NCBI GenBank assembly: GCA_900168235.1 | Contig: FUZG01000003.1 | Coordinates: forward strand, 62,001 to 126,000 | DNA: 64,000 bases | Direction: 5' to 3' | From: Lachnospiraceae bacterium | GTDB lineage: Bacteria; Bacillota; Clostridia; Lachnospirales; Lachnospiraceae | In this document: one piece after another, positions 1 through 64,000 of the stretch | Layout: every line of letters starts with the position of its first letter | How positions within the stretch are numbered: the first letter of the stretch is position 1 | Notes under the pieces: generated by a model | What the model saw: the letters and a program-made list of their open reading frames with translations, nothing else | What the model was told of the DNA's origin: nothing | Database searches by the model: none | Program-made: the position numbers and the translations under genes

Positions 1-854
1 CTGCCCATCACATCAGCGGTTCCGAGTGCTGTTGTTGCAGGAAGGAGGACCTTCGGAAAAAGCAGTCTCAAAACCGCAAGAAGCTTAAGCGTATGATCAA
101 CACTTCCATCCGGTTCATTCCCGAAAGGCGTATCCTTATGCGCTATAAATGGTCCAATCCCTATCATATGAGGCTGTAATTCCTGCATAAAAACAATGTC
201 TTCGTAGATATTATCAATGGTCTGATAGGGAGATCCAACCATAATACCACATCCCACCTGATAGCCTATTTCCTTCAGGTCATGCAGGCATTTTTTTCGG
301 TTCTCACAGGACATTCCTGCGGGGTGCAGTTTGCTGTAGTGCTCAGGATCTGCGGTTTCGTGGCGTAACAGATACCTGTCTGCTCCTGCGTCATAGTACT
401 TTTTATAGCTCTCATAGGATTTCTCACCGATGGAGAGGGTGACCGCGCAGGATGGATGCTTCTCTTTGATGGCTTTCACAATATGACATATTCTTTCATC
501 CGTAAAATACGGGTCTTCGCCGCCCTGGAGCACAAATGTCCTGAACCCAAGCTCATCACCCAGATCACAGCATGACAAGATTTCTTCCTCTGTGAGACGG
601 TATCTGTCCGCCTTCGCATTTCCGCACCGTATACCGCAGTAGTAACAGTCATTTTTACAAAAATTCGTGAACTCTACAAGTCCTCGGATATAAACTTCGT
701 TTTTGAAGTTCTGCTGAGCCGTGCGCCTTGCTGTCTGAAAAAGATATTCTTTTGTATCGTCATCATCGCACATAAAAATGTACCTCAGCCGATCTGCTGA
801 GATTTTCTTCTCGTGCTCCAATGAATCTATTATCGCTCTGACTTCATTATCCAT
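1..854 (-). CDS. hydE: [FeFe]-hydrogenase H-cluster radical SAM maturase HydE (C-terminus cut by window edge)
   Basis: HydE is a radical-SAM enzyme that works with HydF and HydG to build the 2Fe subcluster of [FeFe] hydrogenase. The frame opens with ATG at 854 and stays open to the left window edge, so about 284 residues are visible. The radical-SAM cluster motif is C66-x3-C70-x2-C73 in the context FCKNDCYYCGIRCG, followed by an arginine/tyrosine stretch (ADRYRL) typical of HydE rather than BioB. GGEDP lies further on, where the family has its SAM-binding GGE. The reading continues through a TIM-barrel-like stretch (IGIGPFIAH) common to the BioB/HydE fold. The gene is consistent with a hydrogen-evolving fermentative anaerobe. 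BioB and PylB are the alternatives, but motif spacing and flanking residues favour HydE. Confidence 0.88.
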   Translation of the reverse strand, partial: MDNEVRAIIDSLEHEKKISADRLRYIFMCDDDDTKEYLFQTARRTAQQNFKNEVYIRGLVEFTNFCKNDCYYCGIRCGNAKADRYRLTEEEILSCCDLGDELGFRTFVLQGGEDPYFTDERICHIVKAIKEKHPSCAVTLSIGEKSYESYKKYYDAGADRYLLRHETADPEHYSKLHPAGMSCENRKKCLHDLKEIGYQVGCGIMVGSPYQTIDNIYEDIVFMQELQPHMIGIGPFIAHKDTPFGNEPDGSVDHTLKLLAVLRLLFPKVLLPATTALGTADVMG

Positions 855-938
855 AAACTATCGCCTTCTTAATTTTCGGATTTGACGCGCCAAACTCATT
901 TTATGCGCATTTAGTCTATCAATTATAGCAAATATCAC

Positions 939-975
939 CAGGTTCGACAAAACCTCGCCAAGTGCTCCGCACACC
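939..975. repeat. Fragment of modular intergenic repeat A
   Basis: The stretch contains GGTTCGACAAAACCTCG, then CCAAGTGCTCCG. This matches the central and right part of the repeat unit found at 3866, 16921, 33865 and 42445. The left part (CAAGTTACGCTAGG) is missing. It lies between the hydE start and the nested hairpin/MITE at 979-1174. Confidence 0.6.
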
Positions 976-978
976 AAA

Positions 979-1174
979 AATCCGCCAAATCGTTACTGTT
1001 CACTCGCTTACAGCTCGCTCCAGTAACGGATTTTGCCAATTAAATCGCCTCTGGCGATGGGCAAAATCCAATGGCTCGCCTTCGTTATTGGGGGCATAAC
1101 TGCGCAGCGTAGTGCGCAGTTTGCCTCTGAACAGTAACGCCAAATCTTCTCTACTTACAAAGATTTGGCGGATT
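979..1174. repeat. Interrupted long hairpin (host site of MITE copy 1)
   Basis: The arms AATCCGCCAAATC (979-991) and GATTTGGCGGATT (1162-1174) are exact reverse complements. If the MITE at 992-1138 and one copy of its 8-bp target duplication are removed, the sequence closes into one hairpin with a 15-bp stem. The hairpin lies just beyond the stop of the Nif3-like gene (1181), which is transcribed leftwards, so it was probably that gene's terminator or another palindromic intergenic element before the insertion. Confidence 0.7.
992..1138. mobile_element. MITE copy 1 (147 bp, terminal inverted repeats, 8-bp target duplication)
   Basis: It starts GTTACTGTTCA and ends with the exact reverse complement TGAACAGTAAC. 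Flanking 8-bp direct repeats GCCAAATC sit at 984-991 and 1139-1146. No coding capacity is visible. The interior folds strongly. GGATTTTGCC (1027) pairs with GGCAAAATCC around the nested pair ATCGCC/GGCGAT, and ACTGCGCA pairs with TGCGCAGT near the right end. It is identical to the copy at 58220-58365 apart from one extra G in a G-run. Terminal repeats, the target duplication and near-identity at two sites support a recently active non-autonomous element. The 8-bp duplication would fit several transposase families (for example IS66-, IS256- or ISL3-like), and the parent is not in the window. Confidence 0.85.
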
Positions 1175-1180
1175 AATATT

Positions 1181-2032
1181 TTAATATCTGTACTGGTCTT
1201 CTACTCTTACATAGTGAACTTTTACGTCTTCCGGCAGGAGATCACGCACCCATTTAGCTGCGTACTCCATTCCGGGTTCTTCCAGATTGAAATGACCTAC
1301 ATTGAAACATGCCTTATTTTTACCGAGTGCAACTGCATCGTTTATATATGACAATACGTTCCACTCAACGATCTCACCGGGGATCACGGCGTCGATACGT
1401 CCTTCTTCCATCTCCTTTATTATTGCTGTGGCATAGTCATGATAATGACCGTTTTCATCAACCTTTTCCTCCATGAAAAGCCCCGGACAGAGGTGACCTA
1501 CGATGGCGATCTTTGAGATCTTGTGAGCCGGATCACCGATATAGCGGAGTCCGTTCATGTGGAATCTATCTTCCAGAAAATCCTTCATTTCCTGAACAGT
1601 TGTCTCAGGAACGTGATACACGAAAGTGCAGGGCGTACTGCTCTGAACCTGATACTCTTCCCATCCGAGCTTCCATGCTACGCCTGAAAAAATGCTGTCC
1701 GGCACGTTTGCATGCATGCGGTCATGATCTCTCCAGATCGTGATGTGATGCTCCTTTATGAGCTTCTCTTTTTCATCAACGACTTCATTTCTAAAATTAG
1801 TCTTCCACTCAGGAAAGTCCGGTGTCATGTAAAAAATCGGCTCATGAACGATAAGGAGATTTGCTCCGAGCTCTATAGTCTTTCTTATAACATCCATAGT
1901 CGGTGCAAGTGCTGTGACTACGCCTGTGCACTCATCCTCCGGATCACCTGCCTTATAACCGTCACAGGTAATGCTCTCATCAACAGGCGGATGATATGCA
2001 CAAATTTTTGCAATTATATCTTTATGTTTCAT
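1181..2032 (-). CDS. Nif3-like dinuclear metal centre protein (DUF34/YqfO family)
   Basis: At 283 aa this is a typical single-domain Nif3/YbgI/DUF34 protein, a hexameric fold with a di-metal site. The biochemical role is still debated (metal chaperone or hydrolase, often linked to GTP cyclohydrolase I/NIF3). The first metal-binding stretch is visible near residue 60 (GANLLIVHEPIFY, the equivalent of the usual D-L-I-I-x-H-H-P). A second lies near residue 245 (NVGHFNLEEPG), supplying the C-terminal His and Glu. The start is supported by TTGGAGCAGTA just before ATG. It is the last gene of the esterase unit, 51 bp after an esterase. The single His in HEP, where many relatives have HHP, is a variant of the motif. 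The link to sugar ester catabolism is only positional. Confidence 0.78.
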   Translation of the reverse strand: MKHKDIIAKICAYHPPVDESITCDGYKAGDPEDECTGVVTALAPTMDVIRKTIELGANLLIVHEPIFYMTPDFPEWKTNFRNEVVDEKEKLIKEHHITIWRDHDRMHANVPDSIFSGVAWKLGWEEYQVQSSTPCTFVYHVPETTVQEMKDFLEDRFHMNGLRYIGDPAHKISKIAIVGHLCPGLFMEEKVDENGHYHDYATAIIKEMEEGRIDAVIPGEIVEWNVLSYINDAVALGKNKACFNVGHFNLEEPGMEYAAKWVRDLLPEDVKVHYVRVEDQYRY

Positions 2033-2083
2033 TACTGCTCCAAAACTCTATACTAAAAACTTCTCTATGCAGCACCTGCAATA

Positions 2084-2893
2084 TCAAAAACCAAGTACCA
2101 GTCTGTCCTTCGTCTCCGGCTCTATTGATGCCAGGAAAGAAAAAGCGCTGTCCGCCATCCGTTCCCACACATCAAATTCATGATTTCCTGTGGTCTCCAC
2201 AAATGTATGTGCGATTTTTGTCTGATCCAAGGTATCGTGGAATCTCTTCACAGAATCCCACACGAGTCCATCCCCGTTACCGCAGGCAATGAAGACCTCA
2301 GGCACATCGCGTTTTCCATGTGCTTCGGGATAAGCCATGTACAGATTTTTGTCGCTTGAAAGGTATGTTTCCTTATCCTTAAAATAGCTTTCAAAAACTT
2401 CAGGTCTGAATCCGATCTCAGGGAAATCACAAAGAAGATTGTGAGGATCAACTGCAGGCGACAGAGCTGCCACCTTAGAAAATTTATCAGAATACTTTAA
2501 GCCGTTATAAAGCGCACCGTATCCGCCCATGGAAATTCCTGCGATAAAGGTGTCTTCTCTTTTTTCAGATAAAGGCAGGATCTTTCGGGTCTCATTAATC
2601 AGATCTTCTCCGATGAACTTTGAAAAATTCTCATTTCTCTCAGGATGATCTATGTAAAATGAGTTGCATCCATCAACCAGCACGATCGCCATGCCCTTTA
2701 ATTCGCACTGCTTTCGTAAGTTCATATATGTCAGTATGCCTGTAGCATCCAGACTGTATCCCGGCAGGAAATAGCAGGTTTTGTAAGGCGGTTCGATGAC
2801 ACTGCCTCCAAGACCGTCTGTTGGGAGAAACGCCTTTATGGTGACATTTCTGAACAGTGATCCTGCGTTAAATTCCATTGTTAAATAAGCCAA
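2084..2893 (-). CDS. CE1-type alpha/beta-hydrolase esterase (no signal peptide)
   Basis: A 269-aa putative esterase (esterase-D/CE1 family) with an alpha/beta-hydrolase fold. The nucleophile elbow is G119-I-S121-M-G-G, the likely acid is D208 in GNGDG, and the catalytic His is H238 in GNHEFDVW. The oxyanion segment is represented by YFLPGYS (residues 41-47), less canonical than the usual HG-G. No signal peptide is seen, so it should act in the cytoplasm, probably removing acetyl or feruloyl groups from imported hemicellulose oligosaccharides. Substrate is not readable from sequence. It starts 3 bp after the AraC regulator and is presumably co-transcribed with it. Confidence 0.82.
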   Translation of the reverse strand: MAYLTMEFNAGSLFRNVTIKAFLPTDGLGGSVIEPPYKTCYFLPGYSLDATGILTYMNLRKQCELKGMAIVLVDGCNSFYIDHPERNENFSKFIGEDLINETRKILPLSEKREDTFIAGISMGGYGALYNGLKYSDKFSKVAALSPAVDPHNLLCDFPEIGFRPEVFESYFKDKETYLSSDKNLYMAYPEAHGKRDVPEVFIACGNGDGLVWDSVKRFHDTLDQTKIAHTFVETTGNHEFDVWERMADSAFSFLASIEPETKDRLVLGF

Positions 2894-2896
2894 TTT

Positions 2897-3841
2897 TTAC
2901 CTCACTTGATTATCTTTAACCCATTCAGAAGGAGTACATCCAAAAGTTCTCCGAAATACGGTGATGAATGACTTCACATTTGAAAAGCCGTTCTTCATGG
3001 CGCAGTCCAGAAGCAGTCCCTCGGGGTTTGCACGGAGCCATTCAACGCTGTTCGTGATCCTTACATTCTGGACATAATCGTGGAAATTTGTTCCGACCTT
3101 GTCCTTGAACATTCTGGATAAATGCGCCGAAGAATAGTTGAACTTTTCAGCGACGGAGCCAAGGCTTATGCTCTCAGCATAGTTATTTTCTATGAAATTG
3201 ATCACAGCCTTGACATTTTCGTCAGCTTTTTTGTGCTTCAGGCTCTCACTCGCGTCGCATAGGCAGTAGTGGTCAAGGGCGCGGATAAATCTGAAGGTAA
3301 GCTCCATCATTTCGAGCTTATACTCAGTACTGCTGTCATCTGACCAAAATGCCTTTGAGCTGTCTCCGGCGCGTTTATCCAGATTCCACTGCACGTCCTT
3401 GAGTCTCTCGTCTCTTCCGCTCGCAAAGCCTGCGGCTATGTTCTTCTTTTTCTCAAGCTCGCCGAACTTCAGCATGAGCTCCCGAATGGTCTCATATCCT
3501 TCCTGCGATTCAGGAATCTTAAAAAATGCGTCTTCACCAAGCCAGCTTTCAACGAAGCTCTTTGATATCTGCACAGTCACCCCTTCAAAATGATCATCCT
3601 GATCCACGTAATGATCCGAGTGGATGACAGCAGAATTTACCACGTTCCACTGACCTTTTTCTTTCACGATGGGAACACCGCCCACATAGCTCTGCACTCT
3701 TCCCTCACGTGTCAGATTGAACTCGTAATTTCTGTGCCAGTGCAGAGGCGTATAAATGGTGGTCCCGTCCATGAAATGGTTATAAACCTTTACAGGAACA
3801 CGATTATTTTCAAAGATTTCTATCTGGTAAAGTGCACCCAT
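2897..3841 (-). CDS. AraC-family transcriptional regulator
   Basis: This 314-aa protein has a cupin-like sensing half and a C-terminal double helix-turn-helix. The N-terminus carries a His-rich cupin signature (LHWHRNYEFNL, around residue 34). The last 100 residues show the AraC/XylS pattern: SLGSVAEKFNYSSAHLSRMF for the first helix-turn-helix, and the conserved second half ending FRRTFGCTPSEW. AGGAG lies 6 nt before ATG. Flanked by esterase genes on the same strand, it is likely the local regulator of the symporter/esterase unit, responding to a sugar ligand through the cupin domain. The ligand cannot be told from sequence. Confidence 0.9.
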   Translation of the reverse strand: MGALYQIEIFENNRVPVKVYNHFMDGTTIYTPLHWHRNYEFNLTREGRVQSYVGGVPIVKEKGQWNVVNSAVIHSDHYVDQDDHFEGVTVQISKSFVESWLGEDAFFKIPESQEGYETIRELMLKFGELEKKKNIAAGFASGRDERLKDVQWNLDKRAGDSSKAFWSDDSSTEYKLEMMELTFRFIRALDHYCLCDASESLKHKKADENVKAVINFIENNYAESISLGSVAEKFNYSSAHLSRMFKDKVGTNFHDYVQNVRITNSVEWLRANPEGLLLDCAMKNGFSNVKSFITVFRRTFGCTPSEWVKDNQVR

Positions 3842-3865
3842 AAAAAACTCCTATGATGCAGGTTA

Positions 3866-3915
3866 AAACAAGTTACACTAGGCTCGAAACTACCTCGCTA
3901 AGTGCTCCGAAAACT
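3866..3915. repeat. Modular intergenic repeat A, short form
   Basis: CAAGTTACACTAGGCTCGA is followed by CTACCTCGCTAAGTGCTCCG. The left half matches the first unit of the long copies at 16921 and 33865. The right half matches their second unit. It therefore looks like a recombinant short form. It lies between the esterase stop at 3920 and the AraC start at 3841, without an adjacent terminator hairpin. Confidence 0.7.
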
Positions 3916-3919
3916 AAAA

Positions 3920-5029
3920 TCAATTCTTTCTAAAAAGCAGTTTTGCAAGATCGCGAAGGCACATGCGCCATACGTTCCAGTCATGAGTGCCTTTATAAAG
4001 CTTTCTCACCTGACAGATCCCGCTCTTTTCCACTGTCTTGTCATCTTCAAGGAAATACTCGAGAAACGGATCTGTATCGCCGATCGCCCTGAAGAAAACG
4101 TCGAACGGTACTTTATCTGCCTTGTTTTCAAGCTCTGCTAAAAACTCCAGGTGCTCATCATCACCGCTTCCGCGTTCCACCATATCTATCTCAGATCCTG
4201 TGATCCAGTCATGCAGGAATCCGCTGAAAATGCCGAGTGATGAAAACATCTCAGGATGTCCGAAGCCGATCATGGATGTCTGGAGTGAACCCATGGAAAG
4301 CCCTGCCATGGCTCTCTTCTCACGGCTTCCGCCAAAAGGGTACCGCTCCTCTATGAAGGGGATCACATCCTTAAGGAGATAGTCCTCAAATCTTCTGAAA
4401 TTTACTACTCTTTTTCCATTCTCATGAACCTGTACCATTCCGCAGTTCATGACAACCGCAAACTTCTCTGATTCACTCTCTGCAATGAGATTATCAAGGA
4501 TCTCCGGCACTTTTCCCGTGCTGACCCAGCCAACCTCGTTTTCTCCATGACCATGCTGGAGATAGAGCACAGGTATCCTCTCATCAGACTTCATATCCCA
4601 GCCTGCGGGAGTGTAGATCAGACACCTCTCCCACTCACCTGTGACCTCAGAAAAGAAGGTATCCATGATGACCTTGCCGTGGGGAACATTTTTTCTCAGG
4701 TAAAAATCCTGCTCCTCTGCGGGAAGCTCCACATAATTGCAGGGACGTGAATATCCGTAACCTATGGGGAGAGTCGGGCACAGTACATGTGTGCCGTCAA
4801 CCCACAGGAGCATGTAGTTCATACCGCTCTGGAAAGGAAGTTCGCACTCAAAGATGCCGTCATCGCTCTTTTTTAACTCAGTTACCGTGTCCGCAAAGTG
4901 CAGCTCGACCTTTGATGCCTCAGGAATCTTCCACTGAAAATGCCACTTGCCGTCAACCTTTACGACAGGCTCAACTTCGTTTTCTGCTGTAAATACAGGG
5001 TCTATAGATAAAAACTGTTCTCTCAGCAT
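3920..5029 (-). CDS. Two-domain esterase: N-terminal E-set/CBM48-like module plus CE1 esterase
   Basis: About 369 aa. The first 100 residues form a beta-rich module (KWHFQWKIPEASKVELHF and following) like the E-set/CBM48 domain that precedes many feruloyl and acetyl esterases. The rest is an alpha/beta-hydrolase domain with an oxyanion segment LQHGHGENEVGW, nucleophile GLSMGS (Ser 245 in this numbering) and a C-terminal HDWNVWR supplying the His. The ATG at 5029 overlaps the stop of the upstream esterase (ATGCTGA), which suggests translational coupling. A TTG start at 5056 is possible but lacks a clear ribosome site. Without a signal peptide it should be cytoplasmic and act on imported acylated oligosaccharides. 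Confidence 0.85.
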   Translation of the reverse strand: MLREQFLSIDPVFTAENEVEPVVKVDGKWHFQWKIPEASKVELHFADTVTELKKSDDGIFECELPFQSGMNYMLLWVDGTHVLCPTLPIGYGYSRPCNYVELPAEEQDFYLRKNVPHGKVIMDTFFSEVTGEWERCLIYTPAGWDMKSDERIPVLYLQHGHGENEVGWVSTGKVPEILDNLIAESESEKFAVVMNCGMVQVHENGKRVVNFRRFEDYLLKDVIPFIEERYPFGGSREKRAMAGLSMGSLQTSMIGFGHPEMFSSLGIFSGFLHDWITGSEIDMVERGSGDDEHLEFLAELENKADKVPFDVFFRAIGDTDPFLEYFLEDDKTVEKSGICQVRKLYKGTHDWNVWRMCLRDLAKLLFRKN

Positions 5030-5823
5030 TTTTCTAAAATATTCTCCAATCCGCAAGAAATGTACTTGTTCCAGAATTTCCAGTCGTGTATGCCCGGTCC
5101 CTCTTCGTATGTGAAGTCTGCATTTTCGTCTGCGAGGAACTTTCTCATCAGCTGGTTTTCTTTATACAGGAAATCCTCTGTGCCGATCGCCATGTAGACA
5201 GGCGGGATAGCCGCGCCGGACTCCTTCAATTTTTTGTACAGTACTTCCGGGTTTTTATCGGAGTTTTCCAGGTTCTCCAGATCTCCGAATACTTCTTTAT
5301 AAAAATAGTAGTTTGCGATATCGTCGGAATCGCCTTCCTTCATTCCCTGAATATTGTGGATGATAAATGCGGAAGAAAGTGCGATCACGCCACCGAAGGT
5401 TTCAGGATAGGAAAGCGCTGTGTGGAACGCTCCGAATCCGCCCATTGAAAGTCCGCCGATCAGAGTGTCTTCTTTTTTATCAGACAGATGGAAGGTCTTT
5501 CGTGTGAAATCAATGATCTCTTTTCCTGCAAAGGTACCGTATTTACATCCTGTAGCCTCACGGTCCAGGTAGAAATTATTTCCGGCTGTGATCATAAATA
5601 CTGCGATATTGTAGTTCAGCGCGATATCCTCTGCGACTCCGTTTAATTCCCAGTCCTGATCGTTTCCGGAAAAACCGTGAAGGAGATACAAAGCCTTCGC
5701 AGGTCTCTTATAGTGCGGATTTTCTCCTGTTATGAGCTCCGGATAATCATTTGGTAAAACGTATGTAAAATCGACCTGTTTCATCTGACACTCAGAATAA
5801 AAACGCATTCTTCCTGTAGCCAT
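5023..5823 (-). CDS. CE1-type esterase (no signal peptide)
   Basis: A 266-aa esterase with an intact catalytic layout: oxyanion LLHGFSGN (48-55), nucleophile GGLSMGG with S126, acid D in GTEDF near 217, and His in PGIHDWKFW near 246. AAAGGAGA lies about 6 nt before ATG. It lies 12 bp downstream of the symporter gene and overlaps the following esterase, so symporter and esterases look like one operon. It is clearly paralogous in layout to the esterase at 2084-2893. Likely role: deacylation of oligosaccharides brought in by the neighbouring symporter (inference). Confidence 0.85.
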   Translation of the reverse strand: MATGRMRFYSECQMKQVDFTYVLPNDYPELITGENPHYKRPAKALYLLHGFSGNDQDWELNGVAEDIALNYNIAVFMITAGNNFYLDREATGCKYGTFAGKEIIDFTRKTFHLSDKKEDTLIGGLSMGGFGAFHTALSYPETFGGVIALSSAFIIHNIQGMKEGDSDDIANYYFYKEVFGDLENLENSDKNPEVLYKKLKESGAAIPPVYMAIGTEDFLYKENQLMRKFLADENADFTYEEGPGIHDWKFWNKYISCGLENILEKC

Positions 5824-5835
5824 TGTGAATCTCCT

Positions 5836-7188
5836 TTATGCAGCGGTGTAAGCCGCTCTTCTGTCCTCAAGTTCTTTTCTGATATCAGCATACTGCTGAT
5901 CCAGATGATAGAAAATATTTATTATTAAAACTCCCGCCATTAAGATCACCGGTAAACCGATGTAGCAGAACTCGATCGCACGGATCGCTGAAGCTGTCTG
6001 AACTGCAGCGCCTCCTACGTATCCACCCATATTGAGTACTACTGTGATGAGCATTGATACGAGGGAATTTGCGATCTTGATAGCAAATCCGATGAATGCC
6101 ATCAGGAATCCCTGTACTCTGACGCCGTTTTTCCATTCGCCGTAGTCAATGGATTCTGCGCACATTACGTAAATGATGCCGTTGATGAACGCGAGACCTA
6201 CTGAGCTGATCACGGAAAACAGGATAACAAGACCTACTGCTTCTTTTCCAACGAGTGTTCCGATAGAACCTACGATGGAGAAAACTGTTCCTGCCCAGAC
6301 AAGATTTCTCTTACCAAGCTTTGACGCAAGGAACGGGATGCAGAATGTGATGGGAATACCGATCACGTTTGAGATGGAAAGCAGTGTTGTTGCGATTCCC
6401 TCATTATTTAATACATTTCCTGCAAAATATACTGTGGTCTGTGCCTTGATAACTACGACTGCGATAGTGAAAAGTGATGTTAATGTGCAGATGATCCAGG
6501 GACCATTGTTCATTGCCTTGATGGAATCCATGAGGGAGATCTTTTTAGCAGAAGCAAGGTTCATTCTCTCTCTTGTGTTGAAGCCATCAATAAAAATGAG
6601 GATCGCGCCGATGATACCAAAAATTGTGGCAACAGCGCCATAACCTGCGTATTCATTGCCTTTTCCAAGGACCTTTACGAGAGTAAGAGCGAATGCTGCA
6701 ACTGCGAGCTGGCCAAAATTTGTACCAAGGCTTCCGAACATATTGATACCGAGGCGGTCCTTATCATTATCTGTGATAGCTGTTAAAAGCACGTTCTGCG
6801 GGATAAGTACAGCCGTATATGCAAGAGTATAAAGGATATATGTGACTAAAGCATATACATATTTTGTTCCTTCATCAGCTGTAGGAATGTGGAACATGAA
6901 AAAGCACACTACAGCAAGAGGTACGGCAAATGCCATGATGTACGGTCTGCACTTTCCAAAGCGTGACTTTGTATGATCAACGATTATACCCATAAGCATA
7001 TCCGAAACAGCGTCTGCTATTCCCCCCATCATCATGATGGTACCTACCTGTATCAGTCCAAGTTTTATCACATCAGTGTAGAAATACATGATAAATGTTG
7101 AAATGATGGTGGTTGCGAGACAAATACCCATATTACCTGAGCCATAGCTTATTTTTTCAAGCAGTGACACCTTTTTGTTATTTTCCAT
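5836..7188 (-). CDS. GPH-family (MelB/XynP-like) sugar:cation symporter
   Basis: A 450-aa membrane protein of the glycoside-pentoside-hexuronide:cation symporter family with about 12 hydrophobic segments. Diagnostic features are YGSGNMG near the N-terminus, and the loop between helices 2 and 3 with D...D-H-T-K-S-R-F-G-K-C-R-P-Y, which carries the cation/sugar-site acidic residues. GGAGGGTCACA precedes ATG. It is the first gene of the esterase unit and has a good promoter at 7222-7250. Substrate is most plausibly a xylo- or other hemicellulose oligosaccharide, given the esterases behind it. Confidence 0.9.
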   Translation of the reverse strand: MENNKKVSLLEKISYGSGNMGICLATTIISTFIMYFYTDVIKLGLIQVGTIMMMGGIADAVSDMLMGIIVDHTKSRFGKCRPYIMAFAVPLAVVCFFMFHIPTADEGTKYVYALVTYILYTLAYTAVLIPQNVLLTAITDNDKDRLGINMFGSLGTNFGQLAVAAFALTLVKVLGKGNEYAGYGAVATIFGIIGAILIFIDGFNTRERMNLASAKKISLMDSIKAMNNGPWIICTLTSLFTIAVVVIKAQTTVYFAGNVLNNEGIATTLLSISNVIGIPITFCIPFLASKLGKRNLVWAGTVFSIVGSIGTLVGKEAVGLVILFSVISSVGLAFINGIIYVMCAESIDYGEWKNGVRVQGFLMAFIGFAIKIANSLVSMLITVVLNMGGYVGGAAVQTASAIRAIEFCYIGLPVILMAGVLIINIFYHLDQQYADIRKELEDRRAAYTAA

Positions 7189-7221
7189 TGTGACCCTCCG
7201 AAAGTGAAACTTGTATTTGAT

Positions 7222-7250
7222 AGTGTAATTATGCCTTTTTCAAGGGTCAA
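7222..7250 (-). promoter_or_regulatory. Sigma-A-type promoter of the symporter/esterase unit
   Basis: On the minus strand, -35 TTGACC (7245-7250), a 17-nt spacer and -10 TACACT (7222-7227) lie about 34 nt upstream of the symporter start. Confidence 0.65.
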
Positions 7251-7414
7251 TATCTTTCCTTTTTTATTTAATCAAATTGTCATTTTTTGATATTTTTAGC
7301 AAATTCACGCAGCAAGAGGCAGCAGTATGTTCGTTCACCGTTGTGTCGGTTCACCGGGATACGTTGGAAACAACGCTCTCCGCTTCCGTCACTCCGCCGT
7401 CCGGATTAGCCAAT

Positions 7415-7446
7415 TAAAAAGAGTCACCACCCTAAAGTGATGACTC
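7415..7446 (-). terminator. Rho-independent terminator of the GH3/ABC operon
   Basis: On the minus strand GAGTCATCAC and GTGGTGACTC form a 10-bp stem with a short loop, followed at once by TTTTTAATT. It lies about 20 nt past the GH3 stop and separates that operon from the symporter unit. The stretch between it and 7250 holds no gene; an unremarkable CG-richer patch lies around 7330-7400. Confidence 0.85.
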
Positions 7447-7467
7447 TATTAGAAAAAATATGATATT

Positions 7468-9474
7468 TTATTTCACTCTCGAAGTGCTGATATTTGAGTA
7501 TCCATCAGGAAGTTCAAACTCGACTTCTGCGCACTCGCCGGATCTGATCATGACCTTCTCAAAGCCAATGAGCTCACGAACACAGGTCTTCTCATTGTCA
7601 CCAAAGATCATAACTGTCTCAAGTCCCTCTCTGTCACCGGTGTTCTTTACAGTGACATGCATTTTTTTGCCGTCGCCGGAAATTTTCTCATCGGTCACTT
7701 TGAAAGTGGTGTAGGATAAGCCGTATCCAAACGGGAACTGCACCTTGACGCCGTGCTTATCCGTGTATTTATAACCTATCTCGTAGCCCTCAGTGTAGTG
7801 GACTTTATCCTTCTTTCCAAATTCGCCTACGCTGAATGCTGAGCAGTCCTCAGGCTTAAGGTAGAAGGTCTCGGGAAGTCGTCCGGAAGGATTAACTTCA
7901 CCGAAAATGATATGAGCCAGTGCACGTCCGCCCTCACAGCCGTTGTAATAGGACCAGAGAACAGTGTCAGCCTTGTCGATCCAGGAGCCCATTTCTACTG
8001 AACTGCCGCTTATCAGTACGATAACTGCATCTTTTCTGCAATCCAGGATAGTACTTATGAGCTCATCCTGTCCGTAAGGCAGCTTCATATCATCTTTGTC
8101 AAAGCCCTCTCTGTCGATCACGTGATTAAGACCGCCCACATAGATAACGCTGTCATAATCCACGCTCTTCAGAACCTTTTCAACTTCTTCTCTCTTTTCC
8201 TTGGAGACTTTCTTTATCTGCTCATTTTCCTCTTCGGTCACTTCCAGGCTCTTTTCCTGCCAGCTGATCTCAGTCGCATCAGGCGCGATCTCCGCGTCAT
8301 AGCCTGCGATGAAGTCAACTCTGGTATTTCCGCCCAGATATTCCTTTATTCCGAGGATAGGATTGATCTCGTAAAGTGCCTTGATCTCGGCACTTCCGCC
8401 TCCGAGAGAATGTTGTCTTATAGCATTATCACCGATAACAAGTATCCTCTTCTGCTTTTCAGCCTTAAGAGGAAGTACGTCACTTTCATTTTTAAGAAGG
8501 ACGATGGATTCAGAAGCTACTCTGTATGCTGCTTCCTGATGAGCACGGGTATTATATGCGCCCGCCTTTCTATCACCTTCCAGCATATTGAGCTTGTCCA
8601 TCATGAGAAGGATACGGAATACCTTTTTATCAATGATACTCTCGTCGATCTTCTTCTCCTCGACCATTTTTTTCAGAGGTTCCGCGAAATAATATTCATC
8701 AAAATTGTCTGTTACGGACATTTCTATGTCGCATCCTGCAGATGCTGCCTTATAAGTATCATGAACTCCACCCCAGTCGGAGATCACTACGCCCTCATAA
8801 TCCCATTCGTCTCTCAGGATCTTATTTAAAAGGAACTCGCTTTCACAGCAGTATTCGCCGTAAACACGGTTATACGCTCCCATTACAGAGCGTGCATCGC
8901 CCTCTAAAAGAACTCTTCTAAAGACTTCGAGATATGTGTCCCTGAAGATTTCCTCGTCGATTTCAGAGCTTACAGCCATTCTGGCAGTTTCCTGATTGTT
9001 TAAGGCAAAATGCTTTACGCATGCCGCCACATCATTCTGCTGGATTCCCTTTACGAACTCTATTGCAAGTTCGCTAGTGAGATATCCGTCTTCACTGAAA
9101 TACTCAAAGTTTCTTCCGCAGAGCGGACTTCTCTTCAGGTTGATGCCCGGAGCAAGGATCACATCCTTTCCTCTGCCCCGGGCCTCAGAACCAAGTACAT
9201 CTCCCTCTTCATAAGCAAGTTTTCTGTTAAAAGTGCTTGCAAGAGCACTGTAGCACGGAAGATAAGTCACGAGATCGTCCTGCTGGTTCAGGAAGAGCCA
9301 TTTAGCATCAAAAAACTCTCCCCTGACACCCATAGGACCATCGGAAGTCATGAGACGGGGAACCCCCAGTCTCTCAACTCCCTCTGTATGGAAAAATCCG
9401 CTTCCGTGGATCATTCCGATCTTTTCATCCAGAGTCATCTTCCGAACAATTTCATTAATCTGTTCTTTTGTCAT
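7468..9474 (-). CDS. GH3 beta-glucosidase (cytoplasmic)
   Basis: A 668-aa GH3 enzyme. The N-terminal TIM-barrel is recognisable from SDGPMGVRGE, the substrate-binding KHF...N motif near residues 154-160, and the catalytic nucleophile D233 in VISDWGGVHD. The GH3 C-terminal sandwich follows (SGSSVEMGSW; SYYNGCEGGRALAHIIFGE) and a fibronectin-III-like tail closes the protein. There is no signal peptide, so it hydrolyses imported beta-linked oligosaccharides inside the cell. It is 26 bp behind the second permease and is the last gene of the LacI-regulated cellobiose/cellodextrin operon. It is a hydrolytic counterpart to the GH94 phosphorylase. Confidence 0.92.
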   Translation of the reverse strand: MTKEQINEIVRKMTLDEKIGMIHGSGFFHTEGVERLGVPRLMTSDGPMGVRGEFFDAKWLFLNQQDDLVTYLPCYSALASTFNRKLAYEEGDVLGSEARGRGKDVILAPGINLKRSPLCGRNFEYFSEDGYLTSELAIEFVKGIQQNDVAACVKHFALNNQETARMAVSSEIDEEIFRDTYLEVFRRVLLEGDARSVMGAYNRVYGEYCCESEFLLNKILRDEWDYEGVVISDWGGVHDTYKAASAGCDIEMSVTDNFDEYYFAEPLKKMVEEKKIDESIIDKKVFRILLMMDKLNMLEGDRKAGAYNTRAHQEAAYRVASESIVLLKNESDVLPLKAEKQKRILVIGDNAIRQHSLGGGSAEIKALYEINPILGIKEYLGGNTRVDFIAGYDAEIAPDATEISWQEKSLEVTEEENEQIKKVSKEKREEVEKVLKSVDYDSVIYVGGLNHVIDREGFDKDDMKLPYGQDELISTILDCRKDAVIVLISGSSVEMGSWIDKADTVLWSYYNGCEGGRALAHIIFGEVNPSGRLPETFYLKPEDCSAFSVGEFGKKDKVHYTEGYEIGYKYTDKHGVKVQFPFGYGLSYTTFKVTDEKISGDGKKMHVTVKNTGDREGLETVMIFGDNEKTCVRELIGFEKVMIRSGECAEVEFELPDGYSNISTSRVK

Positions 9475-9500
9475 TTTCGTGCAAATCCTTTAAATGAAGA

Positions 9501-10424
9501 TCAACCCTTGACCGCACCGGCTGTAACACCGCCTACAATATACTTTGAAAGGAAAAGGTATATTACGATTACCGGGAAAATAGATGCAGCGATCATGATA
9601 TAGATCTGACCCATATCAAATCTCAGCCAGTCAGCACCACGGAGCTGTGCCAGGAGGACCGGAAGGGTCTTTTTTGTATCAGTATGCAGGATAAGCGCCG
9701 GTGTGAAGTAATTGTTCCAGCTTCCTACAAAACTAAAGATCAACTGAACACTGATAGCCGGTTTGATAAGCGGCAGGATGATAGTGTTGAATGTACGGAA
9801 CTCACCTGAACCATCGATTCTCGCTGCTTCCACGAGAGACATAGGCAGATTACTTGCCATGTACTGTCTGAAGTAGAAGTATGTTATAGGCGCAGCGATA
9901 GTCGGGATGATGAGCGGCCAAATAGTATCATCCATTCCAAGCTTGTTTATAAGCTGGATGAAACCAAGGATAGTAACCTGTCCCGGGATCATCATGATCG
10001 CAAGGATAAATGCCGCAACAGCTTCTCTTCCCTTAAATCTGTATGTGTTTACCGCATAAGCTGTCATTGCGGAGAAGTAAACACTGAGAACAGAAACAAG
10101 GACAGATACTGTGATACTGTTCACAAAACCCTTTGCTATCGGAATAGTTCCATTTACAAGATTCTGCCAGTTTTCAAGGACATGTGTGCTCGGAAGAACC
10201 GTGAAACCTCTTGTCATCTCGGCATGGGATCTTGTGGAGTTTATGAGAAGTATATAAAACCAGATAAGGCAAAGTGCTGTAAAAAACACCAGTACCGCGT
10301 ATGCAATTACCCGCCGCGCCCTTACTGAAAGGCCGCGGTTTACGTGACTTTCTATTTTATTCATTTTACTTTCTTTCATCTCTGTTGAAGGACCGTGACT
10401 TATATAACTTTCTGCGCTACTCAT
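9501..10424 (-). CDS. Carbohydrate ABC transporter permease, MalG type
   Basis: About 307 aa with six hydrophobic segments and the cytoplasmic loop EAARIDGSGEFRTFNTIILPL, the EAA motif that contacts the ATPase. The start at 10424 is chosen because AAAGGAGG lies 7 nt before this ATG. An ATG 30 nt upstream overlaps the preceding permease and has no such site. It forms the inner-membrane half of a CUT1 importer with the gene at 10441. No ATPase gene is present in the operon. Such importers usually share a housekeeping MsmK-type ATPase. Confidence 0.92.
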   Translation of the reverse strand: MSSAESYISHGPSTEMKESKMNKIESHVNRGLSVRARRVIAYAVLVFFTALCLIWFYILLINSTRSHAEMTRGFTVLPSTHVLENWQNLVNGTIPIAKGFVNSITVSVLVSVLSVYFSAMTAYAVNTYRFKGREAVAAFILAIMMIPGQVTILGFIQLINKLGMDDTIWPLIIPTIAAPITYFYFRQYMASNLPMSLVEAARIDGSGEFRTFNTIILPLIKPAISVQLIFSFVGSWNNYFTPALILHTDTKKTLPVLLAQLRGADWLRFDMGQIYIMIAASIFPVIVIYLFLSKYIVGGVTAGAVKG

Positions 10425-10440
10425 TTCACACCCTCCTTTG

Positions 10441-11346
10441 TCATTCCTTTGCACTGTTGATACGGAATACGATCAGACTCAGGATACCTGTTACAATAAA
10501 CATGAATACTGAAAGAGCACCACCCATACCAAAGTTCTTACTTGTAAGGTACTGATTCAGGTTCATGATAACGGTGATCGTGCTTCCTGCAGGTGTACCC
10601 TTACCATTTGTGAGGATCTGCGGTACATCGTACATCTGAAGACCACCGATAAGTGATGTGATCAGCACATAAATAAAGATGGGACGAAGGATAGGCATTG
10701 TTATACGGAAAAAAATCTGTGTTGCATTTGCTCCGTCAACCTCTGCCGCCTCATAAAGTGAGCTGTCGATACCAAGCATTCCTGCAAGGAGAAGTATTGT
10801 TGTATTTCCAAACCACATAAGGAAATTCATGAGCATGATAAGGATTCTGGATGCTGCCACGCTGTTCATAAATTTGAACGGCTCAGAAATGATGTGAAGA
10901 CTTATTAAAATCTGGTTTACCGGGCCTGCATCTGCAAAGAGTGCAAAGAATAACATAGAAAATGCAGATGCCATGATGAGGTTCGGCATGTAAATGACTG
11001 TCTTAAAAAATCTCTGTCCCTTAAGCCTGAGGCTGGGATCTGAGAACCAATATGCTAAAAGTAAAGCAACTACGATCTGCGGTATGAAACCGCCCACCCA
11101 CATAATGAGTGTATTTCCGAGATACTTCCATATCTCCGGAGCGCTAAGAAGCTTTACGTAGTTTTCTAAACCAACAAAATTCGGACCAATCTGTGTCAGA
11201 CCTGAACGATAATTTTCGAAAAAGCTGTTATAAATTGTAGAAACAAGGGGAATAAAACTGAAGATTGTGTACACAGAGAAGAATGGAATAAGGAATATGT
11301 ATCCCCACCGATCACATCTACTCACGCTGGACGTCTTCCTGCTCAT
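10441..11346 (-). CDS. Carbohydrate ABC transporter permease, MalF/UgpA type
   Basis: A 301-aa CUT1-family permease with an N-terminal membrane segment (GYIFLIPFFSVYTIFSFIP), about six helices in all and the EAA loop EAAEVDGANATQIFFRITMP near residue 200. TGGAGGT precedes ATG. It lies between the binding protein and the second permease and pairs with the latter. The substrate is inferred to be cellobiose or a short cellodextrin because GH3 and GH94 flank the operon under a shared LacI repressor. Confidence 0.92.
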   Translation of the reverse strand: MSRKTSSVSRCDRWGYIFLIPFFSVYTIFSFIPLVSTIYNSFFENYRSGLTQIGPNFVGLENYVKLLSAPEIWKYLGNTLIMWVGGFIPQIVVALLLAYWFSDPSLRLKGQRFFKTVIYMPNLIMASAFSMLFFALFADAGPVNQILISLHIISEPFKFMNSVAASRILIMLMNFLMWFGNTTILLLAGMLGIDSSLYEAAEVDGANATQIFFRITMPILRPIFIYVLITSLIGGLQMYDVPQILTNGKGTPAGSTITVIMNLNQYLTSKNFGMGGALSVFMFIVTGILSLIVFRINSAKE

Positions 11347-11385
11347 AGTGTGTTACCTCCAAAAATCAAGTGAGCTTTTTGCAGA

Positions 11386-11419
11386 ATTGCCTGCCGGAGA
11401 CAAATAACCGGCAGGCAAT
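11386..11419 (-). promoter_or_regulatory. Intra-operon hairpin between binding protein and permease genes
   Basis: ATTGCCTGCCGG and CCGGCAGGCAAT form a perfect 12-bp stem around a 10-nt loop within the 125-bp gap. There is no T-run after it in the direction of transcription, so it is more likely an mRNA-stabilising or partial-attenuation structure, as known between malE and malF, than a full terminator. It would favour excess binding protein. Confidence 0.7.
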
Positions 11420-11471
11420 TTTAATGCACGAACTAATACCGCTTAATAGTAGTAAAAGCTACCTATAGTTA

Positions 11472-12878
11472 TTAATAAGTAAGATCAGGATATCTTGTTG
11501 TAGCAAGTGTATAGAACTGGTCCATAGCCTCATCGATCGACTTGTAGTTACCCTTGATGTAGTCACCCATAGCAGACTGGTAGTCCTGAAGAAGACCCTG
11601 GTCATAAGCTGTAAGGTTAGCCATATCGATTTTGTCAGCACCTGCGCAGAACATCTTCAGAGGATTCTGTCCGCCAAGAACTTCGTTTGAATAAGAATCA
11701 TCGTTTGCAAGCTCTTCCATAACAGTTCTGTTATTTACGAAATCATTATCCTTAAGAACGATGTCCTTCATGATCTCAGGATCACATGTCATCTTCTTCA
11801 TGATATCAGCAACGAGATCTGCATTGTCTGTTCCTGCTGCTGCGCAGATCCATGTTCCGCCCCAGTAGAAGCCCTGAGGACCTTCGATAGCGCCCCAGCC
11901 GCCGTCGTGTGCGACAGAACCTTCTGTATCCTTAGCCATTGAGAAGTCGATAAGCCAAGCCGGTCCAAAGTAAGAGAATACCTTTCCTTCAGGATAGAAT
12001 CCCTTTGTCCAGTCATCAGACCACTGAGCATATGTATCACAGTAACCGGAATCTACGAGCTTCTTGGAATCCTCAACCCACTTAATGAGGTTGTCATCTA
12101 CCTGAATCTTGTTGTTTTCATCAACCCAAGGAAGTGCTGCATTGTTCTGGTATACACGGAATGTATCCTCATGAGAAGAAACTACGTGATATCCTGCATC
12201 CTTAAGCTTAGCTGCTGACTCATTGAACTTATCCCAGTCAGAGAAATTCTTCTGAACTTCTTCCGGATCATCAGAACCGAATACTTCCTTAGCGATCGCT
12301 CTGTCGTAGATCATAACGCCCGGGCAGCCCTGCCATGAAGTACCCTTGATAACTCCATTGGAATCTGTAACAACGTCCTGTGTGTACTTGTACTGATCCT
12401 TCATATCATCAGCTGTAACACCAAGATCAGTAACAGGAAGTGTATAATCTGTATCTGTATACTTAACAGCGTAATCAGCTTCTACAAGGAAGAGGTCGAT
12501 CTTCTCATCTGTTGCTGCGCTCTCCTGTGCAAGAAGGAGCTCATCAAGTCTGTTCTGATAAGCGTTTTCCTGGTTAGGAGTGATGAGCCACTTTACAGTA
12601 ACATCACCGATCTTACCTGTTGTTCCGTCTACTTCCTCATATCCGGGATAGTGATCGATAAGACGTGACTTGAACTCTTCGTTCCATGCACAAATATTAA
12701 GGACCTTTCCACCGTCTGCAGTTGCTACTGCTGAATCACCTGTTTCTGCCTGTGCAGATGCTGCTGACTCAGGACTCTCTGCTGCAGAACTGTTTGAACT
12801 TGTTGCGTTCGCACAACCTGAGAGCATACCTACTACCATTGCTGTTGAAAGCAGTACGCCGAGCATTTTTCTTCTCAT
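11472..12878 (-). CDS. Extracellular sugar-binding lipoprotein of ABC importer
   Basis: A 468-aa family-1 solute-binding protein. The N-terminus has a lipoprotein signal peptide ending MLSGC with Cys22 as the lipid-modified residue. A Ser/Ala/Glu-rich linker follows before the mature domain (KVLNICAWNEEF). Trp-rich stretches (YFGPAWLIDF; WGAIEGPQGFYWGG) are typical of cello- and xylo-oligosaccharide binders that stack sugars on aromatics. It is the first transport gene, 56 bp behind the LacI gene. It captures the sugar at the membrane surface and hands it to the two permeases. Confidence 0.92.
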   Translation of the reverse strand: MRRKMLGVLLSTAMVVGMLSGCANATSSNSSAAESPESAASAQAETGDSAVATADGGKVLNICAWNEEFKSRLIDHYPGYEEVDGTTGKIGDVTVKWLITPNQENAYQNRLDELLLAQESAATDEKIDLFLVEADYAVKYTDTDYTLPVTDLGVTADDMKDQYKYTQDVVTDSNGVIKGTSWQGCPGVMIYDRAIAKEVFGSDDPEEVQKNFSDWDKFNESAAKLKDAGYHVVSSHEDTFRVYQNNAALPWVDENNKIQVDDNLIKWVEDSKKLVDSGYCDTYAQWSDDWTKGFYPEGKVFSYFGPAWLIDFSMAKDTEGSVAHDGGWGAIEGPQGFYWGGTWICAAAGTDNADLVADIMKKMTCDPEIMKDIVLKDNDFVNNRTVMEELANDDSYSNEVLGGQNPLKMFCAGADKIDMANLTAYDQGLLQDYQSAMGDYIKGNYKSIDEAMDQFYTLATTRYPDLTY

Positions 12879-12934
12879 AACTACTTTGCCTCCCTTTTCT
12901 TTTGAAAGTTTCTTGCTCCAATTTTTTATAGTAT

Positions 12935-14020
12935 TTAAATCGACACACGTCGAATTAAATCAGAAGAATTATTCTTACGTATCATTTCTACATTGTTAAG
13001 ATTTGATACAGATTCGCCTTCATCAAGCTTTCCTTCTATTAAAAGGTGCTCGATGAGTGTTCCTTTCGGATTATTGATAAGTGCTATAAGCTTCTGTGCT
13101 GCCAGAGATCCGATCTTTTTCGTATCCTGTACAACCGTTGTAAGCCTCGGAGTTATCCTCCTTGCAATGTCGATACCATCGTATCCCACTATAGAGATAT
13201 CTTCCGGTATTCTCAAACCTCTCTCCCGGATCGCATTCATTCCGCCTATTGAAGAAAAATCATCAGGATATATAATACATGTTGGCGGATCAGCAAGATC
13301 CAAAAGTTTCTGTGTAGCTTCATAAGTCCTTATCGTGTCTCTGTAGGGTGCCTGCTCTATATATTCATCCGGCACCGAAACTGATAATTCCTGAAGCGTA
13401 TTATAGAAACATGAGAGTCGGCTCTGTGTAACCGCTGTTTTCTTGGAATCGTGAATGTAAGCGATCTTCCTGTGGCCCTGCTTGTACACATATGTGACAA
13501 GTTCCCGCATGCCTTTGACGTTGTCTGACATAACTGCAATGCAGTTATTGAACATGTGGTCAATGGTCACGACCGGTATACTGCTGCTTACAAGTTCATA
13601 AACCTGTGGATCGGTAAAGTCGACACAGGCGATCACCACTCCATCAAAGCCTCTGTACAGAGCATGTGACAGATAAGACATATTATTCACTCTGCTCCTA
13701 TTGGAATTTATGAACGTGATGTCATATCCATTCTTCTCAGCAGTGGTCTTGAAACTGTCAAGCACACGCGAAAAGTAATCATGTGTCAGTCCGCTGTTCG
13801 CTTCATCAACGAAGAGGACTCCGATATTATTGGTTCTTTTGGTTTTCAAAGCCTGGGCTGCAGCGTTTGGTCTGTATCCAAGTTCGTCAGCAACTTTTCT
13901 GACGTGTTCCTTGGTTTCCTCGCTGATATCGCTGTGATCATTTAATGCTTTTGATACTGTAGCGATCGAAACCCCGCAGGCCTTTGAGATATCTTTCAAA
14001 GATACTGTTCTTTTAGCCAT
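12935..14020 (-). CDS. LacI-family repressor of the cellobiose locus
   Basis: A 361-aa LacI/GalR regulator. The DNA-binding head is at residues 2-60 (LKDISKACGVSIATVSKALN, then the hinge helix YRPNAAAQALKTKRT). A periplasmic-binding-like sugar-sensing domain follows. It sits between the importer operon and the divergent GH94 gene. Three LacI-type palindromes in the intergenic region (14042, 14203 and 14365) support joint control of GH94 and auto-control. The inducer is inferred to be cellobiose or a phosphorolysis product. The ribosome site is weak (GGGAAAAATT), which may keep repressor levels low. Confidence 0.93.
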   Translation of the reverse strand: MAKRTVSLKDISKACGVSIATVSKALNDHSDISEETKEHVRKVADELGYRPNAAAQALKTKRTNNIGVLFVDEANSGLTHDYFSRVLDSFKTTAEKNGYDITFINSNRSRVNNMSYLSHALYRGFDGVVIACVDFTDPQVYELVSSSIPVVTIDHMFNNCIAVMSDNVKGMRELVTYVYKQGHRKIAYIHDSKKTAVTQSRLSCFYNTLQELSVSVPDEYIEQAPYRDTIRTYEATQKLLDLADPPTCIIYPDDFSSIGGMNAIRERGLRIPEDISIVGYDGIDIARRITPRLTTVVQDTKKIGSLAAQKLIALINNPKGTLIEHLLIEGKLDEGESVSNLNNVEMIRKNNSSDLIRRVSI

Positions 14021-14041
14021 AATTTTTCCCGTTCAGTTCAC

Positions 14042-14090
14042 TTAATCGTTTTCGTAAGTCAAATATACATCATTCTGCCCCGATACACAA
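14042..14090 (-). promoter_or_regulatory. lacI-type gene promoter with overlapping operator-like site
   Basis: On the minus strand, -35 TTGTGT (14085-14090), a 17-nt spacer and -10 TATATT (14062-14067) read toward the repressor gene. A degenerate operator, TTAATCGTTTTC on the plus strand (14042-14053), lies at the expected start site, which points to autoregulation. Confidence 0.55.
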
Positions 14091-14201
14091 GTTAAACATT
14101 TAATTTTTTGTGCATCATTGTCGATTTTGTGTATTTTCTACAAAACAAGCTAAATTTTTCATGGATTTTTTCTGATTCAACTCGTTTTTCTTATTCTTTT
14201 T

Positions 14202-14215
14202 CTTAAACGTTTACG
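14202..14215. promoter_or_regulatory. LacI-type operator, upstream site
   Basis: CTTAAACGTTTACG matches the downstream palindrome at 14364-14377 at 12 of 14 positions. The two sites are 162 bp apart, close to 15 helical turns, a spacing compatible with repressor-mediated looping. Confidence 0.65.
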
Positions 14216-14318
14216 TGAAATAACTAAACACAGTCCTCTTTACCGTCTATATGTACCCGTTTCTGTACTTTTCCTTCTATTATTAGGCTTTATAAGGGTA
14301 ATTTTTAATATTTTCCTA

Positions 14319-14347
14319 TTGCATAATGTCGTTTTCACATATATAAT
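14319..14347 (+). promoter_or_regulatory. GH94 promoter
   Basis: -35 TTGCAT (14319-14324), exactly 17 nt, and a consensus -10 TATAAT (14342-14347). The predicted start of transcription is about 14354, just ahead of the operator. Confidence 0.8.
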
Positions 14348-14363
14348 TCCCCTATGTAATCAT

Positions 14364-14377
14364 CTTAAACGTTTAAG
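14364..14377. promoter_or_regulatory. LacI-type operator, perfect palindrome
   Basis: CTTAAACGTTTAAG is a perfect 14-bp palindrome centred on CG, the LacI/GalR consensus form. It lies about +10 to +24 of the predicted GH94 transcript, where a bound repressor would block elongation. AGGAGG follows at 14382-14387, ahead of ATG 14393. Confidence 0.85.
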
Positions 14378-14392
14378 TATTAGGAGGTATTT

Positions 14393-16840
14393 ATGAAATT
14401 CGGCTTCTTTGATGATGATGCGAGGGAGTATGTCATCACCACACCCAAGACACCTTTACCCTGGATCAACTACCTTGGCAACAAGGAGTTCTTTTCCCTG
14501 ATATCCAACACATGCGGCGGATACACATTTTACAAGGATGCAAAGCTTTTAAGGCTCACAAGATACAGATACAATAATGTTCCTTATGACAACAACGGTA
14601 AGTATTTCTATATTAAGGATGTTACCGAAAATAACGAAACTGTCTGGAATCCGGGCTGGCAGCCTGTAAAGACTGCTCTCGACAGCTACGAATGCCGTCA
14701 CGGTCTGGGTTACAGCAAATTTAAGTCTTCTAAGAATGATGTAGAAGCTGATCTCCTGACTTTTGTTCCCATGAATGACAACTGTGAGATCTCAAAGCTC
14801 ACTATTACAAATAAGAAGAACACAACAGCAAAGCTGTCCCTCTTCTCTTATGTCGAGTGGTGTCTCTGGAATGCAGACGATGATATGAAGAATTTCCAGC
14901 GTAATCTCAGCACAGGTGAGGTTGAGGTCACACGCGGAGGCTCTGTCATCTTCCACAAGACCGAGTACAGAGAGCGCAGAAATCACTACGCGATCTATGG
15001 CGTAAACAGTGAAGTAAACGGTTTCGATACAAGCCGTGACGCTTTCCTCGGCGCATACAACGGTCCGGACAGCCCGGATGTCGTAGCAGCAGGTAAAGCC
15101 ACAAATTCTGTAGCAAGCGGATGGTCTCCTATCGCTTCTCACCAGATCGACATCACACTTGAACCCAACGAGTCAAAGACTCTTATCTTTACTCTGGGCT
15201 ATATAGAAAATGCAGAGGATGACAAGTGGGAGGCTCCTTCTGTTGTGAACAAGAAGGCTGCTTACGAGATGCTTGATAAGTACAGCACAGAAGCTAATGT
15301 TGACAGTGCTTTTTCTGCGCTTGCTGACTACTGGAACGATCTCCTCGGTATCTACCACGTTTCATCTTCTAATGAGAAGGTTGACCGTATGGTCAATATC
15401 TGGAACCAGTACCAGTGTATGGTTACTTTCAATATGTCCAGATCTGCTTCCTACTATGAGTCAGGAATCGGCAGAGGTATGGGGTTCAGAGATTCCTGTC
15501 AGGATCTTCTGGGCTTCGTTCACCTTATCCCGGACAGAGCAAGACAGCGTATCATCGACATCGCTTCTACTCAGTTCCAGGACGGAAGCGCTTATCACCA
15601 GTATCAGCCCCTTACTAAGAAGGGTAATTCCGACATCGGTTCCGGATTTAACGATGACCCGCTGTGGCTCATCGCAGGTACAAGCGCATATATAAGAGAG
15701 ACCGGTGACCTCTCCATCCTTAAGGAAATGGTTCCTTTCGACAACGATATGAGCGTTGCAAAGACTCTTATGGAGCACCTCAAGTGTTCATTTAACTTTA
15801 CTGCTACTCACAAGGGTCCTCACGGTCTGCCTCTTATCGGTCGTGCAGACTGGAATGACTGTCTGAACCTGAACTGCTTCTCAGAGCATCCGGGTGAATC
15901 TTTCCAGACTTTCGGACCTTCTGAAGGACCTGTTGCAGAGTCTGTATTTATCGCAGGAATGTTCGTTAAGTACGGTGAAGAGTATGCTGAGCTCGCTGAG
16001 CTTCTCGGCGACACTGCCGAAGCTGAGAGAGCACGTGCCGAGGTTAAGAAGGTTTATGATGCGACTCTCGAGTACGGCTGGGACGGCGACTGGTTCGTAA
16101 GAGCTTATGACGCTCACTCCAACAAGGTTGGTTCCAAGGAGTGCGAGGAAGGTCAGATCTACATCGAGCCTCAGGGCTTCTGTGTTCTTGCAGGTATCGG
16201 TGTTGAGGAAGGTCTTGCTGCGAAGGCTCTTAAGAGCGTTGAGGAGAAGCTTGATACCAAGTACGGTGTAATGATCCTCCAGCCTGCTTATACCAAGTAT
16301 CACCTTGAGCTCGGTGAAGTAAGCTCTTATCCGCCGGGATACAAGGAAAACGGCGGTATCTTCTGCCACAACAATCCTTGGGTTTCTATCGCTGAGACTG
16401 TTCTTGGTCACGGCGACAGAGCTTTCGAGATCTACAAGAAGACCTGCCCGGCTTACATCGAGGAGATCAGCGAGGTTCACTGCACAGAGCCTTATGTTTA
16501 CTCCCAGATGGTCGGCGGACGTGACGCGAAGTTCTTCGGACAGGGCAAAAACAGCTGGCTTACAGGTACAGCTGCATGGACATTCGTAAATATCTCACAG
16601 TTTATCCTTGGTGTTTACCCGACACACAATGGTCTTTCTATTAATCCTTGTGTTCCTGAAGGATTTGGTGATTTCTCTCTTACACGTAAGTACAGGGATG
16701 GAATTTACAAGATTTCTGTAAAGACTAATGGTTCTCAGAAGGGCATCAAGAAGCTTATCGTGAACGGCACAGAGATTTCCGGAAATGTTATTCCGTATGA
16801 TGCTTCTGTTAAGGAATATGTTGTTGAAGCTATCATGTGA
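14393..16840 (+). CDS. Cellobiose phosphorylase (GH94)
   Basis: An 815-aa GH94 enzyme of the usual length. It catalyses cellobiose + phosphate to alpha-glucose-1-phosphate + glucose, saving ATP. The N-terminus ([15 protein letters not shown]...[10 protein letters not shown]) and the stretch [10 protein letters not shown] are typical of true cellobiose phosphorylases. The (alpha/alpha)6 barrel carries [10 protein letters not shown] with the general acid D489, which corresponds to D490 of the Cellvibrio gilvus enzyme. The start is fixed by AGGAGG 5 nt upstream. There is no signal peptide, so it is cytoplasmic. It is transcribed alone from a LacI-controlled promoter, divergent from the importer that supplies its substrate. 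Related cellodextrin or chitobiose phosphorylases are the alternatives. Confidence 0.93.
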
Positions 16841-16877
16841 TCATATTCCTTGACGTTAGCAGTCTCTTCTTTTCTTT

Positions 16878-16911
16878 ATCCCCCGCAGTGGTCTGTCTGC
16901 GGGGGATTTTT
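16878..16911 (+). terminator. Terminator of GH94 gene
   Basis: ATCCCCCGCAG and CTGCGGGGGAT form an 11-bp GC-rich stem with an 8-nt loop, followed by TTTTT. Confidence 0.92.
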
Positions 16912-16920
16912 CATAATACA

Positions 16921-17063
16921 AAACAAGTTACGCTAGGCTCGACAAAACCTCGCCAAGCGAACTTGCATAACACGCACTGCACAGCATAGCTTCAATCACG
17001 CAAATCAAAGATTTGCTATTTCAGCCATAAGCTCGAAAATACCTCGCTAAGTGCTCCGAAAAT
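16921..17063. repeat. Modular intergenic repeat A, long form
   Basis: It starts CAAGTTACGCTAGGCTCG and ends CTCGCTAAGTGCTCCG. The element carries two partial copies of one unit (CTCGA...ACCTCGC-AAG) separated by about 80 bp. That interior contains GCAAATC-AAA-GATTTGC, a perfect 7-bp hairpin. In the copy at 33865 the loop differs (AATA) but the stem is kept. It lies between the GH94 terminator and the tRNA terminator. Confidence 0.8.
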
Positions 17064-17065
17064 AA

Positions 17066-17102
17066 AAAAAGCGGAGGTACAGTTTTCTGTACTTCCGCTT
17101 TC
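17066..17102 (-). terminator. Terminator of tRNA-Thr transcript
   Basis: On the minus strand AAGCGGAAGTACAG and CTGTACCTCCGCTT form a near-perfect 14-bp stem closed by AAAA, followed by a run of seven T. It directly abuts repeat A. Confidence 0.88.
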
Positions 17103-17108
17103 TATATA

Positions 17109-17181
<73 letters not shown>

Positions 17182-17255
17182 TTAGCAACAGATGTTATTA
17201 TACGTTTTCACCCGCTGCTTGTCAATCCTTTTTTGCCGTCAACACGTGCGAGGCA

Positions 17256-18968
17256 TCACTTAGAAACAACCGTCACCTTGCACTCGTAGGCGGTCTGGGA
17301 CGGTGTACCGTAGTCCAAGTAGGCTATGACCTTGGCGGTGCCGTGACTGATTCCTGTAAGCTGGCCTGTGGTGCGGTCAACTGTTACTACGGACGTGTCT
17401 GTAGAAACCCAGAGCGGAGCCTTCTTCGTCTTTTTGAGCTTAAGCTTAGCAGTCTTTCCTTCTGTCAGGTAGAGCTTTGTTTTATTCAGCGCCGGAACAA
17501 CTGTTTTAAGCTTAAATGTGAGCTTCGCTGCGTTCTTTCCCGAGCCGTAGTACGCTGTGATCTTTGCTGTACCGCGCCCCTTAACTGTGATGGTGCCTGT
17601 AGCAGGGTCAATCTCTGCCACATCCTTATTGGACGAAAGCCATGACTCAGGACGGTACTCAATACCCTTGAGGTTGTCCTCTGCGTATATTATCTCGCCC
17701 ATGGATACGCTCTCGATCTTCTTTTCCTTAAACTCAGCCTTTACGATAGTCACAGGGTATTCTGCGACAGCTGTGCGGCTTGAACCAGATCCTGTATAGG
17801 CTGTGACAAGTATATCTCCTGCCTTTTTCGCTTTGAGAACACCCTTACTGCTGATAGATGCCAGCCCCTTGGGAGATACGGTGTATTTTGTGATCTTTTT
17901 GCCGCCTGCAAGAGTTCCTATCACAGCTGAGAGATCCGCTTTTTCCTTTACAACTACCACCTGATTCTGACTCGCTGTTGAAACTGACGGACGTGCTGAA
18001 AGGATCCTGTAGGCGTATGAAATGCCGTAAATCTTACAATATTTTTCCATGGCAGAGCCCGGATCACAAAGGACTACCAGATTTCCGCTCTGAAATGCGA
18101 TGTTAAACTTATCCTTATCAAAAGGATCAAGCACTGTATTCCCCCTGAAATCCAGAAGCGAAATCGCATTAAACGTGCAGGCAAACTGAGTGATCTTCTT
18201 GTTATTTGAGATATCAAGCGCTGTGAGACGGTTATTCATCACGTTCAGCGCCTCGAGATTTTTGCATCCTGATATATTTATGCCCGTGAGCTTATTATGG
18301 GATGCATCTATCGCTGTGAGGGCTGTATTTGCAGAAAAATCCGCTGATGCAATATTGTTGCTGCTTATAGAGATCTTTGTGATACCTGTGAAATACTCTA
18401 TTCCGTCAATAGAGCTCACGCCCTTATTGCTGAGGTCGAGCCCCGGAACAGACGCTATGACTGCAAGAGGAACGATATCTTCGCCGACTTTCGGCTGTCC
18501 AATCTGAGCTAAAAGCGCATCCAGACTGAACGGAAAACTATCCGCACCAATATTTCCCATGAGTCCCATAAGCTGCTGAGATGATGTGTCACCTGCTGCA
18601 GCTTTCTGCTGGATCGCTGCATACATCTGCGGGAAAATCTCTGATTCCAGATAGCTTCTAAACGCGCTGTCCGTAACTGAACTTCTGTATTTCAGTACAG
18701 GGAATTTTGCAGGTCCGCCCGCTGCCGAGAGATCGAGATACACAACTCCTGAACCTGCGGCAGAAATTTGTACATCTTCATTGTCCGAATCCGCTGCATC
18801 CGAAATGAGCTCTGTAACCTGCTCAGTATCAGCATACTCTTCTATCTCAGTATCCTTATCAATTTTACCTGTATTTTCCGCCATGACCGGAATAACGGAT
18901 ACCACTGCAAGCGCCGCTGCAAGTATGACCGCGGTCAGCTTCTTATGTCTTTCCGGTGTTCTTCTCAT
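17256..18968 (-). CDS. Exported protein with leucine-rich repeats and bacterial Ig-like (BIG_2) domains
   Basis: About 570 aa. The start at 18968 is preferred: GGAGG lies 7 nt before this ATG and the product then opens with a standard signal peptide (RRTPERHKKL, a hydrophobic stretch, then VMAEN). The 29 in-frame codons upstream would place the start about 12 nt from the predicted transcript start. After a linker, leucine-rich repeats run from about residue 180 to 290 (consensus L-x-x-L-D-x-S-x-N-x-L). At least three BIG_2-like modules with S-S-K-G-V-L-K/A-T-G-T-I-T-V-K-G type turns follow. There is no sorting signal or membrane anchor at the C-terminus (VTVVSK). A surface or secreted binding protein is likely; the ligand is unknown. 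Confidence 0.82.
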   Translation of the reverse strand: MRRTPERHKKLTAVILAAALAVVSVIPVMAENTGKIDKDTEIEEYADTEQVTELISDAADSDNEDVQISAAGSGVVYLDLSAAGGPAKFPVLKYRSSVTDSAFRSYLESEIFPQMYAAIQQKAAAGDTSSQQLMGLMGNIGADSFPFSLDALLAQIGQPKVGEDIVPLAVIASVPGLDLSNKGVSSIDGIEYFTGITKISISSNNIASADFSANTALTAIDASHNKLTGINISGCKNLEALNVMNNRLTALDISNNKKITQFACTFNAISLLDFRGNTVLDPFDKDKFNIAFQSGNLVVLCDPGSAMEKYCKIYGISYAYRILSARPSVSTASQNQVVVVKEKADLSAVIGTLAGGKKITKYTVSPKGLASISSKGVLKAKKAGDILVTAYTGSGSSRTAVAEYPVTIVKAEFKEKKIESVSMGEIIYAEDNLKGIEYRPESWLSSNKDVAEIDPATGTITVKGRGTAKITAYYGSGKNAAKLTFKLKTVVPALNKTKLYLTEGKTAKLKLKKTKKAPLWVSTDTSVVTVDRTTGQLTGISHGTAKVIAYLDYGTPSQTAYECKVTVVSK

Positions 18969-19074
18969 TATCAATTCCTCCAATAGATCAAGTGTTTCTT
19001 CACACGCATACGGTTCGCTCCTGTAACGATCACGTGCATTTGCATAAATCGACACTGTGTTGTTTATCTTTTAC

Positions 19075-19080
19075 ATTATA
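19075..19080 (-). promoter_or_regulatory. -10 element upstream of the LRR/Ig-like gene
   Basis: On the minus strand a perfect TATAAT lies 107 nt upstream of the preferred start at 18968. The -35 region is weak (CTTTTC or TTTTCA at 16-17 nt). Confidence 0.45.
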
Positions 19081-19125
19081 ATATATTTCGCAAATATGAA
19101 AAGCCCCTTGATCTACACTGCACCA

Positions 19126-19797
19126 TCACTTTTCTTTTTTCGCGGTGAGATACCATTCGTATGAAACGATCTCATCAGATGCATCCTTTATCCTGTCTGA
19201 CGCTTCCTCAAGAGTGAGGGGCGAACCCATCACCACATCATCGCCCGGACGCCAGTCTGCGGGAGTAGATACATTCTCCGCGTCATGCTTTTGGAGAGAA
19301 AGCACCACGCGCTTCAATTCGTCAATATTCCTTCCCGTCGACATGGGATAGTAAAGGATCGCTCTCACGATAGACTGCGGATCTATCACGAATACAGCTC
19401 TGACCGTCTGGGTCTTTGCCACAGTCTGGAGCATACCGTACATTTTAGCAGCCTGCATGCTGATATCAGCGACTATAGGAAAAGGTATCTCAACCCTGCC
19501 CTCTCCTTTCCAGTCTATACCCTCGATGTTCTTAACCCACGCGAGGTGCGAATGGAGCGAGTCTATGGAAAGCCCCAGAAGCTCTGTGTCGATCTCCTTA
19601 AATTCCTCGTACCTCTTTGCGAGCGCAATAAACTCTGTAGTACATACAGGAGTAAAATCCGCAGGATGGGAAAAGAAAATGACCCATTTACCCTTATAAT
19701 CCTCCGGAAAATTGATCTTTCCCTTCGTTGTGATACTCCTGAAAGAAGGCGCTGTGTCACCTATCATCGGCATCCTTGTCACTTCTCTTTCGTCCAT
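19126..19797 (-). CDS. 1-Cys peroxiredoxin (Prx6/AhpC-TSA family)
   Basis: A 223-aa thiol peroxidase that reduces H2O2 and organic peroxides. The peroxidatic site is PADFTPVCTTE with C52. No other cysteine occurs in the protein, so it must use an external thiol. The length and the C-terminal extension (PADWRPGDDVV) match the Prx6 subfamily. AGGGGGT lies 5 nt before ATG. It is divergent from the MATE gene at 20011 and is probably part of the oxidative-stress defence of this anaerobe. Confidence 0.92.
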   Translation of the reverse strand: MDEREVTRMPMIGDTAPSFRSITTKGKINFPEDYKGKWVIFFSHPADFTPVCTTEFIALAKRYEEFKEIDTELLGLSIDSLHSHLAWVKNIEGIDWKGEGRVEIPFPIVADISMQAAKMYGMLQTVAKTQTVRAVFVIDPQSIVRAILYYPMSTGRNIDELKRVVLSLQKHDAENVSTPADWRPGDDVVMGSPLTLEEASDRIKDASDEIVSYEWYLTAKKEK

Positions 19798-19903
19798 TTT
19801 GTACCCCCTGTGATCGATATATCATTACAATTTTTTGTGCATTATCCTGTCCTCATTTTAGCACGTATCCAAGCGGATAAAGCCCATCTTAATTGTTTTT
19901 AAT

Positions 19904-19932
19904 TTTACACCTGTTAAAAATAGGCATATAAT
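19904..19932 (+). promoter_or_regulatory. Promoter of MATE gene
   Basis: -35 TTTACA (19904-19909), a 17-nt spacer and -10 TATAAT (19927-19932). Transcription would start near 19939, giving a 70-nt leader before the ATG at 20011. Confidence 0.75.
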
Positions 19933-20010
19933 TGACGAGAAATGGTACAGGTATGGGGATTCTTTTCCGTCCTGTATCTTTTCTATTTTTCAAGAAATCA
20001 GGTTTTATTA

Positions 20011-21378
20011 ATGAAAAAAGTGGATTTTTCTGACGGACACATCGTCCGAAACATTTTTAAGACTGCATTACCCATGCTCCTCGCACAGGTAATGAATCTT
20101 CTCTATAACATTATCGACAGGATATATATCGGCCGTATACCAAAAATCGGCACTTCTGCACTCGGCGCTGTTGGACTGAGTTTCCCGGTCATCATCCTTA
20201 TCACTGCATTTACAGTGCTCTACGGAAGCGGCGGTTCTCCCCTCTTTTCCATCTCCCTGGGTGAAGGAAACCGCGAAAAAGCTGAGCGGATCATGAACAC
20301 CTCATTCCGCCTGCTCATTTACACATCCGCAGTGCTCATGGTCATAGGACTGATATTTACCGCTCCCATCCTGCGTCTTTTCGGAGCATCAGAAACTGCT
20401 CTGATGTACGCTGTGCCTTACCTTAGGATCTACCTCATAGGAACGGTCTTTTCAATGATATCGACGGGTATGAATCCCTTTATCAATGCTCAGGGCTATC
20501 CGGGAATGGGTATGCTGACAGTGACTCTCGGCGCTGTTTCAAACCTTATAATGGATCCTATATTTATCTTTGGTTTAAAATTCGGCGTTCAAGGCGCAGC
20601 GATTGCGACCGTACTTTCACAGCTTCTTTCCGCCCTGTTTGTGATGTTTTTCCTTACAAAAAAGGCTGATATCCGCATAAGAACGCTCACTAACAAGGAC
20701 AAGGCGCTTTTCCTCACAACGACAAAAAACATCGTAAGCCTTGGAGTTTCTGCATTTACAATGCAGGTCACAAACAGCCTCGTGAGCATCGTCTGCAACA
20801 ATATGCTGTCACGTATCGGCGGCGACCTTTATATCTCTATCATGACTATACTTATGTCCGTTCGCCAGCTTACAGAAGTGCCTGTGCTCGCCATTGCTGA
20901 GGGATCTTCCCCTATCATCAGTTTTAGCTACGGCGCAAAAAAGCCCACCGAAGTGCGTAAAGCCATCGCCACAATGACGATACTCGGAACATCCTATGCC
21001 CTCGCTGCATGGCTCCTTATCATCCATTTCCCGGCGTTCTTCATCCGTATTTTCAGCTCAGATGCAGAACTCCTGAAGGATGCCATTCCGGCACTGCATC
21101 TGTATTATTTCGCTTTTATCTTTATGATGTTCCAGTTCAGCGGACAGACTACTTTCAAATCATTGAATAAAAGAAAGCCTGCTATATTTTTCTCTCTGCT
21201 GAGAAAGGTTATAATAGTCGTACCTCTGACTATATTACTTCCGACTGTCGGACACATGGGAACAAACGGAGTTTTTGCAGCTGAGCCTGTTTCAAATGTT
21301 TTAGGCGGTACAGCGTGCTTTGCTACTATGCTCCTCACCGTCCTTCCGGAACTAAAGCAGATGGAAGCAAAAAAATGA
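20011..21378 (+). CDS. MATE-family multidrug/metabolite efflux pump
   Basis: About 455 aa with 12 hydrophobic segments in two MATE repeats (LPMLLAQVMNLLYNIIDRIYIG opens the first half; EVPVLAIAEGSSPIISFSYGA is the mid-protein signature). The ATG at 20011 is preferred because the in-frame ATG at 19942 would be only about 3 nt from the predicted transcription start. An AGG-containing site precedes 20011. It exports cationic drugs or metabolites using an H+ or Na+ gradient. It is followed 31 bp later by the MBL lipoprotein, with which it may share a transcript. Confidence 0.9.
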   Translation: MKKVDFSDGHIVRNIFKTALPMLLAQVMNLLYNIIDRIYIGRIPKIGTSALGAVGLSFPVIILITAFTVLYGSGGSPLFSISLGEGNREKAERIMNTSFRLLIYTSAVLMVIGLIFTAPILRLFGASETALMYAVPYLRIYLIGTVFSMISTGMNPFINAQGYPGMGMLTVTLGAVSNLIMDPIFIFGLKFGVQGAAIATVLSQLLSALFVMFFLTKKADIRIRTLTNKDKALFLTTTKNIVSLGVSAFTMQVTNSLVSIVCNNMLSRIGGDLYISIMTILMSVRQLTEVPVLAIAEGSSPIISFSYGAKKPTEVRKAIATMTILGTSYALAAWLLIIHFPAFFIRIFSSDAELLKDAIPALHLYYFAFIFMMFQFSGQTTFKSLNKRKPAIFFSLLRKVIIVVPLTILLPTVGHMGTNGVFAAEPVSNVLGGTACFATMLLTVLPELKQMEAKK

Positions 21379-21409
21379 ACACTAATCCTCTATTAAGAAA
21401 GGTGCTCTG

Positions 21410-22309
21410 ATGAAAACAAAAATCAATTCTATGAAAAAGCTGCTTATACTGTTCCTTAGTTTATCTCTGGTTTTGGGATTTACTTCATGCAGATCCCTTC
21501 CGACCGAGACACACACAGATGCGGAAAGCACCATATCAACTGCTCCTGCATCGTCCTCTATCACAGACACTCTCCTCACCGTAAAGTGCTTCAACGTAGG
21601 AAAAGGCGACGCTTTTCTCCTTACTACCAAGAACTCTGCGGTAATGATAGACACAGGATATAAAGATAATGGCGATGATCTCGTAGATGCTGTAAAAAAC
21701 AGCGGTTACGACCATCTGGACATGCTCATAATATCCCACTTTGATAAGGATCACGTAGGCGGTGCATCTAAAATCGTTAAAAATCTGGAAGTTGGCCGGA
21801 TTTTGACTACCAGAGTAACTAATGACAGCAAACGCACTACTAAATTTCTCGAGGCGCTGGGTAAAACAAACCAGAAAAACGAGGTCATCACCGAAGATAC
21901 CGAGTTTTCTATAGATAATGTCACATACTTCGTAGATGCTCCAAAAGCTTCATCCTACATAGAGAAGGAAGACAACAACTCTTCTCTCCTCGTAAAAGCC
22001 ACAATAGGCACTACATCAATGCTCTTTACAGGCGATGCCGAGGATGAAAGACTTTCAGAGATTTTGAAGCTCGATAACCTACAGTCCACGATCTTAAAAA
22101 TGCCGCACCACGGCAGATACTTTTCACTCCTCCCGGATCTCGTTAAATCCGCGTCTCCTCGATACGCACTCATCACAGCATCCGACGAGGAACCGGAAGA
22201 CCTCGACACCACTTCACTACTCGACTCAGCAGGGGTCAATACCTACAACACCAGAAACGGTGATATCACCATCACTCTGGACGGAGAAAGCGTGGGAATC
22301 TCGCAATAA
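21410..22309 (+). CDS. ComEC/Rec2-like metallo-beta-lactamase-fold lipoprotein
   Basis: 299 aa. The N-terminus is a lipoprotein signal peptide ending GFTSC (Cys27), so the enzyme is anchored outside the membrane. The rest matches the MBL domain of ComEC: KCFNVGKGDAFLL, metal motif SHFDKDHVGG (H-x-D-x-D-H), FTGDAE and PHHG. The stand-alone form lacks the ComEC channel. Likely an extracellular nuclease or phosphodiesterase involved in DNA uptake or nucleotide scavenging (inference). The final codons lie within the terminator stem at 22289-22330. Confidence 0.87.
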   Translation: MKTKINSMKKLLILFLSLSLVLGFTSCRSLPTETHTDAESTISTAPASSSITDTLLTVKCFNVGKGDAFLLTTKNSAVMIDTGYKDNGDDLVDAVKNSGYDHLDMLIISHFDKDHVGGASKIVKNLEVGRILTTRVTNDSKRTTKFLEALGKTNQKNEVITEDTEFSIDNVTYFVDAPKASSYIEKEDNNSSLLVKATIGTTSMLFTGDAEDERLSEILKLDNLQSTILKMPHHGRYFSLLPDLVKSASPRYALITASDEEPEDLDTTSLLDSAGVNTYNTRNGDITITLDGESVGISQ

Positions 22310-22330
22310 TGCGGGATTCCCACGCTTTTT
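22289..22330 (+). terminator. Terminator overlapping the 3' end of the MBL gene
   Basis: AGCGTGGGAATCTCGC and GCGGGATTCCCACGCT form a 16-bp stem with one mismatched position and a short loop, followed by TTTTT. The left arm is coding sequence (…E-S-V-G-I-S-Q) and the stop codon is in the loop. Confidence 0.9.
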
Positions 22331-22378
22331 ACACCAACACGATAATTACAAAGCTATTCTTTACACCCTAGCGGCGAT

Positions 22379-22849
22379 TCAATTTTGCTCTTTACTGCTT
22401 TTCTTTATTTCTTTTTTAATAAAGGCGCAAACAGCCGGATAAATCTGCAATTCTCCCTTTCTGTAGTAAATTGTCTCACAAACTATGTGACATATTAACA
22501 TCAATGGTGTATATATCACAAAAAGCTTAACTGCTGCTCCACTAATATAACCCGCATAGCACATTGCCATCGTTCCTGCCATAAGCTTTCCCCAAAAATG
22601 CGTCCACCACAAACATAGTTTAGGAGAAATGATAAGATCTCCATCAACCTTTTCCATTTCACAATGTATTATCACTTTTGGGCGTGAATTAATAGTCATT
22701 CCTGTATAGAAAATGTCAAAGCTATTGTCTTTCCTTACTTTCAATAAAAATTTGTTCAGCTTAAACATATTTCTGTATTTAAATGGAAGTGTATCTTTTT
22801 GAAGATTCCCGATAAACTTTCCAATAAACCGTTTTTCTATTTTAAACAA
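22379..22849 (-). CDS. Probable membrane immunity protein for the RHS toxin
   Basis: About 156 aa: a cytosolic-looking N-terminal 90 residues, then two hydrophobic segments (about residues 97-130) and a basic tail. It is not a family I can name. A TTG start at 22849 is proposed. GAGG lies 9 nt upstream, and the product (…FKIEKRFIGKFIGNLQ) then aligns end-to-end with the paralogue at 28207 (MYKISKNKFAEFVGNLQ). Shared blocks include TLP, K-Y/F-L-L and FDIYYTG/FDIFYTG. An ATG at 22885 lies deeper in the toxin gene. The gene overlaps the toxin's last codons by 13 bp, which suggests translational coupling. Position and membrane topology suggest an immunity protein; this is inference. Confidence 0.65.
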   Translation of the reverse strand: MFKIEKRFIGKFIGNLQKDTLPFKYRNMFKLNKFLLKVRKDNSFDIFYTGMTINSRPKVIIHCEMEKVDGDLIISPKLCLWWTHFWGKLMAGTMAMCYAGYISGAAVKLFVIYTPLMLICHIVCETIYYRKGELQIYPAVCAFIKKEIKKSSKEQN

Positions 22850-25800
22850 ATCGTTCCGTCCTCTTTTTCTTTCACCCAATACCATGATTTAGATGTATTC
22901 CCTTGACCCAGATGTATTTCTGCGGGTGCTGCAGCTCCAAAACCTACACCTAGCTGAAACCCTTTTAAATCCTTAATACTAGACTCAAAAAACGGCTTAG
23001 CAATAATAAAATCGAAACCGACACGACCAATTTCTCCTCCGGATGCACCTATTGCAGTTGAGGGTCCTTCCAGATCATTAACCCTGTCTAATGTCGTATA
23101 TTGAACCTGCAGCGCACCGCTTACACCTGCATTTATACCAACCATAAAATCTCCATTAGGCACAAGCCCCGACGCAGAGCCTTGTACAGCAACGTTAAAC
23201 TCATCATCTATAGATAAATCTATGTCACCTCCAACTCCCAAATAGTAGAAAATCGAACCTCCAAGTTTTACCGTAACAGTTGTTTTACCATTTGGATCCA
23301 CATGATCCAATACTTTATTTCTGCAATAGATGTAATGATTCTGACTTTCTGGATCTATTGTTGTACCTCGTACCTGATCTTCAGATATGAATCGTCCATT
23401 TTTAGGATCATAATATCTTGCCTGTGCAAAATGTAATCCGCTTATTTCATCTTTTAGATAGCCTGTAAACGAAAAGGGCTGCACAACACTCGTGTTTTCT
23501 GATCGTTTGCCGGTAAAGTCTTCCCTGCCAAATTCATCAAAACTATATGCAGAAACCACTTTTCCGTTCGCACCTGTGAGATAAGCCGGACTTCCTATAA
23601 CATCACGAACAAAATAATAGTCATCATTCCCATGATTCAAACCGATAACATTGTCATCCCACAAAAACTGCTCTTTTTCTCCATTATGAGTAAACTGAAG
23701 AAGGTTATATGAATCCCTTGATAGATCACAAAGATATTCATTAATATCGTCGCAACGTTCAGGATCTGAATGACTTACTTTATCAGCTACCCTGAAGCCA
23801 AGTCCATTATATGTATATTCTCGAGAATCTCCGGCCGAATTTGAGGCTTTAACCATCATTCCTGCAACATCATACACATATTTTTGCAGATTGTCATCCT
23901 TCACTACTTCGGTCAAATTGCCGCGTTCATCATACTTAAAACAAGTTCTCGATATCAGACCATCAGAACGCTTATCTGTAGACTCTACGAGCCTGTCAAG
24001 CACATCATACTGATAGCTGGTACAATTATTTGCTTCTTCCATCAAAATCCGGTTTCCAAAAGCATCATATCTGAATTTTCTAAGAATTTCTCCATCTTTT
24101 TCTATGTCTGTAAGATGCCCCATCATATCATATTTATAAGAGAAAACTCCGGAAGCTTCAGGCATATTTCTTCTAAATCTACGTATTTTCTCACACTCAC
24201 TGTTGACGTTATAGAAGTATTCATTTTGATCAAGAACGCCCTGATCATCTTTTGATGTCATAGAACGTATTTTTCCGCCCTTATAATACTCATATATCGC
24301 ACAAATTCCATTTGGATATTCTTTCTTTACAAGTCTGTCGAGATCGTCGTAAAAATATTTAACACTACGATCGCCATTAACAAGCTTTATCAACCGGTTT
24401 CTTTCATCGTAAATATAATCCGCATGTGACCCATCAGGATACAATATAGATTTCCTATCACCGGTTACAGTATATTCAAATGCTGCTGTCTGCCCTGTCG
24501 GATATGTGATCTCTTTCAAATTCCCCGCTGCATCGCAGACCATTCCCGTCCTTCCTGTCCAATCAGTAAAGCCGGAAATATGACCAAGCTCATCAAAAGA
24601 AAAATGTACGGCCTTCCCGTCCGAATACAAAATATTCGTAAGATAACCTGCATCATCATAATCATAATCCGTGCGTTTATCATCACGATCAACTTTTGAA
24701 ATAAGCCTTCCAAGAGCATCGTATTCATATCGGTTACTCTCACCGAGAGCATTTATCGTTGCTAATAACCGTCCCATCAGATCATATTCATATTTTGTAG
24801 TACGTGATCCATCATCAAGACTTCTTATAGCCGATATCTTACCAATTTCATTTCTTTCATATTCGGTAGTATGCCCATTTGCATCAGTCACCGATCGTAT
24901 TTTACCATCAGCATAATACGTATAATATGTAATCCTGCCGTTATCATTTTTCTCTATGATCCGGCCTCTGCGATCATAACCCAACTTTATCGAACGACCA
25001 CAAGAATCAAGTATTTCCACCAGTCTCGATGCAGCATCATATATATATTTATAAGAAAAACCATCAGAAATTTTTCTCGATGTGATCTTCCGATTTGCAT
25101 TGTAATCTCGTATTTCCTGTGTTTTTCCGCAAAAATCTATTTCTATTAAGTTTCCTCTTTTGTCATACCTGTATGAATAGCCTTTTCCATTCTCGTCCGT
25201 TTCTGACGAAATTCTCCCCATTGAATCATATTTTTTCAAGGTCACATTACCATTAGCATCGACCTTGGATATCATATGATGCATAGAATCATATTCATAT
25301 TTTGTATGATTTCCGGCTGCATCAATTTCCGCGATCAGATTACCGGAAGGATCATATTCAAAACGTTTGATCTGTCCATTTCCGTTTTTTTCAGAAATTA
25401 TCCTTCCAAGATCATCATATTCATATTCACGAACAAGCCGGTCATTCGATGATTCGGTAAGAATATTCCCCAGGGGGTCATATGTATATTTATAACTGTT
25501 ACCGACCGCATCTGTTTCACACACAACATTCATAAAGGCATCATATTCCTTCATAATATGACCGCCATTTGGCAGGATACGTTCTGACTCTCTAAACATA
25601 TTATTATATGTAATAACCGTGCGATTGCCGTTCTCGTCAGTAAATCCGCTCAACTTTCCGATAGAATTGTACTCATTTACCTTCTTCGTTCCATCCGGAT
25701 ATATTACACACAAAATATCCCCACTCGAATTATATGTATAACGAGTTATATTTCCCAAAGGATCTGTAACAGAAGTGACATTTCCAGCCTCATCATACGA

Positions 25801-28020
25801 ATACTCCGTTCTTCCTCCTTCCGGATCTGTTTCCGCAATACACTTTTTACGATCATTGTATTCAAATACACGTTTACTTCCATCGGCATAAGAAATCTCT
25901 GTCAAACATCCCATAACGTATTTCATATTCATGCATGAGCCATCCGGATATTGTATCTTAGTACACTGTCCAAGAGGATCGTATTCAAATTGTGCAATAT
26001 GATTTTCAGAATTCTTTACTTTGATAACATTTCCCTTGGAGTCATACCAAAATCTCCATTCCGCCCCATTGGCTTCCTTAAATGCATATATATGACCTTC
26101 CGAATCATATGTTACCGACGATTTCTCTCCCAGTGCATTAATCACCCCTGTTAGACGGTCATGATCATCATATGTAAATCGTGTCGTGTTTCCCATTCGA
26201 TCTGTATATGATATACGATTATTTCTGTCGTCATATTTAAAATATTCCGTCCCATTTGTATATATGGTCGCTATGTGACGACGTTTATCATCTCGTAAGT
26301 ACCTGATCACATTTCCATTTTGCTCAGTGTATATTGTTTCACCCTTTTCATCATCATATTTAAACTCAACACTACTACCATCAGCGTAACTTTGTTTACT
26401 TATCCGTCCGTCAGCTCCATAAACATTCCGAACACGCTTCGGTTCATCATCCCGGCCTATAGAGCAAAGTCTATGCTCATCATCATAGCTGATATGGCGT
26501 ATGCTCCCCGATAACTCATAAACTTCTGTAAGATCTCCATCAGAATAACCATACTTGACACTTCTCCCTGTCTGGTCTGCAACAGACGAAAGAAATCCTG
26601 ACTCATCATATGTAAAGATCAGCTCATTCCCGTTAATGGATGACACCCTGAGCACTCGTTCCAAATGTTCCGGATCACGAACTATTTTCACCTTTCCACC
26701 TGACATATATACAAGATCTTTAAGCCATCCGTTTTTTCCAAAATGAGCCTTTTTTCCGTCAGGAAAGATCATTACCCAGCTCGAGCCTGACTTTTTTAAT
26801 ATTTCAGGTTCTCCATGTGCTTCCTGTGTAATAGTCCCATCATTTTGCTTAAAGTATAGGAGTTCACCCCCATCCGCTTTGCTCACAGTTATATATTCTG
26901 TGTCACCGCTATTTTCATCCGTATAAACTGTGAGTTTCTGATCATAAGTATGGCTCCATCCGCGTCCCATTACAGAAACATACTCAGAACGGGCATTGTA
27001 ATAACGCGAAAAAGAAAGTGACGGAATTCCATTGATCTTTATATCCTCATGATCCGCTACATAATTTCCCTCAGTCATATTGACAGGGTCACTGCCAAAA
27101 ACAGTTACACGGTCTACTTGTCCCTTTAAATACTTCTCAAGCTGCAAAATATATTTGTTGTAGAAATAAAGCTGCTCCTTACCAAGCATATCTTTCGGTT
27201 CAATGATTGCTTTTTGAAGAGCGGTGTTGTACTTGTACCCTTTAATAACCATCTCAAGATCTGAACCCTGCGCGGCATTTTTGATTCTTTCTATATTAGT
27301 ACTGATCAGTTCTATAAGTGAGTAAAACTCGGTTCCAACACCAAAATCATATTGATGATCTGTATCAAAATTTATCAGATTGTTTTTCAGCCTTGGCACG
27401 TCCCCGGTCTTTCCGTCCTCATCCGTCATACTAGCAAATGCACATTCAATCAGATCCCATAGTGGCTTGTTATACGGAAGATCATACATCCAAGGTTCCT
27501 GATCTCCGAAATCCATAGGCAACGGGTCCACAGGATCAAATATTTTATTCGAAGAAGGACTGGGACTTCCATCATAAACCCACGGATATCTATAACGGAA
27601 CATGCCACCGTTTGTACACTCAGTATTAAGCGCTATCGCAATCTCACGGATTTGAGACGAAATATCTTTATATGATCTTAAAAACGCCGAGAAATCTTTT
27701 ATGACTTTACTCAGATGTGCTTCATCCAGGATTGCGTTATCGGCCGAATCCGGAAATTCATCTATCAACTTTTCCTGCTTTGTTTGAAGAATCCTTATAA
27801 CACGAATGATCTCATTGACCATCGGAATCATAACTTTTTTTACAAATAAATTTGCACTTTCTGCTTCATCGCCTTCATGCCAGTCATCACTTACAAATCC
27901 TCTAAATGCTCTTTCAAGCTCTTCTAACCCGGTATAATACTTTTCATACCGCCTATTACATTCATCAAAGTAATTCTTAACTTTCTCCTTATCCCAATGT
28001 ATCGTTTCTTTTGATCCCAT
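22837..28020 (-). CDS. RHS/YD-repeat polymorphic toxin with LXG/WXG-like N-terminus
   Basis: About 1,727 aa. The start at 28020 is chosen for AGGAG 9 nt upstream. No signal peptide is seen. Residues 1-150 are helical with a D-W47-H-E-G50 turn followed by an alanine-rich stretch, like the LXG/WXG100 domains that target proteins to type VII secretion. Near residue 320 comes a DUF6531-type entry (GSDPVNMTEGNYV...SFSRYYNARS). Dozens of YD repeats (Y-x-Y-D-x-x-G-R/N-L) fill about 390-1450. The RHS core closes with ARYYDPKNGRFISEDQ and YIYCRNKVLDHVDPNGK. The last ~155 residues form a distinct glycine-rich module (LGVGGDIDLSIDD, GVSGALQVQY, GVGFGAAAPAEIHLG), the presumed toxin, perhaps membrane-acting. 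The core encapsulates this tip; cell-contact killing is family knowledge, not shown here. Confidence 0.9.
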   Translation of the reverse strand: MGSKETIHWDKEKVKNYFDECNRRYEKYYTGLEELERAFRGFVSDDWHEGDEAESANLFVKKVMIPMVNEIIRVIRILQTKQEKLIDEFPDSADNAILDEAHLSKVIKDFSAFLRSYKDISSQIREIAIALNTECTNGGMFRYRYPWVYDGSPSPSSNKIFDPVDPLPMDFGDQEPWMYDLPYNKPLWDLIECAFASMTDEDGKTGDVPRLKNNLINFDTDHQYDFGVGTEFYSLIELISTNIERIKNAAQGSDLEMVIKGYKYNTALQKAIIEPKDMLGKEQLYFYNKYILQLEKYLKGQVDRVTVFGSDPVNMTEGNYVADHEDIKINGIPSLSFSRYYNARSEYVSVMGRGWSHTYDQKLTVYTDENSGDTEYITVSKADGGELLYFKQNDGTITQEAHGEPEILKKSGSSWVMIFPDGKKAHFGKNGWLKDLVYMSGGKVKIVRDPEHLERVLRVSSINGNELIFTYDESGFLSSVADQTGRSVKYGYSDGDLTEVYELSGSIRHISYDDEHRLCSIGRDDEPKRVRNVYGADGRISKQSYADGSSVEFKYDDEKGETIYTEQNGNVIRYLRDDKRRHIATIYTNGTEYFKYDDRNNRISYTDRMGNTTRFTYDDHDRLTGVINALGEKSSVTYDSEGHIYAFKEANGAEWRFWYDSKGNVIKVKNSENHIAQFEYDPLGQCTKIQYPDGSCMNMKYVMGCLTEISYADGSKRVFEYNDRKKCIAETDPEGGRTEYSYDEAGNVTSVTDPLGNITRYTYNSSGDILCVIYPDGTKKVNEYNSIGKLSGFTDENGNRTVITYNNMFRESERILPNGGHIMKEYDAFMNVVCETDAVGNSYKYTYDPLGNILTESSNDRLVREYEYDDLGRIISEKNGNGQIKRFEYDPSGNLIAEIDAAGNHTKYEYDSMHHMISKVDANGNVTLKKYDSMGRISSETDENGKGYSYRYDKRGNLIEIDFCGKTQEIRDYNANRKITSRKISDGFSYKYIYDAASRLVEILDSCGRSIKLGYDRRGRIIEKNDNGRITYYTYYADGKIRSVTDANGHTTEYERNEIGKISAIRSLDDGSRTTKYEYDLMGRLLATINALGESNRYEYDALGRLISKVDRDDKRTDYDYDDAGYLTNILYSDGKAVHFSFDELGHISGFTDWTGRTGMVCDAAGNLKEITYPTGQTAAFEYTVTGDRKSILYPDGSHADYIYDERNRLIKLVNGDRSVKYFYDDLDRLVKKEYPNGICAIYEYYKGGKIRSMTSKDDQGVLDQNEYFYNVNSECEKIRRFRRNMPEASGVFSYKYDMMGHLTDIEKDGEILRKFRYDAFGNRILMEEANNCTSYQYDVLDRLVESTDKRSDGLISRTCFKYDERGNLTEVVKDDNLQKYVYDVAGMMVKASNSAGDSREYTYNGLGFRVADKVSHSDPERCDDINEYLCDLSRDSYNLLQFTHNGEKEQFLWDDNVIGLNHGNDDYYFVRDVIGSPAYLTGANGKVVSAYSFDEFGREDFTGKRSENTSVVQPFSFTGYLKDEISGLHFAQARYYDPKNGRFISEDQVRGTTIDPESQNHYIYCRNKVLDHVDPNGKTTVTVKLGGSIFYYLGVGGDIDLSIDDEFNVAVQGSASGLVPNGDFMVGINAGVSGALQVQYTTLDRVNDLEGPSTAIGASGGEIGRVGFDFIIAKPFFESSIKDLKGFQLGVGFGAAAPAEIHLGQGNTSKSWYWVKEKEDGTICLK

Positions 28021-28153
28021 AACTACTGCTCCTAAAAATTTTTCTATAGTGTCATTGCCCATATTTATAACTAATGTTCATAAAAATGTGCATTTCAATT
28101 AGTCATTATAGAATCAAAATCTTACGTTTTTCTTATGGTTTTATTGTTAAAGT

Positions 28154-28194
28154 CAAAAAAAACGTGAAAACCCACATAATTGAGTTCTCACGCT
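28154..28194 (-). terminator. Terminator after the orphan immunity-like gene
   Basis: On the minus strand GCGTGAGAACTCA pairs with TGTGGGTTTTCACGT (13 pairs with wobbles) and is followed by a run of eight T. It separates the DUF1015-glgB-mscS operon from the RHS gene. The remaining 130 bp to the RHS start carry an A/T-rich promoter-like stretch but no clear -35/-10 pair. Confidence 0.82.
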
Positions 28195-28206
28195 TTTTTG
28201 ATGATG

Positions 28207-28671
28207 TCACGGATTGCTGTGACTAACTTTCTCCACCTGATTTTTGATTAATGTATCGATCTTAGAATAACTATGCACCTTTCCAACTACCCGATATACG
28301 AACGACATGAAACCAGTAGCCAATATAATAATTGGTATAACGACCAAAAGTGCCGGATTCCAGCCGAGTGTCAGGCATGCTGCTACCAAACAAAGCCCCA
28401 TCCAGCCAAGAAGTATATATCGCACTATTCGGGTCAATCTGATCGATGGTTTCAGCACATAATCTCCGTCGTCGCACTTTTCGATATCGTATCGCACGCT
28501 CACTGTCGGATGGCCTATTTTCCCCGTATAATAAATATCAAATTCCCGGCCTTTTCCCGTCATCAATAGATATTTATCCATCTGATACCTGTTTTTTTCA
28601 CTGTACGGAAGCGTTTCATTCTGAAGATTACCGACAAACTCCGCGAATTTATTCTTAGATATTTTATACAT
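28207..28671 (-). CDS. Paralogue of the RHS immunity candidate (orphan immunity-like membrane protein)
   Basis: About 154 aa from the ATG at 28671, which overlaps the MscS stop (ATGTATAA). An ATG 9 nt further upstream is also possible. It is clearly homologous to the protein at 22379-22849: F-x-E/K-F-V/I-G-N-L-Q at the N-terminus, KYLL then FDIYYTG in the middle, two adjacent hydrophobic segments near residues 105-140 and a basic C-terminus. It belongs to the upstream operon rather than to the toxin gene. Extra immunity copies near RHS loci often guard against variant toxin tips of relatives, so an orphan immunity role is plausible. A general membrane protein of unknown function is the alternative. 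Confidence 0.68.
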   Translation of the reverse strand: MYKISKNKFAEFVGNLQNETLPYSEKNRYQMDKYLLMTGKGREFDIYYTGKIGHPTVSVRYDIEKCDDGDYVLKPSIRLTRIVRYILLGWMGLCLVAACLTLGWNPALLVVIPIIILATGFMSFVYRVVGKVHSYSKIDTLIKNQVEKVSHSNP

Positions 28672-29608
28672 TTTCTTCATTTGATCTGATATGAACATCC
28701 ACCTGATTGAAGGGAATCTCAATACCATTCTTGTCAAATTCCAGCTTAACTGTTTCATTCAGATGCCAGAGTGTCGGGAAATACTGTGATGTAGTTACCC
28801 ACGCTCTCGCGCCGAGAACAACAGCGCTGTCTCCAAGCTCACGAACAAATATCAGCGGTTCTGCATTGGGAACAATATGTTCCTCCGCCTTAACAATAGT
28901 CCTGAGCAGTTCCTTTGCCTTTAAGAGATCCGAACCATAGCTGATACCAACAGAGAAGTCGATCTGACGCTTCTGCATTTTAGTCACGTTTGTGAGAGAG
29001 GTATTAGCCAGTGTTCCGTTAGGGATCATGATCGACTTATTATCGATCGTATTCAGAACCGTATAGAAGATCTGAATATCCGTAACTGTACCTTCGTTCT
29101 TATGCGCATCCTCAATGATGTAATCACCGATCTTAAAGGGCTTCATCCAGAGAAGTATCACACCGCCTGCAAAGTTTGATAAGCTGCCCTGCAGGGCAAG
29201 ACCGATGGTCAGACCCGCAGAACCGAGCACCGCAACGATGGATGTAGCATCCACGCCAAATGTAGACGCGACCATCATCACAAGGATAATGTCCAGAATC
29301 ATCTTTACAAAAGTAGTGATGAAACCAACAATTCCTTTGTCATCAAAAGCCTTAGAAAGCGATTTACGGAAAAGCTTTGTTGCCATATTTATGATCCTTG
29401 TACCGATAAAAAGGATCACAACACAGATCAAAACCCTGAAACCAAGATTCAGCGCCTTCGAAGGAAGACCTTCGAGAAAGGATTCAAAAACCGTAGGATT
29501 TTTAAGATTCTCCTGCAGATGATCAAGGTCGCTTATCTGTGAAATAGTCTGGGACAACTCCTCTGCCCCGGAAACTGTAAGTGTCAACAGTGGATTACCA
29601 AAAAACAT
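28664..29608 (-). CDS. Small-conductance mechanosensitive channel (MscS family)
   Basis: A 314-aa MscS-type channel that releases solutes on hypo-osmotic shock. Three N-terminal hydrophobic segments are seen. The third is the pore helix with the Gly/Ala pattern VAVLGSAGLTIGLALQGSLSNFAGGVILL. The beta domain follows (PFKIGDYI, the variant of the usual PF-VGD-I; NKSIMIPNGTL) and a C-terminal alpha/beta domain ends VDVHIRSNEENV. It starts 3 bp after glgB and overlaps the next gene, so it is operonic. Linkage to a glycogen gene may reflect osmotic buffering, which is speculative. Confidence 0.93.
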   Translation of the reverse strand: MFFGNPLLTLTVSGAEELSQTISQISDLDHLQENLKNPTVFESFLEGLPSKALNLGFRVLICVVILFIGTRIINMATKLFRKSLSKAFDDKGIVGFITTFVKMILDIILVMMVASTFGVDATSIVAVLGSAGLTIGLALQGSLSNFAGGVILLWMKPFKIGDYIIEDAHKNEGTVTDIQIFYTVLNTIDNKSIMIPNGTLANTSLTNVTKMQKRQIDFSVGISYGSDLLKAKELLRTIVKAEEHIVPNAEPLIFVRELGDSAVVLGARAWVTTSQYFPTLWHLNETVKLEFDKNGIEIPFNQVDVHIRSNEENV

Positions 29609-29611
29609 TAC

Positions 29612-31816
29612 TTATTCTACCTCAAAAATCGAAACTCCAAGAGGCGGAACCTTTACGCAGACAGAATTATCTCTTCCGTCCCACTTAAGCTCCTCACTCT
29701 TTAAGATGCGGTGATTACGGAAATCAAATCCGCCGTATTTCTCCGAATCAGAATTAAATATTTCCTTGTACTTTCCTGCGAAAGGTACTCCGATACGAAA
29801 TTCCTTTCTCGGGATATTTTCAAAGTTTACGAGAACCAAGAGTGTATCCTCTTTCTTTGCAGTCTTTCTGAGATATACGAGGATATTCTCATTTGCAGAT
29901 ACACAGTTGATCCATTCAAAGCCATTCTCCTCGTGAGCAAGCTCGTGAAGCGCAGGCTTTTCCTTATAAAGATGGATAAGGTCGCGTACAACGTTGTGCA
30001 TACGCTGATTATCAACATTCTTCACAAGGTCGAAATTAATGGACTTATTCTCATCCCACTCCTCCGGGTCGCCCATATCGAGTCCCTGGGACAGGATCTT
30101 TTTGCCCGGATGAGTAAAGAAAAATGCCATAGAAGCCCTGAATGCAGAGAGACGGTCATCCCATGCTCCGGGAAGCCTTCCAAAGAATGTCTCCTGACCT
30201 CTTGTAAACACATCATGTGTCATAGGCAGCATATATTTCTCTGCATACGCATAAACCATGGAGAAGCAGAGCTGTCCATAGTGATGTGTACGGATGATAG
30301 GATCATAGTGGATGTAGTCCAGGAAGGAATCTCTCCAGCTCTCATTCCACTTGTAGTCAAATCCGAGACCTTCCTCCTCAACAGGGTTCGTAACTCCCGG
30401 CCAGCCGGAATTGTCCTCTGCGATGCTGATAACATCAGGACAATGTCTGTGAAGAGCTTTATTAGTACTGCGGAAGAAATCAATAGCCTCCAGATATTCC
30501 TTTCCACCATAGATATTCGGAGACCAGGGTCTGTTCTCACGACCATAATCGAGATACAGCGCTGATGCAATGCCGTCTGCACGGATTCCGTCAATGTGAT
30601 ATGTCTCTGCCCAGAAGATTGCAGAAGACATGAGGAAGCTCCTGACTTCAGGCTTTGTAAAGTCAAAAGTGCGTGTTCCCCACTGCGGATGGAAACTGCG
30701 ATTCGGGTCTTCGCTCTCATAAAGGCATGAGCCATCAAAATCAACCAGTCCATACTCATCCTCAGGGAAGTTTGAAGGACACCAGTCAAGGATGACACCG
30801 ATCTTTTTCTCATGCATGTAATTTACAAACCATGCAAAATCCTCCGGTGAACCAAATCTCTTTGTAAATGCGTAATAACCAAGCGTCTGATATCCGAATG
30901 TGCCGTCAAACGGGTGCTCCATGACCGGCATGAGCTCCACGTGGGTATATCCCATATCAAGGAGATACTTTGCAAGAGGAGCTGCAATCTCACGGCAGTT
31001 TGCGTATGAGCCATCCTCCTTTTTCGGTGCAAAAGCACCGAGGTTCATCTCATATACAGCCATGGGCGCGTTGCTATTCTGCCTCTTCTTTCTCTCCTTT
31101 ACCCAGCTGATATCGCTCCATGCAAATCCGCCGATACTGCGGACTACAGACGCAGAATCAGGTCTCAGTTCTGACTCAAATGCCATAGGATCGGCTTTAA
31201 GAGTCACTGTACCATTTTTTGCCTTGATCTCGTATTTATAGAGATCACCATCCTTAACTCCCGGGATAAAAAGCTCGTAAATGCCGGATTTATCAAGGCG
31301 CTCCATCATGTGGATCCTGCCGTCCCAGTCGTTAAAATCTCCCACAACGCTTACACGCATGGCATTTGGTGCCCACACTGCAAAGTGCACGCCTTCAACA
31401 CCATCCACCTGCATCCTGTGAGAACCCATGAACTCCCAGAGATTCTCAGCGATACCGCTTGTAAACTGAATTTCCTGACGCTCTGTGATCACTCTCGGAA
31501 ATGCGTAGGGATCCTCAACTGTCACCTCACGTCCGTCAGGATAATGAACCTTAAAAACATAGTGAAACGGATGCTTCTTTTTCAAAAGAACAGCATAGTA
31601 TCCCGCCTCATCAGCAAGTTCCATGGGAACATCCTTCCTTGCGCGGTCCGCACGGATCGATACCCCGTCTGCCCCCGGAAAATAAGCTGCGATCAGAGTA
31701 CTATTCCCCTCCGGACGGCTGCCGAGAAGTCTTTTCGGATGATTCTCCTCAGAATAAGTGATAGCTTCGATTTCAGCCCAGTCCATAAGATCATAAAGTT
31801 TACTGCTCATGCTCAT
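29612..31816 (-). CDS. glgB: GlgB-like 1,4-alpha-glucan branching enzyme (GH13) with altered region I
   Basis: 734 aa: an N-terminal GlgB N1-like domain (LGSRPEGN...AYFPGADGVSI), a CBM48 module (GVHFAVWAPNAMRVSVVGDFNDW), the GH13 barrel and a C-terminal all-beta domain. Aligned with E. coli GlgB, region II is DGIRADGIAS (nucleophile Asp kept), region III is SIAEDNSGWPG (acid/base Glu kept) and region IV is MTHDVFTRG (Asp kept, next Glu replaced by Val). Region I reads D344-WCPS-N349, whereas nearly all GH13 enzymes have His at the last position. Branching of glycogen is the expected role, but the lost His suggests changed or weakened activity. AAGGGG lies 9 nt before ATG. The neighbours are DUF1015 and MscS. 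Confidence 0.85.
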   Translation of the reverse strand: MSMSSKLYDLMDWAEIEAITYSEENHPKRLLGSRPEGNSTLIAAYFPGADGVSIRADRARKDVPMELADEAGYYAVLLKKKHPFHYVFKVHYPDGREVTVEDPYAFPRVITERQEIQFTSGIAENLWEFMGSHRMQVDGVEGVHFAVWAPNAMRVSVVGDFNDWDGRIHMMERLDKSGIYELFIPGVKDGDLYKYEIKAKNGTVTLKADPMAFESELRPDSASVVRSIGGFAWSDISWVKERKKRQNSNAPMAVYEMNLGAFAPKKEDGSYANCREIAAPLAKYLLDMGYTHVELMPVMEHPFDGTFGYQTLGYYAFTKRFGSPEDFAWFVNYMHEKKIGVILDWCPSNFPEDEYGLVDFDGSCLYESEDPNRSFHPQWGTRTFDFTKPEVRSFLMSSAIFWAETYHIDGIRADGIASALYLDYGRENRPWSPNIYGGKEYLEAIDFFRSTNKALHRHCPDVISIAEDNSGWPGVTNPVEEEGLGFDYKWNESWRDSFLDYIHYDPIIRTHHYGQLCFSMVYAYAEKYMLPMTHDVFTRGQETFFGRLPGAWDDRLSAFRASMAFFFTHPGKKILSQGLDMGDPEEWDENKSINFDLVKNVDNQRMHNVVRDLIHLYKEKPALHELAHEENGFEWINCVSANENILVYLRKTAKKEDTLLVLVNFENIPRKEFRIGVPFAGKYKEIFNSDSEKYGGFDFRNHRILKSEELKWDGRDNSVCVKVPPLGVSIFEVE

Positions 31817-31876
31817 TTATATTTTCCCCTTTACCTATTAACGATATAACTCTAAAAACTACCCATCGGACACTAT

Positions 31877-33115
31877 TCAAAATCTATGAATGAACAGTCC
31901 GCTCCTGAGCTTCGGCTCAAACCATGTGGATTTCGGAGGCATCAGCCTGCCCGCATCTGCTACTGCAAAAAGTTCCCCTATATCAGTAGGATAAAGCGCG
32001 AAGGCTGCGGCATACTGTCTGGAATTTACCTTCTTTTCCAGTGCTCCGAGACCATGTATTCCTCCGACAAAATCGATCCTGGAATCCGTACGCGGGTCCT
32101 CGATATTGAGGATAGGCGCCAGCAGTTCGTTCTGAAGGATTGAAACATCCAGCCCTTCAACCGGATCGTCCACGATAACATCCGGGCGGACAGACAGGTG
32201 ATACCAGTTTCCGCTCATATACAGTCCAAAATGGTGCTTTGCTTCAGGTCTGTACTTCTCATGACCAACCTTTTCGACTGTGAACTTCTTTCTCACGCGG
32301 TCAAGGAAACGATCTTCTGAAAGACCATTCAGATCCTTCACAACGCGGTTATAATCAAGGATTTTTAATTCATTTTCCGGGAAAAGAACGGAAAGGAAGT
32401 AATTGTACTCTTCTTCTCCTGTGTGATTTGGATTCTCCGCTCTGCGCTTCTGTCCGACCTTCACGGCAGATGCACAGCGGTGATGACCGTCACAGATATA
32501 GATAGCATCGATTCCCTCAAATGCCTCACGGATCCTGCGGACATTTCTGTCCTGATCTATGATCCATACCCTGTGGCCTACGCCGTCGTGGCTCTTAAAG
32601 TCATACACAGGAGTATGCTGTTTTACCTGATCTACGATTTCACTGATGACCTCATTCTCGCGATAACCGAGGAATATGGGGCCTGTCTGCGCGGAACAGG
32701 TGTCTACGTGATGGATACGGTCTATCTCTTTATCCTCACGTGTGTTCTCGTGCTTTTTGATAACGCCTTTTTCATAATCAGCTATTGATGATGCAGCGAC
32801 GATTCCTGTCTGAACTCTCTTATTCATTGTGAGCTCATAAATGTAATACACAGGCTTTTCATCTGTCACAAAGGAGCCATTACGGATCATCTCATCCAGA
32901 AGCTCCGCTGCCTTCGTATAAACCCTCGGATCATAGGTGTCTACATCAGGCGGAAAATTGGTCTCCGCCCTGTCTATACGCAAAAAAGACAGTGGCGACT
33001 TCTTTATCTCCGCTTCCGCCTCCTGCCTTGTATATACATCATATGGTAAAGCCGCAATGTCCTGCGCAAGGTCCTCTCTGGGACGAACAGCGCCAAACGG
33101 TCTGATATCTGCCAT
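31877..33115 (-). CDS. DUF1015 family protein
   Basis: A 412-aa member of the DUF1015 family, recognisable from its opening (IRPFGAVRPREDLAQDIAALPYDVYT) and the central YICDGHHRCASAVK motif, with a HisHis/Arg cluster likely to be catalytic. Members are cytoplasmic and have no firmly assigned function. A kinase/hydrolase-like role has been suggested from links to serine metabolism in anaerobes. GGGAGAGG precedes ATG. It is the first gene of an apparent operon with glgB, mscS and the orphan immunity-like gene, driven from 33235-33263. Confidence 0.9.
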   Translation of the reverse strand: MADIRPFGAVRPREDLAQDIAALPYDVYTRQEAEAEIKKSPLSFLRIDRAETNFPPDVDTYDPRVYTKAAELLDEMIRNGSFVTDEKPVYYIYELTMNKRVQTGIVAASSIADYEKGVIKKHENTREDKEIDRIHHVDTCSAQTGPIFLGYRENEVISEIVDQVKQHTPVYDFKSHDGVGHRVWIIDQDRNVRRIREAFEGIDAIYICDGHHRCASAVKVGQKRRAENPNHTGEEEYNYFLSVLFPENELKILDYNRVVKDLNGLSEDRFLDRVRKKFTVEKVGHEKYRPEAKHHFGLYMSGNWYHLSVRPDVIVDDPVEGLDVSILQNELLAPILNIEDPRTDSRIDFVGGIHGLGALEKKVNSRQYAAAFALYPTDIGELFAVADAGRLMPPKSTWFEPKLRSGLFIHRF

Positions 33116-33234
33116 TATACCTCTCCCTTTCGTAACATAGAATTTATCGAAATACCGACAGAGCTGCCGGTCAAGAATATACTCGTATGAAAGTCTTCAC
33201 CGAATAGAAATGTATCCCTAAATAAACAATTTAT

Positions 33235-33263
33235 AGTATAAATCAAAATAACACACGGGTCAA
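33235..33263 (-). promoter_or_regulatory. Promoter of DUF1015-glgB-mscS operon
   Basis: On the minus strand, -35 TTGACC (33258-33263), a 17-nt spacer and -10 TATACT (33235-33240). The predicted leader is about 113 nt. Confidence 0.75.
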
Positions 33264-33347
33264 CGCAAGACACATCTTCAAAATGATTACTATTTCATGT
33301 TCACGGAGGTGCAGAGGGTTGTTTCCAATGCATCCCATGAAACGACA

Positions 33348-33384
33348 CAAAAAAGTCCCGAATCATGTTGTATGATCCGGGACT
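33348..33384 (-). terminator. Terminator of small gene at 33425
   Basis: On the minus strand AGTCCCG...ATCAT pairs with ATGAT...CGGGACT around a short loop (one mismatched pair) and is followed by TTTTTT. It lies about 40 nt past the small gene's stop. The stretch 33264-33347 between it and the DUF1015 promoter holds nothing recognisable. Confidence 0.85.
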
Positions 33385-33424
33385 ATGTATAACTATTCAG
33401 TTTTCAGAAACCTACCGCTCTGCT

Positions 33425-33556
33425 TTATGCAGCGCGATAATAACGAAGAGTCCAGCCGTGTTCTCCGGCGGTACGAGTGAGATACGCTCTCTTCGGAGAA
33501 ACGGCTTTTGCAAAAAGTATTGCAGCATAAGCTGTTTCAAAATTTCTGACTACCAT
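33425..33556 (-). CDS. Putative small protein, 43 aa
   Basis: A 43-residue frame with AGAAAGGAAATC directly ahead of its ATG and a strong terminator just downstream, so it looks like a complete small transcription unit. The product is basic (MVVRNFETAYAAILFAKAV... ends HGWTLRYYRAA) with an Ala-rich helix-like first half. No family is recognised. The frame is open upstream to a TTG at 33664, but no ribosome site supports that longer form. It could also be a regulatory leader peptide or chance. Confidence 0.4.
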   Translation of the reverse strand: MVVRNFETAYAAILFAKAVSPKRAYLTRTAGEHGWTLRYYRAA

Positions 33557-33864
33557 GATTTCCTTTCTGACCTTTATGGTCCAAAAAATGCACACTCCCT
33601 GTCCATCTTTCATATATAAGAATCGGACTTTTACACTCTTTTTTCTAGATGGCATTGTATCCAAATATTATGTTTTTTCAGGGATGCATCTGTGAATAAA
33701 CTATGATCTTCAAGACAGAAATGTGATATTTACGGGCTTTTTCGACAATCAGAGAAAACGGATATGTACATAAAAACGAACACATCAGGGCTGATACCCA
33801 ATAATGCCCAAAACACATGTTACTAAGTACAATCCGACACTGTGTTATGTTTAAAATGACCATG

Positions 33865-34021
33865 CTGAGTGCTCCGAAAACAAGTTACGCTAGGCTCGAC
33901 AAAACCTCGCCAAGCGAACTTGCATAACACGCACAGCTCTGCATAGCTTCAATCACGCAAATCAATAGATTTGCTATTTCAGCCATAAGCTCGAAACTAC
34001 CTCGCTAAGTGCTCCGAAAAT
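33865..34021. repeat. Modular intergenic repeat A, long form with extra half unit
   Basis: It begins with a right-end half unit (GCTGAGTGCTCCGAAAA) directly joined to a full long copy (CAAGTTACGCTAGGCTCG ... CTCGCTAAGTGCTCCG). It is near-identical to 16921-17063. The interior hairpin GCAAATC/GATTTGC is kept with a 4-nt loop. The 200 bp to its left (33665-33864) contain no gene I can support. Confidence 0.8.
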
Positions 34022-34023
34022 AA

Positions 34024-34065
34024 AGAAGACCGACACCGGAACCCCCATTCCTGTGTCGGTCTTCT
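34024..34065. terminator. Strong hairpin next to repeat A with no evident gene to terminate
   Basis: AGAAGACCGACAC and GTGTCGGTCTTCT form a 13-bp perfect stem, extended by imperfect pairs (GG/CC) toward the loop. There is no T-run on the plus strand and only TTTATTTTC on the minus strand. No gene on either strand reads into it. The stretch 34066-34386 up to the XRE gene holds no other gene. Confidence 0.55.
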
Positions 34066-34386
34066 CTAAATACTCGTAGTATTTTTTTATGTCAATATAC
34101 ACCCCTCAGTGAATATTGTTCTTTGGCATGGCCATCAGATGTATACAGAATACCAATACAGATGGTTTGTTTCAATATGTGCTTGCAAGTGTGCTACCTA
34201 CGCATTATTATAGACGTAGAGCGGGTTTGCGGTTTTTTTACCCACTAAAACGTTTTCGTAAAACTCCCATATTCTAGTATTTTTCAAAAAAGTCTACACT
34301 TCATCATTTTGCATCAACAGAATGACGATTATTTTTCCGAAAAAATATATGATCATTTCATCAAAATGTGCAGAAAGGAGTCCCGT

Positions 34387-35874
34387 ATGTCAATCCTCGG
34401 CGACAAACTAAACCAATATATAAACGCCAGCGGCTATACAGTATACAAATTGTCTCAGATCTCCGGTGTTAATCGAACTACCATTGTACGGATGCTAAAT
34501 GCCAACCGTCTGCCCGAGCGCAGAAACATGGAACACCTCATTCCATACCTGAAACTCACTAATGATGAGCGAAAAGACCTGTGGCGAACCTACGAAATGA
34601 TGAGCAGCGGTGAGGAGCTCTTTTATCAGAGACAATATGTGCTCGACATGATGCTCGCCATATATAATCCCCCTGAAAGGCAGCATATTTCGCCTTTTCG
34701 CGCCGCTCGAGTTGATACAGGAGAAATTTTTGACCCCATAGAGACTCCGTGTATCATGTCAGGAAAATATGAAGTCGCCCATGCCCTTTCTCTTATCATG
34801 CTTTCGGAAGATGCAAAAGAGATCTGCATTTTTGCGCCTTTTCAGAATGATTTCCTGTCAGAATTCTTCGGCCACTTCAGCCGGAACACCCTGTCAGAAG
34901 TGCACATCCACCACATGATGCACCTCATAAAAAAGCCTGCAGATATCACGCAGGTAAACTATAACCTATCTGTGCTCTCACATGTGCTCCCCCTGGCTCT
35001 CGCAGAGGACATCGATTATCATGCATATTATTCTTACGTTAATAATACAGTTTCCAATGAGTCACAGATAATGTTTCCCTTTTACGTAATAATCGGAAAC
35101 ATGCTGATAGAGCTGGCATACGACTTTTCATCCGCACGCTTCACCTCAGACCCTGACATAGTCCAGCATTACAGAAACTCCTTCGAGGCTCTCCGTCAGA
35201 AAACAAGGCAGCTCGTAGAAGTACATAGTTCATTCTCTGAGATCATGAGTAACTTTACGTCATCAGAAACAAATCAGTACAGTACGTCTACCATATCAAC
35301 ACATCCTCGTATCGTAAACATATTTGATAAATCTATACTTTCTCATATGATCCGTGCAGATATCGCCACTTCACAGTTCTTTGAACAACTGTTCCAAAAT
35401 CATCTGACACGGCTTATGAGTATAAAAAACCGCACCTGTTTCTTCCCTATAACGGGACTTGATGATCTGGTATATAACGGGCGCATAACAGATATCCCAT
35501 ACGAATATGTAGCTCCTGTCCCGATCGAAGACCGTATGACAATATTGGAACGCCTGCGAGTTGAATGCATGAAGGAAAGCTGTAAGATCCGCATCACGAA
35601 TCCCATCAGCTTCCCCATGAAGACAAATATCACTATCCAGTCCACATCCGACCAGCGCATTATTCTACTGGCAGTTGATCATAATGAAAAAAAATTCCGA
35701 TATCTGGAGATAGATGAGCCTGCCCTTACAGACTCTCTTGTCGACTTCCTTGAATATATGGGAAATGATTTTGGTATCTGTTCTGACTATGTCTATTCCA
35801 GGGATCAGACACTCGAAACCATAGACCATTATATGGACGAGCTTGAGAATATGCTTTCAACTGAAGAAAGCTGA
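34387..35874 (+). CDS. XRE-type helix-turn-helix regulator with long uncharacterised C-terminal region
   Basis: About 495 aa. AAAGGAG lies 6 nt before the ATG at 34387, so the in-frame ATG 78 nt upstream is not used. Residues 1-60 form a Cro/CI-type helix-turn-helix (YTVYKLSQISGVNRTTIVRML). The remaining ~430 residues match no family I recognise. They contain no membrane segments and are moderately acidic. It is probably a single-gene transcriptional regulator sensing an unknown signal. The stop is 2 nt ahead of a truncated MITE-like sequence. Confidence 0.8.
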   Translation: MSILGDKLNQYINASGYTVYKLSQISGVNRTTIVRMLNANRLPERRNMEHLIPYLKLTNDERKDLWRTYEMMSSGEELFYQRQYVLDMMLAIYNPPERQHISPFRAARVDTGEIFDPIETPCIMSGKYEVAHALSLIMLSEDAKEICIFAPFQNDFLSEFFGHFSRNTLSEVHIHHMMHLIKKPADITQVNYNLSVLSHVLPLALAEDIDYHAYYSYVNNTVSNESQIMFPFYVIIGNMLIELAYDFSSARFTSDPDIVQHYRNSFEALRQKTRQLVEVHSSFSEIMSNFTSSETNQYSTSTISTHPRIVNIFDKSILSHMIRADIATSQFFEQLFQNHLTRLMSIKNRTCFFPITGLDDLVYNGRITDIPYEYVAPVPIEDRMTILERLRVECMKESCKIRITNPISFPMKTNITIQSTSDQRIILLAVDHNEKKFRYLEIDEPALTDSLVDFLEYMGNDFGICSDYVYSRDQTLETIDHYMDELENMLSTEES

Positions 35875-35876
35875 CT

Positions 35877-35966
35877 GTTACTGTTCACTCGCTAAGAAGA
35901 CCCCGTAACGGATTTTAGTGCGTCAGCGCGTGACCGCACGTGTTTGCGCACTTTCCCGTAAAGTGC
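35877..35966. repeat. Degenerate or variant MITE-like sequence
   Basis: It starts with the same 17 bases as the intact MITEs (GTTACTGTTCACTCGCT). It has their GTAACGGATTTT at about the right distance (35905-35916), then diverges. No matching right terminal repeat is seen nearby. It ends in a perfect hairpin GCACTTT/AAAGTGC (35948-35966) that could serve as the XRE terminator. Either a decayed copy or a different subfamily sharing the left end. Confidence 0.55.
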
Positions 35967-36005
35967 TAGTGTATTTATCGCTAAAATTCAAAGGCGGTAA
36001 GCACA

Positions 36006-37358
36006 ATGACAAAAAATAGTACAGCTATGGATATGGCCCACGGGCCTCTCATGAAAAATATCTTTATATTCTGCGTCCCATTAATGTTTTCATATCTGCT
36101 GCAGATCGCATTTAACGCGGCAGATACGATCGTTGTAGGAAAGTTTTCAGGTCAGCAGGCGCTTGCCGCAGTAGGCGCCACAGGTTCCATTGTGAGCCTC
36201 CTTGTTGCCCTTTTTAACGGTCTTTCCGTGGGTGCAAATATTCTTATCGCGATGCAGATCGGTAAAAAAGAGCACAAACGCATCTCTGATTCCGTTCACA
36301 CTGCATACTTTATGGCGATCACAGGCGGTCTCATCCTGAGCATCATCGGTTTCTTCTGTTCTGAGCCTGTTCTTAAGCTCATGAACACTCCGTCCGATAT
36401 AATCGCACTCAGCACCCTCTACATGCGTATCTACTTTGTAGGAAGCATTCCTCTCCTGATATACGACTTTGGCTCTTCTATCCTCCGCGCACGGGGCGAT
36501 ACGACAGGTCCTACAGTGATACTCGTAATATCCGGCATACTGAACGTGATACTGAATCTGGTATTCGTTATCGGTTTCAATATGAGTGTTGCTGGAGTTG
36601 CAACGGCTACCGTTATATCCGAGATACTTTCAGCAGTTCTTATAACCTTAAGCCTCATGCGCCAGACTGACAGCACAAAGCTCTTCCTGAACAGGATAAA
36701 GCCCGATCCCGAGCTTTTCCGTTCAATACTCCGGATAGGCGTCCCCGCAGGACTCCAGGGCATGATGTGGTGCATTTCAAATGTTGTGATCCAGTCATCC
36801 ATAAACAGTTTTGGTTCCATTGCTGTTGCAGGAAACAGCGCTACGCAGAATATAGAAAATTTTGTTTATATCGGTATGCAGGCTTTTTCGCAGGGATGTA
36901 CCACCTTCACATCCCAGTGCCGGGGTGCCAGGGAATGGGGCCGCATAAAAAAGCTCATGTTCATCTTCTGCGCCCTGAATGTAGTCGTCTCATTCGTAGT
37001 CGGAGGAGCATCATGGCTTTTCGGTACAAAACTCCTGTCACTGTACACTAACGATGCTGACGTAATAACCTCCGGAATGCTCCGCATGTGGTTTGTGGTC
37101 TTCTGGCTCTGGGTAAACGCACTCCTCGATATACCGGCATCTTCACTCCGAGGAATGGGTTTCAGCACCTCTCCCGTCATAGCAATGCTCCTGGGCATTG
37201 TAGGCGTTCGCCTTTTCTACATAGGGACCATCTGGCAGGGTTTCAGAACTCTTGAAAACCTGTACCTTATCTTCCCTGTTTCATGGGTAATAACGACATT
37301 TGTCATGTTTTCCCTGTGGAATTTCTGTTATTGTAAAGCGCATAAACAAATGAATTAA
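36006..37358 (+). CDS. MATE-family efflux pump
   Basis: 450 aa, about 12 membrane segments. The N-terminal TKNSTAMDMAHGPLMKNIFIFCVPLM and the QIAFNAADTIVVGKFSG stretch are typical of the DinF/NorM-like MATE branch of Firmicutes. A second-half signature is QAFSQGCTTFTSQCRGA. It likely exports cationic toxic compounds in exchange for Na+ or H+. AAGGCGG lies before ATG. It is transcribed alone and ends at the bidirectional terminator shared with pckA. Confidence 0.9.
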   Translation: MTKNSTAMDMAHGPLMKNIFIFCVPLMFSYLLQIAFNAADTIVVGKFSGQQALAAVGATGSIVSLLVALFNGLSVGANILIAMQIGKKEHKRISDSVHTAYFMAITGGLILSIIGFFCSEPVLKLMNTPSDIIALSTLYMRIYFVGSIPLLIYDFGSSILRARGDTTGPTVILVISGILNVILNLVFVIGFNMSVAGVATATVISEILSAVLITLSLMRQTDSTKLFLNRIKPDPELFRSILRIGVPAGLQGMMWCISNVVIQSSINSFGSIAVAGNSATQNIENFVYIGMQAFSQGCTTFTSQCRGAREWGRIKKLMFIFCALNVVVSFVVGGASWLFGTKLLSLYTNDADVITSGMLRMWFVVFWLWVNALLDIPASSLRGMGFSTSPVIAMLLGIVGVRLFYIGTIWQGFRTLENLYLIFPVSWVITTFVMFSLWNFCYCKAHKQMN

Positions 37359-37360
37359 TA

Positions 37361-37400
37361 TAAAAAATCGGCGGATACCTTACGGTACCGCCGATCTTTT
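37361..37400. terminator. Bidirectional terminator between MATE gene and pckA
   Basis: ATCGGCGG and CCGCCGAT with inner pairs TACC/GGTA form a 12-bp stem with one bulge. CTTTT follows on the plus strand and TTTTTTA on the minus strand, so it serves both convergent genes. Confidence 0.88.
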
Positions 37401-37431
37401 ATCTCAATATATAATTCTTTTCAGAATAGGA

Positions 37432-39045
37432 TCAAAGCTTCGGGCCAGCTGCTACGAGTGCCTTACCAGCCTCATTGCCCTCATACTTAGCAAAGTTCTT
37501 GATGAATCTGCCAGCGAGATCCTTTGCCTTTGTCTCCCACTCGGAAGCATCAGCATATGTATCACGAGGATCAAGGATCTTAGGATCAACTCCGGGAAGC
37601 TCTGTCGGAACCTCAAAGTCGAACATCGGGATCTTCTTTGTAGGAGCCTTCTTGATGTCACCGTTAAGGATAGCATCGATAATACCACGAGTATCCTTAA
37701 TTGTGATTCTCTTACCTGTGCCGTTCCAACCTGTGTTTACAAGGTAAGCCTTTGCACCGGACTTCTCCATCTTCTTAACGAGCTCCTCAGCATACTTTGT
37801 AGGATGAAGCTCAAGGAATGCCTGACCGAAGCAAGCTGAGAATGTAGGAGTAGGCTCAGTGATGCCGCGCTCTGTACCGGCAAGCTTTGCTGTGAATCCG
37901 GACAGGAAGTAGTACTTTGTCTGCTCAGGTGTCAGGATAGATACCGGAGGAAGTACTCCGAATGCATCAGCTGACAGGAAGATAACGTTCTGAGCGTCAG
38001 GACCTGCAGAAACAGGATTAACCTTCTGAACGATATTCTCAATGTGGTTGATCGGATAAGAAACACGTGTATTCTCTGTTACGCTCTTATCATCAAAGTC
38101 AATCTTGCCGTCATCAGCAACTGTAACGTTCTCAAGAAGAGCATCTCTCTTGATAGCGTTGAAGATATCAGGCTCAGACTCCTTATCAAGACCGATAACC
38201 TTAGCGTAGCATCCACCCTCGAAGTTGAATACGCCGTTGTCATCCCAGCCGTGCTCATCATCACCGATGAGAAGTCTCTTCGGATCTGTGGAAAGAGTTG
38301 TCTTACCTGTTCCGGAAAGGCCGAAGAAGATAGCTGTGTTCTTTCCATCCATATCTGTATTTGCAGAGCAGTGCATGGAAGCGATGCCCTTAAGAGGCAG
38401 GTAGTAGTTCATCATTGAGAACATACCCTTCTTCATCTCTCCGCCGTACCATGTATTGATGATAACCTGCTCGCGGCTTGTGATATTAAATACTACTGCT
38501 GTCTCAGAGTTAAGGCCGAGCTCCTTGTAGTTCTCAACCTTTGCCTTTGATGCGTTGTAAACAACGAAATCAGGCTCGAAGTTTGCTTCTTCCTCAGCTG
38601 TCGGCTGGATGAACATATTCTTGATGAAATGTGCCTGCCAAGCAACCTCAACGATGAAACGAACTGCCATACGTGTATCTTTATTAGCACCGCAGAATGC
38701 ATCAACTACGAAAAGTCTCTTATTAGAGAGCTCCTTCTGAGCGATCTCCTTAACTGCCTTCCATGTCTCCTCGGAAGCAGGATGGTTATCATTCTTGTAC
38801 TCATCAGATGTCCACCATACTGTGTCCTTGGAATTCTCATCCATAACGATGAACTTATCTTTAGGAGATCTTCCTGTGTAGATACCTGTCATAACGTTTA
38901 CAGCACCAAGCTCTGTATTCTTACCAACTTCGTAGCCTGTAAGATCAGTCTTTGTCTCCTCTTCGAAAAGCATCTCGTAAGAAGGATTGTAAACGATCTC
39001 TGTTGTTCCTGTGATACCATACTTTGTTAAATCAATTTTTGCCAT
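37432..39045 (-). CDS. pckA: Phosphoenolpyruvate carboxykinase (ATP)
   Basis: A 537-aa ATP-type PEPCK of the usual length, interconverting oxaloacetate + ATP and PEP + CO2 + ADP. In rumen anaerobes it often runs in the CO2-fixing direction toward succinate. Signature motifs are intact: RSPKDKF (59-65) for substrate, kinase-1a loop GLSGTGKTT (242-250), kinase-2 DDEHGWDD (262-269) and [11 protein letters not shown] near the C-terminus. The start follows AAGAGG. Codon choice is strongly biased to preferred codons, consistent with high expression. Confidence 0.97.
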
Positions 39046-39145
39046 AATTTCAACCTCTTTTTTTGATTGATATTGATTTTTACGGAGAAATACGGATACT
39101 ACATTGATTTCTCATACTGCAGTTATTCTGAGATAACCAAGGTAT

Positions 39146-39176
39146 ATTATACATGATTGCCAAGCAAAATCATCAA
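39146..39176 (-). promoter_or_regulatory. Probable pckA promoter
   Basis: On the minus strand a perfect -10 TATAAT (39146-39151) with TTGATG (39171-39176) 19 nt upstream. The spacing is longer than optimal. The leader to ATG is about 90 nt. Confidence 0.5.
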
Positions 39177-39261
39177 AAATTTAACAAATTACGTAAAAAA
39201 ATACATTAAACCACTGATTTGTACGCCCGTCATGTACTTTTTGTATACAATGTTAAAAATA

Positions 39262-40617
39262 TCATGCCCTGTCATCTACAGATCGGGCCATTTGTGCTCC
39301 ATGCCCGTTCTTTATGCGGATCAGCTTTCTGCTGTTCAGGATGAACCTCAGGGTTTCATCGAGGACAACCAGACCAAATATCTCTATGATACCCATATGC
39401 ATAAAGAGGACCATGACTGTGCTCATTGCGACTACGAAGAATGTGCCGAAAAGCTGGGTTTTAAGCATCCATCCCGGCTCTCCGTATCCTTTTATGCCGG
39501 AACCGAATATGATGTTTCCGGCTTTCGGGAAGAGATCCACGCCCACGATCAGGAGATACAGCGGTGCCGTCACGAGTACATCCGTATTTGTGGTAAAGAG
39601 CCCAAGGATCTGCCTCGGGATCAAGAGGAACATTACGAGATTTACTGTATTTATGATTCCACAGAGAAATGTGGAGCTCATTACAACATCCCAGACGCCT
39701 CTTATATTTTTTCGTCCTGTTTCGTAACCCGAAAGTGTTAGTGTGGCTGTTCCGATGGAGCCTGCAAGGCATACTGCGATAAGCTCCACACTGAATACTA
39801 TTGAGTGTATTCCCGCTGCCGCTATGGATATCTGATTCAGCATCACAATGAGATACAGATTTCCGATATTCCATGCAAATTCTTCACCTGCAGCCGGTGC
39901 ACCGAACTTTATGGTTTCGATGTAAGGCTTAAAATCTGCATTGAGTATCTCATCAAATGACGGTCTTAAGGTCAGGTTTTTAGACACAAGCACATAGATC
40001 AGGACTATCAGATCACCGATCAGCTCTGCGATAGTCGTAGCCAGCGCAGCGCCCTTTACTCCCATCGCAGGAAATCCGAAGTGTCCAAATATCATCACAT
40101 AGTCCAGCACCACGTTGATCAGGGACCTTGATACGCCGTAGGCTATCATTATCTGAGTTTTCTGGCTCACCTGGAGCATACAGCTTATGGACGCGCCTAT
40201 TCCCGTCAGGATAAATATAGGTGCAAAATACCGCGCATAATCGATGCTCATGCCTATTATGCTGGAATCCACTCCCATGAGCGTAAATGCAGCTCCAGGG
40301 CACAGGAACCAGAACATGAACAGTACCAGCGCCAGCGCATTATTATATTTAAATAAAGATGCCAGCGTATACTTTGCTTTTTCAATGTCATTTGCCCCGT
40401 ATGCCTGACTCACGAGTATTGTCGCACCTGTTGTCAGGGCAAAGATGACGCTCATGGTGGTCCACATGGGTGTAGAAGCATTTCCAACCGCACTCATGCT
40501 TTCAATAGAGAGATGACCGATAAAGATGCGGTCTATCAGCATCTGAAGCTGAGATATAAGATTCGACAGCATTATTGGTATCGCTATCTTCAATATATTT
40601 TTTATATACCCCTTCAT
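39262..40617 (-). CDS. MATE-family efflux pump
   Basis: About 451 aa with 12 membrane segments. The ATG at 40617 is supported by GGAGG 9 nt upstream; the 49 in-frame codons before it do not resemble the family. Typical MATE start (YIKNILKIAIPIMLSNLISQLQMLIDRIFIGHL) and pore stretch (SQAYGANDIEKA). It is the third MATE gene in this window and is only distantly similar to the other two, so not a recent duplicate. The substrate is unknown. Confidence 0.9.
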   Translation of the reverse strand: MKGYIKNILKIAIPIMLSNLISQLQMLIDRIFIGHLSIESMSAVGNASTPMWTTMSVIFALTTGATILVSQAYGANDIEKAKYTLASLFKYNNALALVLFMFWFLCPGAAFTLMGVDSSIIGMSIDYARYFAPIFILTGIGASISCMLQVSQKTQIMIAYGVSRSLINVVLDYVMIFGHFGFPAMGVKGAALATTIAELIGDLIVLIYVLVSKNLTLRPSFDEILNADFKPYIETIKFGAPAAGEEFAWNIGNLYLIVMLNQISIAAAGIHSIVFSVELIAVCLAGSIGTATLTLSGYETGRKNIRGVWDVVMSSTFLCGIINTVNLVMFLLIPRQILGLFTTNTDVLVTAPLYLLIVGVDLFPKAGNIIFGSGIKGYGEPGWMLKTQLFGTFFVVAMSTVMVLFMHMGIIEIFGLVVLDETLRFILNSRKLIRIKNGHGAQMARSVDDRA

Positions 40618-40829
40618 AATAATATCCTCCAAACTATTACATTCCGGACGGCACAGGAAACATGATACCTGCAAGGCTAAAAAAAACCTCATTCTGCACT
40701 CTATCCAACCTGTTTTACACTGATTTATCAGATCGCTTCTTAATAGTAAATTGACATCTATCACCAGAAAAAATACAATACAAGATTGATACTCAATCTG
40801 AAATATATGAAAGCAAAAACGGAGGCACT

Positions 40830-42446
40830 ATGTCATTTATAAAGAAACACCCGCTTGCACTTTCGGTGATCCTGTCGTCAGTCATATTCGTATTTTTCTA
40901 CGGAATAAAGATATTAAATCCACTATATGACGAATGGATCTTTATCGGAAAATATGATCTGGCGCAGCATTATACGGGATGGATGGGCTACAGAAATTCT
41001 CCCTGGTATTTCCCTCTGGGAGTAATGGATTCACTTACGTATCCGGACAAAGCCTGTGTGATCTATACTGATTCCATTCCACTTTTAGCTATATTTTTTA
41101 AGCTGTTATCACCCATTCTTCCGAGTACTTTCCAGTATCTTGGCTTTTATGGAATTGTGGTATTTGCATTAAATGGTCTCTTCTCTGCACTGGTCATCAA
41201 AAAATACACCGGAAACGATATGTTTGCAATTCTCGGAAGTATGTTTTTTGTGATCTCAGCACAGATGATGTGTACGATGATCGAAGCTATAGCGCTTTCA
41301 TCACATTACTTGATCCTGATGTCTATCTGCATCATCGCCTACAGAAATGACCTTTCTTTCAAGCAAAAACTCATTGGTTGGGGCGTGATATCCGGCCTCG
41401 CAACTACCATACATCTTTATCTCTTATTGATGTCAGGTGTGATCCTTTGCGGATTTTTACTGATCGATTTTCTTGAGAAAAAGAAGATCCTTGAAGATCT
41501 GCTGTATCTCGCATCATTTTTATCCGTTTCCGTGTTCCTATTTGCGATCGTAGGCGGATTTTCTTCAAATGCCAGATATAGCGCCGGATACATAGCACCG
41601 GGTATGGATATCAACTATTTTTTCAATAGCTTTAACAAATATCTGTTATTTGATGAATTACCTCACTACCATACTATACCTACGTTTTATTTGGGCGCAG
41701 GAATGATGTTCCTCTCACTCGTATGCATCGTAGCAGTTTTAAGGGAACTGAACAGGGAAAAGATCAAGCGTCACCTCCCTGCGGTCATCGGTTTCAGCTT
41801 TATATTCATAGTTTCGTATATAATAGCACTTACTCCGGAAATCCGATTGAATAAAGAAATTATTTTTACATATCAGCTCCCTGAAGCCCTGGAAAACATG
41901 TGGATGACCTTCAGATGCAGCCGGAGACTTGGATGGATATGCATTTATCTCATCATGTTCGCGGCGCTCTGCGCTGACAGAAATACCCGGATCAAAAAGT
42001 ACAAAATGGCGATCACCGTTTTAGCTCTCTGTATCCAGCTTTTCGATTTCAGCCCAATGATCACCAATACACATGACCTTTTTGACGGCGAGAAAAAGTA
42101 CCTGACCACTATTGATTACAACTTCATGGACAGTCTGGTACAGGAACAGGGAACTGAGAAATTCGTTTTTGGTTCTAAATGGCACATGGAAGAATTTATG
42201 CCGCTTGCCATGTATGCTCAAAAATCAAAAATTAAGATAAACACGTTCTATTTTGCAAGACGTGTAAAGCATAACGATTTTAAGGAAATCATTAACGACC
42301 CTAAGGATACCGATCTGTTCATCATGCTGCCGGACGACGAATTTGTCGGCTGCAACAGCGATAAACTCAACTATTATTCCGTAGGTGGATACGTACTGGC
42401 CTCAACCAAGCCTCTAAGTGCCCTTACACCGATGGAATTTGAATAA
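40830..42446 (+). CDS. DUF6311-type polytopic membrane protein (glycosyltransferase-like)
   Basis: 538 aa with about 11-12 hydrophobic segments in the first 420 residues and a soluble C-terminal part of about 100. The N-terminal loop after the first helix is acidic and aromatic (YDEWIFIGKYDLAQHYTGW), as in GT-C fold sugar transferases and the DUF6311 family. It probably transfers a sugar from a lipid carrier to a surface polymer. AAAACGGAGG precedes ATG. The stop codon TAA shares its last base with the first base of a repeat A copy. Confidence 0.75.
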   Translation: MSFIKKHPLALSVILSSVIFVFFYGIKILNPLYDEWIFIGKYDLAQHYTGWMGYRNSPWYFPLGVMDSLTYPDKACVIYTDSIPLLAIFFKLLSPILPSTFQYLGFYGIVVFALNGLFSALVIKKYTGNDMFAILGSMFFVISAQMMCTMIEAIALSSHYLILMSICIIAYRNDLSFKQKLIGWGVISGLATTIHLYLLLMSGVILCGFLLIDFLEKKKILEDLLYLASFLSVSVFLFAIVGGFSSNARYSAGYIAPGMDINYFFNSFNKYLLFDELPHYHTIPTFYLGAGMMFLSLVCIVAVLRELNREKIKRHLPAVIGFSFIFIVSYIIALTPEIRLNKEIIFTYQLPEALENMWMTFRCSRRLGWICIYLIMFAALCADRNTRIKKYKMAITVLALCIQLFDFSPMITNTHDLFDGEKKYLTTIDYNFMDSLVQEQGTEKFVFGSKWHMEEFMPLAMYAQKSKIKINTFYFARRVKHNDFKEIINDPKDTDLFIMLPDDEFVGCNSDKLNYYSVGGYVLASTKPLSALTPMEFE

Positions 42447-42493
42447 CAAGTTACGCTAGGCTCGACAAAACCTCGCCAAGCGCTCCGAAAACA
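42445..42493. repeat. Modular intergenic repeat A, short form
   Basis: CAAGTTACGCTAGGCTCG, then ACAAAACCTCGCCAAG and GCGCTCCGAAAAC: one complete unit of about 48 bp. It equals the left end of the long form fused to its right end, as expected for recombination between the two internal units. It directly abuts a terminator stem. Confidence 0.8.
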
Positions 42494-42534
42494 AAAAAGG
42501 GACTTCGCACTTAAATAATGCGAAGTCCCTTTTT
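42493..42534. terminator. Bidirectional terminator (DUF6311 gene and structured RNA)
   Basis: GGGACTTCGCA and TGCGAAGTCCC form a perfect 11-bp stem with a 9-nt loop. It is flanked by six A on the left and five T on the right, so it works from either side. Confidence 0.92.
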
Positions 42535-42540
42535 AATTCT

Positions 42541-42752
42541 TTTTTTAACCCAGACGGGCGTTTCCTGCCAGTTGACTCCTAGCTTTTGCTAGGTGGGTCG
42601 CCTATACGGATCGGCTGTCTTCCACTCCTGCGCGGTCATCCGTGCCCTTTCGGCGGTGGCATGACATTTGATTTTGTAACAACGGCATCCCGTTTAAAGT
42701 AAATGTAGGTTCAAATAAAACAGGAGTTGTCGCTCCCTCCAGGTTTTTATAG
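42541..42752 (-). ncRNA. ssrS: Structured RNA, probable 6S RNA
   Basis: On the minus strand a consensus promoter (42757-42785) starts an RNA of about 205 nt whose two ends pair: AACCTGGA near the 5' end with TCTGGGTT at the 3' end, including G·U pairs. Inside are an unpaired-looking central stretch (TTTGAACCTACATT, then CGGGATGCCG) and several short hairpins (CTAGC-AAAA-GCTAG; CACCGCCGAAAGGGC). There is no open frame with a ribosome site. Length, end-pairing, own promoter and terminator, and a large central bubble fit 6S RNA, the RNA that binds sigma-A RNA polymerase. The assignment is from overall pattern, not from an alignment. RNase P RNA, tmRNA and SRP RNA signature sequences are absent. 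Confidence 0.6.
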
Positions 42753-42756
42753 CTAT

Positions 42757-42785
42757 ATTATAATGTCAACTTGTACTATATTCAA
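42757..42785 (-). promoter_or_regulatory. Promoter of the structured RNA
   Basis: On the minus strand, -35 TTGAAT (42780-42785), a 17-nt spacer and -10 TATAAT (42757-42762). It places the RNA 5' end near 42750. Confidence 0.8.
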
Positions 42786-42887
42786 GTTTCTAAACCCGTA
42801 CAGTAGGGCAAATTTCGTTAATTCGTAAACAATGTCCTGATATTGTACAGATATTTGTACATTTTCGTCAGAATGACGATTTCAAGG

Positions 42888-44624
42888 TCATTCTGTGATG
42901 CTCTTATTCGAGATCACGATCTCCCTGTCACAGTAATTCAACACGCTCTTTCTATGTGTAACAAGGAGACATGTCGGGCGGGGATTCAGCGCGCAGATTC
43001 CCTGCATTACCTGCTTCTCCGTATCCTCATCAAGTGCGGATGTGGACTCATCAAGGATGATAAAAGGCGACTTCCTGATGACAGCTCTTGCGATGGCAAG
43101 TCTCTGTGCCTGTCCTTCAGAAAGGCCTACACCCTTCTCTCCTACTCTTGTTTCAAGGCCATCCGGCAGATCCTTCAGGAAATCCAGACAGTCAGCAATA
43201 CGGAGTGCTTCTTCCATCTCTTCCTCCGTTGCATCTCCCTTTCCAAGAAGGAGATTTTCCCGTATCGTACCTGAGAACAGTGTATTTCCCTGAGGCACAT
43301 ATGAAATAAATGAACGGACAGCACCGTTTACATGCGCTTCATGACCGTTTATATCACGGTAAACTATGTTTCCCCTGTCTGTCTGAAGGAAATACAGAAG
43401 GATTCTTACAAGAGTTGTCTTACCAATACCGGATTTACCCATTACTGCAACAAATTCACCCGGATTTATCTTTAATGAAACATGACTAAGTACATCATTT
43501 GAAGTATTCTCAATCTCGGTCTTTTTTGATCCTGCTCCGATAAGTGCTCTGTCATATGCAAAGCTCAGGTCAGATATCTCTACACCGACTGCACCGCTCA
43601 TTTCTGCGATCTCTCTCCTCTCTTCAAGAGGGATCGCCTGTATCTCCATCACACGGCCCGCAGATGCCAGGATTGACACCGCTCCTGAAAACTTGCTGAC
43701 AAGAGCTACTATAGGAGACTGGATACGGCTGAAGAGTGTAATAAAGAGTGTCAGCGTACCGTAGGTGATATTTCCCTTTGCTATCTGTGTTGCTGCATAC
43801 AGGAACGCCAGCATATACCCCAGCGAAAAGGTTCCATTCATAACAAAGCTTGTAGCCGCACCAAGTTTATTCTTTTTCCAGACCCAGTAAAAACGGTTCT
43901 CTCTAAGCTCTGTAAGACGTTCAGAAAAATGTTCTTCCCCGTTAAAAGCCTTTACAACAAGAAGATTTGCAAGACTTTCCTGAATAAACGAACGATACGC
44001 CGTCTCTGTTTCCTGAACCTTTACCTGGTATCTCTTGAGAATACGTCCAAGAACCCACGAAAGAACTACTCCGATAGGTGTCAAAAACAGAGCTGAAATA
44101 GCCAAAACCGGTGAAAAATAAAACAATGTTACAAAAACAGAAACCAGCTGAACTAACAGGATAATTATATCCGGTATCACATTGACCATTCCGTTTGCGA
44201 TATTGCCCGCATCACTTGTCATACGGGTCATCATATCTCCGGTATGAAAACGCTGTGTTCCGATCCACACAGAACAAAGCAGCTTATCATATACCTGCTT
44301 ACGGATGCCAAAACTATATTTTTCATTGATCATAGCAGATGCCAGATCCAGACAAACCTGTATAACAAGCTGAGCGATCATTACCCCTGCAAAGATCAGA
44401 TATACTGTGGCTTCTGTTTTTCCCTGGCTCGCAGTATCAACAAGCTGTCTTGAAATAAGAGCCGCATATATAGAAATATATGTCATGAACAGCCTTACTG
44501 CCATCATTCCGCCGATTCTGAACTTGAACGGTGAAGTATAATGCATGAGCCATTTGATATACTGTTTGCTCTTCTCCCTGTCTGCGACAAACGATTTTAA
44601 CTGCCTTAAAGATTGTGACGCCAT
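42888..44624 (-). CDS. ABC exporter, fused permease-ATPase (type IV/MDR-like)
   Basis: 578 aa: six membrane helices within residues 30-300 and an ATPase domain with Walker A GKSGIGKTT (396-404), Q-loop PQG (444-446), signature LSEGQ (501-505, variant of LSGGQ) and Walker B ILDE (523-526). It works as a homo- or heterodimeric exporter of peptides, lipids or drugs. GGGAGAGTAGTA precedes ATG. It is divergent from the two-component system at 44709, with about 85 bp between, so control by that system is likely. It is the only peptide-exporter-like ABC protein in the window and could in principle serve the lasso-type locus 8 kb away; this is speculative. Confidence 0.9.
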   Translation of the reverse strand: MASQSLRQLKSFVADREKSKQYIKWLMHYTSPFKFRIGGMMAVRLFMTYISIYAALISRQLVDTASQGKTEATVYLIFAGVMIAQLVIQVCLDLASAMINEKYSFGIRKQVYDKLLCSVWIGTQRFHTGDMMTRMTSDAGNIANGMVNVIPDIIILLVQLVSVFVTLFYFSPVLAISALFLTPIGVVLSWVLGRILKRYQVKVQETETAYRSFIQESLANLLVVKAFNGEEHFSERLTELRENRFYWVWKKNKLGAATSFVMNGTFSLGYMLAFLYAATQIAKGNITYGTLTLFITLFSRIQSPIVALVSKFSGAVSILASAGRVMEIQAIPLEERREIAEMSGAVGVEISDLSFAYDRALIGAGSKKTEIENTSNDVLSHVSLKINPGEFVAVMGKSGIGKTTLVRILLYFLQTDRGNIVYRDINGHEAHVNGAVRSFISYVPQGNTLFSGTIRENLLLGKGDATEEEMEEALRIADCLDFLKDLPDGLETRVGEKGVGLSEGQAQRLAIARAVIRKSPFIILDESTSALDEDTEKQVMQGICALNPRPTCLLVTHRKSVLNYCDREIVISNKSITE

Positions 44625-44708
44625 TACTACTCTCCCTATAACTTTTCTAAACTCTCAATACTGATAGTGTGCTAAAATCAGTTTACATTAACTTTTGCGA
44701 GGTTCCAT

Positions 44709-45386
44709 ATGCATAAACTTATGATGATCGATGACGACAGAGAAGTTCTTCTCTTGAATCAAAAATACTTTGAAAACGAGGGTTATAAGATCTCTGTCCA
44801 CGACAACGCCGCTGATGCCCTGAGGATGATTCCAAAGGAAAAACCGGACTGTATTCTCCTTGATGTGATGATGCCCGGTCTGGACGGTTTCAGTGCCCTT
44901 CCTGAGATCCGGAAGCTTACTGACTGTCCCGTTATCTTCCTCACCGGCAAAGACACGGAAGAAGACAGAGTAAAAGGACTCCTGTCCGGCGCAGATGACT
45001 ATATCGTGAAACCCTATAGTCTGAAGGAGCTGTCCGCAAGAATACTGGTACAGCTTCGCCGTAGAATCCCTCTTCCAAGTACTGATCAGCGTTCATTTCC
45101 GCCGCTTACGATAAACCTCATGCAACGGAAAGTGTACTACAACGAAACCGAGGAAATCAACCTTTCTAACAGAGAATATGAACTTCTTTTACTCCTCACC
45201 GAAAAACCCGACCATATTGTAACCTTTGAAGACATCGGAAACGCCATCTGGAATGTATATCAGGAATCTGACCGCAGGTCTATCATGGTCATGATGAGCA
45301 GACTCCGGAAAAAGCTTGAGCTCTACAAAGGACTTGAAGACTGCATAGAAACTGCTTACGGAAAGGGCTATTCTTTCATACCATGA
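44709..45386 (+). CDS. OmpR/PhoB-family response regulator
   Basis: 225 aa. Receiver domain with acidic pocket IDDD (7-10), phospho-acceptor D52 in LLDVMMP, T79 and K101 (IVKPYS). A C-terminal winged helix follows (NREYELLLLLTEKPDHIVTFEDI ... MVMMSRLRKKLE ... TAYGKGYSF). It overlaps the kinase gene by 4 bp (ATGA), a standard coupled pair. Likely target: the divergent ABC exporter and/or its own operon. Confidence 0.95.
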   Translation: MHKLMMIDDDREVLLLNQKYFENEGYKISVHDNAADALRMIPKEKPDCILLDVMMPGLDGFSALPEIRKLTDCPVIFLTGKDTEEDRVKGLLSGADDYIVKPYSLKELSARILVQLRRRIPLPSTDQRSFPPLTINLMQRKVYYNETEEINLSNREYELLLLLTEKPDHIVTFEDIGNAIWNVYQESDRRSIMVMMSRLRKKLELYKGLEDCIETAYGKGYSFIP

Positions 45387-46246
45387 AAAACAAGAAAAAT
45401 TTTGAACAGCCGGAGCTCTCAGTTGAAGAACTCTCACATGCGCTCTACGAAGCAAATAAAAAACTTGCGGAAACTAATAAAAAACTCGAGGAATCCAATA
45501 AAGCTCTGGACGAAGCCAATCAGCGTCTGGAGCATAATATCCGCTTAAAAATGGAAATTTACCAAAACATTTCCCACGATCTCCGCTCTCCCATCACAGC
45601 CATCCATAATTCCATCGAGTATCTGGACAGTCTCCCTGTGATCACCGAAGAGGATGTCCGCTCTGTACTTCCGCTCATGTCTTCACGTACATCGGCTCTG
45701 GAACGCATGATAAGCGAGATATTTCTTATCACCAGACTCGACACTTCAGATTCTCTCATGCAGCTGCAGGAGATTCCCTGCCGGGATTTCCTCGAAGATT
45801 TCTTTTTCATGACAGAGGCTGATTCACGGTTCCATGACCGCTGCCTCATGCTGGATGTACCTGATGATCTAAATCTGATCATCAAGATCGATCCTGACTA
45901 TATGAAACGTGCTCTCGACAACCTTTTCAACAATGCGCTCCGCCACACCGAAAAAGGCGATAAGATCTGCCTCTCTGCAAAAGAAGGCGGCTCCAAAGAA
46001 AATCTTACTGTCGAGATCATTTTATCAAATAACGGATTACCTCTGAGCGACGAAGACGCTTCCCACGTATTTGACCGCAGCTGGACCGGTTCATCCTCAC
46101 GAACACCGGATTCAAAGAGCGGTATCGGTCTGGGTCTTTCCATTGTAAAAAGCATCATCGAACAGCACCACGGTACAGTCACAGCTTTCTCCGACGCCGA
46201 AAATGAAATGTCAGCAGCATTCAAGATCACTTTGCCTGCGGGATGA
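45383..46246 (+). CDS. Soluble histidine kinase with N-terminal coiled coil
   Basis: 287 aa. There is no membrane segment and no recognisable sensor domain. Residues 15-57 form a coiled coil with a repeating A-N-K-K-L-x-E-x-N pattern that leads straight into the dimerisation helix. The H-box is NISHDLRSP with H65, the N-box DNLFNNALRH and the G-box SKSGIGLGLSIVKS. The signal must come through a partner protein or from the cytoplasm. It is co-translated with the regulator at 44709. Confidence 0.93.
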   Translation: MKNKKNFEQPELSVEELSHALYEANKKLAETNKKLEESNKALDEANQRLEHNIRLKMEIYQNISHDLRSPITAIHNSIEYLDSLPVITEEDVRSVLPLMSSRTSALERMISEIFLITRLDTSDSLMQLQEIPCRDFLEDFFFMTEADSRFHDRCLMLDVPDDLNLIIKIDPDYMKRALDNLFNNALRHTEKGDKICLSAKEGGSKENLTVEIILSNNGLPLSDEDASHVFDRSWTGSSSRTPDSKSGIGLGLSIVKSIIEQHHGTVTAFSDAENEMSAAFKITLPAG

Positions 46247-46275
46247 TTTCACACATCCCGCACAGATATTTTTTG
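46237..46275 (+). terminator. Terminator overlapping the kinase stop codon
   Basis: TGCGGGATG and CATCCCGCA form a 9-bp stem; the TGA stop lies at the top of the left arm. A T-run (ATTTTTT) follows after about 7 nt, so termination may be moderate. Confidence 0.65.
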
Positions 46276-46374
46276 CAGAAATCCTATTTTATTCGGTGAT
46301 GATCTTGATTTTGCAAAAAAACATAAAATACTTTATATTATTCTCTGCATGCTTATTTTAGAGGAAAGAATTAT

Positions 46375-47469
46375 ATGAACGCTAAATTTTTACTGCCACA
46401 ACACTACGAATTGGTATCTGCTTATCCAATTATCATATTCTCATTTTGTTTATTTCCGCTTTTAATACTTTCTTCCATAAAAAAGATTTCATTAAAAGGA
46501 TTTAAAACACCAGATGAACTGCTTTCCATTGACAGTTCCTTAATACTTAGAGGAATAGCTGCCATTATAGTTATGATCCATCATTACTCACTCAGAATGG
46601 TGAATCCGTCAAAAATGTATTATTTCTGGCATACCGGGTATATTGCGGTTTTTATATTCTTCTTTTTATCGGGCTATGCATCTTTTACTCAATTAAAAAG
46701 AAAAGGTGATACATTTTGGAATAAATACTTTATTAATCGTTTTTTACGATTACTTATTCCATTTGTAATAATAAATACTATTGCATCTATATTCTATCTG
46801 CCTTCACCAATTATGTACCTTAAGGCCATGATCTCTCTCAAGCGCATCCTAGGTAACGAATCAGAATGGATAATAATATGGTTTTTAGCAGCCATCCTTT
46901 TCTTCACGATTCTTTTTTGGGCCAGCTTCAGATTTGTCAAAGAAGAAAAGTACGCTTTGATAATCTTTTTACTTGGATCTGTGGCATACGCTGCTGTAAA
47001 TATTTTTGTGCTCCATCACAATAATTTTTGGTTTAATACAACCCCGGCTTTTTTTACAGGAATAATGTATGCCAGATTTAAACCAATTATCTCCGACTTC
47101 CTAAATCGTACAAAAATATTCTTGCTGCCACTGGCAGCTATATTTGCTGCGGCATTATTTTTCCTTACTACCAAAGGATACCAGCATTGGAGCATTCAGA
47201 TGCTCTGTGGAGAATTTATACTAATATTGGTAATATTTTTTGACGAATATGCAGTCTTAAGATCCGTAATATTAAAAAGAATAGGCATTGCTTCATGGGA
47301 ATTATTCTTAATTCATCCTCTTATCTATTCGATTTATTATTCCGTTTGCAAAGACCGCTACGGTATTTCGGGTATTGTGTGCATCATACTTAGTATTGTT
47401 TCCGGTATCTTAATAAATCTGTTCGACGACTTTATATTTTCAGCACTAAAAAGAATTGTAATAAGATAA
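46375..47469 (+). CDS. Acyltransferase-3 family membrane protein
   Basis: 364 aa with about 10 hydrophobic segments. The family motif RGIAAIIVMIHHYS with its catalytic His is at about residues 62-75, and FFFLSGYAS lies further on. Such proteins O-acetylate (or otherwise acylate) surface polysaccharides and glycolipids. AGAGGAAAGA lies before ATG. It is convergent with the glycosyltransferase genes at 47541-52088 and probably acts on the same surface polymer. Confidence 0.85.
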   Translation: MNAKFLLPQHYELVSAYPIIIFSFCLFPLLILSSIKKISLKGFKTPDELLSIDSSLILRGIAAIIVMIHHYSLRMVNPSKMYYFWHTGYIAVFIFFFLSGYASFTQLKRKGDTFWNKYFINRFLRLLIPFVIINTIASIFYLPSPIMYLKAMISLKRILGNESEWIIIWFLAAILFFTILFWASFRFVKEEKYALIIFLLGSVAYAAVNIFVLHHNNFWFNTTPAFFTGIMYARFKPIISDFLNRTKIFLLPLAAIFAAALFFLTTKGYQHWSIQMLCGEFILILVIFFDEYAVLRSVILKRIGIASWELFLIHPLIYSIYYSVCKDRYGISGIVCIILSIVSGILINLFDDFIFSALKRIVIR

Positions 47470-47492
47470 TCCATCATTCTCAAAATATGATA

Positions 47493-47530
47493 AAAAATGA
47501 AGGGTATTTGTCCTATGGCAAATACCCTTC
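47493..47530. terminator. Terminator between acyltransferase and glycosyltransferase genes
   Basis: GAAGGGTATTTG and CAAATACCCTTC form a perfect 12-bp stem with an 8-nt loop. On the minus strand it is followed by ATTTTTTA; on the plus strand the T-run is poor. It mainly terminates the glycosyltransferase operon. Confidence 0.85.
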
Positions 47531-47540
47531 GCTGTTTACT

Positions 47541-48524
47541 TCACTTTTTTATAATTCTATATTTAACGGCCCACCAAAGCTTTCTGACCCGGCAATAATC
47601 ATAGCTTTCCTTAAAGGTCATGCGATAGCTTTCTTTACTTAAAAGTCCGGCATAATAGTTAAATTTATCCCTATTTCCATAATCAATCGCATAATTACAA
47701 TTATTCTTATAATGAAATATTCTGATTTCCCGATTCCAATATTTCTTTTCATCCTCTGTCATATCCGGAATTCTATCAACCGTTTCACAGCAAATCTCTA
47801 TGAATTTTTCTTCTCTTTTCATTATTTCTTCAAGAGTTCTTGTCTGCCTTGAATGACTTCCATTATGAGCTACACATTTCAAAAGATACTCATCTAAATA
47901 TCCTGCCTTGAACTTATACGTTAAAGGCAGCCATAACTGCCAGTTTTGCCCTTCTCTGCTCACAAAAATATTTCTGTGCGGTATCGCAGCCAAAACACAT
48001 TCTCGTCTGACAAGCATAGTACCCGGAACCCATACAATGTTACGACTGTAAATCAGATCGCTAAAAAAGGTATCCTCCCCATCAGGCTTCTTCCTGATAG
48101 ATCTGTCAACAACAACATCACGATCATCATCGTTTACAATTTCAATACCATGTAACACGAAACCGCATTCCGGATGATTGTTTAAGAAATCAAGCTTTTT
48201 TGAAATATTATCCGGAAGAATGATATCATCCGAATCCAGCCACATAAGATAATCACCATTAAAAACCTCAAGGCCCTTATTAATGGCTGCCGCCTGACCT
48301 GCGTTTTCCTGATAAATATATATGAATCTGATTCCCTTTTCCCTTAATTTGTCTCCGTAATAACCGGCAATTTGGGCTGTATCGTCTGTCGATCCATCAT
48401 CAACAAAAATCACTTCGATGTTTTTATACTTCTGAGACAATATACCTTCAAAATATCTCTCCAAATATTTAGCCCCGTTGTAACAAGGCGATATTATACT
48501 TATCATCGGATCATTTTTCTGCAT
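47541..48524 (-). CDS. Family 2 glycosyltransferase
   Basis: 327 aa, GT-A fold. N-terminal nucleotide-binding half with ISIISPCYNGAKYLERYF and VIFVDDGSTDDT; the metal/nucleotide DXD is in MWLDSDD near residue 95. The C-terminal third is basic and species-specific. Without a membrane helix it should act at the inner face of the membrane. It overlaps the preceding gene by 14 bp. The donor sugar is not predictable. Confidence 0.92.
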   Translation of the reverse strand: MQKNDPMISIISPCYNGAKYLERYFEGILSQKYKNIEVIFVDDGSTDDTAQIAGYYGDKLREKGIRFIYIYQENAGQAAAINKGLEVFNGDYLMWLDSDDIILPDNISKKLDFLNNHPECGFVLHGIEIVNDDDRDVVVDRSIRKKPDGEDTFFSDLIYSRNIVWVPGTMLVRRECVLAAIPHRNIFVSREGQNWQLWLPLTYKFKAGYLDEYLLKCVAHNGSHSRQTRTLEEIMKREEKFIEICCETVDRIPDMTEDEKKYWNREIRIFHYKNNCNYAIDYGNRDKFNYYAGLLSKESYRMTFKESYDYCRVRKLWWAVKYRIIKK

Positions 48525-49572
48525 ATTGTCCCTTTCTTCCCTTCAAAATTTCAATTATGATCATAGCCTTTTTTATGCTCCGTCGGACGATCTGTCCTAA
48601 GGCATATTTTCTGTAATATGACATAACCTCTTTATCAGAAAAATAACTGTGTGCCTCTTTTATAAACAGATTTGCCATGATTTCATTTTTCCAGGACCTT
48701 TTAACATCTTCATTCCAATGGTATTCGTGATTTAAGCCATACATCTGATGTATCTCAAACATGATCCAGTACTGATATATCTTCTTCCTGTTTTTCTGCG
48801 CAATACCGGCATGTTCGAGAGTCTTATGATAAAACTTAAAAATCTTGTTTCGATTTTCCATTTCATCTCTGCAGTCTTCCGGCTTTTTTTCGATAACTCT
48901 GGACAAGCTGGACTGCTGCTGATAGCAATAAACTACCAGCCGATCCGTAATTACATAGACCGACTTGACAAATGCAAGATAATCGAGTGAAAACACAAAG
49001 TCTTCCCCAAGAGTGATACCTTCCCGGAATCGAATATTGTGACTCTTTATGATCCCCATACGAAAAATCTTATTCCACACCACCCCAAAATAGTGATGAC
49101 CGGGATCTATAAGGGTCTCTTCCAGATACTCTTTTCCGGACCTTTTTCCGCCTCGAATGAGTCTTTCCACAGGAACACAACATCCATGAATCCTTCTGTC
49201 GTAAGAACAGATCGCCAGATCACAGCGATCATCTCCCGACATAGTCATTACCAGTCTCTCGACATAATCCCTTCGTACATGATCGTCTGAATCGAGAAAC
49301 ATTAAGTATTTTCCGGAAGCCCTATCAATCCCCAAATTGCGGGCAACAGACACCCCCTGATTCTCCTGATAGTGATACTTTATCCTTGAATCCATCTCTG
49401 CAGCCTGAATAACTACATCTCCGGTAGAATCAGTTGATCCGTCATCTATCACGATAATTTCTATATCAGAAAACGTCTGCTCCCGAAGCGAGGTAAGACA
49501 CCTTCCTATTGTCTTTTCTGACTGCCAGGCAGGAACAACAACAGATACTGCCGGACTCTTCAAAATTTGCAT
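48511..49572 (-). CDS. Family 2 glycosyltransferase
   Basis: 353 aa. VSVVVPAWQSEKTIGRCL opens the domain; IVIDDGSTDST and MFLDSDDHV give the nucleotide and metal sites; a conserved ITLGEDFVFSLDYL carries the likely catalytic ED. It is in the same operon as the flanking glycosyltransferases, overlapping both neighbours by 13-14 bp. It probably builds the same surface glycan. Confidence 0.92.
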   Translation of the reverse strand: MQILKSPAVSVVVPAWQSEKTIGRCLTSLREQTFSDIEIIVIDDGSTDSTGDVVIQAAEMDSRIKYHYQENQGVSVARNLGIDRASGKYLMFLDSDDHVRRDYVERLVMTMSGDDRCDLAICSYDRRIHGCCVPVERLIRGGKRSGKEYLEETLIDPGHHYFGVVWNKIFRMGIIKSHNIRFREGITLGEDFVFSLDYLAFVKSVYVITDRLVVYCYQQQSSLSRVIEKKPEDCRDEMENRNKIFKFYHKTLEHAGIAQKNRKKIYQYWIMFEIHQMYGLNHEYHWNEDVKRSWKNEIMANLFIKEAHSYFSDKEVMSYYRKYALGQIVRRSIKKAMIIIEILKGRKGQYAEK

Positions 49573-51032
49573 AACCCATTTCCTAATTGCCTTTTTTCTC
49601 TAATCCTGTTCCATACATAAGACATCGCAGGAACAGCCATTATGAACAAAAGATAATACTGCTCATATCTGTATCTTGTAACTGCTTCAAACAAAACATA
49701 GATTGCAAAGTACCCGCCAAAAGCGATCGCCGGCAGACATATCTCATCTTTCTCAATAACTTTATTGACCGCACAACATATGCCTGCAAAGAAGACAGCT
49801 ACAAAATATACCGTCATTCCTGTATATTCTAATATTTCTATGACCATGTGATCTGAAGGAATATCTTTACTGCCCAGGAATACGTTTATATTATCCAGAA
49901 AGCCCGCATAATTAGCGACTTTATTAAATAGATAGTTCATACTAAACTTATGAGATCTGAATAGATCGATCAGATACGAAGACGCCGCTGATTTATATGC
50001 ATCATAATCGAATCCAAAGGCCTTGAGATCAAAATAAAGATCTGTATGCTCTGCATCTATCGTAGGCTGATTTGTTATATTTCCACCTGTAAGTCCAAGC
50101 AAAAGCTTAAACCACAAATTATCGGTCTTCAGTCCATACGGTGCAAGACCGCTTAAGATAAAGGCTTCATTTATAAGATTGCTGCTGACAAAATATGTAA
50201 CCAGCATCACGGCCGTACAGATCAGATACTGCCTGTCTCTTTTTAGGATAAATTGCAGAACGGGTAAAACTATTACTGCAAGCAAGAGAATATTGGCGGT
50301 AGGACGTAATACGATAGCTATGCTGAGAATCAGGGAACATACGATCCACTTATAAAACGGTGCGTTTTTCCCTGAATTTTTCAGATAAATGTATATAGCC
50401 AATGCCTCGAGAAACAATGCTTCATGCTGATTATTCAGGATTCCTGAACCAATATATATGAACGGCCACATCAGAAAAAGCATGCTTCCGAAAAAAGAAG
50501 CCCTCCGGGACACGTATAAACGGAGCGTCTTATACAAAACTATATTTGTTGCCGTAAGGACCGCATATCTGGCAATCCTGACCGCTGCCAGACTGCCCTT
50601 AAACAATCTGTATAAAATCGAAAGATAAAATGCATATCCTATCTGAAAATTATAGAAACAAAAATAGTCATCCTTTTTTATAGCCCTATCGTGAAATGTT
50701 CCATTAACAATTTGTCCGGCTCCATCCCATAAAACCTTATAATCACTGATCGGTTCAGGTTTAACAAAACTATTCCAGACAAAATACAGTCCAAATGATA
50801 AAACGGCAATCATAATAACCGCTGCCTTCTCGGATTTTATCCTGGCTGATAAAAACATGGCTGCCGCAGTCAATAACAATGCAATACCTACCCCAAAATG
50901 CAGCGATTCTTTACCAAAAGAAAACTTATTTTGGCGAAATATGCAAAACAAATATAATAAAAGCAATAATAAAATTGAAGCCTTTGCAAGAATTTCTACT
51001 ATCCTGCTAAGTTTTTGATCGAGCTGCGTCAT
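49560..51032 (-). CDS. GT-C type membrane glycosyltransferase (GT39/GT83-like)
   Basis: 490 aa with about 11-12 hydrophobic segments. The first external loop carries an acidic site (PISDYKVLWDGAGQIVNGTFHDR), as in protein O-mannosyl and ArnT-type transferases that use polyprenyl-phosphate sugars. The upstream neighbour at 51108 encodes a GtrB-like enzyme that makes such a donor, which supports this reading. It would act on the outer face of the membrane on a glycan or protein acceptor. Confidence 0.8.
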   Translation of the reverse strand: MTQLDQKLSRIVEILAKASILLLLLLYLFCIFRQNKFSFGKESLHFGVGIALLLTAAAMFLSARIKSEKAAVIMIAVLSFGLYFVWNSFVKPEPISDYKVLWDGAGQIVNGTFHDRAIKKDDYFCFYNFQIGYAFYLSILYRLFKGSLAAVRIARYAVLTATNIVLYKTLRLYVSRRASFFGSMLFLMWPFIYIGSGILNNQHEALFLEALAIYIYLKNSGKNAPFYKWIVCSLILSIAIVLRPTANILLLAVIVLPVLQFILKRDRQYLICTAVMLVTYFVSSNLINEAFILSGLAPYGLKTDNLWFKLLLGLTGGNITNQPTIDAEHTDLYFDLKAFGFDYDAYKSAASSYLIDLFRSHKFSMNYLFNKVANYAGFLDNINVFLGSKDIPSDHMVIEILEYTGMTVYFVAVFFAGICCAVNKVIEKDEICLPAIAFGGYFAIYVLFEAVTRYRYEQYYLLFIMAVPAMSYVWNRIREKRQLGNGLCKF

Positions 51033-51107
51033 ATTTTTATATGATGTAATTCACAGATCATTACATCATTTCCCTCCTCACTTGAATCTTCCTAAAATAT
51101 CCGAACA

Positions 51108-52088
51108 TTATTCCCTGTCTGTTTTTTCAGACAGCTCGTTTTCTTCCCATGTCCTGTCACTTATGATATATCTGGGTCTATGTTTTGTTTCCATATATGT
51201 TTTTCCAACATACTTACCTATGACCCCCAGACTGAATATCTGAATGCCTCCAAGGAAGCACACTATACAGGTAAGCGAAGCCCATCCATTTTCAGTATCG
51301 CCCTGAAATGCACGTATAATTGCCCATATCAGAAAAGCAAAACCAATTAAGCTCACCACTAAACCCAATTCCGTGATCATAGTTATAGGCTTGGTTGATA
51401 AGCTTGTTATACCGTCAAAAGCAAATGAAAGCATCTTTTTCAGCGGATAGTGACTTTCTCCCGCCATCCTCTCATGACGCTCATAGTACACCGCGGTACT
51501 CTTAAATCCAACAAGCGGTATCATTCCTCGTAAAAACAGATTAACCTCTTTATAATGATCTAACTCTTTAAGAACTCTGGCACTGACAAGTCTGTAATCA
51601 GCGTGATTGTAAACAACCTCCGCCCCCATGAAATTCATAAATCTATAGAACCCCTGAGCTGTAGTCCTCTTAAACCAGGTATCAGTGTCACGGTTTGAAC
51701 GAACACCGTAAACAACTTCACATCCGCCAAGATACTGCTCTATCATTTCATCCATGGCATTTATATCATCCTGCCCGTCGCAGTCTATGGAAATGATAAT
51801 ATCCACAACGTCTTTAGCTTCCATCATTCCTGCTAACACAGCATTCTGATGTCCCCTGTTGCGTGACTGTGAAATGCCTATATAATGTTCATCTTCTTTT
51901 GAAAGACGAGCAATTATGTCCCAGGTTCCATCCTTTGAACCATCATTAACAAACAAAATCTTGCTGTCTTCACTGATTTTCCCTGATCTGATCAATCCAT
52001 TCAACTTCTCATTAAACATAGGGGCCGTTACCGGCAGCACCTTTTCCTCGTTGTAACACGGAATCACGATCCATAATACTGGTTTCAC
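51108..52088 (-). CDS. GtrB/DPM1-like polyprenyl-phosphate sugar transferase
   Basis: 326 aa. The GT2 domain opens LWIVIPCYNEEKVLPVT, then ILFVNDGSKDGTW and IIISIDCDGQDD (the D-x-D-x-Q variant typical of the GtrB/DPM1 branch). Two C-terminal membrane helices (LGLVVSLIGFAFLIWAII; CIVCFLGGIQIFSLGVIGKYVG) anchor it. It transfers a sugar from UDP- or GDP-sugar to undecaprenyl phosphate for use by the GT-C enzyme at 49560. It is the first gene of the glycosyltransferase unit. Confidence 0.92.
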   Translation of the reverse strand: MKPVLWIVIPCYNEEKVLPVTAPMFNEKLNGLIRSGKISEDSKILFVNDGSKDGTWDIIARLSKEDEHYIGISQSRNRGHQNAVLAGMMEAKDVVDIIISIDCDGQDDINAMDEMIEQYLGGCEVVYGVRSNRDTDTWFKRTTAQGFYRFMNFMGAEVVYNHADYRLVSARVLKELDHYKEVNLFLRGMIPLVGFKSTAVYYERHERMAGESHYPLKKMLSFAFDGITSLSTKPITMITELGLVVSLIGFAFLIWAIIRAFQGDTENGWASLTCIVCFLGGIQIFSLGVIGKYVGKTYMETKHRPRYIISDRTWEENELSEKTDRE

Positions 52089-52289
52089 TTTTCTCCCCCT
52101 GCCTTATAATTGCAACCAAAACTATTTCATCACTATTTCTTAATTCATATCCATCTTTGTATTTCCCTCAATACACTTGTACACTCCTTAAACAGGATAA
52201 TTGTGAAAAGACTATTTTGCAACTTATATATCAAGAAAAGGAAATATTTTCTTAAATCTTATTTAAGCATTTCTTAAACAATGATTATT

Positions 52290-52298
52290 TGATATAAT
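52290..52298 (+). promoter_or_regulatory. Extended -10 promoter of the PqqD-like gene
   Basis: TG-A-TATAAT is a perfect extended -10 element with no good -35. The leader is about 88 nt, ending AGGAG 8 nt before ATG 52393. The 52089-52289 stretch between this promoter and the divergent GtrB gene is A/T-rich and holds no gene. Confidence 0.65.
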
Positions 52299-52392
52299 AA
52301 CCATGTTTTGAGCAACAGTGTTAGCCTTATGCAACTTTGGGTTCAAACGCTGTAACTTACTAAAAAGTTATAAAATATAGGAGTAATAAAAA

Positions 52393-52668
52393 ATGAGGGA
52401 ATCAACAAAGATCAAGCTAGTTAAAAACCTCGATGTAACTGATCTGGCCGGAGACAAGGTCATGGTTGACTTTGAAAGCGGCAAATATTTTATGTTGAAG
52501 GGAACCGCTGCAGATATCTGGAATCTTATCCAGTCTGACACAACCGTTGAAAACGTTAAAATCGAACTTCAGAAGATTTATGACGTTGATGATGATACAT
52601 GTATCTCAGGAATTGAAACTTTCCTGGATCAGCTTAATTCAAACGGATTCGTAGCTCTTAGCGAATAA
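52393..52668 (+). CDS. PqqD-family RiPP recognition element (lasso B1-type)
   Basis: 91 aa, a stand-alone PqqD domain: three beta strands (KIKLVKNLDVTDLAGDKVMV, then FESGKYFMLKGTAADIWNLI) and three helices ending in the L-N-S-N-G-F-V-A-L pattern. Such RRE proteins bind the leader of a ribosomal peptide and deliver it to the modifying enzymes; in lasso biosynthesis this is protein B1. It is a separate transcription unit, convergent with the kinase gene and sharing its terminator. The B2 protease often fused to, or next to, B1 is absent. Confidence 0.85.
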   Translation: MRESTKIKLVKNLDVTDLAGDKVMVDFESGKYFMLKGTAADIWNLIQSDTTVENVKIELQKIYDVDDDTCISGIETFLDQLNSNGFVALSE

Positions 52669-52680
52669 GATCATACAAGC

Positions 52681-52737
52681 AAAAATCTGCATCCACTGTT
52701 CCGTATTTACCAATACGGTGTGGATGCAGATTTTTTT
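52681..52737. terminator. Bidirectional terminator between PqqD-like and kinase genes
   Basis: TCTGCATCCAC and GTGGATGCAGA form an 11-bp stem that continues inward as CCGTATT/AATACGG. It has a run of seven T on the right and AAAAA on the left. Confidence 0.92.
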
Positions 52738-52740
52738 ATC

Positions 52741-53670
52741 TTATTGAAAGTCCTTTTTCAGCACATCCATAACCATCTGAGCTCTGTCTTTTATGGTCAT
52801 TCCTTCCCTGGGACGGGAAATCTCATAGATTCTCAGCGCAGCCCCCATCTTTGAAATAAGCTTATACATCTGAGGCTGTGTACCAAATCTCACATAATCC
52901 TCTGAGCGATAAAAATTATTTAAAAGCATCATTATCTTGTCAGCACCGGTAATCTCCCTGATTTCAGGCTTATCTCCATCATTTATGGTGAGATAAAACA
53001 TCACCGATGTAGGAAGGACGCGATCTTCGTAGACATCCGAACTATCTACGAAATACTTGAATCTCTCATCTAAAGTGACCGGCTTTAACTTCTTCGGATC
53101 AAATCCATAGTGTTCTACCGTATCCCTGCAAAGACGTCTGATAGGGTGCGATGAGTAAACAACCGGTTCCTCTTTATCATTAAATCCGATACGCATAACA
53201 TCATCAGACATAAATCCAAGACCATTGTTTATGAGCTCAGTTGTCATGGTAGACTTTCCTGCACCGGACTCACCTGATATCAGAACAGATTTATCATTAT
53301 ATGAAAGAACACTTCCGTGAACAGTAAGATTTGCTCTCTCGATGATAATGCGGGGAAATGCAAAGTTCATGAGGGTCAGATAGAAGTTCGTAGGATCACA
53401 GTCTTCCTTAAGACTATATGCGATCCGCTTTCCTTCACTTACTCTGTAGAACCCTGTATCTACCTTGTAAAACTTTATGAAATCTTCTCCATAAATATAA
53501 GCCGCTTCCATTCCCACCATTCCTTCAGACGAAACCAGCGACTCATCCCAGAGACTATCCTGTCTTTCCAATATAACATCGGGTGACTCAAATTCCGCAG
53601 CCGGAACACCATAAAGCGGTGTATCTGACAAAACGTCAAAACCAAATAATCTATACTTAAAAGTATTCAT
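52741..53670 (-). CDS. HPr-kinase-like tailoring kinase of the lasso-type locus
   Basis: 309 aa. The N-terminal 120 residues are specific to this group. The C-terminal half resembles the HPr kinase catalytic domain, with P-loop GESGAGKST (133-141) and a Walker-B-like MSDDVMRIG shortly after. In paeninodin-type clusters a homologous kinase phosphorylates the C-terminal Ser of the lasso precursor. Here the precursor directly upstream (131 bp gap, with an attenuator-like hairpin) contains no Ser, so Thr, Tyr or another substrate must be used. The related HPr-rel-A systems of exopolysaccharide loci are the alternative family; the adjoining precursor and cyclase favour the RiPP reading. Confidence 0.82.
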   Translation of the reverse strand: MNTFKYRLFGFDVLSDTPLYGVPAAEFESPDVILERQDSLWDESLVSSEGMVGMEAAYIYGEDFIKFYKVDTGFYRVSEGKRIAYSLKEDCDPTNFYLTLMNFAFPRIIIERANLTVHGSVLSYNDKSVLISGESGAGKSTMTTELINNGLGFMSDDVMRIGFNDKEEPVVYSSHPIRRLCRDTVEHYGFDPKKLKPVTLDERFKYFVDSSDVYEDRVLPTSVMFYLTINDGDKPEIREITGADKIMMLLNNFYRSEDYVRFGTQPQMYKLISKMGAALRIYEISRPREGMTIKDRAQMVMDVLKKDFQ

Positions 53671-53698
53671 TTATGAATCCTTCTATAAAAACTAAATC

Positions 53699-53746
53699 CA
53701 AAAATAGACCGGAAGTCTGGCTCACTATCCAGATCTGCCGGTCTAT
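53699..53746 (-). terminator. Attenuator/terminator between precursor and kinase genes
   Basis: On the minus strand ATAGACCGG and CCGGTCTAT form a 9-bp outer stem with an inner TCTGG/CCAGA stem, followed by TTTTTG. It lies about 55 nt after the precursor stop. It would end most transcripts after the precursor and let some continue into the kinase, a common way to make precursor in excess. Confidence 0.75.
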
Positions 53747-53800
53747 CTCCTATACTACAATATACGCTTCTCAAGAAGTCATTCTTCTTAGTAACATAAA

Positions 53801-53962
53801 TTAGTTGCGAGTGTAGTTTCCATCCTCACCAAATCTATGATACCAAGCATTCTCTTCGTGATCGTAAACTGTCTTTCCGTCCTCTGTGTGATTATCTTGC
53901 GGACCGCCTGCTGTAGCATTGATAGCAAGTTCCTGAAGCTCAGGTGTATTCCACTTTCTCAT
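53801..53962 (-). CDS. Lasso-type RiPP precursor peptide (53 aa)
   Basis: A 53-residue frame with AAAGGAG about 9 nt before ATG, placed between cyclase and kinase genes. The leader has the lasso pattern aromatic-x2-P-x-L-x2-L...T-x: W4, P7, L9, L12, T17, A18. The predicted core starts GGP at 19, matching the AGP start of paeninodin. Glu27 is then core position 9, the usual ring-closing acid (alternatives Asp28, or Asp23 as core position 5). The core would be 35 residues, long for a lasso, rich in D, E, H, Y and W, and ends ...GNYTRN. The peptide has no Ser or Cys. The assignment rests on leader pattern and context; the final structure is unknown. Confidence 0.8.
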   Translation of the reverse strand: MRKWNTPELQELAINATAGGPQDNHTEDGKTVYDHEENAWYHRFGEDGNYTRN

Positions 53963-54051
53963 AGTATTTATCTCCTTTCCCTTTGATGCATTTATATTAA
54001 CACATCTCTTTGACCAATTTTAAATTCTAACGTAACTGTAACAATTAAAGA

Positions 54052-55956
54052 TCATGATGTTGCCCGGTCCATTACATCAAGCAAAAGAATTATACCCATG
54101 ATATTAGCAAGTTTCCATCCCGAATAATTCTTTGGGTCATCAACAATAGCTTTTCTAAGCTTGTCCACGTCTATCCACTTATTTGAACCCACCCGGTCTA
54201 TCAATGCAAGGCCATCATGCCTTACTGCATCCCATTCTCTAGAGAGACGCTGCTTTTTATCAGATGCCTGGACTCCCTTATTTGTTACATTGAGGATATG
54301 GTCCGGAACGATTCCTTTCATGTACTCCCGTATCAGTCTCCTGTCCCTGCCCTCCTTTGTAAACTGCTCTACAGGAAGACTCATGCACCATTCTATAACC
54401 TTTTTATCACGGGTAGGATCTCTTTCAAGGATTCCCTCTTTAGATGTAAGTGTCGACGAAAAATCACTGATCTGCCTCAGAATTATCATTTTATCCAGCT
54501 TTTTTTTCATCTCAGCAAAATTCTCACCGGTCCGTCTGTTCTCTTCAAAAACCTCTCTCAGATATCTTTCTGTTTCAGCCCTTCCCGGAGCATCCTTCAT
54601 CAAAAACGTTTCATCTATTCCACGATATTCATGCTTGATCAAGCCGGCTTTATCCTTCAAAAAACTTTTAAGGAAATATTTAAAGCTATAACCGTTATTT
54701 TTACAATATGCTCTGGATTCGCTGAGTAATTTTATGTACCTGTGACTTCTAAATAATTCATTTGTATAGAGAGCGTAATCTCCAAATGAAACGCTGAGAT
54801 TACCATATTCGCCTGTAAGGATCAGCTTTATCCCCTTCTCACGGGCTTTTTTATAGGTATTCTGGAACCATGCCATATTATAAACTGACTTTATGGGCTG
54901 ACCGGCATAATCAACCATTTCTTTATTCATATTCCAAATATTGATATCACTCATATCCAGAAATGAACAGTCAAGATTTTTGAAAATTTCCGCCGTTTTT
55001 CTAACGAATCCGGATTCGTCCGTAGCACCGCCGCGTCCATCCTTTTCTGTAAGAAGTCCCTTTTCAGGTATCATTGTAAATGTATGAAGTTTCTTTCCCT
55101 GCTTTTCCAGAAAAGGTGCAGCAAAAGCATTTACTGTGTTTGAGTCAAACCCTCCGCTGAGACATATTCCTGTTTCTGACTCTGAACGAAGAACTCTTGT
55201 TACTGCATCATGCATCAGTTCCTGAAATGCCTCACGATATTCATCATCACTCTTAAGCCGCAGTTCCCTGCCATCCATCATAGGCATCCAGTACTGCTTT
55301 TCATGCACTCCTTCATCATCAAATATCAGATATGAGCCAAGCGAGATCCTTTTTACCTCACACGTGATCGTTTCATTAATATCACGGAATAATCCAAGAG
55401 TTGATTCACCTAAATAATAAGAAACCCATCGCTCATTAATGGTATTTGACGCAAGAGGTCTCAACGACTCAATAAAGGTCGAAAAGAACAAAGTCTTGCC
55501 GATCACCCTGTAATAAAGAAATCTATATCCGGTTGCATCACCAACAAGAAACAGCTTTCTCCTTTTTTCATCAAAATACGCAAATGAATATGCTCCCAAC
55601 GGATCGTTTAATCTGCGGTCTTCAAACTTTCTGAAAAATCTGTATAAAAGATCTCCATCAGCCATATCGGACCAGGTCTCAGAAGCCATTCCGAGTGCAC
55701 GTCCAATCTCATCCCTATTATCCAGAACTACATCAGCATCGAACCATATACCGCTTTCCTTGTCCCGCAACGGACTTTTTTCCTTATGAGATTCCACCGT
55801 AAAATACTGTGTCACACATCCCATATAAATACCATTATCATAAATCTCTGAAAACTTATCTATAGGACACTTCAGTGCAGGCGCTTTCAATATATCCTGC
55901 TGTTCCTTTGCTATAGGTCTGCCATCAAGGCTAACTGCTCCCCAAATTATCGACAT
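54052..55956 (-). CDS. Asparagine-synthetase-like lasso cyclase (C protein)
   Basis: 634 aa. The N-terminal 220 residues form a class II glutaminase fold lacking the catalytic Cys2 (it reads MSIIWGAV), so it cannot use glutamine. The C-terminal ATP-pyrophosphatase domain has the PP-loop SGGFDS (267-272) and downstream LTGEYGNLSVSFGD. This is the layout of lasso C proteins, which adenylate the ring acid and form the isopeptide bond to the core N-terminus. AGAGG lies before ATG. It is the first gene of the minus-strand unit and ends 89 bp before the precursor. A conventional Asn synthetase is unlikely given the missing Cys and the neighbours. Confidence 0.85.
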   Translation of the reverse strand: MSIIWGAVSLDGRPIAKEQQDILKAPALKCPIDKFSEIYDNGIYMGCVTQYFTVESHKEKSPLRDKESGIWFDADVVLDNRDEIGRALGMASETWSDMADGDLLYRFFRKFEDRRLNDPLGAYSFAYFDEKRRKLFLVGDATGYRFLYYRVIGKTLFFSTFIESLRPLASNTINERWVSYYLGESTLGLFRDINETITCEVKRISLGSYLIFDDEGVHEKQYWMPMMDGRELRLKSDDEYREAFQELMHDAVTRVLRSESETGICLSGGFDSNTVNAFAAPFLEKQGKKLHTFTMIPEKGLLTEKDGRGGATDESGFVRKTAEIFKNLDCSFLDMSDINIWNMNKEMVDYAGQPIKSVYNMAWFQNTYKKAREKGIKLILTGEYGNLSVSFGDYALYTNELFRSHRYIKLLSESRAYCKNNGYSFKYFLKSFLKDKAGLIKHEYRGIDETFLMKDAPGRAETERYLREVFEENRRTGENFAEMKKKLDKMIILRQISDFSSTLTSKEGILERDPTRDKKVIEWCMSLPVEQFTKEGRDRRLIREYMKGIVPDHILNVTNKGVQASDKKQRLSREWDAVRHDGLALIDRVGSNKWIDVDKLRKAIVDDPKNYSGWKLANIMGIILLLDVMDRATS

Positions 55957-56379
55957 TAATAAACCTCTTCTTTTTTCAAATACTTTATTTACGACACCAA
56001 TTTAGAATTATAGCATCTAACACATCCTAAAAAAAGATTGTACAACGTTCATTCTCCTGCAGTTTGATTCACGACCGTTTTTGCTTTTATTTTTGCGCAA
56101 TACTGAATCCAGTCATTAAATCAAATCAACATTTTCTTAAGATTTTCAGTCCACAAACACCGTATTACATAAGATTTCCACAATTATATGTTCAAAAAAT
56201 TGTACACGGTTTCTGTCGTTATTTTTAAAGATTGTATGAAATAATGTGCTAAGAAAGGCATTAAGTTTTGTATACAGTATACGATATACAAGATGCAGTC
56301 ACTGATAAGTAATTAAAAAACTAGAACATTATTCACACGTCTGAAGGAACAGACATTTACAAAACCAGGAGGAAATCAT
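55957..56379. other. Divergent intergenic region between cyclase and transglutaminase-like genes
   Basis: 423 bp without a gene. On the minus strand TATAAT (56007-56012) lies about 50 nt upstream of the cyclase start and is its probable -10; the -35 is weak. Near the plus-strand gene, TTGTATA...TATACAA with an inner GTATAC (about 56268-56292) forms an imperfect palindrome that could bind a regulator. AGGAGG precedes ATG 56380. Confidence 0.45.
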
Positions 56380-58143
56380 ATGATAATGCTCAGAAACACA
56401 GTGTCAGGCAAAATTGTGAGGTTTATGTTGGTTGAAGCACTTTTGATCATGTTCTTCATCATAACAGCAGGAATAAACAATAATATTCATGCTGCATCTA
56501 TCAGCGATTCAGATAAAAATGAATTAAAATCTATGTTTCTCCAAATGCTTGAGACTACAGATACTTCTGAGCACGATGTTTCCAAATACAAGATCAAAAA
56601 TTATACAGATTTAAGAGAAATTTTTGAAGAAGTTTGCAAAAACGAAGGCGAATTAGCTTCGATCTGCTATACAACAACCCATATAGATACCGTAAACTCC
56701 AAAGGATACGTTTCAAAGGTCAGCCTTTCCTGCTTTGAAAACGAAAAAGACTTTGATAAAAACTATGCTGATATAAAGGAAACTGTAGATTCTATTCTAA
56801 GCGGAATCACCGACGACATGACAGATGCAGACAAAGCCCTGTATCTTCATGAAGCATTAATTAACAGAACAACAGCTGTCACCAATGCCGAAATGCGTGA
56901 CAGATGCGAAGCCGGACCGCTTCTTTTCAAACGCGGAAACTGTTTTGGCTATACACTGGCATATTCATATCTCTTAAAGAGAGCAGGCATTGAGTCTGTC
57001 AGAGCATACAATAAAGCACACACTTGGAGTGTTGTTAAGCTCGACGGCGAATGGTATCACGTTGATGTTACATGGGATGATCCCATTTCAAGTGCAGATG
57101 TGGATCACAAGTTTTTCCTCAGAACAGATAAAGAATTTCAGAATGACCCTGTGGCAGCAGACCGCCATCTGAATTACACCATGAAAGACAGCGCAGGAAA
57201 TAATATCAGCGCTACTTCAACAAAGTACTCAGACAGCTTTATCCACAACGTTAAAAATGTTGGAATCATGACATTTAAGGACGGTTACTGGCAGTACTCC
57301 AAGGATGGAAAGACCTACAGAGGACGTCTTACTGATACAGAAGCACAGGAAGTTACAGAAGATGCAGAAGACGAAAATCCCGGATCAGAAGCACAGGAAC
57401 CCGCTGATGACGAAGAAGAGGACGAAGACGAAGAAGATCTGTCTCCTTGGACAATGGTAATTGGTGCGCCTGCTCCTTCAACTCCTGACCCCGAGCCGGA
57501 ATCAGAGCATGCACATGAAACAGAAGCAAAATTTTACCTCTGCAAGGGAGACCGCACAAACTTTAAACCTGATAATTACATAAGCCTCGGCAACGGAACA
57601 ATTACCGAAACAGAACAGCTTGCAGATGACGAGGATGCTATTCTCGCAGCACTTGGTGAAGTACCCGACTATTCTTCTTATCTGTCAGATGGACAGCGCG
57701 TTTGCTGGTATTCCGTTAAAGAAGTTTGGGACGGCTGGCACGTTGATGGTCAGATCATTACAGATGAAGAAGCTCAGTCATCCGAAGCAGCTGCTGAGGA
57801 AGCAGTATCTGAGGAAGCAGCAGATATTTCTGAGGAAGAACTCGAGGATCCCGAAAATGAACCCGAATCAGAATCAGAACCTGCACATACAACAACAACA
57901 GCAAAGTTTTACATCTGTAAGGGAGACCGCACAAATTTCAAGCCTGACAACTTCATAAGTCTCGGCAACGGAACAATTACTAAAACAGAACGTCTTGCAG
58001 ATGATGAAGATGCTATTCTCGCAGCACTTGGCGAAGTACCTGACTATTCTTCATATCTGTCAGACGGACAGCGCATTTGCTGGTATTCCGTTAAAGAAGT
58101 TTGGGACGGCTGGCACGTTGATGGTCAGATTGTTTCAGAATAA
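56380..58143 (+). CDS. Secreted transglutaminase-like protein with two near-identical C-terminal modules
   Basis: 587 aa. A hydrophobic signal segment (about residues 16-35) ends HAAS. The transglutaminase-like core has an intact triad: C188 (RGNCFGYTL), H214 (AHTWSVV) and D229 (YHVDVTWDD). After an acidic linker come two modules of about 78 residues (383-460 and 508-585) that differ at only a few positions and are separated by an Glu/Ala-rich spacer. Each contains AKFY-CKGDRTNFKPDN and VWDGWHVDGQI. The modules match no family I know and may bind the cell wall or a glycan. The fold is related to lasso B2 peptidases, but export makes a direct B2 role unlikely. It may act on peptidoglycan or on exported product. 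Confidence 0.8.
   Translation: MIMLRNTVSGKIVRFMLVEALLIMFFIITAGINNNIHAASISDSDKNELKSMFLQMLETTDTSEHDVSKYKIKNYTDLREIFEEVCKNEGELASICYTTTHIDTVNSKGYVSKVSLSCFENEKDFDKNYADIKETVDSILSGITDDMTDADKALYLHEALINRTTAVTNAEMRDRCEAGPLLFKRGNCFGYTLAYSYLLKRAGIESVRAYNKAHTWSVVKLDGEWYHVDVTWDDPISSADVDHKFFLRTDKEFQNDPVAADRHLNYTMKDSAGNNISATSTKYSDSFIHNVKNVGIMTFKDGYWQYSKDGKTYRGRLTDTEAQEVTEDAEDENPGSEAQEPADDEEEDEDEEDLSPWTMVIGAPAPSTPDPEPESEHAHETEAKFYLCKGDRTNFKPDNYISLGNGTITETEQLADDEDAILAALGEVPDYSSYLSDGQRVCWYSVKEVWDGWHVDGQIITDEEAQSSEAAAEEAVSEEAADISEEELEDPENEPESESEPAHTTTTAKFYICKGDRTNFKPDNFISLGNGTITKTERLADDEDAILAALGEVPDYSSYLSDGQRICWYSVKEVWDGWHVDGQIVSE
57526..57760 (+). repeat. Intragenic direct repeat, copy 1
   Basis: Encodes the first C-terminal module (residues 383-460). 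The DNA is highly similar to 57901-58135, with mostly synonymous changes. Confidence 0.88.
57901..58135 (+). repeat. Intragenic direct repeat, copy 2
   Basis: Encodes the second C-terminal module (residues 508-585), ending two codons before the stop. Protein differences from copy 1 include L/I after FY, Y/F in DNY/DNF, E/K after IT and Q/R before LADD. Confidence 0.88.
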
Positions 58144-58149
58144 TTAACT

Positions 58150-58194
58150 ATGGCTGTCGCACCGGTAACAAAGTCCGGTGTGACAGCCATTTTA
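58150..58194 (+). terminator. Terminator of the transglutaminase-like gene
   Basis: ATGGCTGTC...CACCGG and CCGGTG...GACAGCCAT form a stem of 15 pairs with one mismatch and a 9-nt loop, followed by TTTT. Confidence 0.88.
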
Positions 58195-58219
58195 GGTTCT
58201 CGTAAAATATGCTTATATG

Positions 58220-58365
58220 GTTACTGTTCACTCGCTTACAGCTCGCTCCAGTAACGGATTTTGCCAATTAAATCGCCTCTGGCGATGGGCAAAATCCAAT
58301 GGCTCGCCTTCGTTATTGGGGCATAACTGCGCAGCGTAGTGCGCAGTTTGCCTCTGAACAGTAAC
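58220..58365. mobile_element. MITE copy 2 (146 bp, terminal inverted repeats, 8-bp target duplication)
   Basis: Same element as 992-1138, one G shorter and otherwise identical. Ends are GTTACTGTTCA and TGAACAGTAAC. It is flanked by an 8-bp direct repeat CTTATATG at 58212-58219 and 58366-58373. It lies between the transglutaminase terminator and the promoter of the acetyltransferase gene. The flanking sequences differ from those of copy 1, so this is an independent insertion. Confidence 0.88.
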
Positions 58366-58402
58366 CTTATATGTGACATTTTACGTAATAACTGGTAAGT
58401 AT

Positions 58403-58431
58403 TTGACAATCACGCCGCTTTTTGCTATCGT
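58403..58431 (+). promoter_or_regulatory. Promoter of the acetyltransferase gene
   Basis: -35 TTGACA (58403-58408), a 17-nt spacer and -10 TATCGT (58426-58431). A second -10-like TATAGT follows at about 58449. Confidence 0.65.
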
Positions 58432-58468
58432 CGGTTTTGTGCAAATTATAGTATGAGGATATCTTACC

Positions 58469-59155
58469 ATGAAATTTATTGATCGAATTCTTAACAAAAT
58501 TGTGTCTTATAGAATCAACCATCTCATTTTTCCAAAAGAACTCGCAGATAAAATGCCAATCTACTGCTCCTGGCATGTAGATTGGACAGGTATCGAAAAA
58601 GGTTCCATCGAAATTGATTCTGATAACATCTATAAAGGCATGCTCCAGATCGGACATGACCGGATTGCTAAAGGTCTGATAGGTTCTAAAAAATCAAAAA
58701 TAAATCTCGAACACAACGGAAAGCTGATTTTTAAGGGTCCTGCTGATCTGTCTCAGGGTATTTCAATCTACTGTCATGATAATGCCACCCTCACAATCGG
58801 ACGCGGAATATACACAAACGGCTACTGCACTATCTACTCACGTAAGAAAGTGACCATAGGAAATGATAATATGTGGGGTTGGAATGTTTTACTAATGGAC
58901 AGCGACGGTCACCCTATATTTGACACAGATAATAAAATCATTAACGAGCCGCGTGAGATCAACATCGGTAATAATGTCTGGCTCGCATCTGATTCCAGTA
59001 TCATGAAAGGTGTCAGTATTCCTGATGGCTGCATTGTAGGAAAGGGAAGTACCGTTACCGGCATATACTCAGAGAAAAACGCCATTCTCGCAGGATGTCC
59101 TGCAAAGATCATTAAAAGGAATATCACCTGGAACCGTGGTGACTACAAGATTTAA
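58469..59155 (+). CDS. Hexapeptide-repeat (left-handed beta-helix) O-acetyltransferase
   Basis: 228 aa. An N-terminal extension of about 80 residues is followed by hexapeptide repeats (TIGRGIYTNGYCTIYSRKKVTIGNDNMWGW ... INIGNNVWLASDSSIMKGVSIPDGCIVGKGS) and a C-terminal cap AGCPAKIIKRN. These features match the serine-acetyltransferase/maltose-acetyltransferase-like superfamily used to O-acetylate polysaccharides. GAGGATAT lies about 10 nt before ATG. It is co-transcribed with the GT14 gene 22 bp downstream. Confidence 0.87.
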   Translation: MKFIDRILNKIVSYRINHLIFPKELADKMPIYCSWHVDWTGIEKGSIEIDSDNIYKGMLQIGHDRIAKGLIGSKKSKINLEHNGKLIFKGPADLSQGISIYCHDNATLTIGRGIYTNGYCTIYSRKKVTIGNDNMWGWNVLLMDSDGHPIFDTDNKIINEPREINIGNNVWLASDSSIMKGVSIPDGCIVGKGSTVTGIYSEKNAILAGCPAKIIKRNITWNRGDYKI

Positions 59156-59177
59156 TTGAATATGCCGGGGGAGTATT

Positions 59178-60035
59178 ATGCAGGCTATAATAATGTCAGC
59201 TTATAGGGATTTCGATTCTCTTAATAAGCTTCTTGATATGTATTCACGTAATTTTAAATGCTATGTACACATTGATAAAAGGTCTTCATTTTCTGATACA
59301 CGCCATATCAATCTCCTTAACCAAAAGGAAAATGTGTATGTGATCTCAGAATATGAGATCTTATGGGGTAGTTATCATCATCTCCTGGCGCTCTATCATC
59401 TCTTGAAAATTGCAATGGAAGATCCTGGTAATACAAGATTTCATTTTATCAGCGATTCTGATGTTCCGATCGTGCCATTCTCCAAATTTGAAGACTTTTT
59501 TGAAAATAATGACCATAATTACCTCGAAGTCGCTGATATTACTGACATGCCGGTAATGCAGAAACGATATCAGATCTTTCATTTCCAGCATATTTTCGAT
59601 AGAAAAAGTCCCAACAAACTGATCATTCTTTTAGATAAGATTCTTAGACACCTGCAGTTTCTCATCGGTATTAAGAGAAAGACCAAATATTCCTATAAAG
59701 GTCTTGTCTGGGGCTCGATCACAAGAGAGGCCGCAAAAATATGCCTGGATTACCTTAGCGCCAAGCGGATTAATAATCTAAAATATTGCGAAAATTCCGA
59801 AGAATTTTGGCTTACCAATGCTATACTTGAAAGTCCTCTAAAAGACACTGTTGTCACCGATAATCTCCGCTTTTCGCTTTGGGATGAACAGCACGTGAAC
59901 AGTCCCAAAATCCTCGATATCACAGACCTCGAAAATATCACCTCATCAAATGCTTTTTTTGCAAGAAAGATTCAGGATACTGATAGTGAGCTGTTTAAGA
60001 CCCTTGAGAAAAGATACAACGGATCCAGTACATAA
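59178..60035 (+). CDS. GT14-family (core-2/I-branching type) beta-N-acetylglucosaminyl/xylosyltransferase
   Basis: 285 aa. The family pattern is clear: MQAIIMSAYRDFDSLNKLLDM, the YVHIDKRSS turn, YEILWGSYHHLLALYHLLKIAM and FHFISDSDVPIVP. Bacterial members add GlcNAc or related branches to capsule or exopolysaccharide. GGGGGAG lies before ATG. It has no membrane helix. Together with the acetyltransferase it forms a two-gene unit within the surface-glycan island. Confidence 0.88.
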   Translation: MQAIIMSAYRDFDSLNKLLDMYSRNFKCYVHIDKRSSFSDTRHINLLNQKENVYVISEYEILWGSYHHLLALYHLLKIAMEDPGNTRFHFISDSDVPIVPFSKFEDFFENNDHNYLEVADITDMPVMQKRYQIFHFQHIFDRKSPNKLIILLDKILRHLQFLIGIKRKTKYSYKGLVWGSITREAAKICLDYLSAKRINNLKYCENSEEFWLTNAILESPLKDTVVTDNLRFSLWDEQHVNSPKILDITDLENITSSNAFFARKIQDTDSELFKTLEKRYNGSST

Positions 60036-60037
60036 GA

Positions 60038-60080
60038 AGTGCCCTCGCCGGATAGTTTCAGTCCGGCGAAGGCACTTTTT
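60038..60080 (+). terminator. Terminator of the acetyltransferase-GT14 unit
   Basis: AGTGCC...TCGCCGGA and TCCGGCGA...GGCACT form a 14-15-bp stem with one mismatch, followed by TTTTTT. It also faces the convergent ferredoxin gene (stop at 60088). Confidence 0.92.
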
Positions 60081-60087
60081 ATACTTA

Positions 60088-60291
60088 TCATACATTTTTT
60101 ATCGGACACACTTTTATACACATTCCGCATCCTACACAAATATCCGCATTGATCAATGGATACATAAATCCTGTCTCATCCGGCTCCATCTTTATCGCAT
60201 TTACCGGACACATGTTTTCACATGCATAACACCCGCAGCAATCTTCTTTCTTTGTATAGAGCGTGGGTGTCTTTTTGTTATCTACCTGCAT
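60088..60291 (-). CDS. 2[4Fe-4S] ferredoxin-like protein (detached FrhB N-terminal module)
   Basis: 67 aa with two complete 4Fe-4S motifs: C18-x2-C21-x2-C24-x3-C28-P and C52-x2-C55-x2-C58-x3-C62-P. In many exopolysaccharide loci the same module is fused to the N-terminus of the FrhB-like protein. Here it is a separate gene that overlaps the end of the FrhB-like gene by 10 bp, so the two are probably co-translated and act as one redox complex. Confidence 0.92.
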   Translation of the reverse strand: MQVDNKKTPTLYTKKEDCCGCYACENMCPVNAIKMEPDETGFMYPLINADICVGCGMCIKVCPIKNV

Positions 60292-61250
60292 AATACTTTC
60301 TTAAGCCCCCTGATTATTTTATTCCTAACCTTATATGTTATGGACGGACGCCATATAGCATTAACAGCCCACTTTACTCCTTTGCGGGTATAATCCCTGT
60401 AAAAAACACCTGTCATCACATTTGGATCAACCGGCCTTACAAGGCACGAATTATGTTTTATAACTTTATTAATATCCACTGTTCTAAGGAACAACTCATC
60501 TTTTATCTCTAAAAGAAACCTATCTGCCTGCTCATTATTTACCAACAGCACAGAAACACCTTTTTCATCGTAGATTTCCGGTTCTTCCTCCTGAACACCC
60601 CAAAAGTCACCGATTGTTAAATCGGATTTTCTATTTTGTCCCTTTATTCCGCATTTATAACATGACGGTCTAAGGTACAGGTTCGACAGAAAGCCATGCA
60701 TATATTCATCATCATTGAATACTCTTGCATACTCCGAGCTATCCCGGTAAACGATCTTAAAAGTAAAGTCGTTCCATCCCTTGTCTTTATTTCTAAAATA
60801 AATGGACTTTACAGCTTTACCACCTGACTGCTCTTCTATATATCGTCTAAAAACCTCAGGATTTGGCACACCATGACAGATAAAATCCATAATTATCAGA
60901 TTTTTACGGTCATCACCAACGATACCTGCAAGCGCATTTGCCTGACATGGAGTTCCGCAAAAAAGGACTTTCCTTCCCTCTTTCAGGTACTTTTTCACTT
61001 CTGCATACGATCTTCCAACATTGCTCTGAGCATATTTACTTCCGTAAAGATCACGCAGTTCATCTATATTTTCAACACACTTATGGAAGACATTGCCCTT
61101 CTCATCTATGGCCGCGCCGCAAACGACACCACCTGTCTTTATGACATGCTTAGCTGCCACAGAAAAGATGCCTCCGGATGAGGACAGCATTCTCTCATCA
61201 CTATCACTGTACCCCGCATAACAGACAGGATAACTCTCAATTTCGTTCAC
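60282..61250 (-). CDS. Coenzyme F420 hydrogenase/dehydrogenase beta-subunit-like protein (FrhB family)
   Basis: 322 aa. N-terminal FrhB half (YAGYSDSDERMLSSSGGIFS), then LFCGTPCQANAL, a conserved Cys loop expected near Fe-S or flavin, DFICHGVPNP, and a Cys pair in CYKCGIKG before DLTIGDFWG. Such proteins are common in surface-polysaccharide clusters of gut bacteria next to pyruvyltransferases. Their exact reaction is not settled; a flavin-dependent redox step on a sugar or carrier is inferred. It lacks the usual N-terminal ferredoxin domain, which is supplied in trans by 60088-60291. Confidence 0.88.
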   Translation of the reverse strand: MNEIESYPVCYAGYSDSDERMLSSSGGIFSVAAKHVIKTGGVVCGAAIDEKGNVFHKCVENIDELRDLYGSKYAQSNVGRSYAEVKKYLKEGRKVLFCGTPCQANALAGIVGDDRKNLIIMDFICHGVPNPEVFRRYIEEQSGGKAVKSIYFRNKDKGWNDFTFKIVYRDSSEYARVFNDDEYMHGFLSNLYLRPSCYKCGIKGQNRKSDLTIGDFWGVQEEEPEIYDEKGVSVLLVNNEQADRFLLEIKDELFLRTVDINKVIKHNSCLVRPVDPNVMTGVFYRDYTRKGVKWAVNAIWRPSITYKVRNKIIRGLKKVLCR

Positions 61251-61254
61251 TCTT

Positions 61255-62319
61255 TCAACCCTCTAAAGCAGCATCTATGTATTCCGATGCTTCCTTTCTC
61301 TTTTTCCTTAAAATTGATTCTGTTTTGTCAGTATCAAATGAAAACTCTATGTCACCACTAGTATTTGTGATCCTGTGATCATTGAGCCCAAAAGTCTTTA
61401 ACAAAGTGTCGATCCTGGAGTTCATATTTCCTGTACCATCTGTACCGATCCTGTCAAATACGGCAAAAGGCTTATGGAATAGTATCGAAAAAACTGTTCC
61501 GTGGAAAGAATCAACAAAAGCAGCTTCTGCATTCAGGAAAAGATACAAAAATTCTGCAGGGCCGATCTTCCAGGCTTCCTCACAATTAAGAATGTCAATA
61601 ACCACTGCACCAAGTTCTGCAGCCTTCATATTGATAAATTCATCGTATTCCTTGGATTTTTCACCCAGAAAATACTTAACTACAAACTTACCTTTAACCT
61701 TTACTTTACTTTTTGAAGATGCTTTAACCCACTTGCTCCTGCTGATCAACATTGTAGGATCAAGTAATACTGCCGCATCTCTTCCTGTAAGGTCTTTTAT
61801 TATATCTGCACCCGCTTCTTCTCTTACGGACAACGTCTTAAATTTTGAAAGCCATGCTTTAAATTCATCTCTATACTTTTCAGGAATTTCAGAGACGCCA
61901 AAGCTCGCAGCATACGAAACCTTCTGCTCATCTCTTGCATATTTAAGAAGTGCCCTCGGAACATAATAATAAAAATTCGGATTCCACACCTGGTCACTTC
62001 CTACCATAAAGTAGTCATAGCGATCCCTCACATCATCAGAAACCCTTTCTGCCTCATAAGGAATGACCGCCGGAGACCATTTGATATTCAGATCAAAAAT
62101 CTCCCACGTGTAATTATAGGACTTCTTTTTCCTGTTGATCTTTAGATAAACATTTTTTATAAGCGTCTTTACTATAACCTTTATCCTGCTGTATTTTTTC
62201 CATCCGATCGTCTCTACATCGTACCCTTTATCCGTAAGATACTCCTGCAGAGCATAGTTCTGGAGTCTGTTTCCCAGATTCAGATCAACAAGCGTAACAA
62301 TACCTATCTTCTTTTTCAT
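61255..62319 (-). CDS. Polysaccharide pyruvyl transferase family protein
   Basis: About 354 aa. The start at 62319 (KKKIGIVTLVDLNLGNRLQNYALQ) fits the family's N-terminal NxGN-x-LQ pattern. GAGG lies 12 nt upstream, and a TTG at 62337 overlapping the preceding stop is possible. Further family features are DYFMVGSDQVWNPN and, near the C-terminus, FVDSFHGTVFSILFHKPFAVF. It adds ketal-linked pyruvate to a sugar of the surface polymer using PEP, introducing negative charge. It is 4 bp from the FrhB-like gene. Confidence 0.92.
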   Translation of the reverse strand: MKKKIGIVTLVDLNLGNRLQNYALQEYLTDKGYDVETIGWKKYSRIKVIVKTLIKNVYLKINRKKKSYNYTWEIFDLNIKWSPAVIPYEAERVSDDVRDRYDYFMVGSDQVWNPNFYYYVPRALLKYARDEQKVSYAASFGVSEIPEKYRDEFKAWLSKFKTLSVREEAGADIIKDLTGRDAAVLLDPTMLISRSKWVKASSKSKVKVKGKFVVKYFLGEKSKEYDEFINMKAAELGAVVIDILNCEEAWKIGPAEFLYLFLNAEAAFVDSFHGTVFSILFHKPFAVFDRIGTDGTGNMNSRIDTLLKTFGLNDHRITNTSGDIEFSFDTDKTESILRKKRKEASEYIDAALEG

Positions 62320-62333
62320 AGCAGCCATAAACC

Positions 62334-63323
62334 TCAAAACATCAGATTTCTCATTCGATATACCAGTTTGTAAAGTTTGAATCTAAACAAAATGTAAAAC
62401 ATTTTCTGTCTGGGTCTTAACAAAGAAAAACGGACCGTTTTAAGCGCGTTCTCCGTGAATCGATCCTCTCTTATGCTCTTTATTTCCGAAACAGCACTTT
62501 TTTCTCCCTCAAGCAGATATGCGTTTGTTATAGAAACATAAAGCGTATAAAACGCGGAGCCCATGAGTCTCACGTCATTATTGATCTTATGTTCCTTAAA
62601 ATAATCACATACTATACCGTGTCTTCTTTTCAGCATGTCAAACATGCCTTTTCTGTATCTTCTTGTAAGAGATTCAGAATTATCCCTGTAATAGACCAGC
62701 TTATCTTTTATAAACACAATTTTTTGTGCATTTTCTGCAATAAACATCTGAAAAATATCGTCTTCTGTATAAACCTCTCTCTCAGAAATAAAGCACTTTT
62801 CCGAAATGCATTCTCTCCTGTAGAGCCTGCCCCAGACATATCCGGGATAGTTCTCGTAACCCACTGCATAAACCTTACCAATTACCGGAAGTACGTACTC
62901 ATCAATGATATTGCCTTCAATTACTCTGTCCGGCATCTCATAGGTATGCTCGATGATCACTCCGTTATCATCACGAAAATGACCGCATACGCTCACGTCA
63001 GCATCACTATCTGTAAGAGCCTTGTAAAGCTTCTCAACAAACTCAGGTGCCACATAGTCATCACTATCCACAAAACAGATGTATTCGCCCTTTGAAGCAT
63101 CAAATCCGGCTTTTCTGGCACTTGTTAGCCCGCCGTTTGGCTTGTGGATCACAGTTACTCTCGGATCACTCTTATACTCATCACAGAGAGCAGGGCTCGC
63201 GTCCTTTGAACCGTCATCAACAATGATGCACTCTATATCCTTGTAAGTTCCGTTAAGAATACTGTCTACGCATTTTTTCAGATATTTTTCCTGATTATAT
63301 ACAGGTACGATAACACTTACCAT
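62334..63323 (-). CDS. Family 2 glycosyltransferase
   Basis: About 329 aa from the ATG at 63323, chosen because AAAGGA lies 9 nt upstream; an ATG 9 nt further up is too close to that site. VSVIVPVYNQEKYLKKCVDSI, CIIVDDGSKDAS and CFVDSDDYV identify a GT-A fold family 2 enzyme, with the acid/base region YTEDDIFQMF. It is co-transcribed with the pyruvyltransferase. The donor is unknown. Confidence 0.92.
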   Translation of the reverse strand: MVSVIVPVYNQEKYLKKCVDSILNGTYKDIECIIVDDGSKDASPALCDEYKSDPRVTVIHKPNGGLTSARKAGFDASKGEYICFVDSDDYVAPEFVEKLYKALTDSDADVSVCGHFRDDNGVIIEHTYEMPDRVIEGNIIDEYVLPVIGKVYAVGYENYPGYVWGRLYRRECISEKCFISEREVYTEDDIFQMFIAENAQKIVFIKDKLVYYRDNSESLTRRYRKGMFDMLKRRHGIVCDYFKEHKINNDVRLMGSAFYTLYVSITNAYLLEGEKSAVSEIKSIREDRFTENALKTVRFSLLRPRQKMFYILFRFKLYKLVYRMRNLMF

Positions 63324-63344
63324 TTCCCTCATTCCTTTATATAT

Positions 63345-64000
63345 TTATCTTTTTTTGAGTAAAACATAGAGACTTGGAAGATAATAGAAAAATGTAAAGA
63401 ACTTTTCTTTTTTAAGGCTCCGGCTTTCTCTATACATTTCTCTGTACCTTTTATAAACCTGTTTCAGTTCTCCAAGAGAAATGATACCGCCCTTCTTTTT
63501 AGCGAGATCCACGATCCAGTACATATATGTTCTGCGGGGATAGGCACTTAGATCAGGATACTTCTCATCAATATATCTGATCTCACGCTCAAGCACCCAG
63601 AATACGTCATCATAAAATTTCTGATTTAATCCAAAAGTAGAACTGCTCACATTCCCGCGGAAGTAATAATAAAGCTTTTCGCTGCTGTAAACGGACTTCT
63701 GTGCTTTGTCATAAAGCCTGTAAAGAACGTCCAGATCCTCACAGATACGTCCTTCAGCAAACTCGATCCCGTTAAACAGCTCACGCTTGAAAAGCTTTCC
63801 CCACATAACAACATACAGCTCATCCTTTACCGTATGGATATTTCGTATCATCTGCATATTGTTCATAAAAGAAATCTCTGCTTTTTCACCGGATGCTTCA
63901 GCTTTTTCTCCTGTAAAAGTGAGATAATCCACCATGGCGATATCAGCAGAATTATCCTCAGTGAGGCGATAGAGCTTTTCTATCATATCCGATGCGATAT
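63345..64000 (-). CDS. Family 2 glycosyltransferase, C-terminal part (N-terminus beyond right edge)
   Basis: The frame stays open to the right edge, with residues I-A-S-D ahead of the first internal Met, as in the GT2 pattern after the DSDD site (W-I-x-x-D-M-x-E-K-L-Y). Visible are the acceptor-side motif GKLFKRELF and the catalytic-base-like ICEDLDVLYRLYD. About 218 residues are seen. It heads the glycosyltransferase-pyruvyltransferase-FrhB operon in this window, 21 bp before the next gene. Confidence 0.88.
   Translation of the reverse strand, partial: IASDMIEKLYRLTEDNSADIAMVDYLTFTGEKAEASGEKAEISFMNNMQMIRNIHTVKDELYVVMWGKLFKRELFNGIEFAEGRICEDLDVLYRLYDKAQKSVYSSEKLYYYFRGNVSSSTFGLNQKFYDDVFWVLEREIRYIDEKYPDLSAYPRRTYMYWIVDLAKKKGGIISLGELKQVYKRYREMYRESRSLKKEKFFTFFYYLPSLYVLLKKR

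Follow-up and report, generated by a model that had tools for sequence, protein, structure and literature searches.

A probable paeninodin-like lasso peptide cluster spread across a Lachnospiraceae polysaccharide locus, with its B2 gene just beyond the analysed window

Among the lasso peptide systems closest to the locus analysed here are the paeninodin-like clusters of Bacillota, which according to the available portions of two papers (PMC5067487; PMC13381572) have a split B1/B2, an HPr-kinase-like K, an NTP transferase, an exporter D, and a leader of the form [Y/W]xxPx[L]. The present locus shares this split, the kinase, the NTP transferase, a candidate exporter, and the leader pattern. It differs in having B2 and the NTP transferase 9 and 11 kb from the cyclase C, in a leader Thr that conservation places at -3, in a 34-residue predicted core, and in a transglutaminase-fold neighbour (TG). 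Linear polyphosphorylated peptide (LPP) clusters, as described in the available part of PMC13381572, likewise have a PqqD-type RRE, an HPr-like kinase, an NTP transferase, and an ABC transporter, but have no cyclase and carry a signal-peptidase-like enzyme, whereas our locus has a cyclase and a B2; an LPP-type assignment was rejected on account of C.

Also close are the ruminal clusters that Sabino et al. described in 2020 (PMC7533575), which in the portions of that paper available to us have the same precursor, the same predicted core start, and the same Thr at -3 (given in its text), with kinase, nucleotidyltransferase, glycosyltransferase, and two-component genes likewise present in related clusters. 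Table 3 of that paper lists a precursor identical, letter for letter, to the one described here, with a 34-residue core, from Lachnospiraceae bacterium KH1P17, and on the basis of this identity the strain sequenced is most likely KH1P17. The preliminary description of the locus had suggested an uncharacterised branch of the family, a suggestion overtaken by this in silico publication of the precursor and its ruminal relatives. We found no description of a secreted transglutaminase-fold neighbour or of a second KH1P17 precursor in the available part of the same paper.

Here, we propose that the window, by which we mean the whole 64,000-nucleotide stretch analysed (C11:62001-126000 of genome G000), holds a standard but spread-out paeninodin-like lasso cluster set within a polysaccharide locus, its B2 gene lying just outside. 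We put the probability of this reading at roughly 0.9. Four genes, B1, K, A, and C, were found where the preliminary description had placed them in calling this a lasso-type RiPP locus, and its accounts of the single proteins (a stand-alone PqqD domain, an HPr-kinase-like gene, and an Asn-synthetase-like protein without Cys2) are borne out. B1 (52393-52668, plus strand) is the PqqD-type RiPP recognition element looked for in a lasso cluster (PF05402, 58.3 bits, cut-off 23.4). K (52741-53670, minus strand) is a candidate precursor kinase of the HPr-like type that marks the paeninodin-like subfamily (PF07475 Hpr_kinase_C, 36.8 bits, cut-off 33.3). C (54052-55956, minus strand), with Ser at residue 2 and the cyclase motif SGGFDS, supplies the macrolactam cyclase, with the Asn synthetase fold (PF00733 Asn_synthase, 89.4 bits). 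The Pfam folds of B1 and K are over their cut-offs, and the lasso-specific NCBIfam models of B1 (lasso_PqqD_Bac, 63 bits, cut-off 80) and C (lass_lactam_cya, 212.7 bits, E 9.8e-63, cut-off 525) fall under theirs. That B1, precursor A, and C all score under NCBIfam cut-offs was counted against the standard-cluster reading.

The transglutaminase-type leader peptidase of a lasso cluster, B2 (PF13471), is encoded by a gene outside the window. Its profile has 3 matches in the window's own genome, of which 1 exceeds the cut-off of 26 (G000:C11:127366-127605, minus strand, 62 bits), and the corresponding gene (window-equivalent 65339-65839, minus strand; 166 codons counted from a TTG, codon 22 being an in-frame ATG) also exceeds the cut-off of 33 of the NCBIfam profile lasso_biosyn_B2 (63.9 bits). 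It shares contig and strand with C, from which it is 9.4 kb distant, begins 1.3 kb beyond the edge of the window, and carries the motifs KCFVRAL and AHAWL, which we take to be where the Cys and His of the PF13471-type family lie. These two scores rule out a missing B2. The preliminary description, which had reported no B2-like neighbour and had called for a genome-wide PF13471 search, was thus right for the inside of the window and wrong for the contig, the apparent absence being a consequence of the window edge.

Other genes of the cluster are similarly scattered. About 1 kb beyond B2, with one opposite-strand glycosyltransferase-like frame between them, is an NTP_transf_5 gene, also outside the window (window-equivalent 66874-68223, minus strand; PF14907, 134.2 bits), and in four related loci (L027, L029, L033, and L037) B2 and an NTP_transf_5-like gene directly adjoin. 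On the other side, 7.8 kb from B1, an ABC exporter (42888-44624, minus strand; PF00664 ABC_membrane, 126.3 bits; PF00005 ABC_tran, 94.9 bits) is a candidate for the lasso exporter D, whereas for KH1P17 Table 1 of PMC7533575, as far as that source is available, scores lasD absent, next to lasB and lasC, which antiSMASH detected. In all five genomes searched, the contig of the cyclase holds an ABC_membrane gene, at distances from C of roughly 3 to 25 kb. Adjoining the exporter are two candidate regulators, a response regulator (44709-45386, plus strand; PF00072/PF00486) and a sensor histidine kinase (45383-46246, plus strand; PF02518/PF00512), a pair that we infer to be linked to the lasso genes; the available part of PMC7533575 reports regulator genes of this kind from lasso clusters of Butyrivibrio. 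By Pfam, glycosyltransferase, pyruvyltransferase, and acyltransferase genes both surround and separate the lasso genes, and the cluster is therefore dispersed across a polysaccharide locus, others of the surrounding frames being polysaccharide-gene-like by eye. A polysaccharide or capsule locus is also the setting reported for Bacilli lasso clusters in the accessible part of PMC13381572. The 9.4 kb that separate C and B2, with polysaccharide-type genes lying between, were counted against the standard-cluster reading, as they leave co-regulation of the two a supposition.

A related cyclase occurs in 7 of 48 genomes of the genus (E 1e-20) and in 9 of 299 genomes of the family (E 1e-40); the window's genome is common to both counts, which makes 15 cyclase-bearing genomes in total. 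Of these 15, 13 have a B2 that exceeds the Pfam cut-off, whereas in G047 (75% complete) and G331 (93% complete) no B2 reached it. A wider cyclase search started from G161 gave matches at E 1e-70 in 7 of the 396 genomes covered and added none, a scan of the genome contigs with C as query found no relative, and the genus of G094 is represented by one genome. The ortholog L025, from the same genus, keeps the order B1, K, A, C, with a C that is 60% identical. In the G001 ortholog B1, K, A, C, and TG form one block, and B2 shares the contig with C at a distance of 12.8 kb; C and the nearest B2 are 3 to 20 kb apart in the five genomes of the window's cyclase clade.

What might the role of TG be? TG (56380-58143, plus strand; PF01841, 23.5 bits, cut-off 23) is an apparently secreted transglutaminase-fold protein of 587 residues, with a signal-peptide-like start (by eye) and two C-terminal repeats of about 85 aa. 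As a stand-in for B2 it was ruled out, since it belongs to PF01841 and not PF13471, its start is signal-peptide-like, and a true B2 exists. A role in the lasso pathway is possible: TG may be a working part of it, acting outside the cell on the exported peptide by trimming its tail or fixing it to the cell surface, a reading that we rate somewhat short of even odds. In its favour, a TG gene is close to C in 5/5 genomes of the window's cyclase clade, across three genera and through changes of orientation, being the immediate upstream neighbour of C, in the same orientation, in G001, G030, and G161 and 1.3 kb upstream in G094, where two more TG-like genes are nearby. The genome's best TG match is the copy close to C in each of the five, and TG matches are few (2 or 3 per genome in four of the five; in G094, 10 matched pieces, several of them from one protein). 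Cys, His, and Asp, presumably the expected transglutaminase triad, are retained in all six full-length copies (by eye). In the cyclase tree, which has a midpoint root only, the five TG-associated cyclases group beyond a branch with support 99/99; a sixth TG-labelled row, L034_G161c, stands for another cyclase of that G161 locus and falls on a distant branch, and with this row included the TG label needs 2 changes, a figure equalled by 2 of 500 shuffles.

Against such a role, the surroundings of the other 15 cyclases gave no TG match (phmmer, E 1e-3), an absence that weighs less at the short loci L028 (6.8 kb), L032 (12 kb), and L035 (14 kb). The sample amounts to five loci, of which two are closely related; the gene is divergent from C in the window, and secretion was judged by eye. 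In addition, PF01841 matches 5 of the 7 TG members, the window's own only barely, and the seventh member (L033:14849-15997) is, by eye, without the domain. Among solved structures TG matched one entry, 9crn, a transglutaminase-like protein, and did so weakly (E 0.00059). TG-like genes also occur elsewhere in the genomes of G005 and G024, outside the cyclase clade. In the available portions of the literature on Lachnospiraceae, Butyrivibrio, and paeninodin-like lasso peptides, we found no description of a secreted transglutaminase-fold neighbour of the cyclase.

The precursor A (53801-53962, minus strand; 53 aa) has the sequence MRKWNTPELQELAINATAGGPQDNHTEDGKTVYDHEENAWYHRFGEDGNYTRN, with a ribosome-site-like AAAGGAGA on its 5' side, and contains each of the leader residues W4, P7, L9, L12, and T17 that had been noted in this 53-codon frame. 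Its predicted leader covers residues 1-19 and its predicted core residues 20-53. A matches lasso_PadeA_fam at 22.4 bits (E 7.5e-05), under the NCBIfam cut-off of 27, which is one point of difference from the paeninodin-like clusters. A chance ORF was ruled out by a 59-codon relative that occupies the corresponding position, flanked by K and C, in an ortholog from another genome of the genus, and by other relatives.

The register of the core was judged on 22 precursors, taken from all frames with a loose leader pattern. The leader and inspection by eye decided the choice, in which the core played no part; some of the precursors start at an internal Met, and the remaining frames were dropped as non-precursor. 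The leader Thr stands at Pro+10 in 22/22, a spacing that the leader pattern used for picking favours. With the core starting at T+3, the core pair is conserved: 21 of the 22 have Asp or Glu as core residue 8 or 9 (the exception being L035), and Gly is at position 1 in 16. Asp occupies T+11 in 15 of the precursors, a count that none of 2000 shuffles of the 30 post-Thr residues attained, the best shuffled column never exceeding 10; as the precursors are mutually related, this test is a rough guide. Three further precursors with Ala for the leader Pro (two in L034 and one in L040), outside the count of 22, all have Asp at core 8 or 9 (by eye). In this register, G20 and D28 of the window's precursor would be residue 1 and an acidic residue within core positions 7-9, as looked for in a lasso ring.

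The alternative is a core that starts at G19 and a ring closed on E27, as the preliminary description had it, which would put Thr at -2, its place in characterised lasso peptides. This we consider distinctly improbable. It would agree with the rule, stated in the available part of PMC10368454, that every precursor reported earlier has Thr as its penultimate (-2) residue of the leader (Ile at -2 is documented there as well), residue T+10 of the window's precursor is Glu, and an acid falls at core 7-9 in 15/22 precursors once a 7-residue ring is allowed. However, T+10 is Thr in L025, the closest relative; in this register just 8/22 precursors carry an acid as core residue 8 or 9, against nearly all one residue later, and Gly, Ala, Ser, or Cys is at position 1 in 6/22 against 19/22. 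Hence the core positions vary in the register first proposed, whose G19-E27 ring and core Glu9 are probably one residue off. The core was rightly called longer than usual and has 34 residues, not 35, in the supported register. The comparison of precursors points to a predicted ring of G20-D28, which would place the leader Thr at -3 where -2 is usual; this ring is also implied by the core start in the available part of PMC7533575, where Thr at -3 was already proposed for ruminal lasso clusters. For the same culture collection, a survey from 2026 gives the core motif [GA]xxxxxxxD for twelve core peptides (PMC13289728, available portion).

Least probable, and very unlikely, is a lasso system without its own B2, in which the leader would be removed in trans, by an unusual protease, or retained, as first proposed: none of the window proteins scanned with Pfam and NCBIfam profiles is a B2, the sole PF13471 gene over cut-off in the genome sits outside the window, and B2 is also far from C in some related loci (20 kb in G030, 15 kb in G161), but the same contig encodes, just past the window edge, a B2 that is over two cut-offs and has both motifs.

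In the spread-out cluster that we propose, the protein families suggest a course of events in which B1 would bind the W..P.L leader and hand the precursor to K and B2, with modification by K and a role for the nucleotidyltransferase also to be expected from their families. B2 would cut before G20, leaving Thr17 at -3, C would activate D28 and close a nine-residue ring (G20-D28) around the tail, and the mature peptide would leave via the ABC exporter.

The genome carries a second lasso locus (L031, on G000:C13) in the order A-K-C, with a precursor (L031:7822-8025), a K (L031:8128-9030), and a C with the cyclase motif SSGFDS (L031:9030-11039). No match to the window's B1 or B2 was found in the 20 kb examined near it, and the genome has one B2 over cut-off and two PqqD genes over cut-off, both on C11. 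G001 shows the same pattern, a second locus without nearby B1/B2, while the related locus L041 in G249 has its own B2. The simplest reading, from gene content, is that L031 may borrow B1 and B2 in trans from the window cluster; no description of such a second, B1/B2-less locus was found in the available portions of the literature on such lasso clusters. A fuller scheme, in which a sub-clade has a dedicated secreted TG that is co-inherited with the cyclase and processes or anchors the exported peptide, and in which B1/B2 also serve the second locus, is tentative and, in our estimation, rather unlikely.

We regard this as an ordinary lasso cluster with a previously published precursor, and a false claim of a "B2-less lasso" system is removed. 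The points that the locus raises are a leader Thr seemingly at -3, a possible action of TG on the peptide, and one B1/B2 pair that may serve two lasso loci.

At 56380-58143 lies a gene for an apparently secreted transglutaminase-fold protein, whose C-terminal part holds two repeats of about 85 amino acids that terminate in GWHVDGQI. Such a gene is found close to the cyclase in all five genomes of the cyclase clade. In the related genome G094, three near-copy precursors and three transglutaminase-like genes (one of which is without a catalytic domain) are all located in 14 kb of a single locus (L033:1936-15997).

The window's genome itself has a further lasso locus on another contig (L031:7822-11039, on G000:C13), consisting of a precursor, a kinase and a cyclase, with neither a B1 nor a B2 gene found near it; one B2 leader peptidase in this genome scored over the cut-off. 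On the same contig as the window, an additional and divergent PqqD-like gene (37.4 bits) was observed at G000:C11:182447-182611, with similar genes in the related genomes G001 and G030.

Within the polysaccharide locus, over which the window's lasso cluster is spread, a row of three consecutive genes (60088-62337) comprises a small 4Fe-4S ferredoxin-like frame, an FrhB/FdhB-like protein, and a polysaccharide pyruvyl transferase.
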